A DNA stretch of 54,488 bases, taken from an uncultured Fidelibacterota bacterium. GTDB taxonomy: Bacteria > Fidelibacterota > Marinisomatia > Marinisomatales > Marinisomataceae. The notes below the pieces were generated by a model, which made no database searches, was not told the origin of the DNA, and saw nothing but the letters and a program-made list of their open reading frames with translations. The stretch spans positions 1 through 54,488 of the forward strand of contig CACGRA010000004.1 in assembly GCA_902575395.1 (NCBI GenBank), read 5' to 3'. Positions 1 to 54,488 of the stretch are shown piece after piece. Made by a program: the position numbers and the translations under genes. How positions within the stretch are numbered: position 1 is the stretch's first letter; every line of letters starts with the position of its first letter.

Positions 1-152
1 ACAGTAATATGTAATTCATAGTTATGTCCATGTACCATAACATCTTTCCCAAATACTTCTCTGTTTTTTTCATCAGACCATTTTTCATTACCATATTTAT
101 GTGCTGCACAAAAATGAAATACTTTGGTTAAATATGTATTATTCCCGTTCAT
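1..152 (-). CDS. Partial QueD / 6-pyruvoyl-tetrahydropterin synthase-like protein (runs off left edge)
   Basis: My translation of the reverse strand gives MNGNNTYLTKVFHFCAAHKYGNEKWSDEKNREVFGKDVMVHGHNYELHITV. It has the family hallmarks F-x-AAH and HGHNY-x-L-x-I-x-V. Not in the ORF track because it is truncated. Confidence 0.75.
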   Translation of the reverse strand, partial: MNGNNTYLTKVFHFCAAHKYGNEKWSDEKNREVFGKDVMVHGHNYELHIT

Positions 153-165
153 AATGATTACTAAT

Positions 166-801
166 TTATTTAAATAAAGACCTTCTTCCAACTACTGAAG
201 TAATAGGACAATTATATGGATTAAAATTCTTTGCTGGACAATATTCTCGTCCATAAAAAATGATTTGAAGATGTAATTTGTTCCATTTTTCTTTTGGAAA
301 TAATCGTTTTGCTTGTTTTTCAGTATCTTGAACATTTTTCCCAGAAGATAACCCCCATCGATACATTAAGCGATGTACATGCGTATCAACAGGAAATGCT
401 GGGACTCCAAACGCTTGGGACATAACAACGGATGCCGTCTTATGTCCTACTCCAGGAAAAGATTCTAAATCTGAAAAACTATTAGGAACTTTTCCTTTAT
501 ACTTTTTAACTAAAATTTTTGACAGCTCAATAATTGCTTTTGCCTTTGCAGGGCCTAATCCACATGGTTTGATAATATTATAAACTGTTTCATATTTTAA
601 TTTTGACATTTTTTGAGGATTATCTGCTTTTTGAAATAATTTTGGAGTTACTTTATTGACTGACTTATCTGTTGTGTTAGCAGATAATAGCACAGCAATT
701 AAAAGAGTATAATTATTATGATGATTTAAAGGAGGGGAAACTGCTGGATAAATCTCATCAAGTTTAGTAACAATAAAATTAACTTTATCTTTTTTAAGCA
801 T
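166..801 (-). CDS. nth: Endonuclease III
   Basis: LLSANTTDKSVNKVTPKLF, LESFPGVGHKTASVVMSQAFGVPAFPVDTHVHRL (HhH-GPD with catalytic K/D). The 3' end has few Cys (YCPAKNFNPYNCP), so the Fe-S loop may be partial. Confidence 0.9.
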   Translation of the reverse strand: MLKKDKVNFIVTKLDEIYPAVSPPLNHHNNYTLLIAVLLSANTTDKSVNKVTPKLFQKADNPQKMSKLKYETVYNIIKPCGLGPAKAKAIIELSKILVKKYKGKVPNSFSDLESFPGVGHKTASVVMSQAFGVPAFPVDTHVHRLMYRWGLSSGKNVQDTEKQAKRLFPKEKWNKLHLQIIFYGREYCPAKNFNPYNCPITSVVGRRSLFK

Positions 802-807
802 TAATGC

Positions 808-2073
808 TTATAACTTATTTAAGGCTTCAAAAGTCAAAGACTTAGGCCTTGTAAGAGGCAATCCCATTGCACGAGCTAATACTAATTGAGATATAATTCC
901 TAATGATCGAGACATGCTAAATAATACAGTATAAAATTGAAATTCTTTTAATCCATAATGATGGAGCAATGATCCAGAAGCTGCATCAACATTTGGCCAT
1001 GGATTTTTAGCTTTTCCATGTTCTTTTAATACATCTGGAATAATATTAAATAGCTTGGTTACTACGTCAAATACTTCGCTATCATTAATATGATCTTTAC
1101 CAAAGTTCATAAATGCTGTAAATCTTGGATCAGGACATCTTAAAACTGCATGACCATATCCAGGAATTACCTTTCCTGAATTTAGTCTATCCCAAGCAAA
1201 TGCCTTTAATTCTTCATCGCTTGGCACTCCTTTAAAATGATCTACAATATCTAAAACAAATTTTAAGTTATTCTGGTTAGCAAGGCCATGTAATGGTCCT
1301 GCTAAGCCATTAAGGCCAGCAGATAATGCATAATAAGGATCAGATAAAGCGGAATTAACAGTTAATGAACTAAATGTGCTTACATTCCCACCTTCATGAT
1401 CACAGTGCAACATTAAATATAATTGCATCATCTTTAACATATCTTCTGAATGGTCAAAACCCATCATTTGTAAGAAACTTTCAGACCAATCTTGAGAACC
1501 TGCATGCTCTAGCCTATCTCCTTTATCAAATCTTAATCGATAAATCGCTGCTGCAATAGCAGGGAGTTTTGCAATAATATTTACACCATCTTCAAGGGTA
1601 GTTTCCCAATAATCACCTTTTGAAACTACTAAATCATAAGCTTTTGCAAATTTACTTTCTTTTTGCATTGATAAGATTGCTGTATTAAACATTGCCATTG
1701 GATGTGAGTCTTTTGGCATACTATTTAATACATCCCATACATATTGTGGGACTTCACTTTTAGAATGTAAACATCTTTGGACATCTTCTAATTCATCTTT
1801 GTTAGGCAATTCCCCTACAAGCAACAAATAAAATACTTCTTCAGGCTTAATATGAACTAAATCAAGTATATGATGACCGCGAACATGCAATCCAGCATCT
1901 GCCGTTACAGACGATGTATCGCAAATCATACCTTTTACACCACGCATTCCAGAAAAAGCTTTTTCTATTGTTACTGTGCTTGTAACATGATCGCCTTTTT
2001 CATCAAGAAGCTGTCGATAATTATATCTCCAGTCAGGTATCTTTTTTGCTAAATTTTCTTTTAATTTCCCCAT
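808..2073 (-). CDS. Citrate synthase, eukaryotic/mitochondrial-like type
   Basis: GLAGPLHGLANQ, KVIPGYGHAVLRCPDPR, LMLHCDHEGGNVSTF; N-terminal layout like mitochondrial citrate synthase. Confidence 0.9.
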   Translation of the reverse strand: MGKLKENLAKKIPDWRYNYRQLLDEKGDHVTSTVTIEKAFSGMRGVKGMICDTSSVTADAGLHVRGHHILDLVHIKPEEVFYLLLVGELPNKDELEDVQRCLHSKSEVPQYVWDVLNSMPKDSHPMAMFNTAILSMQKESKFAKAYDLVVSKGDYWETTLEDGVNIIAKLPAIAAAIYRLRFDKGDRLEHAGSQDWSESFLQMMGFDHSEDMLKMMQLYLMLHCDHEGGNVSTFSSLTVNSALSDPYYALSAGLNGLAGPLHGLANQNNLKFVLDIVDHFKGVPSDEELKAFAWDRLNSGKVIPGYGHAVLRCPDPRFTAFMNFGKDHINDSEVFDVVTKLFNIIPDVLKEHGKAKNPWPNVDAASGSLLHHYGLKEFQFYTVLFSMSRSLGIISQLVLARAMGLPLTRPKSLTFEALNKL

Positions 2074-2085
2074 AACATTTTGAAT

Positions 2086-3921
2086 TTAAGTTTTAAACTG
2101 CATATTATGTAATTGTTTATAAAGACCTTCTTTATTAATTAATTCATTATGATTACCAGTATCAACAATATCACCTTTATCTAGTACAATAATCTTATTT
2201 GCATTATGTACTGTTGATAATCTATGAGCGATAACAATAACGGTACGATTATGCATTAATTTTTCAATAGCATCTTGAACTATTTTCTCTGATTCCGTAT
2301 CTAATGATGATGTTGCTTCATCCAATATTAAAATTGGAGGATTTTTCATAATAGCGCGTGCAATTGATATACGTTGACGTTGTCCTCCAGATAATTTTAC
2401 ACCTCGTTCACCAATAATTGTATCATAGCCATCAGGTAATTGTTCTATAAATTCATTTGCATTAGCTGCAATTGCAGCTTTTTTAATATCCTCATCAGAA
2501 ACAGATTCAAGACCATAAGCAATATTTGCTTTTACTGAATCATTAAATAGAAATGTTTCTTGAGTTACAATACCCATTAATGATCTTAGAGAATTTAATT
2601 TTATATTCCTTATATCTTCTCCATCTAAAAGAATTGACCCTTCTGTCACATCATAAAATCTCGGAATCAAATCTGCTAAAGTTGATTTACCAGCTCCACT
2701 TGGACCTACCAATGCTAATATTTCACCAGATTTTAAAGAAAGATTAATATTTTTTAATATCATTTCGGATTTATTATCATAATAAAAATTCACATTTTGA
2801 AATGTAATGTTATCTTGGAAATTCTCAACATGAATTGCATCATCATTATCGTGTATATCTGACTTAATATCGATAATTGAAAATACTCTATCTGCAGAAG
2901 CTAATCCATTTTGTAATTCGTTAAAGACATTGCCTAGATTTTTTATAGGACCCAACACACTGAAAAGCAAAAGAATAAATCTGATAAAATCTTCTGAACT
3001 AATTGATTGATTGACTAAAACATCACGCGCACCAATAAAAAGCAACAATGCAGCAATTGATGCTCCAATAGTTTCGGTAATTGGTGAAGAGATTAAACGT
3101 AAACGATCTTTTCTTAGCATTAATTGATAGTATTTTCTTGTTTCTGCATAAAATCGTTTTAATTCATAATTCTTCATTACAAAAGCTTTTACAATTCTCA
3201 TAGATCCTAATGTTTCTGATATAATAGATGTTATACCTGCAAGCTTTGCTTGTGATCTTGCTGCTCTTCTTCGAATACTTTGTGCAATTCCAAAAATAAT
3301 AACTCCACTAATTGGAATAACTAAAATGGCAATAGCAGCCAACTTAGGACTAATAATAAATAACAGTGATAGAAAAGCAAGAATATTAATTGGTTCTACA
3401 AATAGCTTTTGAAAACTTGTAGATAAAGCTGCTCTCATATTATCAATATCATTAATAAGAATTGAAGTTAATTCACCAGATTTATTCTTATTAAAATATG
3501 ATAAAGAAAGGTAATGAAGATGATTATAAAGCTTATTACGTAAATCAGTGACTAATCTAAACTGTACAACAGAAACCATAATATTCTTTATATATAACGC
3601 AATATTTTTAACACTAAAAACGACCACTAATGCAACACACACAGATGACATTGTCGCAATTGCAGAATCTTTTAATAATACTTGGTTTGAGTAAAGCTTT
3701 ATACGATCATTCATTGATAAGTTATCTAAACTCATTAAACGAATATTTTCTGCAACCATATCATCAAATTCAATCAACACATTATTAATCATAGTAGCAG
3801 TAATCCAAACAGATGTAGCATTAAAAATAACAAAAAAGATTGCAGCGATAGTTGATAAAAGTAAAAATGGCCAATATGCTAAGATAATTTTGAATAAACG
3901 AATATGAGACTTCTCATTCAT
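2086..3921 (-). CDS. ABC transporter, fused TMD-NBD (MsbA-like exporter)
   Basis: Walker A GPSGAGKS, signature LSGGQRQR, Walker B ILILDEATSSLD, N-terminal TMD. Confidence 0.9.
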   Translation of the reverse strand: MNEKSHIRLFKIILAYWPFLLLSTIAAIFFVIFNATSVWITATMINNVLIEFDDMVAENIRLMSLDNLSMNDRIKLYSNQVLLKDSAIATMSSVCVALVVVFSVKNIALYIKNIMVSVVQFRLVTDLRNKLYNHLHYLSLSYFNKNKSGELTSILINDIDNMRAALSTSFQKLFVEPINILAFLSLLFIISPKLAAIAILVIPISGVIIFGIAQSIRRRAARSQAKLAGITSIISETLGSMRIVKAFVMKNYELKRFYAETRKYYQLMLRKDRLRLISSPITETIGASIAALLLFIGARDVLVNQSISSEDFIRFILLLFSVLGPIKNLGNVFNELQNGLASADRVFSIIDIKSDIHDNDDAIHVENFQDNITFQNVNFYYDNKSEMILKNINLSLKSGEILALVGPSGAGKSTLADLIPRFYDVTEGSILLDGEDIRNIKLNSLRSLMGIVTQETFLFNDSVKANIAYGLESVSDEDIKKAAIAANANEFIEQLPDGYDTIIGERGVKLSGGQRQRISIARAIMKNPPILILDEATSSLDTESEKIVQDAIEKLMHNRTVIVIAHRLSTVHNANKIIVLDKGDIVDTGNHNELINKEGLYKQLHNMQFKT

Positions 3922-4358
3922 TAGATAAACTTTTTATTTTTGTTGTCGTAGATCATTTTTGCATGAACTATGTCAGCTTCAAGGAATTTATCTCCAATAA
4001 TTACAAATCCCAAATTTTCATAGAATTTTATGACATCCTCTTGAGCATGCAAATAGATAGTATTATCATTTGGTAATTGATTTAAAATAAATATCACTAA
4101 TGCTTTTCCAATGCCTTTTCCTCTTAAATGCTCTAATACTGCAAATCGTTCCAACTTAAAACCAATGTTTGTTTTTCTCCACCTTCCTGTAGCAATAGGT
4201 TGATCATTATCTGAAACTAATACATGAAATGCTTCATCTTCATATTCAATTTCTATATCCTCTGGAACGCGTTGTTCTTCAATAAAAACTTCTCTTCTAA
4301 TATCTAAAACCTTTTGATAGTCTTCTTTTGTTTTTACTAATTCTATTTTAATATTCAT
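3921..4358 (-). CDS. GNAT family N-acetyltransferase
   Basis: RFAVLEHLRGKGIGKALV acetyl-CoA loop; FYENLGFVIIGDKF. Confidence 0.85.
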   Translation of the reverse strand: MNIKIELVKTKEDYQKVLDIRREVFIEEQRVPEDIEIEYEDEAFHVLVSDNDQPIATGRWRKTNIGFKLERFAVLEHLRGKGIGKALVIFILNQLPNDNTIYLHAQEDVIKFYENLGFVIIGDKFLEADIVHAKMIYDNKNKKFI

Positions 4359-4381
4359 CTTAGCAATTTCAATATTATAGA

Positions 4382-5128
4382 ATGAGAAATCAAAGACTAA
4401 TTACTTTATTCGTTATTTTATTCTTAAGCATTTCAATTGGACAAGAACGTTTCAATTCGCATAAGGATTTAGAAAAAATACCAAATGGAATGAATGTTAT
4501 TCATGATAATAATAAAAATCAGGCAATAGTTGGAATTCATGGATTTTATCCTGTGTATTGGATCGAAATTCATCATGAATGGGTACAGCCTTTTAATTTT
4601 CTGATAAACAAAGATATTAAAACATTCTTTTATAAATATGATTGGAATGAATGTCCTAGTAAAGTTGCTGAAGAATTTTCAATAGAATTAAATAAGTTAA
4701 TAGAATCGTATCCAGAAATTGATGATTGGCAAGTTGTCGGACACAGCATGGGCGGATCTGTAGTCATGTTTACTAATAAATTATTTCCATATAATAAAAA
4801 GATAACTTTTAATACTGTTGCAACACCTGTTTATTATGAACGTGAAAAAACACCTCTATTAATGAGAGTATATGAATCGATATTTAAAAAACGTTGCTCT
4901 GAAACAATTGATAGCTTGAATAATGAGTTTGATAATGGTTTTACCAATAAACATATACAATGGAGAAATGTACAAGAATTTGATTCTCAATTAAAAAAAT
5001 ATAATTTTGATCCATATAATCGAAATATTAAAAATTCAGTTGTATTTCAATTCCCAGATAGCTTGAACGGTGAAAGAGTAGGCCACACATCAAGCCTCTA
5101 TTTTTCAATTTTAGAAATTATCAAATAA
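4382..5128 (+). CDS. Secreted alpha/beta hydrolase (lipase-like)
   Basis: Signal peptide MRNQRLITLFVILFLSISIG|QERF; nucleophile elbow VVGHSMGGSV. Confidence 0.7.
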   Translation: MRNQRLITLFVILFLSISIGQERFNSHKDLEKIPNGMNVIHDNNKNQAIVGIHGFYPVYWIEIHHEWVQPFNFLINKDIKTFFYKYDWNECPSKVAEEFSIELNKLIESYPEIDDWQVVGHSMGGSVVMFTNKLFPYNKKITFNTVATPVYYEREKTPLLMRVYESIFKKRCSETIDSLNNEFDNGFTNKHIQWRNVQEFDSQLKKYNFDPYNRNIKNSVVFQFPDSLNGERVGHTSSLYFSILEIIK

Positions 5129-5881
5129 TTCAATAGACACAGGACAATGGTCAGACCCCATCACATCTTCATGAATATCTGCATCTGAAATATTGTCTGC
5201 AAATTCTTGATTTGTGAAAAAATAATCAATTCTCCATCCAATGTTTCTTTGACGTGCTCCAAAACGATAAGTCCACCAAGAATATCGATCTGCTTCATCA
5301 TGGAAGAGTCGAAATGAGTCTACATATCCATGATCAATATAAGTATCAAGTTGTGCTCTTTCTACTGGCATAAAACCTGAATAATTTGCATTAGCTTTTG
5401 GATTTGCTAAATCAATTTCTTTGTGAGCAGTATTCCAATCCCCAGCTACAATAACATTATTACCTGATGCAACTTGATCATCAAGAATTTCTAGCAAATC
5501 ATCATAGAAATCTAATTTGTATTGTAATCTTATTTCATCTTTTTGGCCGTTGGGAAAATAAATATTATATAATAAGAAATTTTCGAATTCGGTAATAATC
5601 ACTCTACCTTCTTTATCATATTTATCAATACCTAATCCATACTGTACATGCAGAGGTTCTTTTTTTGAAAATGTAGCAACGCCACTATATCCTAATTTTT
5701 CAGCAGAATGCCAATAAGAGAAGTATCCATCAATATGCTGAAGTGTATCCGGAAGTTGTTCAAATTTAGCTTTTGTTTCTTGAATGCATAAGATATCTGG
5801 TGATTCAGATGAAAACCAATCCAAGAATCCTTTCTTCTCAATTGCCCTCACTCCATTAACATTCCAAGAAAATAATTTCAT
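5111..5881 (-). CDS. xth: Exodeoxyribonuclease III
   Basis: MKLFSWNVNGVRAIEKKGF, DILCIQETKA, GDWNTAHKEIDLANPK, GSDHCPVSIEL. Confidence 0.93.
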   Translation of the reverse strand: MKLFSWNVNGVRAIEKKGFLDWFSSESPDILCIQETKAKFEQLPDTLQHIDGYFSYWHSAEKLGYSGVATFSKKEPLHVQYGLGIDKYDKEGRVIITEFENFLLYNIYFPNGQKDEIRLQYKLDFYDDLLEILDDQVASGNNVIVAGDWNTAHKEIDLANPKANANYSGFMPVERAQLDTYIDHGYVDSFRLFHDEADRYSWWTYRFGARQRNIGWRIDYFFTNQEFADNISDADIHEDVMGSDHCPVSIELFDNF

Positions 5882-5916
5882 TTTTGCTCTTTACCCTTTA
5901 TATGATAAATTAAAAT

Positions 5917-6225
5917 ATGGATTTTAAAGAACAATTTAAAAAGATTATAGATGAAAATTCCATTGTTCTCTTTATGAAAGGGACTAAAGAAGCTCCTGTA
6001 TGTGGATTTTCAAGTAATGTAGTTCAACTACTAAATCATTATGGAGTTGAATACAAAGACGTGAATATTCTAGAGCATGAGCAAATGAGACCTGATCTAT
6101 CAGCATTGTCTGGATGGCCAACTTTTCCTCAACTATTTGTAAAAGGTAAATTAATTGGAGGAGCAGATATTGCAAATGAACTACATGAGAACGGAGAATT
6201 GCTTGATATCCTCGATGTAAATTGA
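5917..6225 (+). CDS. grxD: Monothiol glutaredoxin (Grx4 family)
   Basis: VLFMKGTKEAPVCGFSSNVVQLL; GWPTFPQLFVKGKLIGGADI. Confidence 0.93.
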   Translation: MDFKEQFKKIIDENSIVLFMKGTKEAPVCGFSSNVVQLLNHYGVEYKDVNILEHEQMRPDLSALSGWPTFPQLFVKGKLIGGADIANELHENGELLDILDVN

Positions 6226-6268
6226 TAGGAAATTCACTAGTCATAGCCTAAATTACTCACGTTTTTTT

Positions 6269-6340
6269 GGCCCGTTCGTCTAGTGGTTAGGACTCATGGT
6301 TTTCATCCATGCAACAGGGGTTCGATTCCCCTACGGGCTG
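6269..6340 (+). tRNA. tRNA-Glu(TTC)
   Basis: Cloverleaf read by eye: acceptor GGCCCGT/ACGGGCT, anticodon loop TTTTCAT (TTC), T-arm AGGGG-TTCGATT-CCCCT, discriminator G. Confidence 0.95.
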
Positions 6341-6382
6341 CAAAATTTCCTTATTATACAATCTACTATAAGGTTGTTTTCT

Positions 6383-6410
6383 AAAAAAAAGACCGACCAG
6401 TCGGTTTTTT
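6383..6410. terminator. Bidirectional-looking intrinsic terminator after tRNA-Glu
   Basis: AAAAAAAAG-ACCGA-CCAG-TCGGT-TTTTTC hairpin with A-tract and T-tract. Confidence 0.75.
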
Positions 6411-6458
6411 CTTGTTTTTATTTTAAAAATTTATCAGATTTGATAGTCAATATGAGTT

Positions 6459-6564
6459 AGTTGAGGCGGGGGGTATTCCTAAAAGATTGCTATCATATTC
6501 AATATATTTTATTATATCTCGACTATATCACCAATTATGAAGCATGAATCTCCCGCCTTTTTTT
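6459..6564. ncRNA. Candidate structured intergenic element with G-rich motif
   Basis: AGGCGGG (6464-6470) pairs with CCCGCCT (6552-6558), followed by a T-run on the + strand; no ORF. Shares AGTTGA..GCGGGGG..ATTC with the element at 39.38 kb. Confidence 0.3.
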
Positions 6565-6580
6565 ATATTATCAAGAGATT

Positions 6581-7666
6581 TTAATTTAGGAATTGAGCTA
6601 TTAATCTTTGAAAATGATGTACACCTTTTTCTCGTGTTGGAGAAAATCTTCCAGATTGATAAAATGAAGATTGGATACCTTTGCTTTCATTTTCAACAAT
6701 AAATTCATCTTCCCTTTCAACTTTATCAATATCATTTCCAGCTCCTTTATGAAGCTTGGTAGAATCATAAACATATGTTAGAAAAGAAACTTTGGTTCGA
6801 TTGATACTAATTGGTTTAACAATATTCACCGATAATCCCCAAGGATAAAAATTGAACATCATATTAGGAAAAACCCAAAAATAATATGCCGCAACCTGTT
6901 TTCCATAGTCAATATGATCTTTTGGTAAATCAAAGGTTTCATTAGCATCATCTGAATAACCAATCTGCAGATTGGAATATTTATATAATTCAGTGGTATA
7001 ACTTCCATAGTCTAAAACTTTATTTAAACCTTCATGCACAAAAGGGATGTGAAAGCCTTCGAGATAATTATCGCAATATAGTGCCCAATGTGCCTGCACC
7101 AAATAGTCTTTAGAAAGACTACTATCAAATGAAAATTGATCTAATGGCAAAAATCCAATTCTTTTATTAATAGGTTTAAGAACTTCTTCAAAATCAAAAG
7201 ATGGATTTAATCCTGCAAATAAAAATGGACCCCATTCTGCGAGTGGAAATTGATATAAGTTATCACAGTCTCTTGGAAAATCTTTTGTTTTCTCAAATTC
7301 TGGCATTGATTTAAAATTACCATCTAAATCAAATGTTCTACCATGGTATGCACATTTTATGTTTTTTGATTGGCCAGGACCTAAAGCTAAAATATGGCCT
7401 CTATGAGTACAAACATTAGTCATGCAATTGATTTCACCCTCTTTATTTCTAGTTAATAAAATAGGTTCAGTTAAAAATCCATCTAACAAAGTAAGAGGTT
7501 GAATTGAATTGGTTAGCTTTAGAGATGAGTTATCACCAAGCCATTGCCATGACTTTAAAAAAATCTTTTCTTTTACTTCTTCAAATATATCATGATTCTT
7601 ATAAAAAGAAGATGGCAATGTCTCAGCTTTTGAAATGTCTTTATGAATATTGAATTGAGGAGCCAA
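6581..7666 (-). CDS. Rieske non-heme iron oxygenase, alpha-subunit-like
   Basis: Rieske CxH..CxxH: NVCTHRGHILALGPGQSKNIKCAYHG; mononuclear Fe motif DNYLEGFHIPFVH. Confidence 0.85.
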   Translation of the reverse strand: MAPQFNIHKDISKAETLPSSFYKNHDIFEEVKEKIFLKSWQWLGDNSSLKLTNSIQPLTLLDGFLTEPILLTRNKEGEINCMTNVCTHRGHILALGPGQSKNIKCAYHGRTFDLDGNFKSMPEFEKTKDFPRDCDNLYQFPLAEWGPFLFAGLNPSFDFEEVLKPINKRIGFLPLDQFSFDSSLSKDYLVQAHWALYCDNYLEGFHIPFVHEGLNKVLDYGSYTTELYKYSNLQIGYSDDANETFDLPKDHIDYGKQVAAYYFWVFPNMMFNFYPWGLSVNIVKPISINRTKVSFLTYVYDSTKLHKGAGNDIDKVEREDEFIVENESKGIQSSFYQSGRFSPTREKGVHHFQRLIAQFLN

Positions 7667-7681
7667 TAATGCCTTTTTTTA

Positions 7682-8458
7682 TTAATTATTAAATAAAAAA
7701 CCTACATTAATTCCAAAATGTGTTTCCCCAAATGCATTTGATAAAGTAGGCTCTATAGAAAATTGAACATCTCCTAAATTCTGAAATGCTCCTTGGTCAA
7801 ATAGTATTGGAAACCCAAGTTCCACATTAATATGGCTATTATTTTTAGAAATTGTTTCGGTGGTAACTACTTCTTCAACAATAATAATATCATCATGAAT
7901 ATTTTTTTCATTTACAAAGCTTAATTTCAAAATTGGACCAACATTAAACTGTGCATTTGCTTCTATAGTTGTATAACCCGCAACTTCCAATACATAGTAT
8001 TTTCTGTAAAAATCTTGATTGGTTGTATCTAATATATCATTATTATAGTCACTATTACCATATCGTAAACCAAATGACATATCCATTGGTAATTTGACAT
8101 GTTCTTTTAAATGATAAGTTACCCCTAAAGAGAATCCTTGATCGCCAACATCAGGATTATTCTCTCTAAAATTATCAGAAAAATCAAATGTATTTTCTGC
8201 ATCTCCATATGAATCTTTACTATTAAATAAAGAATATCCATAAGAAAAATCAAAACCAAGAAATCCATTGTATATATAAGAAAGGTTTAATGAATTATTA
8301 TAGCTATCTCTTAAAAGCTTTCCTTCACCAAAAAAATCAAGACTTCTGTCATATCCAAAAGAAACAGTTACTGCATTTTGATCGGGACGTAGCATATGCC
8401 CTTGAGCTAACAAAGATGTTGATAGAAATATAATTGATAATAGTTGTTTAGCTTTCAT
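7682..8458 (-). CDS. Predicted outer-membrane beta-barrel-like secreted protein
   Basis: Signal peptide ending SLLA|QGHM; alternating aromatic/polar strands; C-terminal FGINVGFLFNN. Confidence 0.5.
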   Translation of the reverse strand: MKAKQLLSIIFLSTSLLAQGHMLRPDQNAVTVSFGYDRSLDFFGEGKLLRDSYNNSLNLSYIYNGFLGFDFSYGYSLFNSKDSYGDAENTFDFSDNFRENNPDVGDQGFSLGVTYHLKEHVKLPMDMSFGLRYGNSDYNNDILDTTNQDFYRKYYVLEVAGYTTIEANAQFNVGPILKLSFVNEKNIHDDIIIVEEVVTTETISKNNSHINVELGFPILFDQGAFQNLGDVQFSIEPTLSNAFGETHFGINVGFLFNN

Positions 8459-8486
8459 ATTGTATATTACAAAACGAATAATTCAT

Positions 8487-9302
8487 TCAAAATTCATTTT
8501 TTATTTTTTCTATGACCGATATAAGCTTACCATAAATTTGTTCAGTATTCCTTGGTGCACCAATTAAAATTTCTCTAATAATACCATTTTTATCGACAAT
8601 AAAATGACCAGGTGACACCGGAGTAAATTGATACATAAAGTTTCTATCAATTGATCCATGAATATAGTTGAATTCATTGCGTGATAAGAAATTCTTTATA
8701 TCCGGAATAGAATCAAAGCTTAATGCCAAAAATTCGATGTCTTCATTTTGGTATTTTTGAACTAATTGATTCAAGTATGGCATTTCAAGAATACATGGAC
8801 TACAAGCAATATACCAAAAATTTAATACTAACATCTTCCCTTCAAAGTCTTTGAAAGACTTCACTGATCCATCCAACATATTCAAATCACCTTCTGGTAA
8901 TTTTTGATCTTTCCATGTATCTATTATTCTTTGAGTAATAACAGCCCCTCTTCCACCTGACTGCATTAAATTATATTCTTGGATTAAATTGTCAACTGTA
9001 TCATCTGGAATAAATCCTCTTAGATCATCAAACTCTTTAAATAGTATATATTCAGTGTTATTATCATTAATTCGTCTCAAAGCTTGGATCCCACTTGTTT
9101 TCTCAAGCAAACTATCTTTTTGTGCTTCGGTTAACACATTGCCTTGAGCATCACGAAAAACAATCTGACTCATTTGAGCTCCCTCTGGAGATGATGTTTG
9201 ATTTTGTTCAGTTGATTTAGAATTCTCTTTTGGAGATGCTTCTTCTTTAGTAGCACAAGAAAGCATAGTAAAACATATAATTAGTAATAAATAATTTCTC
9301 AT
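8487..9302 (-). CDS. TlpA/ResA-like thioredoxin-fold lipoprotein
   Basis: Lipobox MLSC; LVLNFWYIACSPCILEMPYLNQL (CxxC); HFIVDKNGIIREI. Confidence 0.8.
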   Translation of the reverse strand: MRNYLLLIICFTMLSCATKEEASPKENSKSTEQNQTSSPEGAQMSQIVFRDAQGNVLTEAQKDSLLEKTSGIQALRRINDNNTEYILFKEFDDLRGFIPDDTVDNLIQEYNLMQSGGRGAVITQRIIDTWKDQKLPEGDLNMLDGSVKSFKDFEGKMLVLNFWYIACSPCILEMPYLNQLVQKYQNEDIEFLALSFDSIPDIKNFLSRNEFNYIHGSIDRNFMYQFTPVSPGHFIVDKNGIIREILIGAPRNTEQIYGKLISVIEKIKNEF

Positions 9303-9448
9303 TCGCGATATCTATTTTTATACAACCTTAAAAAAAATAATGAAGATATTAAGACACAAAAAATACAAAAGATAACAAATATTTGTTCAAAATTATTTGC
9401 AATCCATTGTGCCGTATCCGATAATTCTTCTTTTTTTACAAAAATCAT
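9299..9448 (-). CDS. Small single-TM protein (49 aa) translationally coupled to the TlpA-like gene
   Basis: My translation: MIFVKKEELSDTAQWIANNFEQIFVIFCIFCVLISSLFFLRLYKNRYRE. Its stop overlaps the next start (ATGA). Below the ORF-track size cutoff. Confidence 0.5.
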   Translation of the reverse strand: MIFVKKEELSDTAQWIANNFEQIFVIFCIFCVLISSLFFLRLYKNRYRE

Positions 9449-9478
9449 GTTAGAATTTGTAAAATTTTAGGGATAATT

Positions 9479-10075
9479 ATGATAAAAATATTAATACCAA
9501 CACATTATTGGTTAATAACCATAATTGGTTTTTCAATCGTTGTTTTATTAAGTGGATTTTCATACAAAAGAATCGCAAAAAATAATAATGGTATGATTGC
9601 TAGTTCAAATTTTTATGATTTAAAAGCAATAACAATTGATGGACAAGAAATTTCCTTTGAACAATTTAAAGGGAAAAAAGTTTTGATTGTAAATGTTGCT
9701 TCAAAGTGTGGCTACACATATCAGTATGAAGGATTACAAAAACTACATGAACTCTATGGTAGTAAAGTTTCTATTTTAGGATTCCCTGCAAATGATTTTT
9801 TATTTCAAGAAAGAGGAAGCAATGAAGAAATAGCAGAATTTTGTGAAAGTAATTTTGGTGTCACCTTCCAAATGTTTGAAAAAATAACAACTAAAGGCAA
9901 AAAACAAAGCCCTGTTTATCATTGGTTATCCAATAAAAAATTAAATGGGTGGAATGATCAAAAACCGAGTTGGAATTTTTGTAAATATCTTATCGATGAA
10001 GATGGAAAATTAGTTGCTTTTTTTGATTCAAAAGTAAAGCCTCTTTCAGAAGAAATAGTTTCTCTAATAAAATAA
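9479..10075 (+). CDS. Membrane-anchored glutathione peroxidase family protein (Cys type)
   Basis: N-terminal TM; VNVASKCGYTYQYEGLQKL, GFPANDF, PSWNFCKYLID. Confidence 0.85.
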   Translation: MIKILIPTHYWLITIIGFSIVVLLSGFSYKRIAKNNNGMIASSNFYDLKAITIDGQEISFEQFKGKKVLIVNVASKCGYTYQYEGLQKLHELYGSKVSILGFPANDFLFQERGSNEEIAEFCESNFGVTFQMFEKITTKGKKQSPVYHWLSNKKLNGWNDQKPSWNFCKYLIDEDGKLVAFFDSKVKPLSEEIVSLIK

Positions 10076-10079
10076 TTTC

Positions 10080-10874
10080 TTAGGCATACAGCATTATCAG
10101 ACTTATTGCCATTACAATCATTCCAGCAGTTACTCCTATGATAGGATCAGTAGGTTCGCCGTATTCTCTTGAAACAGGTAAAAGTTCATTCAAAGCAACA
10201 TAAATCATAATACCAGCACAAAGAGCAAAAGATATACCAAATAATGCTGGATTATATACAGTGCTAAAAACTAGAAATCCAATCAGTGCACCCATAGGTT
10301 CCGCAAGCCCTGAACAAAAAGATACCCAGAATGCTTTAGATTTATCTTTGGTAGCATAATAAATAGGAACTGATACAGCTAATCCTTCAGGGATATTGTG
10401 AATTGCAATCGCAAATGCAAGAGTTGCTCCAACAGTAGGATCATATACTGCAGCTGTGAATGTTGCAAACCCTTCTGGAAAATTATGAATAGCTAAAGCA
10501 ATTGCAGAAAATACTCCTGTACGAATCAATGCGGTTTCATTTTTATCTGAAGATCGTGAAATAAAATCAGCAATGGAGTGATGATCAAAGAGTTGATCAA
10601 TAAATAACATTGTTAATAACCCTACAATAAATGCAACCACTCCAATCAAGCTGCCAGTTGTAGTGCCATATAATACTGATAAATCTTCAAAAGAAAGTTT
10701 AAGAAGTTCTACAAAGGAAACATAAAGCATGATACCCGCTGCAAAACCAATAGCAATCGATAATAGTCTTTTATTTTCAAATTTAGAATATAATCCTAGA
10801 AAACTACCAATACCTGTGCTAAGTCCAGCAAAAGTTGCAAGTGCAAAACCAATATAAATATTACTTGGGTCCAT
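10080..10874 (-). CDS. zupT: ZIP family metal transporter (ZupT-like)
   Basis: HNFPEGFATF and HNIPEGLAVSVPIYYATKDKSKAFWVSFCSGLAEPMGA. Confidence 0.85.
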   Translation of the reverse strand: MDPSNIYIGFALATFAGLSTGIGSFLGLYSKFENKRLLSIAIGFAAGIMLYVSFVELLKLSFEDLSVLYGTTTGSLIGVVAFIVGLLTMLFIDQLFDHHSIADFISRSSDKNETALIRTGVFSAIALAIHNFPEGFATFTAAVYDPTVGATLAFAIAIHNIPEGLAVSVPIYYATKDKSKAFWVSFCSGLAEPMGALIGFLVFSTVYNPALFGISFALCAGIMIYVALNELLPVSREYGEPTDPIIGVTAGMIVMAISLIMLYA

Positions 10875-10920
10875 TTCTTAATTTCTCACTAAATTATTTC
10901 ATGGAAAATTACAAAAAATC

Positions 10921-11271
10921 ATGTTTGAAGTAATTAAAATTATCTTATCTGCAATAATCATATTCATTGCATCTGAAGTTGCAAAAAAAAGTATTATTCT
11001 AGGATCAATTATTGTCTCTCTACCTCTCATGTCACTGTTAACTATTAGTTGGCTACAAATTGAAACAAAAGATACTCAAAGCATTATATCATTATCATAT
11101 AATATATTTTGGCTGACATTGCTTTCATTGTCATTCTTTATACTATTCCCATATTTATTGAAGAAAAATATTTCATTTGGATTGAGTATGGGGCTTTCTT
11201 TATTTGTTATGGTTTCTTTATTTTTTATTTTCGCAAGCCTGTTAAAGAGATTTGGAATCGAAGTTCTTTAA
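10921..11271 (+). CDS. Small integral membrane protein (DUF3147-like)
   Basis: ASEVAKKSIILGSIIVSLPLMSLLTISWL; four predicted TM segments. Confidence 0.55.
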   Translation: MFEVIKIILSAIIIFIASEVAKKSIILGSIIVSLPLMSLLTISWLQIETKDTQSIISLSYNIFWLTLLSLSFFILFPYLLKKNISFGLSMGLSLFVMVSLFFIFASLLKRFGIEVL

Positions 11272-11972
11272 TGTTGATGACCTAAACCATAGAAATTCAT
11301 TAAAAAATATAATATTCCAATTAGAATTATTATAACAGCAGCAATAAGGTTTGTATTAAACTTCTGATTTATTGAATTAAGTTGTTTACTAAATTGATCT
11401 TTAAATAATAAAAATAAAACCATAATTCCAATCAACGTCAAAGCAATTCCTAAAACATATGTAAGAATACTAGAATAAAGAATAAAAGTATTATTACTGA
11501 ATTTTGTTGATGCAATTAATAGAACCGCTATTGCAGATGGACAAGGAATTAGTCCAGCAACTGTACCTGTTATAAACGGACTGGAAAATTTAGATTGATT
11601 AAAATGAAAATGCATTGGCTCATCACATTCATCATCATGTTCATGGCGAACTTCTTTTACAGATCGATACAATAAATATATCCCTAATAAAATAATTAAT
11701 AAGGGGCCAATAGCATTTAAGAAAGGAAAAGATTCACCTCCTATTTGAAGCAAAAATGCTATTAAAGAAAACAATAAAAAATGGGTGATAATTAAACCTA
11801 AAATAAGTTGAATTGTGCCAGTAAAACGCATTGAACCTCCGCTCATATATGCAAGAATTAATGTTTTACCATGGCCCGGCTCTAAAGCATGAAACATGCC
11901 TAATACAAAAATAACAGAAAATGTAAAATTATTATTAAGAGTATTTTCTAAAAAGGAAATCCATTCATACAT
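11268..11972 (-). CDS. NicO/RcnA-like nickel/cobalt or metal efflux membrane protein
   Basis: GMFHALEPGHGKTLILAYMSGG, GLIPCPSAIAVLL, His/acid-rich loop EVRHEHDDECDEPMHFHF. Confidence 0.7.
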   Translation of the reverse strand: MYEWISFLENTLNNNFTFSVIFVLGMFHALEPGHGKTLILAYMSGGSMRFTGTIQLILGLIITHFLLFSLIAFLLQIGGESFPFLNAIGPLLIILLGIYLLYRSVKEVRHEHDDECDEPMHFHFNQSKFSSPFITGTVAGLIPCPSAIAVLLIASTKFSNNTFILYSSILTYVLGIALTLIGIMVLFLLFKDQFSKQLNSINQKFNTNLIAAVIIILIGILYFLMNFYGLGHQH

Positions 11973-12201
11973 TTTCTTTTCCTTTTACTTTTTTTGGAAT
12001 TGGATCAAACCCTTTTGAACCCAAAGGATGGCATTTCGCTATTCGTTTTATGCCTAATATTATACCTTTTAGTGCTCCCCATTCATTGATTGCATCAATC
12101 ATATATTGAGAACATGTGGGTTGATATCGACAATTTGAACCTAGAAATGGAGAAAAAACAACTTGATATAATCGTATAATTTTTACAAAAAAATATGACA
12201 A
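11965..12201 (-). CDS. yidD: Membrane protein insertion efficiency factor YidD
   Basis: YQVVFSPFLGSNCRYQPTCSQYMIDAI..W GALKGIILGIKRIAKCHPLGSKGFDPIP. Confidence 0.95.
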   Translation of the reverse strand: MSYFFVKIIRLYQVVFSPFLGSNCRYQPTCSQYMIDAINEWGALKGIILGIKRIAKCHPLGSKGFDPIPKKVKGKENV

Positions 12202-12726
12202 TTAGTCTTCCTTAAAATCTTTGTGGAGCATACTTGTTTGTATGTCTTGGTTTGCTTGATATTTACCACCTTCATAAGATGTGTAATCTCCATCAATAGA
12301 ATGGTAAAAAATTTGACATATTTCTATGTTTGGATAAATTTTAATTGGCTGGACACAAAAAATTTCTAATGTCCAATAACCTTTAAAACCTACATCTCCA
12401 AATCCAGCAGTAACATGAACAAATAAACCTAATCTTCCAACAGAAGATCTGCCTTCTAGCATAGGGATTAGATTGTGAGTTTCTGTATACTCAACTGTTC
12501 TCCCAAGATAAAGCTTATTACTTTCCAATAATAATCCTTCTTCTGGTATAATCATCTTTGTTCCTGTATTGTCTTTTTTCATATCTAATACATGAGAATC
12601 ATAGACAACAAGTTCATTATGAAGCTTGAGGTTATAACTATTGGGATTAACCTGTTTTTCATTAAAAGGTTTAATAATTATATCATCGCCTTGTCTATTT
12701 ACAATTTCTTTTCCAGATAGAATCAT
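12202..12726 (-). CDS. dcd: dCTP deaminase
   Basis: NPNSYNLKLHNEL, LEGRSSVGRLGLFVHVTAGFGDVGFKGYWTLEI. Confidence 0.92.
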   Translation of the reverse strand: MILSGKEIVNRQGDDIIIKPFNEKQVNPNSYNLKLHNELVVYDSHVLDMKKDNTGTKMIIPEEGLLLESNKLYLGRTVEYTETHNLIPMLEGRSSVGRLGLFVHVTAGFGDVGFKGYWTLEIFCVQPIKIYPNIEICQIFYHSIDGDYTSYEGGKYQANQDIQTSMLHKDFKED

Positions 12727-12788
12727 AATATTGTTCTACATTATATAATTTTTTTTAGGTTACAAAGTAAATTTTTGTATTTTACGGT

Positions 12789-13634
12789 ATGGATTTTATA
12801 GTATGGTGGCAAACATTACCTTCAAAGATGGATCCAATCTTATTATCGATTGGTTCTTTTTCTATTTATTGGTACTCAACAATGTATCTTGTTGCATTTG
12901 GAGTTGTATACTTATTGTGTAGAAAAAAAATTAATAATAACGAGTATACAAAACTGACATTGCTAGAATTTGAAGATTTATTATCTTGGTGTTTTATTGC
13001 ATTAATTATAGGAGCACGATTAGGGTATGTATTATTTTATAATTTTGAATACTATATTGATAATCCATTAGAAATTTTTCTTCCATTTTCTATTAAGAAT
13101 GGAGTATGGAAATTTACTGGTATTGCAGGAATGTCTTATCACGGAGGAGTTATTGGAGTATTAATAGCAATTTGGCTGTATGCTAGAAAAAAAGATTTAC
13201 ATCTATATACTATTGCAGATTTTTTAACTCCTGCAATTCCTTTAGGTTACTTTTTTGGAAGAATTGGGAATTTTATTAATGGAGAACTATATGGACGAGT
13301 AACAGAAGCTTCCATTGGGATGTATTTCCCAAATGCAGGTGATTATCAATTAAGGCATCCATCGCAATTGTATGAAGCATTTTTCGAAGGTATTGTATTA
13401 TATTTTTTAATTAAATCACTTAAAACACGATTTACGTTTCTAGGATTTAACAGTGGCCTCTATGTATTTGGGTATGCTTTCTTTAGATTTTTTATTGAAT
13501 ATGTTCGAGAACCAGATAAACACTTACAATTTATATTGCTCAACTTAACTATGGGTCAACTCCTATGTATAGCAATGATGATTGGTGGTATTGTAATATG
13601 GTTTACAGGATATAAAACAGCTACTGAAAACTAA
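12789..13634 (+). CDS. lgt: Prolipoprotein diacylglyceryl transferase
   Basis: GARLGYVLFYN, GMSYHGGVIGV, GRIGNFINGELYGR, HPSQLYEAFFEG. Confidence 0.95.
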   Translation: MDFIVWWQTLPSKMDPILLSIGSFSIYWYSTMYLVAFGVVYLLCRKKINNNEYTKLTLLEFEDLLSWCFIALIIGARLGYVLFYNFEYYIDNPLEIFLPFSIKNGVWKFTGIAGMSYHGGVIGVLIAIWLYARKKDLHLYTIADFLTPAIPLGYFFGRIGNFINGELYGRVTEASIGMYFPNAGDYQLRHPSQLYEAFFEGIVLYFLIKSLKTRFTFLGFNSGLYVFGYAFFRFFIEYVREPDKHLQFILLNLTMGQLLCIAMMIGGIVIWFTGYKTATEN

Positions 13635-14106
13635 AAGAAAATACTGGTTCACCGCTTGTCATACTTGCTGATTGCACACTATCATCGTTATAAAAATTAA
13701 CAATATTAACTTGTTTGCTGGATAGATCCATAAAGATAGAATTCAAAATAGCAATCGTAGGAGATAAAGAGAATTGTTCTATTTCTAAAAAGAAAATGGT
13801 GTAATCTAAACCAACTTCTTTTCCAATATATTTCCATATATAATCTTGAATAATAAAATTATCAGATAGATAATTAACTAAAAATATATCGATTTCATCA
13901 CTTTCTTTTTCTGTCCCCAAATGCAATGTGTTATAGTTAGCATTTTCTAACAGTAGATTAACATCATGAGTGAAAACCTGAATAGTAATTTCAGCTCGAT
14001 TTTCTTTTGATTTAAATTGGACATCAGTCGTAGAAATAAAAAACTGATGAGCAAAGATAAGGCTCAATAACATTATTGAGCCTATTGCCTTTGATATATA
14101 ACTCAT
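13621..14106 (-). CDS. DUF6702-like secreted protein
   Basis: Signal peptide SLIFAHQFFIST; TDVQFKSKENRAEITIQVFTHDV pattern. Confidence 0.55.
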   Translation of the reverse strand: MSYISKAIGSIMLLSLIFAHQFFISTTDVQFKSKENRAEITIQVFTHDVNLLLENANYNTLHLGTEKESDEIDIFLVNYLSDNFIIQDYIWKYIGKEVGLDYTIFFLEIEQFSLSPTIAILNSIFMDLSSKQVNIVNFYNDDSVQSASMTSGEPVFSFSFQ

Positions 14107-14108
14107 TT

Positions 14109-16442
14109 TTATTCAGAGTCGTCTGAATTAGCAGCGTCATCACGCACTCGCTGCATTAGATTCTTGCTTCCACCCCAACCAGAAGACTTAAATGTTTCAA
14201 ATCGAGTTGGCTCTACTCTTTCAGGCCAATAATTATTACTTCTGTCAACATCAGCGGTCTGTATAAATGGATCTAAAGTCATGGTCTTAATTGGCTTTTC
14301 TGTTTTAAAGATCTTTGTAACTTCACCTCGATTAAATCTCCAAACTTCAACTGGAATCTTAATCACTTCTTTCTCTCCATCTTCATATTCAAACTCAACA
14401 ATGATAGGCATGATTAAACCATCATTGTCTGAAAATTTAACAGAGTAAAAATGATCATTCTTGTCTACTAACGCACGTTCTTCATCAGATAAATCATCTA
14501 GGAAACTGCTATATTCTCTTTTTTCTCTCTTGGTAACTTGATTTTTATCATAATTATCATAAAAATCCCTAGTATTTGGATCACGATCTGTTACAGTTGC
14601 TTCAATGTCTTCCTCATCAAGCATTGCGCTATAATATTGAGTATCATCTTCATCAAATGATCTTTTCTTTTCTGGATCCATCTCAAGTTGATACCAATCA
14701 ACAGACTCAATGGAAAGGTCTACATGGTCATTGCTAAAAAACCATCCTCTCCAAAACCAATCTAGGTCTACCGCAGATGCATTCTCCATGATACGGAAAA
14801 AGTCTGTAGGAGTTGGATGTTTAAACATCCATGTTTTAGAATATTCTTTAAACGCATAATCAAATAACTCACGTCCCATGATAGTGTCTCTTAAAATATT
14901 TAATGCTAATGTTGGTTTTCCATATGCATTTGCACCAAATTGATAAATCGATTCTGAATTAGTCATAATCGGCATGATATTTGATTTATCACCTTTCATA
15001 TAATTAATAATATAATCGGTATTTCTTGAAGGGTGGAACAATTCAGTATCCCACTCTCTTCCTGCAATATCATCCATAAATGAATTTAAACCTTCATCCA
15101 TCCATGTCCATTGACGTTCATCAGAATTCACAATCATAGGAAACCAGAAATGTCCAACTTCATGAATAATTACTCCAATTAATCCTCTTTTAGTGCGTTC
15201 AGAATAAGTGCCATCTTCTTCAGGGCGATATCCATTAAAACAAATCATTGGATACTCCATGCCCATATAGTTGATATGAGCTGAAATTGCTACTGGGTAA
15301 GGATAATCAAAAGTATACTTTGAATACACTTCCACTGTATGAGCTACAGCCTTTGTAGAATATTGTCCCCACAAAGGTTCTGCTTCATTTGGATAATATG
15401 ACATTGCCATTACTGTATTTCCACCAACTTCAACTCCAATAGCATCCCATATATATTTTCTTGATGTAGCAAATGCATAATCACGAACATTTTCTGCTTT
15501 AAAATGCCATGTCTTTTCATCTTTAGATTGTTCTTTTTCATTTTCTAATGCTTCCGCATTGGTTACAATCTTGACAGGCTCATCAGCAGTTTCTGCTTCT
15601 TCTAATCTATCAATTTGTTCTTTAGATAGTACTTGCTGTGGATTTTGCAATACTCCTGTAGCCCCAAGAACATGGTCGGCAGGTACAGTAATTTTTACAT
15701 CATAATCTCCAAAAATTAATGTGAATTCACCTCGACCTAAAAACTGTTTATTTTGCCATCCATACACATCATTATACATACACATACGTGGAAAAAATTG
15801 TGCAATGGTATAAATATAATTATCATCTTCTTCAAAATACTCATATCCAGATCTTCCGCCATCTCTTATATGATCATTGATATTGTACCACCACTTAATT
15901 TTAAATTTATAAGATTGTCCTGAACGAATTGGTTCTGGCACATCAACACGCATCATTGTTTTATTAATAATGTAAGGTATATCACGATTTAAACCATCTT
16001 TGACATGTTCAATTTTGAACCCTCCATCAAAATCGCGATAGAAATTCTTTAATGTGCTTAAAGGAATAGATTCGCCTACTTGGACTTTTTCTCTTCCTCT
16101 TTGCGCTCCAAAATCACCGCTTGTTTGTACTTTATAACTATCAGAATCTAATGCTCGAACGTTCTGATCAAGCTGGACCCAAAGATATGGAATTGGGTGA
16201 GGACTATTGTTATGAAATGTAATTGTTTCCTCGCCATACAAACGTTGTTTTTCATCATCTAATACAAGATCCATCACATAATCAGCTTCGACTTGCCAAT
16301 AATCTTCTCCTGGATATCCTGCAGCAGTTCGATATGTGTTCGGAGTTGTAATCTCCTCATTGAGTTGTTTAAACTTATTTACATTTGCTTGCGCAAAAAC
16401 AAGTGAAAAACAAAATAATGTTGCTAAAATTTTCTTAAACAT
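14109..16442 (-). CDS. M1 family (gluzincin) metallopeptidase, secreted
   Basis: VIIHEVGHFWFPMIVNSDERQWTWMDEGLNSFM (HExxH...E); GMEYPMICF; signal peptide ending LVFA|QANV. Confidence 0.9.
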   Translation of the reverse strand: MFKKILATLFCFSLVFAQANVNKFKQLNEEITTPNTYRTAAGYPGEDYWQVEADYVMDLVLDDEKQRLYGEETITFHNNSPHPIPYLWVQLDQNVRALDSDSYKVQTSGDFGAQRGREKVQVGESIPLSTLKNFYRDFDGGFKIEHVKDGLNRDIPYIINKTMMRVDVPEPIRSGQSYKFKIKWWYNINDHIRDGGRSGYEYFEEDDNYIYTIAQFFPRMCMYNDVYGWQNKQFLGRGEFTLIFGDYDVKITVPADHVLGATGVLQNPQQVLSKEQIDRLEEAETADEPVKIVTNAEALENEKEQSKDEKTWHFKAENVRDYAFATSRKYIWDAIGVEVGGNTVMAMSYYPNEAEPLWGQYSTKAVAHTVEVYSKYTFDYPYPVAISAHINYMGMEYPMICFNGYRPEEDGTYSERTKRGLIGVIIHEVGHFWFPMIVNSDERQWTWMDEGLNSFMDDIAGREWDTELFHPSRNTDYIINYMKGDKSNIMPIMTNSESIYQFGANAYGKPTLALNILRDTIMGRELFDYAFKEYSKTWMFKHPTPTDFFRIMENASAVDLDWFWRGWFFSNDHVDLSIESVDWYQLEMDPEKKRSFDEDDTQYYSAMLDEEDIEATVTDRDPNTRDFYDNYDKNQVTKREKREYSSFLDDLSDEERALVDKNDHFYSVKFSDNDGLIMPIIVEFEYEDGEKEVIKIPVEVWRFNRGEVTKIFKTEKPIKTMTLDPFIQTADVDRSNNYWPERVEPTRFETFKSSGWGGSKNLMQRVRDDAANSDDSE

Positions 16443-16553
16443 ATAAATCTCCTATTTTTAATAGCATATTCGAATTAGAATCCAATGTAATAAGTAAATA
16501 ATAATGTTGTAAATAAAAAAAAGATGTTAGTTTTGGACTGTAAGGAGAATGCA

Positions 16554-16901
16554 ATGATAAAAAAAGTACTTTTCATTCAAAATAGAACAGATATCAAACG
16601 TTCGAATTTTTTTGACCATTGGGAAAATATCCATGCACCTCATATGGTAAAAATATTAAAGCCTGTTAAATATGTATTAACCTTCTTTGAAGAAGATAAA
16701 GAAGGAGGATGTTGTGGAATGGCAGAATTATGGTTTCATTCTGAAGAAGAATATCAAGAAGCAATGAAAAGACGTGAAAGTGATTTTGGTAAATCTGATA
16801 ATTGGCATGATGTTGCAAAAGCATGGCCAGATTTAGATCGATACGAATACACAGGTAAAGAAATTACAATTATTGATAACACCAATGAATCGTCTGAATG
16901 A
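16554..16901 (+). CDS. EthD-like ferredoxin-fold protein
   Basis: VLFIQNRTDIKRSNFFDHWENIHAPHMVKIL. AAGGAG Shine-Dalgarno just upstream of ATG 16554, so the start is trimmed from 16524. Confidence 0.6.
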   Translation: MIKKVLFIQNRTDIKRSNFFDHWENIHAPHMVKILKPVKYVLTFFEEDKEGGCCGMAELWFHSEEEYQEAMKRRESDFGKSDNWHDVAKAWPDLDRYEYTGKEITIIDNTNESSE

Positions 16902-17550
16902 ACGATTAGCACTTATTGTTGTAGTTTTATTACTTATTCTTTCTAGGCAATCAACTCCAGAATTTCAAGTTGGGGATATTTTATTCCAAGATTTAGATTG
17001 TGGTCCACCATGTGAAGCAATTGAAGCAGTGACATCAGGATACAATGGAGCTCAACTTTCGCACAATGGTATTATTACTGAAATAAAAGGTGATAAATTT
17101 AGCCAAATTTTTTTGGTGGAAGCAATTGGTGAAGAGGTAGTAAAAACACCACTTGATAAATTTCTTGAACGTAGCAACAAAGTAATTGTAGGAAGACTAA
17201 AGCCAGATTATACCTATATGATCTCTGATGCAATCAACTATATTGAAACTTCTATTTTAGGAAAACCATATGATTACATTTTTGATTTAGAAAATGATAC
17301 ATATTACTGCTCAGAAGTAATCTATCAAGGTTTTCAAGTAGCTGATTCAACACAAAACTTATTTGTTATAAATCCAATGACATTCAATGAACCTAATAGC
17401 AAGAATCCATTTGTACATTGGGTAACTTACTATGAAGAATTAAATGCAGCTATTCCAGAAGGTGAGCTTGGGTTAAACCCAGGAGGAATGTCTCAATCAG
17501 ATAAAATAGATATTATTCACACATTCGAAAAACCAAGTGGAATGCAATAA
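16873..17550 (+). CDS. YiiX/YebB-like permuted papain-fold (NlpC/P60-like) hydrolase
   Basis: VGDILFQDLDCGPPCEAIEAVTSGYNGAQLSHNGIITEI; GKPYDYIFDLENDTYYCSEVIYQGF. Start may be 16885. Confidence 0.75.
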   Translation: MITPMNRLNERLALIVVVLLLILSRQSTPEFQVGDILFQDLDCGPPCEAIEAVTSGYNGAQLSHNGIITEIKGDKFSQIFLVEAIGEEVVKTPLDKFLERSNKVIVGRLKPDYTYMISDAINYIETSILGKPYDYIFDLENDTYYCSEVIYQGFQVADSTQNLFVINPMTFNEPNSKNPFVHWVTYYEELNAAIPEGELGLNPGGMSQSDKIDIIHTFEKPSGMQ

Positions 17551-18230
17551 TGGAATTTCTATCACAACATTATACTATTTCATTTGCTATGTTAATTGTT
17601 TGGATCCTTACTTACTGGTATGGGAAGAAAATTGATGACAGCGACAAGGTAACATTTGGATATTTTTTAATTGGAATCAGCATTGTTCAAGAATTTGCAG
17701 ATTACATTGGAAGATATTATGGGAGTATTAATGGATTGTATGATTTCCAAATATTAAAAGAGCTACCATTACAACCATGCCACTTTGCTTATTTCTCGCT
17801 TTTGCTTGCAATCTATACGCGCAAACAGATATTCTTTGATATTGGATATTTCTTTGGGATTTCTGGAGCATTACTTGGAATTATTACACCCGGTAATGAT
17901 GGTATTTATAGTTTGTGGTCTAATTTAACAGCGCACTTTCAACACTCATTCATTATTATGAATATTATGTGGTGTGTTTCTGCATTAAATATGGGTTGCA
18001 CAAAACGTTCGATTTTAAATGCATTTTTATTCTTAAATATTATGATAATCCCAATTGGATTATTTGATATGATAACAGGACAAAATTATTTCTTTTTAAT
18101 GAAAGCACCTGAACTACTTGTTTATAATCCTTTACTACCAATCACAACATGGCCATGGTATATCCTGTGGATTGAATTTATATTTTTCCCTTATTGCTAT
18201 ATATTTTATTTAGCAGTACGAAAAGATTAG
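17550..18230 (+). CDS. TIGR02206/YwaF-like integral membrane protein
   Basis: LPLQPCHFAYFSLLLAIYTRK...GISGALLGIITPG; multiple TM segments. Confidence 0.65.
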   Translation: MEFLSQHYTISFAMLIVWILTYWYGKKIDDSDKVTFGYFLIGISIVQEFADYIGRYYGSINGLYDFQILKELPLQPCHFAYFSLLLAIYTRKQIFFDIGYFFGISGALLGIITPGNDGIYSLWSNLTAHFQHSFIIMNIMWCVSALNMGCTKRSILNAFLFLNIMIIPIGLFDMITGQNYFFLMKAPELLVYNPLLPITTWPWYILWIEFIFFPYCYIFYLAVRKD

Positions 18231-19012
18231 TTATCAAAAGAAGCTTTTAATTCTGGATAAGTCTCGCGATATAAACATTGTTCACATGAATCTGTATCAA
18301 GTGCAGGGATAGAATCGTCTTGTAAACAATCATATAGCGCATCAACTGTAGGATCAATCCAATCAGTATCTAAAGAAAATTCAACAAGAGTTCTTCTAAA
18401 ATGCATTGAGTCTCCAAGATAAGGCTTGCTAGCATCTCCATTATAATACATTAAGTAACCAGTTGTTGAAACTGGAAATCCATTTTTTTGTAGTAACCAG
18501 CTATATATTTCTAATTGTCTTTTATAAGTTGCTCCACCACCAAAAACATCTTCTGGTGTATTCAAAGGTTTCTCACGAGCAGTAGCTTTAAAATCTACAA
18601 CCACTAACTCATCTTTTTCATTAACCATAATATCATCAACCCCTCCATAAAAGAGTATATTATATTTTTCATGCAGATACTGAATTCCTTTTCTAGTGGA
18701 TTGCCAGTCTCCTAAATTTGGATGATTAAATGGCTTAATATTTAAATTATATTCCTTAAAAAGGCCATGCGGTCTATCTTCTTTTCTGCAATGCTCTACT
18801 TCTTTTTTAAGCAATTCATCTACTGCGGAATTAATAGCCCATGACGGCCCTTGAGGTTCTCTAAAGCCTAATCTGACTTCAAAGTAAAAACATCTTTCAC
18901 AGTTACAGAATAATTCAATTTTTGTACGACTTAATTTAAATGTAGATGAACTATTAGGATCATATCTCCAATTTTCACCAACAATAGGATTATATTTTCT
19001 TTGATACCCCAC
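18227..19012 (-). CDS. RecB/Cas4-like PD-(D/E)XK nuclease family protein
   Basis: LSRTKIELFCNCERCFYFEVRLGF; GGVDDIMVNEKDELVVVDFKAT; C-terminal CEQCLYRE. Confidence 0.7.
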   Translation of the reverse strand: MGYQRKYNPIVGENWRYDPNSSSTFKLSRTKIELFCNCERCFYFEVRLGFREPQGPSWAINSAVDELLKKEVEHCRKEDRPHGLFKEYNLNIKPFNHPNLGDWQSTRKGIQYLHEKYNILFYGGVDDIMVNEKDELVVVDFKATAREKPLNTPEDVFGGGATYKRQLEIYSWLLQKNGFPVSTTGYLMYYNGDASKPYLGDSMHFRRTLVEFSLDTDWIDPTVDALYDCLQDDSIPALDTDSCEQCLYRETYPELKASFDN

Positions 19013-19014
19013 AA

Positions 19015-19884
19015 TTAATCAACATCCAATGGATCAAACTTTTCTTGCCACGCCAAAGACTGTGCTTTGTTTGAAACAGAAAGATGGCTCATATCTTCAC
19101 CCGTAATGGTAAAGTTCAAATCTAAGTTTTCTTTTAAACGTTCATAATTAACAGATTTAGGAAGAACTGGATACCCAAGCTGAATAGACCATTTTAACAA
19201 CAGTTGAGCAACAGTAACATTATATTTCTCTGCAACTTCTAAGAATGGAATGGATGGATCGTTTTTCATCGCTTCAGGTTTTGAATTCCAACGAGATCCT
19301 TCTCTCCAGTTAGGCAAAGGAGCTAAAGTGGAGTATGCAATTGGTAAAATATTATGATTATTCATATATACTTCTAACGCATCTGGTATCATATGGTAAG
19401 GATGAATCTCAATTTGATTTGCAACAGGCATTTCTATTTGAGCATCTTCAATTTCTTTAATATGCTTTACATTATAATTAGAAACACCAATATGCTTTAC
19501 CTTGCCTTGTTTCTTTAATTCAACCATTGCTTCCCATAATTCTACTCTAGAATTGGTTGCAAATGGATTATGAATGAGATATAAATCAATTTCATTTAAC
19601 TGAAGGAGTTTTAAACTTTGTTCACAGGCTTCTATAGCACCGCTAAAAGTTTGAAATGTTTCATCTCCATACATGCCGGGCCACATTTTTGTTGTAATAA
19701 AAATATCTTCTCTAGCAATAGAAGACGATACAAGCGCATTTCCAACCCCTTCTTCATTTTGATATATCTGAGCAGTATCAATATGGCGATATCCTAAATT
19801 GAGTGCATCAGTGCATACACGTTTAGCATCATCGTTGGGAATAAGCCAAGTCCCAAGACCAACCATTGGAATTGATAAATTCAA
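19015..19884 (-). CDS. Aldo/keto reductase
   Basis: GLGTWLIPN, LGYRHIDTAQIYQNEEGVG, DLYLIHNP, GVSNYNVKHI, PVLPKSVNYERLKENLDL. Confidence 0.92.
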   Translation of the reverse strand: MNLSIPMVGLGTWLIPNDDAKRVCTDALNLGYRHIDTAQIYQNEEGVGNALVSSSIAREDIFITTKMWPGMYGDETFQTFSGAIEACEQSLKLLQLNEIDLYLIHNPFATNSRVELWEAMVELKKQGKVKHIGVSNYNVKHIKEIEDAQIEMPVANQIEIHPYHMIPDALEVYMNNHNILPIAYSTLAPLPNWREGSRWNSKPEAMKNDPSIPFLEVAEKYNVTVAQLLLKWSIQLGYPVLPKSVNYERLKENLDLNFTITGEDMSHLSVSNKAQSLAWQEKFDPLDVD

Positions 19885-20399
19885 TCTAAATCATCCCCTA
19901 ATGATGAGCTACCAGAAGATGATGGCAACTTAATAGCAAGATTATCAACACCTTTTACAATAGGATTTTTAGAAAGTACAATATTCAAATGAAGAATGAG
20001 GATAGATATCATAATTGTATAAATTATTACACTAAAAAACGCATATCCCGTTAATGAACTCCACACCATAAGTAAAATAAATCCCATAATATTACTTATA
20101 AAATAAAATCGGATAAATGTAGAATAAGGCGGTGAAAAATTTCTCGCTCCTGCAATAAAAATTGGAAGCACAGGCAAAATCACCCATATCATACCAATTA
20201 TCTCGACGTCACTATACATAAATCCCCTCAACAATAATAATAATCCAGAAAAAAGAGTCGCCATATTGTTAAAAAGACTAAGCCAAAATCCATCATAAAG
20301 ACTATACATGAAATAAGTTTGACCAAAAATTAGAACAATACAATAAACAATATATTCGTATTTAGGAAATACTTCTTGATTAGAGTTTGATTTTTTCAT
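19881..20399 (-). CDS. Multi-TM membrane protein of unknown function
   Basis: Four to five hydrophobic segments; no family recognised. Confidence 0.45.
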   Translation of the reverse strand: MKKSNSNQEVFPKYEYIVYCIVLIFGQTYFMYSLYDGFWLSLFNNMATLFSGLLLLLRGFMYSDVEIIGMIWVILPVLPIFIAGARNFSPPYSTFIRFYFISNIMGFILLMVWSSLTGYAFFSVIIYTIMISILILHLNIVLSKNPIVKGVDNLAIKLPSSSGSSSLGDDLD

Positions 20400-20402
20400 T
20401 GA

Positions 20403-20711
20403 CTACCCTTTCATTTTTTTCTGCATTTTGTTCACATCTTTACCCATTTGAACAAAAAGCAAAATAACGTCTTTATAGATAACTGTAAAGAGCCAAGCAA
20501 GGAATGCAAAGAAAGCTCCAACTAATATCATTCCAAACCACACCAACATTTCTCCTCCATCTGCATATCGACTATTAGCTAGCTCCCAATACGGAGCTGC
20601 AGTTATAAAAGTAAGAATCATCACTAAAGCTGGGTTTACATATTGTAATATATTAAATATAGCATATGCATAAGATAGTCCCACAAATTTTGATTCATAT
20701 TTTTTACTCAT
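20403..20711 (-). CDS. Small membrane protein of unknown function
   Basis: Two to three hydrophobic segments, basic C-terminus; AGGAG-type SD upstream. Confidence 0.45.
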   Translation of the reverse strand: MSKKYESKFVGLSYAYAIFNILQYVNPALVMILTFITAAPYWELANSRYADGGEMLVWFGMILVGAFFAFLAWLFTVIYKDVILLFVQMGKDVNKMQKKMKG

Positions 20712-20758
20712 TTTATTAATCTCCTTTTTCTCTTAATTGTAACTATAGAATAATTTAA

Positions 20759-21622
20759 TTAAAACTTATGTTTATCGGTAAGTGCAATTTCATCAATTCT
20801 TCCTTGAAAGTCTCCATTATAAATATGAGAAGCCATCCATTCTTTCTCATTGTCAACTTCTTCAGATGTTAAATTTTTCCACCAATATCTCTTTGGTGCA
20901 TTCCAAATATATCTTCTTGCTTTTAAAAGGTCTTTTTTATCAAAATCACTATTTAATGCAATAATCTTATATGTAGGCTTAGTAGCATTTATTAATAATT
21001 CTAAAACTGCATTATTTAAACCTTCAACATTGTAAGTCACTAGATGAATTAAAGCATCTACATCAAACATTGCACGATGTGAATCATAATAAAATCCATG
21101 CCAAATACATAAAATTTCTTGGCCTCGAGCATTTAATCCTCTTTCCATCCAATTGATATCTTTCATAGAGCATAACCAAACTTGTTCTTGTGAAAGCGGT
21201 AAACATCTATCCATCACTGCTCTATCAAATTGTGCATTATGGGCTACAACGATATCTGCATTATTAAGAATATGAGATACAGATTCCCAATCAATTGAGT
21301 GTCCTTCTACTGTATTATTATCAATGCCAGTAATTTTTGTTATTAGCGGATCAATCATTTCTTCTGGATCATTAAAAGATTGATATTCATCTACTATGCC
21401 TAACAATTCTCCGCTCGTATTATCAATAGCAGTGAGTTTTGCAGCAAATTCAATAATTTTACAATCTTGAGTATTAAGACCAGTAGTTTCAAGATCTAAG
21501 AAACATATTTTAGTCGAATGATCATTGCTATAGTCAGTTGGTAAGCTGGTGAAATGACTACCATCAAATTTTTCTAACTCAATTGTTTGATTATCATTAA
21601 TAAGTTTTGTTAGAAATGCCAT
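20759..21622 (-). CDS. DnaQ-like 3'-5' exonuclease
   Basis: CFLDLETTGLNTQDCKIIEFA, VVAHNAQFDRAVM, HRAMFDVDALIHLV (DEDD). ORF start trimmed from 21757 to 21622 (MAFLTKL) because the extension runs through tRNA-Pro. Confidence 0.85.
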   Translation of the reverse strand: MAFLTKLINDNQTIELEKFDGSHFTSLPTDYSNDHSTKICFLDLETTGLNTQDCKIIEFAAKLTAIDNTSGELLGIVDEYQSFNDPEEMIDPLITKITGIDNNTVEGHSIDWESVSHILNNADIVVAHNAQFDRAVMDRCLPLSQEQVWLCSMKDINWMERGLNARGQEILCIWHGFYYDSHRAMFDVDALIHLVTYNVEGLNNAVLELLINATKPTYKIIALNSDFDKKDLLKARRYIWNAPKRYWWKNLTSEEVDNEKEWMASHIYNGDFQGRIDEIALTDKHKF

Positions 21623-21629
21623 TGTATTG

Positions 21630-21704
21630 TCGGGATGGCAGGATTCGAACCTGCGATCCCTCGCTCCCAAAGCGAGTGCCTTAACCGGACTGGGCCACAT
21701 CCCG
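21630..21704 (-). tRNA. tRNA-Pro(TGG)
   Basis: Reverse strand CGGGATG...CATCCCG acceptor, anticodon loop TTTGGGA (TGG), T-loop TTCGAAT. Confidence 0.93.
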
Positions 21705-21715
21705 AAATTTATTTG

Positions 21716-21789
21716 GGTAACCGATGGGACTCGAACCCACAACAACCGCAACCACAATGCGGGGCTCTACCAATTGAGCTACGGCTACC
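21716..21789 (-). tRNA. tRNA-His(GTG)
   Basis: Reverse strand G(-1)-GTAGCCG...CGGTTAC-C73, anticodon loop TTGTGGT (GTG), T-loop TTCGAGT. Confidence 0.93.
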
Positions 21790-21793
21790 ATTG

Positions 21794-21807
21794 GCTTAAA
21801 TTTAAGC
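21794..21807. promoter_or_regulatory. 14-bp perfect palindrome GCTTAAATTTAAGC between tRNA-His and lptF/G
   Basis: Perfect palindrome in a divergent promoter region; related GCTTA-tcttttTAAGC arms lie just downstream. Confidence 0.3.
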
Positions 21808-21863
21808 GTGGAAACTTATTATAGCTTATCTTTTTAAGCAAGTAGAGTTAAATTTTTTATATA

Positions 21864-23210
21864 ATGAATACATTGAACAAATATCTAGTCAAGGAATCAC
21901 TAATTCCCTTTTTACTATCTTTAGGTGTAATCACTACAGTATTATTTCTACAATTTCTTATCAGAGCAATTGATCGTTTTTTGGGCAAAGGATTAGATGT
22001 ATGGATTATTTTAGAGTACTTATATCTGAATTTAGCATGGATTATTGCATTGTCAGTCCCAATGTCACTATTGATATCAACAGTAATGACATATGGAAGA
22101 ATGTCACAAGACAATGAAATCACTGCTTTAAAAGCAGCGGGTGTTAGTGTTTCTAGTATTATTAAACCGGCAGTATTCTTTGGAGGATTTGTTGGGTTAA
22201 TTTTATGTTTATTCAATAATTTTGTTCTTCCTGATATGAATTATCATGCAAGGCTTCTTGCAAGAGATATTTACCAGAAAAGTCCCGAATTAACAATTGA
22301 ACCTGGATATTTCATCAATACAATTCCACAATACAGTATGATTGTTAGAGATATGGAAGGGAATAATTTTAAAGATGTAAAAATATTTAGTAAATATTCT
22401 GGAACAGAGCAGGTTACAATCTATGCTGACAAGGGTAAACTCACTTCTAAAGATGATATCATTATTCTTGATTTGGAAAATGGTGAAATCCATGAAATTG
22501 ATTTAGAAGACTATAATCATTATAGAAGAATTAAGTTTGTCACACATCAAATTACTATTCCTATTGATGATTTATTATTGAATAGAAATAATGAATCAGT
22601 GCGCACAGACAGAGAAATGAAAGTATCAGAAATGATTCAAAAGATTGAAAAAAATAAAGAATATATGGTTCAAGTCAATAATAGAATCAAAACTGTACTA
22701 GACAATAATGGTATTGCATGGAGTGAAGATTTAGATTTAGAAACAGTATTGTCATCCATTGAAATTCTCAAAGAAGACAGTAAACAAATTACAGAAGAAA
22801 AAACCTACAGAGATGATATTCCAATTTCAGAGTATGAAATAAAAGAAAAATTGCGATCGTTTAATAATATATCTAGGCAATTAACAAATGAATTTATGTT
22901 GATATCAAACTATCAGAAAACAAACAATAAATATATGGTGGAGATTCACAAAAAATTTACACTTGCCTTTGCCTGTCTATTGTTTGCCATGACTGGAGCT
23001 CCCTTAGGAATTTTAGTGCGCAAAGGAGGAATTACAATTGCATCAGCGCTCAGTATTGCATTCTTTCTTGTGTATTACATCATGCTAATATGGGGAGAAC
23101 AGTTAGCAGATAGAAATCTTTTAGATCCTACATTTGGTTCATGGATGCCGAATATAATTTTATTTATTGTGGGATTGGTTTTATTTTTTCTTTCAGATAA
23201 ACAAAATTAG
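21864..23210 (+). CDS. LptF/LptG family LPS export permease (YjgP/YjgQ)
   Basis: MNTLNKYLVKESLIPFLLSLGVITTVLFL, SVPMSLLISTVMTYGRMSQDNEITALKAAGVS, GAPLGILVRKGG. Confidence 0.9.
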   Translation: MNTLNKYLVKESLIPFLLSLGVITTVLFLQFLIRAIDRFLGKGLDVWIILEYLYLNLAWIIALSVPMSLLISTVMTYGRMSQDNEITALKAAGVSVSSIIKPAVFFGGFVGLILCLFNNFVLPDMNYHARLLARDIYQKSPELTIEPGYFINTIPQYSMIVRDMEGNNFKDVKIFSKYSGTEQVTIYADKGKLTSKDDIIILDLENGEIHEIDLEDYNHYRRIKFVTHQITIPIDDLLLNRNNESVRTDREMKVSEMIQKIEKNKEYMVQVNNRIKTVLDNNGIAWSEDLDLETVLSSIEILKEDSKQITEEKTYRDDIPISEYEIKEKLRSFNNISRQLTNEFMLISNYQKTNNKYMVEIHKKFTLAFACLLFAMTGAPLGILVRKGGITIASALSIAFFLVYYIMLIWGEQLADRNLLDPTFGSWMPNIILFIVGLVLFFLSDKQN

Positions 23211-23242
23211 TGAACAACTTTAAATCAAAAAAAGGAGTAGAA

Positions 23243-23527
23243 ATGAAATTAGATATTAAGAGTTTTTTAATTGGACTATTAACAACAGTGAATTTGTTTT
23301 TATTAATGGGATTTGATGACCATGAAGATGAATCTCAAAAAAATGGTAGGTACCAAGTAATTATCGATAATGAAGGACAAAAAAATTGGTATGATACTCG
23401 CTATGGAGATAAAGTTGCAATGGAATTGGGAAGTTATGGTTACATCTTACTTAAAGAAAAAGGTGGTGCGAAAGCAACATTTAAGAAAGAATTTGAATTA
23501 TCTGAAGCCTTAAAAGAAAGAGATTAA
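23243..23527 (+). CDS. Small N-terminally anchored protein of unknown function
   Basis: SD AAAGGAG before ATG 23243 (MKLDIKSFLIGLLTTVNLFLLMGFDD...). Confidence 0.5.
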   Translation: MKLDIKSFLIGLLTTVNLFLLMGFDDHEDESQKNGRYQVIIDNEGQKNWYDTRYGDKVAMELGSYGYILLKEKGGAKATFKKEFELSEALKERD

Positions 23528-23528
23528 A

Positions 23529-23660
23529 ATGAAACCAATTGGTAAAATGGGAGTAGGGATTGCCTTAGGTGTTGCTATTGGGGCAGCAACAGATAATTTG
23601 GCAGTAGGTATCGGAATAGGTGTCGCACTTGGTGCAGCAATGTCACAATTAAAAAACTAA
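23529..23660 (+). CDS. 43-aa glycine-zipper small membrane peptide
   Basis: My translation: MKPIGKMGVGIALGVAIGAATDNLAVGIGIGVALGAAMSQLKN. Below ORF-track cutoff; follows the preceding gene immediately. Confidence 0.5.
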   Translation: MKPIGKMGVGIALGVAIGAATDNLAVGIGIGVALGAAMSQLKN

Positions 23661-25741
23661 TTTGTTGGTCTATTGCTTTTAAAGAAAATTTCTTTTTCTG
23701 TATTTCGAGTATTAGCACGAGGAAGTAATTTTGTATCAGAATCAATTTCAACTTCGATGACTCCTTCTGGCATAACAAAGTCTTCATCGCGAATACCTAA
23801 TTCTTTATGTGCTTCTCTCATAAAACGTGCCCATGCTGGTAATGCCGCTGTGCTCCCTGATTGCTTGTCTCCTAAGCTGACAGAGTAATCATCCATACCA
23901 TACCAAACTCCAGCAGAAATATTTGGAGTAAAGCCAACAAACCAAGCATCACTAAATCCTTGGGTAGTGCCAGTTTTTCCAGCAGCTGTATGTCTAAATT
24001 TATATTTCCATCTTGCGCTTCCACCCGTTCCTTTATCCACAACAGTCTGCAAGAGATTAGTTACCACATAAGCTGTTTCAGGACTTAACACTTCTTTTTG
24101 TGTTATATTAAATTCTTTGATAACCTGACCATATTTATCTTCAATTTTTGTAATCGCAATCGGTTCAGAATAGATTCCTTTATTAGAAAAAATTGAATAA
24201 GAGCTCACTATTTCCATTGGAGTTACTTCTGAAACACCCAACGCAATAGAATCAAAAGCACGAATTGGAGATTTAATTTGCATACGTTTTGCAACACTTT
24301 TGACTTGTTGAGCAGGAATAAGTTCTTGTACCATACGCACAGATATAAGATTCAATGAACGTCTCAACCCTTCTCTTAATGTAGTTAACCCACCTGTGCT
24401 ATTGTCATAATTTCTTGGAGTCCATTTCTCTTTTTCCCCTCTTGCATTATTTCTATATAAAGCTACTGGTTGATTTAGTAATTGAGTCGTTACAGGATAA
24501 TTATTATCAATTGCAGCTGTATAAATAAAAGGTTTAAAAACAGAACCTGGCTGCCTTCTTGCTTGTGTTGCTCTATTGTATTGATCAACATAATCAGATC
24601 TTCCTCCAATCATTGCTAATATTTCACCTGTCTTACTATCTAAAGCAATAAATGCACACTGAACCAATAAACTCTTTCTCAATTCTTCATATAATTGCAT
24701 TTGACCATTTAACATCATCTTTGTTGAATCCTCTGGAAAGATTGATAAATAACCTAATTCTGAAAAACGATCCTCATCTGCAAAAAGCTGATTATTAAAT
24801 GTATCTTGATTGTCACGTAGTGTTTTCATTACGACATCTTCTGCAATTTGTTGTAGCTTATAATCAAGAGTAGTGTAGATTTTTAAACCATCTTGATAAA
24901 TATTAATACCTAATTCTTCATCTTGTTTTTCGAGAAGTCTTCGAACATGTTCAGTAAAGTATGGGGCTTTACTTTTTGGTATTTCATAAAAAATATTATC
25001 AGGAATAATACTATTATGTTCTATATACTGTTCATGTGAAATATAATCTTGATTATACATTAATTTTAAAACGAGAGATCGCCTTTGAATTGATTTATCA
25101 AGATTTCTTAAAGGTGAATAATTGGCAGGAGAAGGCAATAATCCAACAAGCATCGCTGATTCTCCTATAGTTAATTCAGAAGCTTTTTTATTAAAATATC
25201 TTTTTGAAGCTGATTCTACACCATAGGTTCCATGTCCAAAGTGGACTGTATTTAAATACATTTCTAATATTTCTTCTTTTGTATATGTCCTCTCAATTTG
25301 AATTGCCGTGATAATTTCCTTTATTTTTCTTGTAATGCTATCTTTAAATCCAATTTCTTTATACAAATTCCGTGCTAATTGTTGAGAAAGCGTACTAAAT
25401 CCTTGTCTAAATTTCATTGCAGCTATATTCACAGCAACTGCACGAAAAACACTTTGTAAATCAACTCCCCAGTGTTGATAAAATCGTTTATCTTCTGATG
25501 AGATAGCTGCATTTTTTAAATGTTCAGGCATATCATCTAAATCAATAAATGCTCGTTTTTGTATATAAAATTCACCAATAATTTCACCATTACGATCATA
25601 TATCGTCGATAGCATTGCTGGATCAAATGTTTCTAAACGTTCAAGTGATGGTAAATCTCTAGACAGGTACAACAAATAAAATAAAATTACTATAGAGAGA
25701 TAAAAGATTATTTTAAGAGAACGAAAAAAAGAGTTAATCAT
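23657..25741 (-). CDS. Penicillin-binding protein 1A family (GT51 + transpeptidase)
   Basis: SSEDKRFYQHWGVD, GFSTLSQQLARNLY, RQPGSVFKPFIYTAA, AAGKTGTTQGFSDAWFVGFTP. Confidence 0.93.
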   Translation of the reverse strand: MINSFFRSLKIIFYLSIVILFYLLYLSRDLPSLERLETFDPAMLSTIYDRNGEIIGEFYIQKRAFIDLDDMPEHLKNAAISSEDKRFYQHWGVDLQSVFRAVAVNIAAMKFRQGFSTLSQQLARNLYKEIGFKDSITRKIKEIITAIQIERTYTKEEILEMYLNTVHFGHGTYGVESASKRYFNKKASELTIGESAMLVGLLPSPANYSPLRNLDKSIQRRSLVLKLMYNQDYISHEQYIEHNSIIPDNIFYEIPKSKAPYFTEHVRRLLEKQDEELGINIYQDGLKIYTTLDYKLQQIAEDVVMKTLRDNQDTFNNQLFADEDRFSELGYLSIFPEDSTKMMLNGQMQLYEELRKSLLVQCAFIALDSKTGEILAMIGGRSDYVDQYNRATQARRQPGSVFKPFIYTAAIDNNYPVTTQLLNQPVALYRNNARGEKEKWTPRNYDNSTGGLTTLREGLRRSLNLISVRMVQELIPAQQVKSVAKRMQIKSPIRAFDSIALGVSEVTPMEIVSSYSIFSNKGIYSEPIAITKIEDKYGQVIKEFNITQKEVLSPETAYVVTNLLQTVVDKGTGGSARWKYKFRHTAAGKTGTTQGFSDAWFVGFTPNISAGVWYGMDDYSVSLGDKQSGSTAALPAWARFMREAHKELGIRDEDFVMPEGVIEVEIDSDTKLLPRANTRNTEKEIFFKSNRPTN

Positions 25742-27150
25742 ACTTTTTTAGGCGATACCATTAATTTTGGCTTAACAATTTTGTCAAATTCGTTTTCAGA
25801 TAAATATTTTAATTTTTTTGCACTTTCTTTTAAGGAAATATTTTCTTTTAATGCTTTTTTTGCAATTTCTGCAGATTTTTCATATCCAATTTCTGGCACT
25901 AATGCTGTGACTAGCATAAGAGATTTACTTAGATTTTCTGCAATCTTATCCTTATTTGCAGATAATCCATCTAATGCATTTAACACAAAAGATTCTGAAG
26001 CTTCACTTAACAAAGAAATTGATTCATGAATATTGAATGCAATAAGTGGTCTATAAGTATTTAATTCAAAATTTCCATTTGATCCAGAGAAAGCAATGGT
26101 CAAATCATTTCCGAGAATTTGTGCATGAACCATATTTACTGCTTCGCATTGAGTAGGATTTACTTTTCCTGGCATAATAGAACTCCCTGGCTCATTAGAA
26201 GGTAATTGCAATTCGCCAATACCAGCCATTGGTCCACTCGAAAGCCACTTAATATCATTAGCAATCTTATTTAAAGATCCAGAACAAATCTTAATTCTAG
26301 ATGATAAATCTGAAATAGCATTTTGAGATGATAAAAGTTCAAATTTGTTAGCACAAACTTTGAAATCAAATCCTGTCTCATCACTAATAGCTTTAACCAT
26401 TAATTTATCATATCCATGAATTGTATTTATTCCAGTGCCAACTGCAGTGCCTCCTATTGGCAAATAAGAGCATTCTTTAAGTGTTTCTTCAATTCTTTTA
26501 ATATCATGAGCAATCATAGATACATAACCAGAAAATTCTTGTCCTAATGTAATTGGAGTCGCATCCTGTAGATGCGTTCTACCAACTTTTACAATTGATT
26601 TAAATTCTTTTTCTTTATCTTTGAGCGCTGTCTTCAACAAATCAAGGCTTGGTAATAAATTATTTTCTACATTGATAACGGAACCGATAAGAATTGCAGT
26701 AGGAAAAGTATCATTGGTAGATTGAGACATATTGACATGATCATTTGGATGAACAAATTTATATTGTCCTAATTTACCTCCTAGTAATTCATTCGCTTTA
26801 TTTGCAATAACTTCGTTAACATTCATATTGGTTTGTGTGCCACTGCCACTCTGAAAAACAGATAAAGGAAATTCATCTATAAAATCTTCAGGGTTTTTTA
26901 AAATAGCATCACAAGTCTTAATAATAGCATTGCTTATTTTTTTAGAAAGCCTTTTTTGTTTTGCGTTAGAAATTGCTGCTGCTTTTTTAATAACAATTAA
27001 AGGGAGAACTAAATTAAAATCCATTGGCCAACCAATTTCAAAGTTTTGGATTGCTCTTTGGGTTTGGGCTCCATAATAGGATTTTGATGGGACTTTAACT
27101 GAACCTAAACTATCTTTTTCTGTTCTGAATTTTTTCACTTTACTTCCCAA
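25738..27150 (-). CDS. fumC: Class II fumarate hydratase
   Basis: FRTEKDSLGSVKVPSKSYYGAQTQRA; GSSIMPGKVNPTQCEAVNMV. Confidence 0.93.
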   Translation of the reverse strand: MGSKVKKFRTEKDSLGSVKVPSKSYYGAQTQRAIQNFEIGWPMDFNLVLPLIVIKKAAAISNAKQKRLSKKISNAIIKTCDAILKNPEDFIDEFPLSVFQSGSGTQTNMNVNEVIANKANELLGGKLGQYKFVHPNDHVNMSQSTNDTFPTAILIGSVINVENNLLPSLDLLKTALKDKEKEFKSIVKVGRTHLQDATPITLGQEFSGYVSMIAHDIKRIEETLKECSYLPIGGTAVGTGINTIHGYDKLMVKAISDETGFDFKVCANKFELLSSQNAISDLSSRIKICSGSLNKIANDIKWLSSGPMAGIGELQLPSNEPGSSIMPGKVNPTQCEAVNMVHAQILGNDLTIAFSGSNGNFELNTYRPLIAFNIHESISLLSEASESFVLNALDGLSANKDKIAENLSKSLMLVTALVPEIGYEKSAEIAKKALKENISLKESAKKLKYLSENEFDKIVKPKLMVSPKKV

Positions 27151-28148
27151 GTATCACCAGCATTGAGCAAATCATGAAGGGTTTTTTTACTTTTATCTTT
27201 CTTTTGAGCTTCTTTCATCTGTTCTTCCATCAAACCATCGTAGGTTGCTCTTTCTTTACAATATAACACACCTATTGGTTCCGGAAAAACATCATTTGAA
27301 GTAAAATTTGAAAGCATATCTGCAATAAACTCATCTTTTTCATTGTGTACCAAGATATCATCAACAGAATATTTTTTACCAATATCAACCACCTTTGGAT
27401 TTGTACCATCTAAATAAATGCCTTTATTGTCTGTTGGTCCAAAAATCATTGGTTCGCCATCTTGAAGACGTAATAATTTTTCAGATTTTGTTTCTTTATC
27501 TGTTAATTCGGAAAAAGCGCCATCATTAAAAATATTGCAATTTTGATAAATCTCAATAAAAGAAGCTCCATTGTATGCATTTGCTCTTTTAATCATTTCT
27601 TGCAAATGTTTTAATTCTCTATCAATGGTTTTTGCAACAAATCCTGCCTCAGCGCCAAGAACTAGTTTTGATGGATTAAATGGATGATCTAATGAACCCA
27701 TTGGAGTAGAATAAGTTACTTTTCCTTGTTCAGATGTTGGAGAATACTGTCCTTTTGTTAATCCATAAATACGATTATTAAACAACATAATATTTAAATC
27801 AATATTTCTTCTCATGAGATGAATGATGTGGTTCCCTCCAATAGAAAATCCATCACCATCACCCGTAACAATCCATACTGATAAATCTGGATTTGCAACC
27901 TTTAATCCACTTGCAATAGTTGGTGCTCTACCATGAATAGTGTGAAATCCAAAAGTATCCATGTAGTAGGGAAATCTACTTGAACAACCAATCCCTGATA
28001 TAAAAACTACATCTTCTTTCTTTGTAGTAATTTCAGGAAAAACCTTTTGAGTTTGTGCAAGTATAGCATAGTCTCCACACCCTGGACACCAACGTACAGC
28101 TTGATCAGATTCAAAATCACTTTTTTTGAATATAGGTTTATCACTCAC
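27135..28148 (-). CDS. korB: 2-oxoacid (2-oxoglutarate):ferredoxin oxidoreductase beta subunit
   Basis: RWCPGCGDYAILAQTQKVFPE, GIGCSSRFPYYMDTFGFHTIHGRAPTIASG, VTGDGDGFSIGGNH (ThDP). Confidence 0.92.
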   Translation of the reverse strand: MSDKPIFKKSDFESDQAVRWCPGCGDYAILAQTQKVFPEITTKKEDVVFISGIGCSSRFPYYMDTFGFHTIHGRAPTIASGLKVANPDLSVWIVTGDGDGFSIGGNHIIHLMRRNIDLNIMLFNNRIYGLTKGQYSPTSEQGKVTYSTPMGSLDHPFNPSKLVLGAEAGFVAKTIDRELKHLQEMIKRANAYNGASFIEIYQNCNIFNDGAFSELTDKETKSEKLLRLQDGEPMIFGPTDNKGIYLDGTNPKVVDIGKKYSVDDILVHNEKDEFIADMLSNFTSNDVFPEPIGVLYCKERATYDGLMEEQMKEAQKKDKSKKTLHDLLNAGDTWEVK

Positions 28149-29988
28149 TTATTAATTCCTTTGCTTTATCTACAATACTAGAAGGATTTAACGGTCGACC
28201 TTTGACCTCATTGAATCCAACAGCATCAATTAAAAATTCAGATCGAATAATTTTTCTAAATTGCCCAGAATTAACTTCTGGAATCAAAACTTTCTTATAG
28301 TTTTTTAAAATTTTCTTTAAATCTGGAGGTAATGGATTAATCCACTGAACTGAAACATGTCCAACGCTATATTTTTCTTTTACTAATTGTTCTGTCGCAG
28401 ACTTGCAAGCACCATGAGTGCTACCCCAGCTAAGAATTAGCAAATCTCCTTTTTTCTTTCCATATATAGAAGTAGGATCTATTTCATCAACAATATTTTG
28501 AATCTTCTGATATCGTGTATCAGTCATTTCTTGATGATTATCAGGTTCATAATTTACATTACCAGTAATATTTTGTTTTTCTATCCCTCCAATGCGATGT
28601 TCCAATCCTTTTGTCCCAGGAATAGCCCAACCTCTAGCTAATGTTTTTTTATCACGCTTATAAGGCAAGAATTTTTCACCTGATGTGTTTTCCTTTTCAA
28701 ATTTTACAATGAAATCTTTCAAATCATCCGGATTTGGAATAAGCCATGGCTCTGAACCATTCACAAGATATCCATCTGATAAAACCATAACAGGAGTCAT
28801 GTATTTTACAGCAATTCTACATGCTTCATATGTTGCAAAATAACAATCTCCTGGAGTTGCAGGTGCTATTACAGCAACTGGTGCTTCTCCATTGCGTCCA
28901 TAAAGAGCTTGCAATAAATCAGACTGTTCAGTTTTAGTTGGTAATCCAGTGCTAGGACCTCCTCTTTGAACATTAATGATAACTAATGGAAGTTCAGTCA
29001 TAACAGCTAAACCTATAAATTCTCCTTTCAAAGCAATACCAGGGCCAGATGATGCAGTGATCCCAAGTGAGCCTCCATAAGAAGCACCAAGGGCAACACC
29101 GATACCAGCAATTTCATCTTCAGCTTGAAAGGTTTTAATTCCAAAATTTTTCCAATTAGATAAAGTATGTAAAAGGTTGCTGGCTGGCGTAATTGGATAT
29201 CCAGCAAATGCTATATTTAATTGACTTTTTTCTGCTGCGGTGAGGATCCCTAAACAAGAAGCGAGAGTTCCATTAATATTTCTATATTTTCCAGCAGGTA
29301 AACTAGCTTTTTCTACAACATATCGTGTTGTAATCTCTGCAGTTTCTCCATAATTATATCCAGCATGAAGTGCTCTCGTATTTGCATCAATAATTTCAGG
29401 TTTAGATTTAAATTTTTGGTTCAACCAATCAATAGTTGGTTCCAATGGACGATCATACATCCAAAATAAAACTCCTAATGCACAAAGGTTTTTTGTTCTT
29501 TCTATAGTTTTTGATGGTAAATCCATACCTTCACAAGCATTGGTAACTAATTTGCTCATTTCGATATAATGGACAGAATAATAATCATCAAGCGAAGCAT
29601 CTTCTGTTGGGTCAGATTCATATCCTGCTAATTTTAAATTTTTTGGTGTAAACGCATTCTTATTAAGAATCAAAATTCCTCCTGGAATAAGTTCTTTAAG
29701 ATGCACCTTCAAAGCAGCAGGATTCATTGCAACTAAGACATCTGGTTTTTCTCCTGGAGTATGAATTTCTTTAGAACTAAAATGAATCTGAAAAGAACTA
29801 ACTCCAGCTAGAGACCCAGCAGGTGCACGTATTTCAGCAGGGAAATCTGGCAGAGTACTTAAATCATTGCCAACAATTGCAGAAGTTTGAGTAAACCTAC
29901 CTCCACTAAGCTGCATTCCATCGCCAGAATCACCAGCAAAACGTATGGTTACTTCGTCTAAAGTTTGAAATTTTATTTTCTTAGCCAT
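28141..29988 (-). CDS. korA: 2-oxoacid:ferredoxin oxidoreductase fused gamma/alpha subunit
   Basis: IRFAGDSGDGMQLSGGRFTQ; FAGYPITPASNLLH; NVQRGGPSTGLPTKTEQSDL. Confidence 0.92.
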   Translation of the reverse strand: MAKKIKFQTLDEVTIRFAGDSGDGMQLSGGRFTQTSAIVGNDLSTLPDFPAEIRAPAGSLAGVSSFQIHFSSKEIHTPGEKPDVLVAMNPAALKVHLKELIPGGILILNKNAFTPKNLKLAGYESDPTEDASLDDYYSVHYIEMSKLVTNACEGMDLPSKTIERTKNLCALGVLFWMYDRPLEPTIDWLNQKFKSKPEIIDANTRALHAGYNYGETAEITTRYVVEKASLPAGKYRNINGTLASCLGILTAAEKSQLNIAFAGYPITPASNLLHTLSNWKNFGIKTFQAEDEIAGIGVALGASYGGSLGITASSGPGIALKGEFIGLAVMTELPLVIINVQRGGPSTGLPTKTEQSDLLQALYGRNGEAPVAVIAPATPGDCYFATYEACRIAVKYMTPVMVLSDGYLVNGSEPWLIPNPDDLKDFIVKFEKENTSGEKFLPYKRDKKTLARGWAIPGTKGLEHRIGGIEKQNITGNVNYEPDNHQEMTDTRYQKIQNIVDEIDPTSIYGKKKGDLLILSWGSTHGACKSATEQLVKEKYSVGHVSVQWINPLPPDLKKILKNYKKVLIPEVNSGQFRKIIRSEFLIDAVGFNEVKGRPLNPSSIVDKAKELISE

Positions 29989-30136
29989 TATCTTAAAACG
30001 ATTATCAATTTACACTACGAAAATCAACTAATCAATGAGTATAGAATTAGATTAATACGAGTAGATTGTATCTATATTTTATTTCTAAATTAATAGCAAG
30101 TAATAGTGTAATTAGATAAATTTCCGCCTACGAGAA

Positions 30137-31582
30137 ATGATTGACAAGAACCAACAAATAATTGATAAAAATTTAGACCAGGAATATAAGTATGGTTTTA
30201 CCACAGATGTGGAACAAATCAAATTTGAACCTGGGCTAAATGAAGAAGTCATTGCAAAATTATCCAATATAAAAAATGAGCCGAAATGGTTGCTAGATTG
30301 GAGATTAAAAGCATATGAAAATTGGCAAAAAATGAAAGAGCCGAAATGGGCAAATATCAATTACGAGCCAATAGACTATCAAGCATTGAGCTATTACGCT
30401 GCACCGAAGAAAAAAAGCAAGAAGAGCCTTGATGAAGTAGACCCAGAAATACTAGAAACATACAACAAACTTGGTATTTCGCTAGATGAACAAAAAAAAT
30501 TAGAAGGAGTTGCAGTGGATGCAGTATTTGATAGTGTTTCAGTTGCAACAACTTTCAAAGATGAGCTATCAAAACATGGAGTAATATTTTGTTCTTTCTC
30601 TGAAGCAGTACAAGAACACCCTGATTTAATAAAAAAATATCTTGGTTCGGTAATCCCTTATACAGATAATTATTTTGCTGCTCTCAATTCAGCAGTATTT
30701 AGTGATGGTTCTTTTGTTTATATACCAAAAAATGTTAAATGCCCTCTTGAATTGTCAACATATTTCAGAATAAATGCATCAAATACTGGACAATTTGAAA
30801 GAACACTGATTATAGCTGATGAAGGAAGTGAAGTGAGTTATCTTGAAGGATGCACAGCTCCTATGAGAGATGAAAATCAACTACATGCTGCATGTGTAGA
30901 ATTAATTGCACATGAAGATGCAACAATTAAATATTCAACAATACAAAATTGGTATTCAGGAAATGAAAATGGTGAAGGTGGAATATATAATTTTGTAACA
31001 AAAAGAGGAAAATGTGCAGGCGATAGATCTAAAATTTCTTGGACACAAGTTGAAACTGGATCAGCAATAACATGGAAATATCCGAGTGTAATTATGCAAG
31101 GAGATGATAGCGTTGGTGAATTCTATTCAGTTGCTATAACAAAAAATAAGCAGCAAGCTGATACAGGAACAAAAATGATTCATATGGGGAAAAACACTAA
31201 AAGCACTATCATATCAAAAGGAATTTCTGCTGGCGAAGGACAGAATACATATCGTGGGGGTGTAAAAATATTAAAAAATGCTGATAATGCACGTAATTTT
31301 TCTCAATGTGATTCAATTTTGATTGGAGATAAATGTGGTGCACATACATTTCCATATATAGATGTAAAAAATCAAACTGCACAAATGGAACATGAAGCAA
31401 CAACATCAAATATTGGTGAAGATCAATTATTCTATTGTAATCAAAGAGGAATTAATTTGGACGATGCAGTATCAATGATTGTCAATGGATTTTGCAAAGA
31501 AGTATTTGAAGAGCTTCCAATGGAATTTGCAGTAGAGGCAAAACAATTAATCGAAGTAACACTAGAAAACAGCGTGGGATAA
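30137..31582 (+). CDS. sufB: Fe-S cluster assembly protein SufB
   Basis: [53 protein letters not shown]. Confidence 0.95.
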
Positions 31583-31583
31583 A

Positions 31584-32324
31584 ATGATAGATATAAAAAA
31601 CTTAAAAGTTTCTGTAGAAGAAAAAGAAATCCTAAAAGGTATCAATCTTGAAATACCAGAAGGTGAAGTTCATGCAATTATGGGAAGAAATGGATCTGGA
31701 AAAAGCACTTTAGCAAATACATTAGCTGGAAACGAAAAATTTGAAGTGACAGATGGATTAATTCATATGAATGGTCTTGATATCACTGAAATGAGTGCAG
31801 AAAACAGATCTTTAAATGGTATTTTTGTCTGTTTTCAATATCCTGTAGCTATTCCAGGCGTAAGCATGGCATACTTTTTAAGAGCAGCAATCAATGCACA
31901 TCTAGAAAATCAAGGAAAAGAAGAGATGGATGCGCTAGAATTTTTAAATCAATCAAAAGAAATATTAAAAAAACTAAATCTGGATGATTCTTTTTTAAAA
32001 AGATCAATTAACGATGGTTTTTCAGGTGGAGAGAAAAAGAAAAGTGAAATTTTTCAATTACTTTCATTGAATCCAAAGTTTGCCATACTTGACGAAACAG
32101 ATTCAGGATTAGATATTGATGCATTAAAAATTGTAGCAGATGGGGTAAAAGAATTTAATGGAAAGAAAAATTCAACATTAATTATTACTCACTATGAAAG
32201 ATTGCTTGAATATATTAATCCAGATGTTGTACATATAATGATTGATGGGAAAATAGTAAAATCAGGTGATATGAAATTAGCAAGACAGGTAGAAGAAAAA
32301 GGATATTCTTGGCTAGCAAAATAA
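31584..32324 (+). CDS. sufC: Fe-S cluster assembly ATPase SufC
   Basis: GRNGSGKSTLANTLAG, DGFSGGEKKKSEIFQL, DETDSGLDIDAL. Confidence 0.95.
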   Translation: MIDIKNLKVSVEEKEILKGINLEIPEGEVHAIMGRNGSGKSTLANTLAGNEKFEVTDGLIHMNGLDITEMSAENRSLNGIFVCFQYPVAIPGVSMAYFLRAAINAHLENQGKEEMDALEFLNQSKEILKKLNLDDSFLKRSINDGFSGGEKKKSEIFQLLSLNPKFAILDETDSGLDIDALKIVADGVKEFNGKKNSTLIITHYERLLEYINPDVVHIMIDGKIVKSGDMKLARQVEEKGYSWLAK

Positions 32325-32343
32325 TTTAAAAGGCATCTCAGTC

Positions 32344-33528
32344 GTGAATGAAATCAAAAATAATAGCTATAACCAATTTAAAAAGTTAGGCTACCCTACT
32401 AAAAAGTTAGAAAATTGGAAATTCTCTAATAGTAGCCACTTGAAAAAATATAATACGATCATTTCAGATTCAAATATTGATATCAAAGAATATCTAAAAA
32501 TAAAAAATACATTATGTTTTTTAAATGGAGCACTTATAAAAGAATCTTTGGAAAATTGTGACTTTAAAAATGAAATATTAATTAGTAACACCATAGATAT
32601 TAAAGCAAAAGATACAATAAAAATGTCCGAAAATTTCAATAATGAAGCACTGTTTAACCTCGGAATTGCAAAATTTAATGAAGGAATTTTTATTGAATTT
32701 AAAAAAGGGAATAAAGATCATATCCAAATTAATGTTATAAATATTTATGATAAAAAATCAGAAAATATGTTCGCTCCTACATTCAATATATTCAAATTAA
32801 ATAAGAAAAATAATGTATCAATTTTTGAAAAAGATATTAATCATGGTTTTGACAGTTTTAACCTAAGAATAAATAAATTTATATGCGATGATGACTCAAT
32901 TCTGAACCATAGCTCAATATATCAAGATGATACACAGAGTAATTTATTAAGATATAATTATTATCAAGCAAATACTAATACCATTATTAATATTGATAGC
33001 TTTAATTGTGAATCATCTTTCAATAAAGATTTTATTGAAATTGATCTAGACAAATCAGGAGCAGAAGCAACAGTAAATGCATTGAATCTTACTAAGAATG
33101 ATGAACATGCAGATAATAATATATTAATTAATCACAAATCAGAACATTGTAATAGTTCACAAAATGTGAGAAATATTCTTCAAAATAAATCAACATCTGT
33201 TTTTAATGGAAAAGTTATTGTATTTGAAGGAGCACAAAAAACTGATTCTAATCAATCAAATAAAAATTTACTTTTATCAAAGGAAGCAACTGCTCATTCT
33301 AATCCACAATTAGAAATTTATGCAGATGATGTACAATGTGGGCATGGATCTACAACGGGTGCTTTAGATAAAAATAGTATTTTTTATTTTCAATCAAGAG
33401 GAATCAATAAAGAAGATGCAATACAAATTCTTGTTAAAGCATTCGCACATACAGTCATTAAAACTTTTTCAGATGACAATATTAAGAAAAATGCACAAGC
33501 CTATATTGATAAATGGATGAATGAATAG
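32344..33528 (+). CDS. sufD: Fe-S cluster assembly protein SufD
   Basis: SNPQLEIYADDVQCGHGSTTGALDKNSIFYFQSRGINKEDA; starts with GTG. Confidence 0.92.
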   Translation: MNEIKNNSYNQFKKLGYPTKKLENWKFSNSSHLKKYNTIISDSNIDIKEYLKIKNTLCFLNGALIKESLENCDFKNEILISNTIDIKAKDTIKMSENFNNEALFNLGIAKFNEGIFIEFKKGNKDHIQINVINIYDKKSENMFAPTFNIFKLNKKNNVSIFEKDINHGFDSFNLRINKFICDDDSILNHSSIYQDDTQSNLLRYNYYQANTNTIINIDSFNCESSFNKDFIEIDLDKSGAEATVNALNLTKNDEHADNNILINHKSEHCNSSQNVRNILQNKSTSVFNGKVIVFEGAQKTDSNQSNKNLLLSKEATAHSNPQLEIYADDVQCGHGSTTGALDKNSIFYFQSRGINKEDAIQILVKAFAHTVIKTFSDDNIKKNAQAYIDKWMNE

Positions 33529-33940
33529 TATAGATAAAAAATTTTCTGAAATTAGAGATGGATTTTCTGTATTAGAAGGCCAAGATAAATTAGTTTATTT
33601 AATCGATTTAGGTAAAAAAATTGATCAGATTGATTCAAAAGATAAAGTTGAAGAAAATAAAGTCAATGCATGCACTTCGCAAACATGGATTAAAATAGAA
33701 AATGATAAATTTGTTACTCTAAAAGCAGATTCTGAAAGTGCAATTGTCAAAGGATTATTACGAATTTTACAAATTGGGTTTAATAATTCAGAAAAAAAGG
33801 GTATTATTGATTTTATTGATGAATTTGATGAACCAATAAAGATTTTTGAATGGCTTAATATAGGTCCAACTATTTCTAGTCAAAGACAAAATGGATTTAT
33901 TGGTGCGTTATTATTTATTAAAAAGGAATTAAATAAATGA
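33521..33940 (+). CDS. sufE: SufE family sulfur acceptor
   Basis: KVNACTSQTWIKIE; SIVKGLLRILQIGF. Confidence 0.9.
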   Translation: MNSIDKKFSEIRDGFSVLEGQDKLVYLIDLGKKIDQIDSKDKVEENKVNACTSQTWIKIENDKFVTLKADSESAIVKGLLRILQIGFNNSEKKGIIDFIDEFDEPIKIFEWLNIGPTISSQRQNGFIGALLFIKKELNK

Positions 33941-34458
33941 ATAAAGAATTTACATTGCAGTCAGACATTGAAGTTTTCAGTGTGCCTGATGGTGTCAAAA
34001 CACTTTTAACCAAGGGAACGCCTGGAATTATAACACAATCTTTAGGAGATAACTTTACTGTTGTTGTAGAAGGAAATATGTATCAAATAAAAGGCATTGA
34101 TGCAGAAGCAATAGGTGAAGAAAAACAAGTAATTGTCAGTAACAATTTCGCAAATGAAGAAGAAGTTTGGAACATGCTTCAAACATGTTATGATCCAGAG
34201 ATTCCTGTTAACATTGTTGATTTAGGTTTAGTATATGATTGTACAGTTGAAGAAAAAAAAGAAGGGGTTAACGTATCTATTAAGATGACATTAACAGCTC
34301 CTGGGTGCGGAATGGGTCCTGTGATTGCAGATGAAGTAAAAGAAAAAGTATCATCATTGCATGGAACTAATAATGTTGAGGTAGAGCTAGTATGGGAACC
34401 TCAATGGAATCAAGATATGATGTCTGATGCTGCAAAGCTTCAATTAGGTTTATATTAA
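33937..34458 (+). CDS. sufT: SufT-like Fe-S assembly protein (MIP18/DUF59 domain)
   Basis: LQTCYDPEIPVNIVDLGLVYDC; MTLTAPGCGMGPVIADEV. Confidence 0.9.
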   Translation: MNKEFTLQSDIEVFSVPDGVKTLLTKGTPGIITQSLGDNFTVVVEGNMYQIKGIDAEAIGEEKQVIVSNNFANEEEVWNMLQTCYDPEIPVNIVDLGLVYDCTVEEKKEGVNVSIKMTLTAPGCGMGPVIADEVKEKVSSLHGTNNVEVELVWEPQWNQDMMSDAAKLQLGLY

Positions 34459-35670
34459 ATGAGTGCAGAAAATATTCGAAAAGAATTTCCAATTCTTAAT
34501 CAAAAAAATCGTAATAAAAAATTAATTTATTTTGATAGTGCTGCTACCAGCTTAAAACCTATATCCGTTATTGAAAAAGAAATGCAGTTCTATAAAGAAT
34601 ATGGTGCAAGCATTCATAGAAGTGTGTATGAATTAGGTGAGAAAGCAACAAATGAATTTGAAAATGCAAGGAAAAAAGTTGCTAAATTTATTGGAGCTAC
34701 TTCTGCTGAATCTATTATATTTACAAAAAGCGCTACTGAATCAATTAATCTTGTTGCTGACGCATGGGGATTTAAAAATTTAAAGAAAAATGATGTTATT
34801 CTGCTTACTGATATGGAACATCATTCAAATATTGTTCCTTGGCAAATTATTAGTGAAAAAACAGGAGCAATAATCCAATATATCAAATCAACTCCAAATG
34901 GTACACTCAATCTGGAAGATTTTGAAAATATGTTAAATGAAAATGTAAAGATAGTAAGCGTAACTCATGCATCAAATGTTTTTGGGACAATTAATCCAAT
35001 AAAAAACATTGTTAAAAAAGCACATGAACATGGTGCGTTAGTGATGGTAGACGGCTGTCAAAGCACTCCACATATCCCAATCGATGTTGTAGAATTAGAT
35101 TGTGATTTTTTTGCGTTTTCAGGGCATAAAATGTTTGGACCAACAGGAGTCGGAGTATTGTATGGGAAAAAAGAAATATTAAAAAATATGCCTCCATATC
35201 AAACTGGTGGTGGAATGATTGAAGAAGTAACGATGGAAAAATCTACTTGGACTGATATACCTCATAAATTTGAACCTGGTTCACCAGTATCTGCACAAGT
35301 AATCGGATTAGGAGCTGCAATTGATTTTTTTAATACAATTGATAATAATCATATAGAAATACAGAAAGACTTAATATCATATGCTCTAAAAAAATTAAAT
35401 GAAATTGATGGAATAACTATTTATGGAGATGCTTCGGAAAGAACTTCAATTATTAGTTTTAATATTGATAATATTCATTCACTTGATATTGCACAATTTC
35501 TTGATTATGAAGGGATTGCTGTTAGATCAGGTCATCACTGCTGTAAACCGTTAATGAATACATTAGGAATATCATCATGTATTAGAATTAGCTTCCATAT
35601 ATATAATGAAAAAAATGAAATTGATACTTTTATTGAAAAATTAAATAAATCAATTGAAACTTTGAGTTAA
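34459..35670 (+). CDS. sufS: Cysteine desulfurase SufS
   Basis: YFDSAATSLKP, DFFAFSGHKMFGPTGVGVLYG, AVRSGHHCCKPLM. Confidence 0.94.
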   Translation: MSAENIRKEFPILNQKNRNKKLIYFDSAATSLKPISVIEKEMQFYKEYGASIHRSVYELGEKATNEFENARKKVAKFIGATSAESIIFTKSATESINLVADAWGFKNLKKNDVILLTDMEHHSNIVPWQIISEKTGAIIQYIKSTPNGTLNLEDFENMLNENVKIVSVTHASNVFGTINPIKNIVKKAHEHGALVMVDGCQSTPHIPIDVVELDCDFFAFSGHKMFGPTGVGVLYGKKEILKNMPPYQTGGGMIEEVTMEKSTWTDIPHKFEPGSPVSAQVIGLGAAIDFFNTIDNNHIEIQKDLISYALKKLNEIDGITIYGDASERTSIISFNIDNIHSLDIAQFLDYEGIAVRSGHHCCKPLMNTLGISSCIRISFHIYNEKNEIDTFIEKLNKSIETLS

Positions 35671-37526
35671 GAAATATTTTCTGCTACAATATCTGCAACA
35701 TCTTTTACTTCTATTTTATCTTGATCAGCTGGAGTTAATGGACCAATACCTTGATTCATCATTCCATAACAAAAATTACATCCAGTGACAACAGTATCTG
35801 TTTTTGATTCAATAACTTGTTCGGCACGCAATAAGTGAGTTCGTCCTTCACCAGTATCCTTTTTCCACCAAAGTGCTCCACCTGCACCGCAACATAATGT
35901 TTCTTTACCGCTTTCATCTAACTCAAAAAATTCTGGTGCTGCAGCTTTAATTGCATTTCTAGGACCATCAACTTCATCAAGAGTTCGTGACAAATTACAA
36001 GGATCATGGTATGTGACTTTCTCTAAACTACCAGGATTAATGTTAATTTTACCCTCCTCTAATAAATCATTAATTACTTGAGTATGATGTTTAACTTCAT
36101 ATTTTATATCATGATATTTACTATACTCTTTCTGTAAATTAACAACACAGTGAGGGCACATTGTGGTTACTTTCTTTACCTTATTTAATTCTTCTACATT
36201 ATTATCCATCAACATTTGATAAGTCAGTTTATCTCCTAATTTATTTGCTGGATCTCCAGAACATTGCTCATTGCTTAATACTCCATATGTAACGCCAGCT
36301 GAATCAAGGATTTTAGTAAAATTTTCAACAGATTTCACAAAATTTGGATCCATAGCATGTTTTGCAAAACATCCTAACCACAAGACAAGTTCTTTATCAG
36401 GAGTATATTCAGGCATTCTTTGCAATAGTTCGCTCGATGAAGCACCCTCAGTATTGCCTGTTTCTTGTAAATTTCTAAGTAATTTTTGATATTCTTGTGG
36501 CACATCTCCTTCAACCATGACTTGAAAACTTCTAATCGCATCTGCTTTTTCAACATGATTGCCTACAGGACAAACTTCAGTGCACGCTTGGCATGTTGTG
36601 CATTCCCATCCTGCTTCAACATTAATTTTATCTACAACATTGACATCATTTGATTCCAACATTGGATCTTTTAAGTCTAATATAAAGTGGTATTTAGGGT
36701 TAAGTATGCCTCCCCCTCTGTTTGCAGGACAAACATCTGTGCATCTTCCACATTCTACACAAGTAAAAATATCTAATGCTTGATCTTTACTTAGCTTTGA
36801 TAAATCTAACAACAATTCATCCAATTCTTCTTCTGAAGCTTCTAAATCAATTGGAATAGGTGGATGACTTGGCACTTCAAAAGGCCTTAAAAAAATATTA
36901 AATGGTGATAGGACCAAGTGCATATGTTTTGATTTTGGAATTAAAAATAAAAATCCACCAATTACTCCAGAATGCAACCACCAATTAATCTTGGCGTAAG
37001 TATTATTCATAAATGGATTCAAATGATGAATTTCATCAATTAAATAAGTAATCATTAATGTAGTAATAAATACAGTGACCAATGCTGAAGTAGCAGAAAA
37101 TTTTCCTAATGCTTCAGGTTTAATAATAAATCGTCGATATGCTAATCCTAAAATACCTGTGGTACATAATATCGCCCATGGAGCTCCAAAAAAATAAAAA
37201 TAATTTTTTCTGACAGTTTCATTAAAGATATCTAAATGAAATGCTGTTAAAAAATGATTAATGGTTATTAATCCAAAGAAAATAAATCCATACATAACAA
37301 ATGCATGAAGAATTCCAGCAGATTTTCGTTTTCCGCTCGCTACTTTTTTATGAAGAATGACCTCATCAAATACACGTAGAAGTCTTTTTGGCAAATCTGA
37401 AATACTAAAATCAAGTTTACCTTTCAGAACTATTTTAAGACGTAAAAGAAGCTGATAAAGAAAAAATGATATACCAGAAGATAAAAAAGCTACTAGAGCT
37501 ATTTGTTCAATAATATGAAATTTCAT
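35667..37526 (-). CDS. Membrane (Fe-S) oxidoreductase, EMO-type ETF:(mena)quinone oxidoreductase (HdrC/HdrB-like)
   Basis: N-terminal NarI-like TM domain; two 4Fe-4S motifs (CVECGRCTDVCPANRGG; CTTCQACTEVCPVGN); CCG domains (YHDPCNLSRTLDEVDGPR, ETLCCGAGGALWW, TGCNFCYGMM); next to etfBA. Confidence 0.88.
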   Translation of the reverse strand: MKFHIIEQIALVAFLSSGISFFLYQLLLRLKIVLKGKLDFSISDLPKRLLRVFDEVILHKKVASGKRKSAGILHAFVMYGFIFFGLITINHFLTAFHLDIFNETVRKNYFYFFGAPWAILCTTGILGLAYRRFIIKPEALGKFSATSALVTVFITTLMITYLIDEIHHLNPFMNNTYAKINWWLHSGVIGGFLFLIPKSKHMHLVLSPFNIFLRPFEVPSHPPIPIDLEASEEELDELLLDLSKLSKDQALDIFTCVECGRCTDVCPANRGGGILNPKYHFILDLKDPMLESNDVNVVDKINVEAGWECTTCQACTEVCPVGNHVEKADAIRSFQVMVEGDVPQEYQKLLRNLQETGNTEGASSSELLQRMPEYTPDKELVLWLGCFAKHAMDPNFVKSVENFTKILDSAGVTYGVLSNEQCSGDPANKLGDKLTYQMLMDNNVEELNKVKKVTTMCPHCVVNLQKEYSKYHDIKYEVKHHTQVINDLLEEGKININPGSLEKVTYHDPCNLSRTLDEVDGPRNAIKAAAPEFFELDESGKETLCCGAGGALWWKKDTGEGRTHLLRAEQVIESKTDTVVTGCNFCYGMMNQGIGPLTPADQDKIEVKDVADIVAENIS

Positions 37527-37535
37527 TTTTGTCTG

Positions 37536-38501
37536 TTATTTTTGAATTTCTTCAGTGAGTTTTGGAACAATTTCCATTAAATCACCTATGATTGCATAAT
37601 CTGCAATCTCAAATATTGGGGCATCTTCATCTTTATTGATTGCCATAATTGTTTTTGAACCTTTCATCCCAACAACATGTTGAATAGCCCCCGAAATTCC
37701 AACAGAAAGATATAATTTTGGTGAAACAGCTTGTCCAGAACTCCCAATTTGTCTATAAGGAGGTAACCAACCCATATCTACTACAGGTCTTGAAGAAGCA
37801 ATTTCTGCACCCATTGCTGATGCTAATGATTCAACTAAAGGCAAATTATCTTGACTTTCAATCCCTCTACCTACAGAAACAATTAATTCAGCAGTTGTTA
37901 AATCTACGCCTGAAGCAGACTCTTGAAATTCAGCTTCGCTATCTGATTTTATATCACTTGCTTCAAGATTAACTGAAAAATCTGATTGATTTTCTGACCC
38001 TCCAATCTGCATATCATCAGAAGAAAATGCTGCAGATTGAAAACTTAAAAGCACTGTATCTGAAGTCGTTTTAACTTTTGTTGCAAGTTTTGCATTAAAA
38101 ACTTGTCGTGAAAAAATTGGAGAATCACCATCGTATTCAACTGCAATAATATCACTTACAAATGGGATATCAAGTTTTGCACTTACTCGCGGTAAAAAAT
38201 CACGAACCATATAAGAATGCCCCATAAGAACATATTTTGGCGACAATTCAGATACTATCTGAGACAATGCTTTAGAATAGCCATCAGCAGAATAAGTATT
38301 AATTATATCATGTTGTGCTAAAATTAAATTTTTTGCTTTATAATCAGATGCTTGATCTCTTAAAGAGCTAGCATTTTCCCCTAAACACAAAATAGATAGA
38401 TCTAAACCAAGCTTCTCAGACAATTGTTGTCCTGCAACAACTGCTTCTTGGCTAAAAGCATGAATATTCCCTCTTTGATTTTCTAATACAACAAGTATCA
38501 C
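37536..38501 (-). CDS. etfA: Electron transfer flavoprotein alpha subunit
   Basis: VSVGRGIESQDNLPLVESLASAMGAEIASSRPVVDMGWLP; YLSVGISGAIQHVVGMKGSKTIMAINKDEDAPIFEIADY. Confidence 0.94.
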   Translation of the reverse strand: MILVVLENQRGNIHAFSQEAVVAGQQLSEKLGLDLSILCLGENASSLRDQASDYKAKNLILAQHDIINTYSADGYSKALSQIVSELSPKYVLMGHSYMVRDFLPRVSAKLDIPFVSDIIAVEYDGDSPIFSRQVFNAKLATKVKTTSDTVLLSFQSAAFSSDDMQIGGSENQSDFSVNLEASDIKSDSEAEFQESASGVDLTTAELIVSVGRGIESQDNLPLVESLASAMGAEIASSRPVVDMGWLPPYRQIGSSGQAVSPKLYLSVGISGAIQHVVGMKGSKTIMAINKDEDAPIFEIADYAIIGDLMEIVPKLTEEIQK

Positions 38502-39268
38502 TAAATAACCTTTAAAGTATTTTTTAATATATCCAACATTCTTGCAACAATAGAATCAACATCACCTTCGATTCGCTCTGTAACTTTTTCAGTTTTTGGA
38601 ATAAATAGTTCAATAAATTTTTGCTTATTATCACCTGATGAACTTGCACTGACAGATTTAACGTCTTTTCTTTTAGCTCCCATAATTCCTTTTAAGGATG
38701 GATATCGAGGTTCATTAATACCTGATTGAATAGAAATACTAGCTGGGAATGGTAGAGTTACCCACTGAAACCAACCTGATTCTAATTCACGTTTAACTTT
38801 AATTTTACCATCTTCCATCTTGGTTTCGATTCCGAGCGTAGCTGTAGACATCCCCAATAACTCTCCGATAAGAACACCTGTTTGACCTGAACCTAAATCA
38901 TCTGATTGTAATCCAGAAAAAATCAAATCAAATGATTCTTCTTTGAGGTGTTCAGAAAAAAGTTTTGCAATCGATAAAGGATCAGTATCAATATTTTCAT
39001 TGTTAATAAAAATTCCTCTATCAGCTCCTTTTGCTAGGCCATCTTTCAACACTTTTGATGTGTTGTTTTCATTGCCCATTATTACAACTACAACTTCGGA
39101 GTCATCATTTAATTGTTCTTTAATTTGAAGCGCTTCTTCAAGAGCATAAGAATCACTTTCATTAACAACAAAATTCACGACAGATTCATCAATCCAACTC
39201 CCAGATGAATCTACACGAATACTTGATTCGTAACTTGGTATTGCTTTTGTTAATACAGCTATTTTCAT
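38501..39268 (-). CDS. etfB: Electron transfer flavoprotein beta subunit
   Basis: MKIAVLTKAIPSY; DLIFSGLQSDDLGSGQTGVLIGELLGM. Start trimmed from 39331 to 39268. Confidence 0.93.
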   Translation of the reverse strand: MKIAVLTKAIPSYESSIRVDSSGSWIDESVVNFVVNESDSYALEEALQIKEQLNDDSEVVVVIMGNENNTSKVLKDGLAKGADRGIFINNENIDTDPLSIAKLFSEHLKEESFDLIFSGLQSDDLGSGQTGVLIGELLGMSTATLGIETKMEDGKIKVKRELESGWFQWVTLPFPASISIQSGINEPRYPSLKGIMGAKRKDVKSVSASSSGDNKQKFIELFIPKTEKVTERIEGDVDSIVARMLDILKNTLKVI

Positions 39269-39363
39269 TTTTTCCAAAAACCGACTACTCAGTCTAATTA
39301 TCAATATAATTCTATTCGTTAAATGAAGCAAAAGAAAAAAATTGATCTGTTTATATAATAAAA

Positions 39364-39449
39364 CAGGCTATAAAGGAAAGTTGATAGCGGGGGAATTCTT
39401 TCAATCTTTCAAGATTTTATAGCCTGAAAAAATCTTGCGGTTCTATCAA
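39364..39449 (-). promoter_or_regulatory. Candidate structured leader/attenuator upstream of etfBA-EMO
   Basis: Minus strand 5'-3': TTGATAG (39449-39443) pairs CTATCAA (39387-39381); hairpin CAAGATTTT/AAAATCTTG; loop CAGGCTAT can pair with downstream ATAGCCTG (39371-39364). Alternative 11-bp CAGGCTATAAA/TTTATAGCCTG stem followed by TTTTATTAT. Confidence 0.35.
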
Positions 39450-39491
39450 TTTAGCATTAAGAGTTATGAATAGTAAAGAAAAATCGCGGTT

Positions 39492-39896
39492 TTAATCTTG
39501 ATCTTCGTCGGTAGCAAACTTAGTCCAATCACTAGAAACAGCTGATTCATCAATAGAATCTTTTGTCTCTGAATCAGAGTTGTCAAATTTCTTGTCTTCC
39601 TCGTAAATATTTAAGCTATCTTTTTTGACTTCATACTTATCCAAATCAAGATCTTCATCTTCAGTATCTAGACTTTCTTTGTCTTGATTATATAAATCTA
39701 AATCAAAAAAATCTAAATTTTCTACGTGGCCATTTTCCATCAAATATTCAAGAAATGGTAAAAATACTCTTTGCTTTAAATTAGTATTACAAAGTGGACA
39801 TTTTAATTTTTTCCCAATTTCAGAAACTTTGATCTCCTCATCACAACAAGGGCTCAAAACTTCGTCAATTTGACCTAAATTTGGTATTTCACTCAT
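39492..39896 (-). CDS. Zinc-ribbon protein with long acidic tail, unknown function
   Basis: SPCCDEEI...KCPLCNTNL followed by an Asp/Glu/Ser-rich C-terminus. Confidence 0.55.
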   Translation of the reverse strand: MSEIPNLGQIDEVLSPCCDEEIKVSEIGKKLKCPLCNTNLKQRVFLPFLEYLMENGHVENLDFFDLDLYNQDKESLDTEDEDLDLDKYEVKKDSLNIYEEDKKFDNSDSETKDSIDESAVSSDWTKFATDEDQD

Positions 39897-39928
39897 AGAG
39901 GTGAAGATATTAGATGTTCTTCAGTGAG

Positions 39929-40681
39929 TCAACAAGTTTTATAAATATTATGTAATTTGTCTTTTTCTTCTTCTGAAAGAGATATTTTACGTCTTGACAT
40001 TGCTTTTTCAGCAGTTTTGCAGAAATCATCAAATGATATCTTTGTGATTTTCTCTCTATAATAAAGAGAAAATGGAGGAATATATCGTGGAGGGAATGAT
40101 TGGGATACAATATTAGACCCCATTCCAATAACAGTACCAGTGTTCAAATTAGTTCCAATTGCTGTTTTTACATGATCACCAATTATTGAACCAAAAAAAA
40201 TTGATCCAGTATCGATTAAATCTCCATCCCATTTTACGCTTACATTAGAATAATTGTTCTTTAAGTTGCTAGTAGTTGTGCCCGCTCCAAGATTTACCCA
40301 AGAACCAATAAAACTATGTCCTAAAAATCCCTCATGAGCTTTATTTGAATAAGGTTGGAATATGGAAGAATGTACTTCCCCAGATACTTTGCAATCATGA
40401 TTAATAATAGAGTTAGAAATTGTAGAATGAGATTTAATAAGACAATTGTTTCCAACAAATAATGGTCCATTTAAAACACTAAATGGCTCAATTATGGCAC
40501 TATCATTAATGATTACTGGTCCATTCTCCTCATTGATAATGATATTTTCATAATTTTTAAACGTGCTAGATTGATTTGTAAAAAGATTTGAAATATTACT
40601 TATCATTTCCCAGGGAAATTGCATATCATTTAATGAAGCTTTTTGATCAAATAAAATAGTTCCTGATATAAAATTTTTCAT
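39929..40681 (-). CDS. Left-handed beta-helix (GlmU-C-like) protein; resembles the C-terminal part of Bacteroidetes GlmU-family putative sugar nucleotidyltransferases
   Basis: GPLFVGNNCLIKSHSTISNSIINHDCKVSGEVHSSIFQPYSNKAHEGFLGHSFIGSWVNLGAGTTTSNLKNNYSNV; no nucleotidyltransferase domain. Confidence 0.7.
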   Translation of the reverse strand: MKNFISGTILFDQKASLNDMQFPWEMISNISNLFTNQSSTFKNYENIIINEENGPVIINDSAIIEPFSVLNGPLFVGNNCLIKSHSTISNSIINHDCKVSGEVHSSIFQPYSNKAHEGFLGHSFIGSWVNLGAGTTTSNLKNNYSNVSVKWDGDLIDTGSIFFGSIIGDHVKTAIGTNLNTGTVIGMGSNIVSQSFPPRYIPPFSLYYREKITKISFDDFCKTAEKAMSRRKISLSEEEKDKLHNIYKTC

Positions 40682-41205
40682 TTTTTTATAAACTGCCCAA
40701 TCATGTCAAATGTTCCATTTAAATCTTTTTGATAATTCTTATCAAGTATAACATTATAATATTTTTTTGAATTATCATAATTAAAACCCATTCTCACCTC
40801 AGAATCACATGCTCGCACTAAAAAAGATGAAAATGCACTGAAAGTAATATTTAAATCAATCATATTTTGATAATTTTCTTTTTTAATCTCCTCAATAAAC
40901 CACTCATTTGGTAATGCTAATGAATCAATGTCCTTATAACTATATAATCTTGAATATTTCTGTAATCTTTCAGAATAAAATTTCGCTAAAGATTCTTTTA
41001 CAAGAAAAACCATCTTATCTTTTATTTCTGAAGAAGCTTGATTTAAAATTAATTCCGAAAAATCAAATGCAATATCTGTGTCAGGTAATAAAATCATGAT
41101 AGAACCCGTTTGTTGCTCACTATATTGAAATGGTTGCTGAATCTCAGGAAAATGCTTCTTGCATTTTAACCAATAAATAATTTTCTGGATTCGAGAATAT
41201 TCCAT
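40678..41205 (-). CDS. DUF6913/GT9-like protein of unknown function
   Basis: ILLPDTDIAFDFSELILNQ...KMVFLVKESLAKFYSERLQKYSRLYSY...LNITFSAFSSFLVRACDSEVRMGF; coupled to the next gene by ATGA overlap. Confidence 0.45.
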   Translation of the reverse strand: MEYSRIQKIIYWLKCKKHFPEIQQPFQYSEQQTGSIMILLPDTDIAFDFSELILNQASSEIKDKMVFLVKESLAKFYSERLQKYSRLYSYKDIDSLALPNEWFIEEIKKENYQNMIDLNITFSAFSSFLVRACDSEVRMGFNYDNSKKYYNVILDKNYQKDLNGTFDMIGQFIKK

Positions 41206-41236
41206 GTTTCTAATTTTAGGATTAAATTAACTCATT

Positions 41237-42715
41237 ATGCCGAAAAAAAAGATAGGTAATTTCCCATTCACAAAAGGTATCTATAAAGATATGTATCAAA
41301 CAAAACTTTGGACAATGAGACAATATGCTGGTTTTTCATCTGTAAAAGAATCTAATAAACGTTTTTTATCTTTACTTAATAGTGGAGTAAGTGGTTTATC
41401 TGTGGCATTTGATTTACCTACTCAAATTGGTTATGATTCAGATCACGAAATGTCTGTTGGTGAAATCGGAAAATCAGGAGTACCAATCTCTAATATTGAG
41501 GACATAAAATTATTATTTGATCAAATCAATTTGGAAGAAGTTTCAGTATCAATGACTATTAATTCAACTGCTCCGATCTTATTAGCATTTTATATAGCAT
41601 TAGCAGAAGAAAAAGGATATCAACTAAAAAAACTTAGAGGAACTATACAAAACGACATCTTAAAAGAATATATTGCTCGAGGAACATATATTTTCCCAAT
41701 TGAACCATCTTTAAAACTTACTACTGATATATTTGAATATTGCCAATCAAACTTACCTAAATGGAATGCAATATCTGTATCAGGTTACCATATAAGAGAA
41801 GCAGGAAGTACAGCAATTCAAGAATTATCATTCACTTTTGCAAATGCAATAACATATGTAAACCATGCACGAGAAAGGGGTATTGATATAGAAAAATTGA
41901 CAAAACAAATGTCATTTTTCTTTAATTCTCATCGCAATTTTTTTGAAGAAATAGCAAAATTTCGAGCAGCAAGAGAAATTTGGGCAAAAATAGTAAAAAA
42001 TGAATTTGGTATAGATAATCCTGAATCTCAATTGTGCAGATTTCATGTGCAAACTGGAGGGTCAACATTAACTGCACAACAAATTGACAATAATGTTGTA
42101 AGAACCACTTTAGAGGCGCTCTCAGCAGTGCTGGGTGGTGCACAATCAATACATACCAATGGAAAAGATGAGGCAATTAGTTTACCATCAGAAAAAAATG
42201 CATTATTGGCATTAAGAACTCAACAAATAATTGCACACGAAACTAATATTACAGATTTTGTCGATCCAATTGGTGATAGCAGTATTATTTCTGAAATGAC
42301 AAATAAAATAGTCAAAGAAGTATTAAATAAAATTGATGATATTGATAAAAAAGGGGGGATGGAAAAACTAATTGATACAGGAGAAATAGAAGAAGAAATA
42401 TCAAATGCATCAATTGAATTCCAGAATAAATTAGATAAGAAAGAAGAAATATTGATAGGGGTAAATAAGTTTGTTAATGAAGAAAAAATTGATTTAACCA
42501 TATCAGAAAAAGATGATAAAAATAGAGTCAATTCATTAATTAAGTTTAGAAAAAATCGTGATAATGAAAAAGTCTATCATGCTTTACTTGTATTAGAAGA
42601 AAAAGCGAAATTAAATGAAAATTTAATCCCATACATAATCGAATGTGCAAAAAGTAGGTGTACTCTTGGTGAAATTTCGGACACTTTGAGAAAAATTTTT
42701 GGTGAATATTCATAA
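41237..42715 (+). CDS. Methylmalonyl-CoA mutase large subunit (no B12-binding domain)
   Basis: TMRQYAGFSSVKESNKRF, GLSVAFDLPTQIGYDSDHEMSVGEIGKSGV, TIQNDILKEYIARGTYIFP, QTGGSTLTAQQIDNNVVRTTLEALSAVLGGAQSIHTN. Confidence 0.92.
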   Translation: MPKKKIGNFPFTKGIYKDMYQTKLWTMRQYAGFSSVKESNKRFLSLLNSGVSGLSVAFDLPTQIGYDSDHEMSVGEIGKSGVPISNIEDIKLLFDQINLEEVSVSMTINSTAPILLAFYIALAEEKGYQLKKLRGTIQNDILKEYIARGTYIFPIEPSLKLTTDIFEYCQSNLPKWNAISVSGYHIREAGSTAIQELSFTFANAITYVNHARERGIDIEKLTKQMSFFFNSHRNFFEEIAKFRAAREIWAKIVKNEFGIDNPESQLCRFHVQTGGSTLTAQQIDNNVVRTTLEALSAVLGGAQSIHTNGKDEAISLPSEKNALLALRTQQIIAHETNITDFVDPIGDSSIISEMTNKIVKEVLNKIDDIDKKGGMEKLIDTGEIEEEISNASIEFQNKLDKKEEILIGVNKFVNEEKIDLTISEKDDKNRVNSLIKFRKNRDNEKVYHALLVLEEKAKLNENLIPYIIECAKSRCTLGEISDTLRKIFGEYS

Positions 42716-42776
42716 GAAAAAAAACAGGAACATTAGATAAAAAAATTAATTAATATTATATAGAAAAAATTTAGAA

Positions 42777-43361
42777 ATGAGGAATATTATGCAAATGAAA
42801 AATTTAGTTTTACTATTAAGTGCAATTTTAATTGTCAACTGTGCGGGAACTTCACCTAGCGTAGGAGAAAAAGTTGACAATCAACAATCAAATGAATCAG
42901 AAACAAAGATTGTTGAAGAAGAAGTAAAAGTGGAAACATTTACTGTACAAGAACCAGAAGCCCCACCATTGCCTGTTACTGTCTTTGAACCATATATGAT
43001 AAAAAGAGGTGACTATTTAATTAAAATCGCTTCAAGAGAATATGGTGACTCTTCAATGTGGAGAGATATCTATGAATGGAACAAAGAAGAAATTGGATCT
43101 GACCCAAATAAGATTTATCCTTACAATTTTTTATCTCTTAAAAGAGAATCTAGTAAAGCAAAAAATTGTGAATTAGATTTTTTTGATTATCAAATACAAT
43201 CTGGAGATACTGCATGGAGCCTTGCAAGTGAAATCTATGGAGATGAACTTGCGTGGGTAATTATTTATATGGATAATGAAAGATTGATTAGAAATAGCGA
43301 TGGTGTTTTACAGCCAGGAACTATTTTTAAAATGAGAAAAAAATTAGATCCGTGCTCTTAG
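42777..43361 (+). CDS. LysM-domain lipoprotein
   Basis: Lipobox LIVNC; two LysM-like repeats (YMIKRGDYLIKIASREYGDSSMWRDIYEWNK; YQIQSGDTAWSLASEIYGDELAWVIIYMDN). Confidence 0.8.
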   Translation: MRNIMQMKNLVLLLSAILIVNCAGTSPSVGEKVDNQQSNESETKIVEEEVKVETFTVQEPEAPPLPVTVFEPYMIKRGDYLIKIASREYGDSSMWRDIYEWNKEEIGSDPNKIYPYNFLSLKRESSKAKNCELDFFDYQIQSGDTAWSLASEIYGDELAWVIIYMDNERLIRNSDGVLQPGTIFKMRKKLDPCS

Positions 43362-43924
43362 ATCTTCATGATAGCTTCTTAAAAACCAAAATAATTAACT
43401 CTAATGTATTCTATAAAGAAGAATTAGAATCAACAAATAGAGAAGCTAAAAAATTAATTAGTAATTATGGGATTGTTGCATGTGATAAACAAACACATGG
43501 TCATGGTCGTCATGGTAGAAAGTGGATCTCAACACCGTATAAAGATTTAGCATTCACTATTATTATTCCTAATGACTGCAACATTAATGGACAAAATTTA
43601 GTGGATATTGCATGTGAATCTATTGTTTTTAACTTGCAAAAATTAGATGTGGAACCAACAATTAAATATCCAAATGATATTTATATTAAAGATAAAAAAA
43701 TTGCCGGAGTTCTTTGCGAACAAATAATAACAGACAAAATTACTGCACCAATTATCGGAATAGGAATAAATGTAAATTCAAATTTGAATGATTTAAAATT
43801 GGTCAAAGATAAACTGTATACTTCTTTATTTATAGAATTAGGACAAAAGACTAATAGAAAAAATTTATTAAAAGATATAGTAGAAAAAATTGATGATATT
43901 ATTCAAAAGCAGGTATATCAGTAA
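43352..43924 (+). CDS. birA: Biotin--[acetyl-CoA-carboxylase] ligase, catalytic domain only
   Basis: ELESTNREAKKL, KQTHGHGRHGRKWIS, KYPNDIYIKDKKIAGVLCEQ, IGIGINVN; no HTH. Confidence 0.9.
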   Translation: MLLDLHDSFLKTKIINSNVFYKEELESTNREAKKLISNYGIVACDKQTHGHGRHGRKWISTPYKDLAFTIIIPNDCNINGQNLVDIACESIVFNLQKLDVEPTIKYPNDIYIKDKKIAGVLCEQIITDKITAPIIGIGINVNSNLNDLKLVKDKLYTSLFIELGQKTNRKNLLKDIVEKIDDIIQKQVYQ

Positions 43925-45068
43925 TCTTTTGACCCATAATTAATGTATGTATCTCATGGGTTCCTTCATAGGTATAAACTGTTTCTAGATTCATCATATG
44001 TCGCATCACCGAATAATCATCCATAATTCCATTAGCACCCAAAATTTCTCGCGATAACCTTGCCGATTCTCTGGCAATAGCAACATTATTCTTTTTACCA
44101 AGAGATATATGAGAAAAATCTAAATCTCCACTATCTTTAAGATTGCCTAATTGCAAAGCAAGAAGTTGAGCCTTAGTTATTTCTTCAATCATATACACAA
44201 GTTTTTGTTGGGTCAGTTGAAACCCGCCAATCGGTTTACCAAACTGTTTTCTATCTTTGCTATAGCTCAGTGCTGTTTCATAGCAATCAATAGCTGCACC
44301 AATTGATCCCCAAGCAATAGAATATCTTGCTTGAGTTAAACATGACAATGGCCCTTTTAGTCCTTCAATATTTGGAAGTCTATTAGAATCTGGCACTCTT
44401 ACATCTTTCATAAATAATTCTGAAGTAATTGAGGCTCTCAAACTCATTTTACCGTGAATGTCAGATGCAGTAAAACCTTCCATGCCTTTTTCTAATAAAA
44501 ACCCTCTAACAATATCCTCTTCATCTTTAGCCCACACTACTGCAACATCAGCGATTGATCCATTTGTAATCCACATTTTTGAACCATTAATTATCCAATC
44601 GTCTCCATCTTTTACAGCTTTTGTCTTCATACCCCCAGGATCTGAACCATTATTTGATTCAGTTAAACCAAAACATCCAACTGCTTCTCCAGAAGCTAAT
44701 AAAGGTAACCATTTTTCTTTTTGCTGTTCTGTGCCATATTGATATATAGGAAACATTACTAAACCGCCTTGAACGCTACAAACTGACCGTAGACCTGAAT
44801 CACCTTTTTCAAGTTCTTGCATTATTAAACCATAGGCATTGCTGCTAATTTCACTGCCTCCATATTTTTTAGGCAATGTGGCCCCAAAAAATCCTAATTC
44901 TCCCATCTTTGGTATCAAATCTAAAGGGAAAGATCCTTTTTCATAGTATTCATTAACTATGGGTAAAAATTCTTGTGAAACAAATTCATTTGCTGTTTTT
45001 TGAATTAAAAGCTCTTCGTCAGTTAACGAAGAAGTAATATTACAGAAATCTGGGCCAATATATTTCAT
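43899..45068 (-). CDS. Acyl-CoA dehydrogenase (glutaryl-CoA dehydrogenase-like)
   Basis: CFGLTESNNGSDPGGMKTKA, MWITNGSIADVAVVWAK, QARYSIAWGSIGAAIDCYETALSYSKDRKQFGKPI, YEGTHEIHTLIMGQKIT. Start trimmed from 45134 to MKYIGPD. Confidence 0.9.
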   Translation of the reverse strand: MKYIGPDFCNITSSLTDEELLIQKTANEFVSQEFLPIVNEYYEKGSFPLDLIPKMGELGFFGATLPKKYGGSEISSNAYGLIMQELEKGDSGLRSVCSVQGGLVMFPIYQYGTEQQKEKWLPLLASGEAVGCFGLTESNNGSDPGGMKTKAVKDGDDWIINGSKMWITNGSIADVAVVWAKDEEDIVRGFLLEKGMEGFTASDIHGKMSLRASITSELFMKDVRVPDSNRLPNIEGLKGPLSCLTQARYSIAWGSIGAAIDCYETALSYSKDRKQFGKPIGGFQLTQQKLVYMIEEITKAQLLALQLGNLKDSGDLDFSHISLGKKNNVAIARESARLSREILGANGIMDDYSVMRHMMNLETVYTYEGTHEIHTLIMGQKITDIPAFE

Positions 45069-45084
45069 TTTTTCTTTATGCTTT

Positions 45085-45870
45085 CTAGTATAGCAAATCT
45101 GAGATGCTATCAAACAACATAGAATTTGTGGCAATTATAGGGTCTGTAACAAGAGTTTTCTTTTGATTATATAGAATATTATCACCATTAATTTTTTTCA
45201 TCACTCCACCAGCTTCATTAATAATGCAATCTCCAGCACAAATGTCCCATTCATTTTTTGGTGCAACTGTTGCTGTAATATCATATAACCCTGATGCAGC
45301 TAAACCTAATTTATATGCAATACTACCAACAGATTTAATAGAAGAAAAATTATTCTTATAATTATTCCATAGTCCTTTAGTTTTTTCAGATCTGCTTACA
45401 ACAATTGAAGCATTTTTTAGATCTTGAATAGTAGAAATTTTTATCTGATCTGAATTTAAAAATGCACCTTTGTTCTTTTGTGCATAAAACATTTCATCCG
45501 ATATAGGATTATAAATAACACCTACAACTGGTATATTGCTTTCAACAAGACCAATACTCACAGAAAATTCAGGAATTTTTTGAATAAATTCTTTAGTCCC
45601 ATCTAATGGATCAATAATCCAAACACGTTTTTTATCTATTCTATCGTATGTATCAACAGTTTCTTCAGAAAGCCAACCATCATGAGGGAATTCACCGCCT
45701 AAAAAATTAGCAAGATATTGATCAGCTTCATAATCGGCAGCTGTAACAGGGCTATTGCCTGAATCTTTCTTATATTCAATATCTTGGGAATAAGATTCTA
45801 AGTGTTTAATTAAAATTTTACCTGCATTCCTAGCAGCAACTTTTGCAGCAATTAGTTCTTCGTTAAACAT
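45085..45870 (-). CDS. cysQ: 3'(2'),5'-bisphosphate nucleotidase / inositol monophosphatase family
   Basis: GWLSEETVDT, WIIDPLDGTKEFIQKIPEFSVSIGLV, NEWDICAGDCIINEAGG. Confidence 0.88.
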   Translation of the reverse strand: MFNEELIAAKVAARNAGKILIKHLESYSQDIEYKKDSGNSPVTAADYEADQYLANFLGGEFPHDGWLSEETVDTYDRIDKKRVWIIDPLDGTKEFIQKIPEFSVSIGLVESNIPVVGVIYNPISDEMFYAQKNKGAFLNSDQIKISTIQDLKNASIVVSRSEKTKGLWNNYKNNFSSIKSVGSIAYKLGLAASGLYDITATVAPKNEWDICAGDCIINEAGGVMKKINGDNILYNQKKTLVTDPIIATNSMLFDSISDLLY

Positions 45871-46069
45871 AGATTGTTCAGATTATATACATTTTAAACT
45901 TAAAAATCGTTAAATTCCTTTCGAAATTGAGGACAGAATCTATGATTTATTATTTTTTGTTTTTTAAAATTTAGATATTAATAAAGATTTTTTATTCCAA
46001 TTTATTCTCTCCTCTTTTCACTAAAAGTTAAATATTTGCTCTTTATTAAGAGTAAAGTTAGAGGCTATA

Positions 46070-47563
46070 ATGAAAAAAGAAATTTACATTAGTGAAAGCA
46101 TTGGGGAAACCCGAATAGCTGTCAAAGAAAATGGTAAGCTTGCAGAAGTCCATGTTGATAAGCAATCACAAGAACGTACCGTAGGTAATATCTATAAAGG
46201 GATTGTTGAGAATGTAATTCCAGGGATGCAAGCTGCTTTTGTTAATATTGGACAAAATAATAATGCATTTTTACCATTCTCTGAAATATCAGATCCAGAA
46301 TTAATAGCTAATTCAAATAACAATTCCAAAGAAATCAATGTTCTTCTTAGTCCGGGACAAGAAATTATTGTTCAGGTAATTAAAGAACCTTTTGATAAAA
46401 AAGGTGCTCGTATTACAACAGACTTGTCGATTGCTGGAAGATTTATTGTTTTAGTGCCTAATTCAAAATATGTCGGAGTTTCAAAAAAAATGAGAGATAA
46501 ATATGAAAGAAGAAGATTGAAAAAAATAGCATTTGAAATGAAAAAACATGGATTAGGAATAATTATCAGGACTGTTGCAGAAGGAAAAACAGAAAAACAG
46601 ATACAAAATGATTATGCTAATTTAGAAAAAAAATATAAACAATTAATGGATTCAGCTCAAAAAGTTGAAGGACCTACACTAATTCATAGCGATTTAGAGA
46701 TGACATCAAGCGTCTTAAGAGATTTAATAAGTGATAATGTTGAAAAAATTGTAGTTGACTCAAAAAATAATTTCAAAAAAATACAGAAAATTATTAAAGA
46801 AGACTCTCTAGAAATAGGAGATTTAATTGAACATTATAAAAAAAGGGTTCCGTTATTTAAAGAAGAAAAAATTGATGATGAATTAATGAAATTGCTCAGA
46901 AAAAAAGTATGGCTAAAAAGTGGAGCATATTTAATTATTGAACGAACAGAAGCAATGGTTGTAGTTGATGTTAATAGTGGAAAATTTGTCGGTAAAAAAG
47001 GACATGAAGAGAATTCTCTCAAAATTAACTTAGAAGCAGCAAAAGAAATTGCAAAACATCTCAGACTAAGACACTTGTCGGGATTAATTTTAATTGACTT
47101 TATTGATATGGTTGCTAGCGACAATAGAAAAAAAGTGTATCTTGAAATGAAAAAAGAATTAAAAAAAGATCGTGCAAAAGTTGCTGTGTCAGAAATATCT
47201 GAATTTGGCGTTTTAGAGATGACTAGAGAACGTACCGGTTTGAGCATCGTTGATTCGTTGACAGAGTCTTGTGATGATTGCAAAGGAGCAGGAAGAATAA
47301 TATCCAAGGATACATTATTAACACAAATTGATTATTGGTTACGTGATTACAAGCAGAAAAATAAAGATTTGAGATTAAAACTATTTTTGCACCCTGAAAT
47401 TGCGCATTATTTTAAAAAAGAACAAAAAAAGGCATATATTCGTCTTATGTGGCAAAATTTTGTTTATTTAAAAATAGTTGAAGATACTAATGTTCAAAAA
47501 AATAGTTTTAAATTCACAAAGATGAATAATGACCAAGATATTACAAGTGAAATAGTCACTTGA
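46070..47563 (+). CDS. rng: Ribonuclease G/E family
   Basis: YKGIVENVIPGMQAAFVNIGQNNNAFL, AMVVVDVNSGKFVGKKGHEENSLKINLEAAKEIAKHLRLRHLSGLILIDFIDM, CDDCKGAGRI. Confidence 0.94.
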   Translation: MKKEIYISESIGETRIAVKENGKLAEVHVDKQSQERTVGNIYKGIVENVIPGMQAAFVNIGQNNNAFLPFSEISDPELIANSNNNSKEINVLLSPGQEIIVQVIKEPFDKKGARITTDLSIAGRFIVLVPNSKYVGVSKKMRDKYERRRLKKIAFEMKKHGLGIIIRTVAEGKTEKQIQNDYANLEKKYKQLMDSAQKVEGPTLIHSDLEMTSSVLRDLISDNVEKIVVDSKNNFKKIQKIIKEDSLEIGDLIEHYKKRVPLFKEEKIDDELMKLLRKKVWLKSGAYLIIERTEAMVVVDVNSGKFVGKKGHEENSLKINLEAAKEIAKHLRLRHLSGLILIDFIDMVASDNRKKVYLEMKKELKKDRAKVAVSEISEFGVLEMTRERTGLSIVDSLTESCDDCKGAGRIISKDTLLTQIDYWLRDYKQKNKDLRLKLFLHPEIAHYFKKEQKKAYIRLMWQNFVYLKIVEDTNVQKNSFKFTKMNNDQDITSEIVT

Positions 47564-47596
47564 AAGATACTAAATTAGCTATTAAGTTCTCGCGCT

Positions 47597-47857
47597 ATGA
47601 TTGCAATTGTAGAAATATACGGAAAACAGTATAAAGTCACTAAGGGTGACACTATTACAGTTAATTCTAAGATTGACTTAGATATAGGTAAAACTATCAA
47701 ATTTGATACTGTAAAAGCAATATTTGATAAGGATAAGAATATCTTTAGTCCAAAAGAATTAAATAAATACAAAGTAAGCGCTAAAATAGTTGATCATTCT
47801 AGAGATAAAAAAATAACTGTTATCAAGAAAACAGTGAAAAAGCTCAAAGTTTTTTAA
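47597..47857 (+). CDS. rplU: 50S ribosomal protein L21, 3'-truncated
   Basis: MIAIVEIYGKQYKVTKGDTITV...VSAKIVDHSRDKKITVIKK matches the L21 N-terminus and core. The C-terminal RRKxYRxxxGHRQxxT signature is missing (ends KTVKKLKVF). Confidence 0.8.
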   Translation: MIAIVEIYGKQYKVTKGDTITVNSKIDLDIGKTIKFDTVKAIFDKDKNIFSPKELNKYKVSAKIVDHSRDKKITVIKKTVKKLKVF

Positions 47858-47868
47858 TCTATGATAAA

Positions 47869-50490
47869 ATGAAAATGTATGTGCATGGTAATAGCGTAGA
47901 CATAGAAGAGAACCAAACTGATGTTCAATTATTTATTGAGTTTGGTAATGGAGAAGAATATTATAGATTAAGTCAGCCTGTTTATGATGGGTGGGATGAA
48001 GGCCAGAATCGTAATTCTATTGATTTAGATTTAGATTGGTTAACTACGTTAAAAAATGCTGACGACATTTCTATTGAAAAAATTAACTCCAATGACACTT
48101 TTGTTGATTCAACAGACTATAAACGTTATTCATTTATTGATGAAAATAATGATGAATATAAAAAAGTAGAAATTGTAGGAAATCCTTCGCTCTCTAGATT
48201 ACAATATTTTATTGTTGGTGTAGAAAATGATTCAGAGCATCCTATTAGCGGAGAATTATGGCTTGATGAGTTAAGACTTAGTGGGGTTAAAAAAGAAAGA
48301 GGCACAGCTGTAAGATTAAAATCAGAATTTAATTTATCCGATCTTAATCGAAGCACATTGTCATATGTGAGAAAAGATGCTGATTTCCATGTTTTGCAAG
48401 AACGTCTTGGAAGCAATGTAAGCACAGAGACATTTATATTTACCAATCAGATTGAATTAGGAAAATTTTTACCACAAAATCTCGGAATTGCATTTCCTGT
48501 TAATGTGACATATAATATGCAAAATAATACTCCAAAATTTTTACCTGGTACTGATATTAGAACTGGAGCTAGTGCGCCAGATTCAGTCATCACACAATCT
48601 TCAACAATTAGTATGAATGGTAAAATTTCTAAGAAAATAAAATCAGAAAATCCTTTTATTAGATATACTATTGATAATTTGAGCACAACATTTAATGCGT
48701 CTGTACAAAATCGATCTGATGAAATTATGAAACGTGTTGATACAGACAGATTTACTACTAGCCTAGACTATAATCTTAGGTTTCCAAGCGATAATTATAT
48801 TGAAGCATTTCAATGGCTAGAAAAAATACCTGTGGTGGGTGAAAATATGAGTAAAACAAAGTTTTTTTATACTCCTAGTTCATTCAATAGTAGCATAAAG
48901 TTGAACCAAAGTTTTTCTGAAAAACAGTCTAGATCAGTAGAAGATGTTATTGATGATTTTAACTTAGGTTTAACTAGAAATTTTAATGTTTCTTATAAAA
49001 TATTTGATAATCTTCAATTTAATTATACTAAAAATATACAAAGCGATATGGCAGAATATCGTGATGAAGTTATTCAAGCATTAACAGATTTTGAGACTGG
49101 AGATAGAACTAATAATACTGAATCGTTTGCTTCTAATTTTTCTCCTAAATGGGTTTCTTGGTTTTCTCCTAATTTTACATATAATGCGAATTATTCATGG
49201 AATAAACCTAAATCGAGTGTTTTTGATGGAGCAAATATTGTTTCAGTAAGAAATAGTGGATTTAATTTTAGTCTTTCTCCAACAGAAATAATTGAAATAT
49301 TTTATACCCCAGCTTCTAAAAGAAATACAACTGGCTCTAAAACACGAACACGATCTAGAGAAGATATAGGATCTCTTTCTGTTGATATGGGAGATGATGA
49401 TTTAGAAAAATCTGATGAAAAAAGTTCCGAAAGAAAAAACAAAAGGAAAATTAATGATAGTCTACGAATGGAAAAAATATATGGCTGGTCAAAAAAGATA
49501 GAACCATTATCGTTTACTATAAATAATACGACAAATTTAAGCTCTAATGGTGTGCAGGGCAGTATTCCACTAAACTATAGACTTGGATTTTCCGATTCAC
49601 ATGGGCTAGAGTATGCTCCTGAAGTTGGTTTAAATACTGGAGTTGATGATATTAAAAAATCATTATCTATTAGAACTGGAATAAAATTTAATCCTACCAC
49701 ATCAATGAGTGTTTCCTTTTCTGAAAGCATTTCTTCTAATTTAAATGGCTATGGTATTGATATTCGATCAATAAACAGAGACTATTTTTCTTATGGTGAG
49801 CATTTATCTAGTGGATTACCATTTTCAAATTGGTCATTTCGCATTGGCGGACTTGAAAAGATAAAATTTATTAGCCCTTATGTAAAATCTCTTTCAATGG
49901 AACATGCATTTAATGGGAAACAAACTGTTTCATGGAGATTTAATGAAGGGGGAACTAGTGATATTAATTTGTTCCAAATATCTTCTTTTATTGATAGGAA
50001 AAATAATGATATACAATTTTCTCGCATAACAAGAAGCTTTGCTCCTTTGCTTGGTATTACTACTTCTTTTAAAAATGGAATTTCAACAAATGTTAGAAGT
50101 AATATAACTCATACGCTTGATGAAGTCGCAAATGGATTAACTTATATATCAGAGAATAGCATACTTGCAAGTATTACATATAATTTTACAAGAGGAATTC
50201 GTATTCCATTACCATTTACAGAACGAAATGTTGATTTAAAAAATAATATTAATCTGACATTAAATTTTGATGTAAGTAAGAAAAAAGAAGAAGGATCAAA
50301 AGATAAAATAAATTTTGCAGAACAAAATTTTGTTAATTCATGGAAAACAATTTTAAGAGTAACTTATGCTTTAACTGATAATATATCTGGAAGTCTTTTT
50401 TATGAGTATCGAGAAAATGATACAAGACTCACAGGTAGACGAATAGATAGAGATTTTGGAGTAAATATTAATGTTGCAATTAGGGGATAA
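47869..50490 (+). pseudogene. C-terminal portion of SprA/Sov-like T9SS outer-membrane translocon, N-terminus missing
   Basis: KMYVHGNSVD..., RLQYFIVGVENDSEHPISGELWLDELRLSGVKKERGTAVR, long beta-barrel region, C-term LRVTYALTDNISGSLFYEYRENDTRLTGRRIDRDFGVNINVAIRG. No signal peptide; frame open upstream only to 47809. Symbol for the full-length family: sprA/sov. Confidence 0.75.
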
Positions 50491-51409
50491 AATTAAATAT
50501 TTGATAATATTATTTTTACTGTTTTCGTGTAGTAAAGAAGAGCAAATATTAGTTCCTGATTTTGATGGAGTTAAAGCATTTCACTATATAGAAAAGCAGT
50601 GTGAATTTGGTCCAAGGAACCCTGGGTCATCTGGGCATAAAGAATTTTCAATCTATTTAGAAAGTTTTTTAAAAAAGTATGATCAAAATCTTATTGTTCA
50701 AGAATTTGAATATACTGAACCTGTTACTGAAACTATAAAAGAAGGTAAAAATTTTGTTGTACAATTTAATAAAGATGCAGAATACAGATTATTGCTCGGA
50801 GCACATTGGGATACTCGTTCTATATCAGATCAAGATAAGAATCTTGAAAATAGAAAATTACCAGTATTGGGAGCTAATGATGGTGGAAGTGGAACCGCAG
50901 TATTAATGACTTTATGTGATATATTTTCTCAAAATAATCCACCGATTGGTATTGATATGGTTTTCTTTGATGCAGAAGATGGAGGAATTTCTTATCATCC
51001 CAACACTTATGCATTAGGATCAGAATTTTTTGCTAAAAATTTACCTATTCAAAAACCAAATTTTGGAATTATTGTTGATATGGTTGCTGACAAACAGTTA
51101 AATATACCAATAGAACGATATTCTTACAATATTGCTCCAGATGAAGTAATAAAAATTTGGGATTTAGCTGAAAAACTTTCTCTTCAAGCATTTGAGAAAA
51201 AAATTGGTGAAGAAATTTATGATGATCATGTTCCATTGTGGGAGCATGCTCAAATCCCTACCATTGATATTATTGATTTTAAATATCCTAACTTATTCTA
51301 TAATCACTGGCATACCCAACAAGATACACCTGAAAATTGTTCGCCAAAAAGTTTAGAGCAGGTAGGAACTTTGTTAGTAAATTATATCTATGCTGAAAAA
51401 CATAAATAA
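50471..51409 (+). CDS. M28-fold glutaminyl-peptide cyclotransferase (QC), lipoprotein
   Basis: Lipobox LLFSC; LLLGAHWDTR, LGANDGGSGTAVLM, MVFFDAEDGG..YALGSEFFAK, DDHVPLWEHAQIPTIDIIDF, YNHWHTQQDTPENC. Confidence 0.82.
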   Translation: MLQLGDKIKYLIILFLLFSCSKEEQILVPDFDGVKAFHYIEKQCEFGPRNPGSSGHKEFSIYLESFLKKYDQNLIVQEFEYTEPVTETIKEGKNFVVQFNKDAEYRLLLGAHWDTRSISDQDKNLENRKLPVLGANDGGSGTAVLMTLCDIFSQNNPPIGIDMVFFDAEDGGISYHPNTYALGSEFFAKNLPIQKPNFGIIVDMVADKQLNIPIERYSYNIAPDEVIKIWDLAEKLSLQAFEKKIGEEIYDDHVPLWEHAQIPTIDIIDFKYPNLFYNHWHTQQDTPENCSPKSLEQVGTLLVNYIYAEKHK

Positions 51410-52436
51410 AATTCTTTTGAGTATAATTTTTCTGCTTTCTTGTTCAGGCGGAGGAAGTTCTCCTGCAAGCCCTGATGACGGCTCTGATAACAATGGAAAT
51501 ACTGGAGATTCTTATGTATTCCCAAATGCAACTAACTTTGATAGAGAAAATCAAATAGAAATTATCTCTTGGAATATCCAAACTTTTCCTCAATTAAATA
51601 CCACTGCAGATTATGTTAAAAGTTTGCTTGAATCATGGAATGCTGATATATATGTGTTACAAGAAATGGGAGATAATAATACTCTTATAAGTATGGTAAA
51701 CGCTATGCCTGAGTATTCTTATATGCTATCTAGCGAAACAAGTAATTGGGATTTTGCCTTAGTATATAAAACTGCAAATTCCGATTGCGCTTCTTGTGGA
51801 ACTGTAACATATAATAGCCATAATGAACTTTGGGCCGATACGCCTAACTCTAATGACAATGATGATGACTATACAAATAATGCACTTTATCAATTTGCAA
51901 GCAGACCACCAATGGAGAATTATTTAACTTGGACTAATGGAACAAAATCTGTTGATTTATATGTTACCAATATTCACTATAAATGTTGTGGGGATGGAGA
52001 ATTGGATATCACAGATAAAGGAGCAGAATCCACAAGAAGACATTATGCAAGCACTCTTCTTAGAGATCATATAATGAATAATAGACAAGGTGACTATGTA
52101 GTCCTTGCTGGCGATTTTAATAATGTTGGTGAACAATCTATATTAAACCCTTCAATTGCGCCTTTAACTGATCCAGATCAGAATAGTGATTATTTTAAAA
52201 TGGTTGATGAGTATGTTTTTGCTCAAAATAGTTCTACATGGTCTTGGCAAGGATGGAGAAGTTCATTTAGTGCATCACATCTTGATCATATTATTATTAA
52301 TCAACCACTTTTTCAGTTTGAAGCTGTATCTGATGGAGGCATAATTAATATGCTTACTGAAACTGGTATGTCAAACTATGATATTGATGACAAACTTTCA
52401 GATCACCAACCATCTTACTACAGATTTTATCCATAA
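51390..52436 (+). CDS. Endonuclease/exonuclease/phosphatase (DNase I-like) family lipoprotein
   Basis: Lipobox LLSCSGGG; EIISWNIQTFPQ, DIYVLQEMGD, VVLAGDFNNVG, SASHLDHIIIN, SDHQPSYYRF. Confidence 0.85.
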   Translation: MLKNINKILLSIIFLLSCSGGGSSPASPDDGSDNNGNTGDSYVFPNATNFDRENQIEIISWNIQTFPQLNTTADYVKSLLESWNADIYVLQEMGDNNTLISMVNAMPEYSYMLSSETSNWDFALVYKTANSDCASCGTVTYNSHNELWADTPNSNDNDDDYTNNALYQFASRPPMENYLTWTNGTKSVDLYVTNIHYKCCGDGELDITDKGAESTRRHYASTLLRDHIMNNRQGDYVVLAGDFNNVGEQSILNPSIAPLTDPDQNSDYFKMVDEYVFAQNSSTWSWQGWRSSFSASHLDHIIINQPLFQFEAVSDGGIINMLTETGMSNYDIDDKLSDHQPSYYRFYP

Positions 52437-52439
52437 AAA

Positions 52440-53183
52440 GTGAAATACTTCTTTCTTTCTATTGCCTTAGTTGGGTTTTTGTTCTCTCAAGATTTTAAAG
52501 AGATTGATTCAAATTTAGAGAATAGAAATTTTGAAGATGTTATCATCCCTTTAAATAAGCTTAATACTGAATACCCTAAAAATTTAGATGTACTAGTCAG
52601 ACTTTCTGCAGCACATCATTTGTTATCAGAAAAAACATATGATAAGAAAATGGATTCATATCATTTAAATAAGGCTATGGACTATATAAATGAAGCTATC
52701 AAAATTGATTCAACTAATGGACAAGTGCATAAATGGTATGCTTTGGCATATGGGAAAAAACTTGAAAATCTTCCTATAAGATCTCAGATTGAAGGTGCTA
52801 AGATTATTGAATTTCATTCAATGGAAGCAATTAAAAAACTTCCTAACGATCCTTATTGTTACAATGTTATGGGTCAATGGCATTACCGATTAGCAGATTT
52901 AGGTAAAATGTCACGAGGGTTGGCAAAAATTATTTTTGAAGAACCTCCACAAGGTTCTTTTGATATTGCACTTGATTATTTCGAAAAGAGTATCAAATTA
53001 GAACCTGAATATATAGGCACATATTACTGGCTTGGTAAAACTTATCAAAAATTGGGAAGATTTAATGATACATTAGCAATTTTTGAAAAAGGTATTCAAT
53101 TATCACCTCCATACAAAAGAGAAGAAGCATTTTATCAAGAAATGGTTAAAATTCTTAAAAAGAATGATAGAAAAAAGTCTTAA
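52440..53183 (+). CDS. Secreted TPR-repeat protein
   Basis: GTG start; signal peptide ALVGFLFS|QDFKE; TPR-like repeats (AMDYINEAIKIDSTNGQVHKWYALAYGK; ALDYFEKSIKLEPEYIGTYYWLGKTYQKLGR). Confidence 0.75.
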   Translation: MKYFFLSIALVGFLFSQDFKEIDSNLENRNFEDVIIPLNKLNTEYPKNLDVLVRLSAAHHLLSEKTYDKKMDSYHLNKAMDYINEAIKIDSTNGQVHKWYALAYGKKLENLPIRSQIEGAKIIEFHSMEAIKKLPNDPYCYNVMGQWHYRLADLGKMSRGLAKIIFEEPPQGSFDIALDYFEKSIKLEPEYIGTYYWLGKTYQKLGRFNDTLAIFEKGIQLSPPYKREEAFYQEMVKILKKNDRKKS

Positions 53184-54090
53184 AAATATTATTTCAAAAA
53201 AATCTATTGAACTTGGGTTTGATAAAATTGGTTTTGCAGATCCAAAAGAAGATATTGATCCTAATAAATATCTTGATAAATGGATAGAGTCTAAATATCA
53301 TGGAACAATGCAATGGATGGAATCAAGAAAAAAAGAACGTGCAGACATTTTTAATTATTTTCCTGAAGTACAAACTGTAATTTCATTGGCTTTTAATTAT
53401 TTTACAAAACGAAGCTCAGAATTTTCAGAAGATTATAACTCAAAAATTAAATTTAGCAATTATGCATGGGGTGAAGACTATCATGAAATTATTAAGAAAA
53501 AATTACATGATATTAAAAATGAAATTTTAAAGCATGATCCATCAATAAAAATCATTTTATGCGTTGATACGGCACCAATTATGGAAAAACAATGGGCTCA
53601 GAAAGCAGGAATTGGCTGGCAAGGTAAAAATACTAATTTACTTACTAAAGAATTGGGTAGCTGGGTATTCTTAGCAGAAATATTGATTGACAAAAGATTA
53701 GATTATGATTCTCCTTTTGAAGAAGATTTATGTGGAAGCTGCACAGCATGCATTGATTCATGTCCAACAAACGCATTAACAGAATATAAAATTGATTCAA
53801 ATAAATGTATTTCTTATCTAACTATTGAGTATAGAGAAGATTTTGAAAACGAAGATTTACATAATTGGATTTATGGATGTGATGTATGCCAAGAAGTTTG
53901 TCCATGGAATATTAAATTTGAAAAAATCAAAAAAGATAAACATTTTGAAGCACGAGATTCATTAATCAATTTTTTCAAATCAGATTGGGAAAATCTGAAT
54001 GAAGAAAATTTTAAATCAAGTTTTAAAAACTCTGCTGTAAAAAGAACTAAGTATAAAGGGTTAAAAAGAAATATTGATTCATTACGATAA
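53164..54090 (+). CDS. queG: Epoxyqueuosine reductase QueG
   Basis: GFDKIGFADPKE, DTAPIMEKQWAQKAGIGWQGKNTNLL, CGSCTACIDSCPTNAL, YGCDVCQEVCPWN. Start trimmed from 53083 to 53164 (MIEKSLKN). Confidence 0.92.
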   Translation: MIEKSLKNIISKKSIELGFDKIGFADPKEDIDPNKYLDKWIESKYHGTMQWMESRKKERADIFNYFPEVQTVISLAFNYFTKRSSEFSEDYNSKIKFSNYAWGEDYHEIIKKKLHDIKNEILKHDPSIKIILCVDTAPIMEKQWAQKAGIGWQGKNTNLLTKELGSWVFLAEILIDKRLDYDSPFEEDLCGSCTACIDSCPTNALTEYKIDSNKCISYLTIEYREDFENEDLHNWIYGCDVCQEVCPWNIKFEKIKKDKHFEARDSLINFFKSDWENLNEENFKSSFKNSAVKRTKYKGLKRNIDSLR

Positions 54091-54480
54091 TTATAGTTTT
54101 TTTACTTTTTTGTAATTTTTAGGAATTTTAAATATGTCTGGCAATGAATCTTTACTTGAATATTCTAGCAAGTTATAAGTAAACGTTCCATTTTTATTGA
54201 TTGTTTCAAATTTAACATTCACAGCATCCTTATTTATATCATAGTCTTCAAATGGTATATTCATTTCATTAAAACCTAAACTTGGAGGGATTGATCCGTT
54301 AAATATATTTTTTAATTTTTTACGCGTTAATTCTATTATTGGTGCTTTTAATGTTTTTTCTGTAAACCATATATTCATTTTTAATTCTTGATCGTCTTCA
54401 TCATCTTTAATAATAATTTCTGCTTTTCTAGTTTCAAAATTATTTAATACTTCAACATTTTCTGAAATTTGAACATTCAC
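54091..54480 (-). CDS. Uncharacterised protein, partial (runs off right edge)
   Basis: Frame stays open to the window end (DDVNVQISENVEVL...); no family recognised. Confidence 0.4.
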   Translation of the reverse strand: MNVQISENVEVLNNFETRKAEIIIKDDEDDQELKMNIWFTEKTLKAPIIELTRKKLKNIFNGSIPPSLGFNEMNIPFEDYDINKDAVNVKFETINKNGTFTYNLLEYSSKDSLPDIFKIPKNYKKVKKL

Positions 54481-54488
54481 ATCATCTT

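Follow-up and report, generated by a model that had tools for sequence, protein, structure and literature searches.

The window, by which we mean the whole 54,488-nucleotide stretch of DNA analysed here, encodes a lipoprotein that, judged by its sequence and modelled structure, belongs to the bacterial type II (animal-type) glutaminyl cyclase (QC) family and is not an M28 aminopeptidase. Its gene follows the 3' part of sprA, which encodes the outer-membrane translocon of the T9SS, and this sprA-QC gene order holds in at least three bacterial phyla. The reading that we consider probable is that the lipoprotein caps Sec-exported proteins and is the second gene of a co-transcribed sprA-QC pair, with pore and cyclase belonging to one export programme. 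The features on which the analysis is built are listed in Table 1.

Table 1. Positions in the window of the sprA-QC features and of the predicted active-site codons.
Feature	Position	Strand	Basis or remark
3' part of sprA (T9SS outer-membrane translocon)	47836..50490	+	TIGR04189 above cut-off; 5' part absent from contig
Suspect joint between truncated rplU (47597-47857) and middle of sprA	47836..47857	.	sprA homology begins at ~47836
Type II glutaminyl cyclase lipoprotein ORF	50471..51409	+	312 aa from first ATG
More probable QC coding region	50492..51409	+	first codon ATG in same-genus relatives, ATT here; inferred
Possible ribosome-binding site AGGGGA	50482-50487	+	upstream of the 50492 start
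Lipobox cysteine codon (C20)	50528..50530	+	C20 nearly invariant in 28 orthologues
D137-G138, predicted zinc ligand Asp followed by Gly (QC type; Asn/Asp in aminopeptidases)	50879..50884	+	alignment; PMC7948796
E169-D170, predicted catalytic Glu and zinc-ligand Asp (PgE182, PgD183)	50975..50980	+	alignment
D203, counterpart of HsQC D248	51077..51079	+	alignment
D251-D252-H253, DDH motif (SDH in aminopeptidases)	51221..51229	+	alignment
W280-H281, predicted substrate-pocket Trp (Tyr in aminopeptidases) and zinc-ligand His	51308..51313	+	alignment

The QC ORF, as given in the preliminary description and re-read here, opens with an ATG. By sequence comparison it is a real gene, because its product matches PF04389 (Peptidase_M28; E=3.4e-27), the sole Pfam match, and the bacteroidal QCs in the PDB, and because a genome search across 59 genera of Marinimicrobia found orthologues in 133 of 139 genomes. 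By ORF coordinates, its 5' end has 20 nt in common with the SprA-like ORF at 47869-50490. This overlap, from which translational coupling had been proposed, is exact as a matter of coordinates but probably does not mark the start of translation. The overlap ATG sits within conserved N-V codons of sprA (AATGTT), and five same-genus relatives (L006-L010) carry, in addition to this ATG, an in-frame ATG one base past the sprA stop; in other members of the genus, QC starts at TAATG, at ATGA or a few nt downstream of the stop. A stop-start junction, with QC beginning at the sprA stop or right beside it, is thus more likely than a 20-nt overlap, which reflects the ORF finder's first ATG and is therefore probably a start-codon illusion. 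In the window, the codon one base past the sprA stop is ATT (50492-50494); either this is a rare start or a sequence error, or the upstream ATG is used in this genome alone. At the other end of the gene, an ORF for an endonuclease/exonuclease/phosphatase-family lipoprotein (51390-52436) has a 20-nt overlap with the QC 3' end; it adjoins QC only in the window genus and close relatives.

The assignment to the type II QC family rests on the agreement of profile, diagnostic residues, predicted fold and tree. The best sequence matches in the PDB are the bacteroidal QCs 3gux, 6qro, 3tc8, 4fuu and 6qql (E 9e-55 to 3e-43), which rank above animal QCs and aminopeptidases; the aminopeptidase YwaD is a far weaker match (E 8e-6). 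Published features that discriminate QCs from aminopeptidases are Asp-Gly instead of Asp-Asn/Asp, Trp instead of Tyr ahead of the zinc-binding His, and a D/D/H site for a single zinc (PMC7948796). The predicted zinc ligands D137, D170 and H281 are present together with the catalytic Glu and Asp (E169, D203). Across 201 aligned homologues the zinc and catalytic residues are essentially invariant, with D-G, DDH and W-H intact, and the compared aminopeptidases have DN/DD, SDH and YH at the discriminating positions. The window protein is QC-type at every such position tested except that of PgTrp193, where it has Tyr180. Tyr also occupies this position in 27/42 aligned Bacteroidota QCs, so PgTrp193 is not a strict marker of the family.

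An AlphaFold model of the window protein (pLDDT 89.5, pTM 0.88) retrieved QCs from Bacteroides, Tannerella and Porphyromonas as its top Foldseek matches, with TMq of 0.82-0.87, compared with 0.64 for the Streptomyces griseus aminopeptidase. In the proposed structural check against M28 aminopeptidases, the fold was closer to QCs. In a 72-row tree with aminopeptidases as the outgroup, the QC family separates from the aminopeptidases with support of 99/98, in a bootstrap that is not fully settled and with one long outgroup branch. The window protein lies within a Marinimicrobia clade, and QCs group largely by phylum. A phylogenetic position among M28 aminopeptidases, which had been named as grounds for abandoning the QC assignment, was thus looked for and did not appear. 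A viral origin was also considered and is rejected, as no relative of the window QC was found among viral contigs. The lipobox reads LFSC, giving the protein a lipoprotein signal. The N-terminus of the lipoprotein, C-S-K-E-E (50528-50542), resembles the Bacteroidetes surface-export signal; relatives do not conserve C-S-K-E-E. Residues, lipobox, PDB matches, Foldseek and tree together bear out the original description of the protein as an M28-type glutaminyl-peptide cyclotransferase lipoprotein.

The link between sprA and QC is real and very widely conserved. Of the 139 Marinimicrobia genomes, 133 yielded QC, 134 the sprA C-terminus and 132 both. In 130 of these 132, the two genes share contig and strand, QC being the downstream one; in the other two they are on different contigs. 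Between the final codon of sprA and the profile match of QC there are at most 400 nt in 129 genomes and at most 100 nt in 116, with a median of 36 nt. In Zixibacteria, sprA is directly upstream of QC in 28/30 loci, and in Calditrichota it is upstream in 24 of the 29 loci with upstream sequence, once at 1155 nt. Related MAGs supply most of the evidence for the linkage as a whole. The same pair was found on two KSB1 contigs (gaps of 114 and 231 nt), on one Gemmatimonadota contig (286 nt) and in a MAG labelled Bacteroidota (L061; 12 nt). The Calditrichota QCs that do not adjoin sprA are those of L258-L262, of which the four included in the tree form one clade. In these large genomes the QC groups with QCs from Porticoccaceae MAGs, which suggests transfer.

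The preliminary description had placed the pair in a Bacteroidetes frame, which does not hold: the host belongs to Marinimicrobia (SAR406/Fidelibacterota), its nearest named relatives being uncultured Candidatus Marinimicrobia (SAR406) isolates, and in the Bacteroidota sample none of 30 loci has sprA within 1.5 kb of QC. Nor was the adjacency found in the other named Bacteroidota, Ignavibacteria, Fibrobacterota, Cloacimonadota and Poribacteria loci examined; most Bacteroidota genomes with a QC apart from sprA carry sprA elsewhere. The survey of FCB genomes that had been called for is therefore positive for Marinimicrobia, Zixibacteria, Calditrichota and KSB1 and negative for the Bacteroidota sample. 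Among 31 loci with flanking sequence, sprA and QC are kept together in essentially all, and the next-best neighbour is kept in 17/21 Marinimicrobia loci and 2/10 others. The rdgB gene is near the pair in 13/21 Marinimicrobia loci, and the genes downstream of QC in the window genus differ from those in other Marinimicrobia. The literature searched, which did not extend to subscription journals or preprints, held no report joining sprA and glutaminyl cyclase as an operon, and no substantive link of the T9SS with Marinimicrobia.

The gene upstream of QC was correctly placed in the SprA family, although the contig holds only its C-terminal part. The 873-aa fragment scores 208.2 bits against TIGR04189 (curated cut-off 200), covers profile positions ~1283-2299 and represents the 3' ~40% of the gene, short of the ~2000 aa or more of a complete one; full-length SprA in relatives has 2030-2130 aa. 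Its N-terminal part is found on another contig (C22) of the same genome, at the 3' end. At the upstream end of the fragment, rplU is cut at 86 aa, and sprA homology starts inside it. Loci from the same genus have rplU and the gene for RNase G on the opposite strand, ~4.8-5 kb downstream of QC. The joint at ~47.84-47.86 kb is probably chimeric, or else a local rearrangement; it lies 2.6 kb upstream of QC and leaves the sprA-QC junction untouched.

Type I (plant-type) QC, PF05096, catalyses the same reaction as type II QC. One Marinimicrobia genome (G082) has a full-length sprA and no type II QC; there sprA is followed directly by prmA (L305 17140-18001, contig C86), which is the gene after QC in a Calditrichota locus (L055). 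The same genome encodes a type I QC (E=3e-88) on a different contig (C113), not next to sprA. Among genomes without type II QC, a full-strength type I QC was found in 2/8 Zixibacteria and 4/10 Calditrichota, compared with 1/10 genomes that have type II QC. In some genomes without type II QC, several of them incomplete, no type I QC was found either. This replacement is the strongest genetic indication, on small numbers, that the gene behind sprA functions as a cyclase, and genomes of this kind, with type I QC in place of type II, are natural experiments.

For the Q-rule, we used a crude caller of our own, which scores the polar residue that comes first behind the hydrophobic signal-peptide core, provided that A, G or S stands before it. 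Gln occupies this heuristic site in 29/47 proteins of the window genus (62%), 19/26 of a further Marinimicrobia set (G036; 73%) and 21/28 of other Marinimicrobia (75%), compared with 3/16 in E. coli (19%; p=0.0032, 0.00077 and 0.0004 for the three sets). The counts are 11/18 in Calditrichota/KSB1, 9/17 in Bacteroidota and 5/18 in Poribacteria (28%). Zixibacteria (L175-L204, G204) keep the sprA-QC pair and show little Gln enrichment after signal peptides (5/19, 26%). A stricter cleavage-site caller, which called too few or wrong sites, placed Gln at +1 in 33-46% of Marinimicrobia, 5% of E. coli and 33% of Poribacteria proteins (p 0.04-0.14), and a c-region version gave 38% for E. coli (n=13). 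The claim is tentative because results spread between caller versions; the pattern suggests that the Q-rule is likely to apply in Marinimicrobia and probably in Calditrichota/KSB1, and not clearly in Zixibacteria. Four exported proteins of the window itself read LVFA|Q, SLLA|Q, SISIG|Q and FLFS|Q.

Cargo with C-terminal sorting domains for the T9SS is present in the lineage: the tail domain PF18962 occurs in 59/61 relatives and twice in the window's own genome, with many copies in larger genomes and 0-3 per genome in the window genus. Of 20 full-length SprA sequences from Marinimicrobia, Calditrichota, KSB1 and Gemmatimonadota, 11 carry Gln behind a plausible signal-peptide site (L041, L043, L047, L049, L051-L053, L055, L060, L079 and L082). 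The SprA of the window genus, including L002, has no Gln at that site.

These observations are consistent with the following scheme. Signal peptidase I would expose an N-terminal Gln on Sec-exported proteins, which the zinc-dependent lipoprotein QC would convert to pyroglutamate, protecting the exported proteins. The QC would act at the inner-membrane face of the periplasm, where PgQC is located (PMC5837995), and the capped proteins would remain periplasmic, reach the outer membrane or be secreted through the T9SS. The two genes would be transcribed together, with translation of QC beginning at the sprA stop or right beside it, so that pore and cyclase, made together, would be two parts of one cell-envelope export programme. 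We infer QC catalysis, co-transcription with sprA, the start codon, the side of the membrane and why the two genes are linked; pore and cyclase are likely to be co-expressed. PgQC is essential and stabilises exported proteins (PMC10653852), and in Porphyromonas gingivalis pyroglutamate formation was reported not to control type IX secretion. A general role in Sec export and the Q-rule, with co-expression, fits better than the earlier proposal that secretion is tied to capping, and any direct link between capping and T9SS transport, be it mechanical or regulatory, is hypothetical, with the P. gingivalis data arguing against one. Since the genes are apart in Bacteroidota, the linkage is not needed for either function.

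Two alternatives question the gene or its position. An M28 zinc aminopeptidase that serves to trim or recycle peptides, standing behind sprA incidentally, would score in PF04389 as the window protein does; several bacteroidal QC structures have been deposited as aminopeptidases, and H112 and D114 of the dinuclear site are still present. Against this, the residues are of the QC type wherever tested bar PgW193, the dinuclear signature D-N/D, SDH, Y-H is missing, fold and tree place the protein among QCs, and G082, lacking type II QC, has an unrelated type I QC. We reject this identity on residues, fold and tree, and regard it as very improbable. That the adjacency itself is an artefact of the suspect joint has next to no likelihood, as the unit of sprA 3' end and QC is identical in arrangement in 129 other genomes, including the 93%-identical L006, and the joint lies well upstream of QC. 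The joint problem is real, and an assembly artefact is retained as an explanation for it; cross-genome comparison rejects one at the sprA-QC junction, and the earlier concern that the adjacency might be unique to this contig is thereby answered.

The remaining alternatives accept gene and linkage and differ on meaning. The linkage could be an inherited gene order of two envelope genes without functional meaning, in places inside a longer operon. Clustering of QC largely by phylum is what vertical descent predicts, other neighbours are also conserved in most Marinimicrobia (up to 17/21 loci), and Bacteroidota manage without the linkage. We nevertheless think this rather unlikely: sprA-QC is the one constant across Marinimicrobia, Zixibacteria, Calditrichota and KSB1, where every other neighbour differs, and in most genomes the QC start is at the sprA stop or tens of nt from it, which is typical of co-translated pairs. 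Less likely still is a cyclase dedicated to the T9SS, capping SprA or T9SS cargo so that capping serves as a transport licence. Its strict pairing with sprA and the Gln in many full-length SprA sequences would suit such a role; the lack of that Gln in the window genus, the retention of the pair there with so few T9SS tails, the Gln enrichment across exported proteins generally and the P. gingivalis data all speak against it.

The capping of Sec-exported proteins by a co-expressed cyclase, which we prefer, touches on the question of why, in Bacteroidetes, almost every exported protein is pyroglutamylated and why this goes together with the T9SS. The occurrence of the pair in several phyla outside Bacteroidota gives a genetic basis for the co-occurrence of Q-rule and T9SS, and widens the possible reach of the Q-rule. 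More tentatively, and with the balance somewhat against it, the pair may be an old FCB module that the ancestor of Marinimicrobia, Calditrichota, KSB1 and Zixibacteria already possessed and that was split toward Bacteroidota, with an FCB-wide Q-rule and a functional reason for making the two proteins together. If so, the Q-rule would be an FCB-wide export feature and not a Bacteroidetes invention.

Among known systems, the M28 aminopeptidases (YwaD, SgAP, Vibrio AP) have in common with the window protein an ancestral fold and zinc-site scaffold, but differ in Asp-Asn/Asp, SDH and Y-H, bind two metals and form the tree outgroup. Type I QC has an unrelated beta-propeller fold and, in G082, does not adjoin sprA. 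Bochtler et al. (2018, PMC5837995) described the Q-rule for Bacteroidetes, with high values scattered elsewhere. Here, too, the heuristic suggests more Gln behind signal peptides in genomes that hold a QC, but in Marinimicrobia, probably in Calditrichota/KSB1 and not clearly in Zixibacteria. The upstream gene scores above the family cut-off of the T9SS translocon Sov/SprA, which relatives encode at full length, whereas the window copy is truncated on the contig and directly followed by the QC gene. The closest counterparts are the bacteroidal type II QCs (PgQC PG2157, TfQC, PiQC, BtQC, PdQC and BvuQC), which are alike in fold (TMq 0.82-0.87), in the D/D/H zinc ligands, the catalytic Glu and the D-G, DDH and W-H motifs, and in the lipoprotein anchor. 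The window protein is 34-38% identical to them, lacks a 6-residue insertion loop and has Tyr for PgTrp193, and its gene, unlike theirs in Bacteroidota, stands directly behind sprA.
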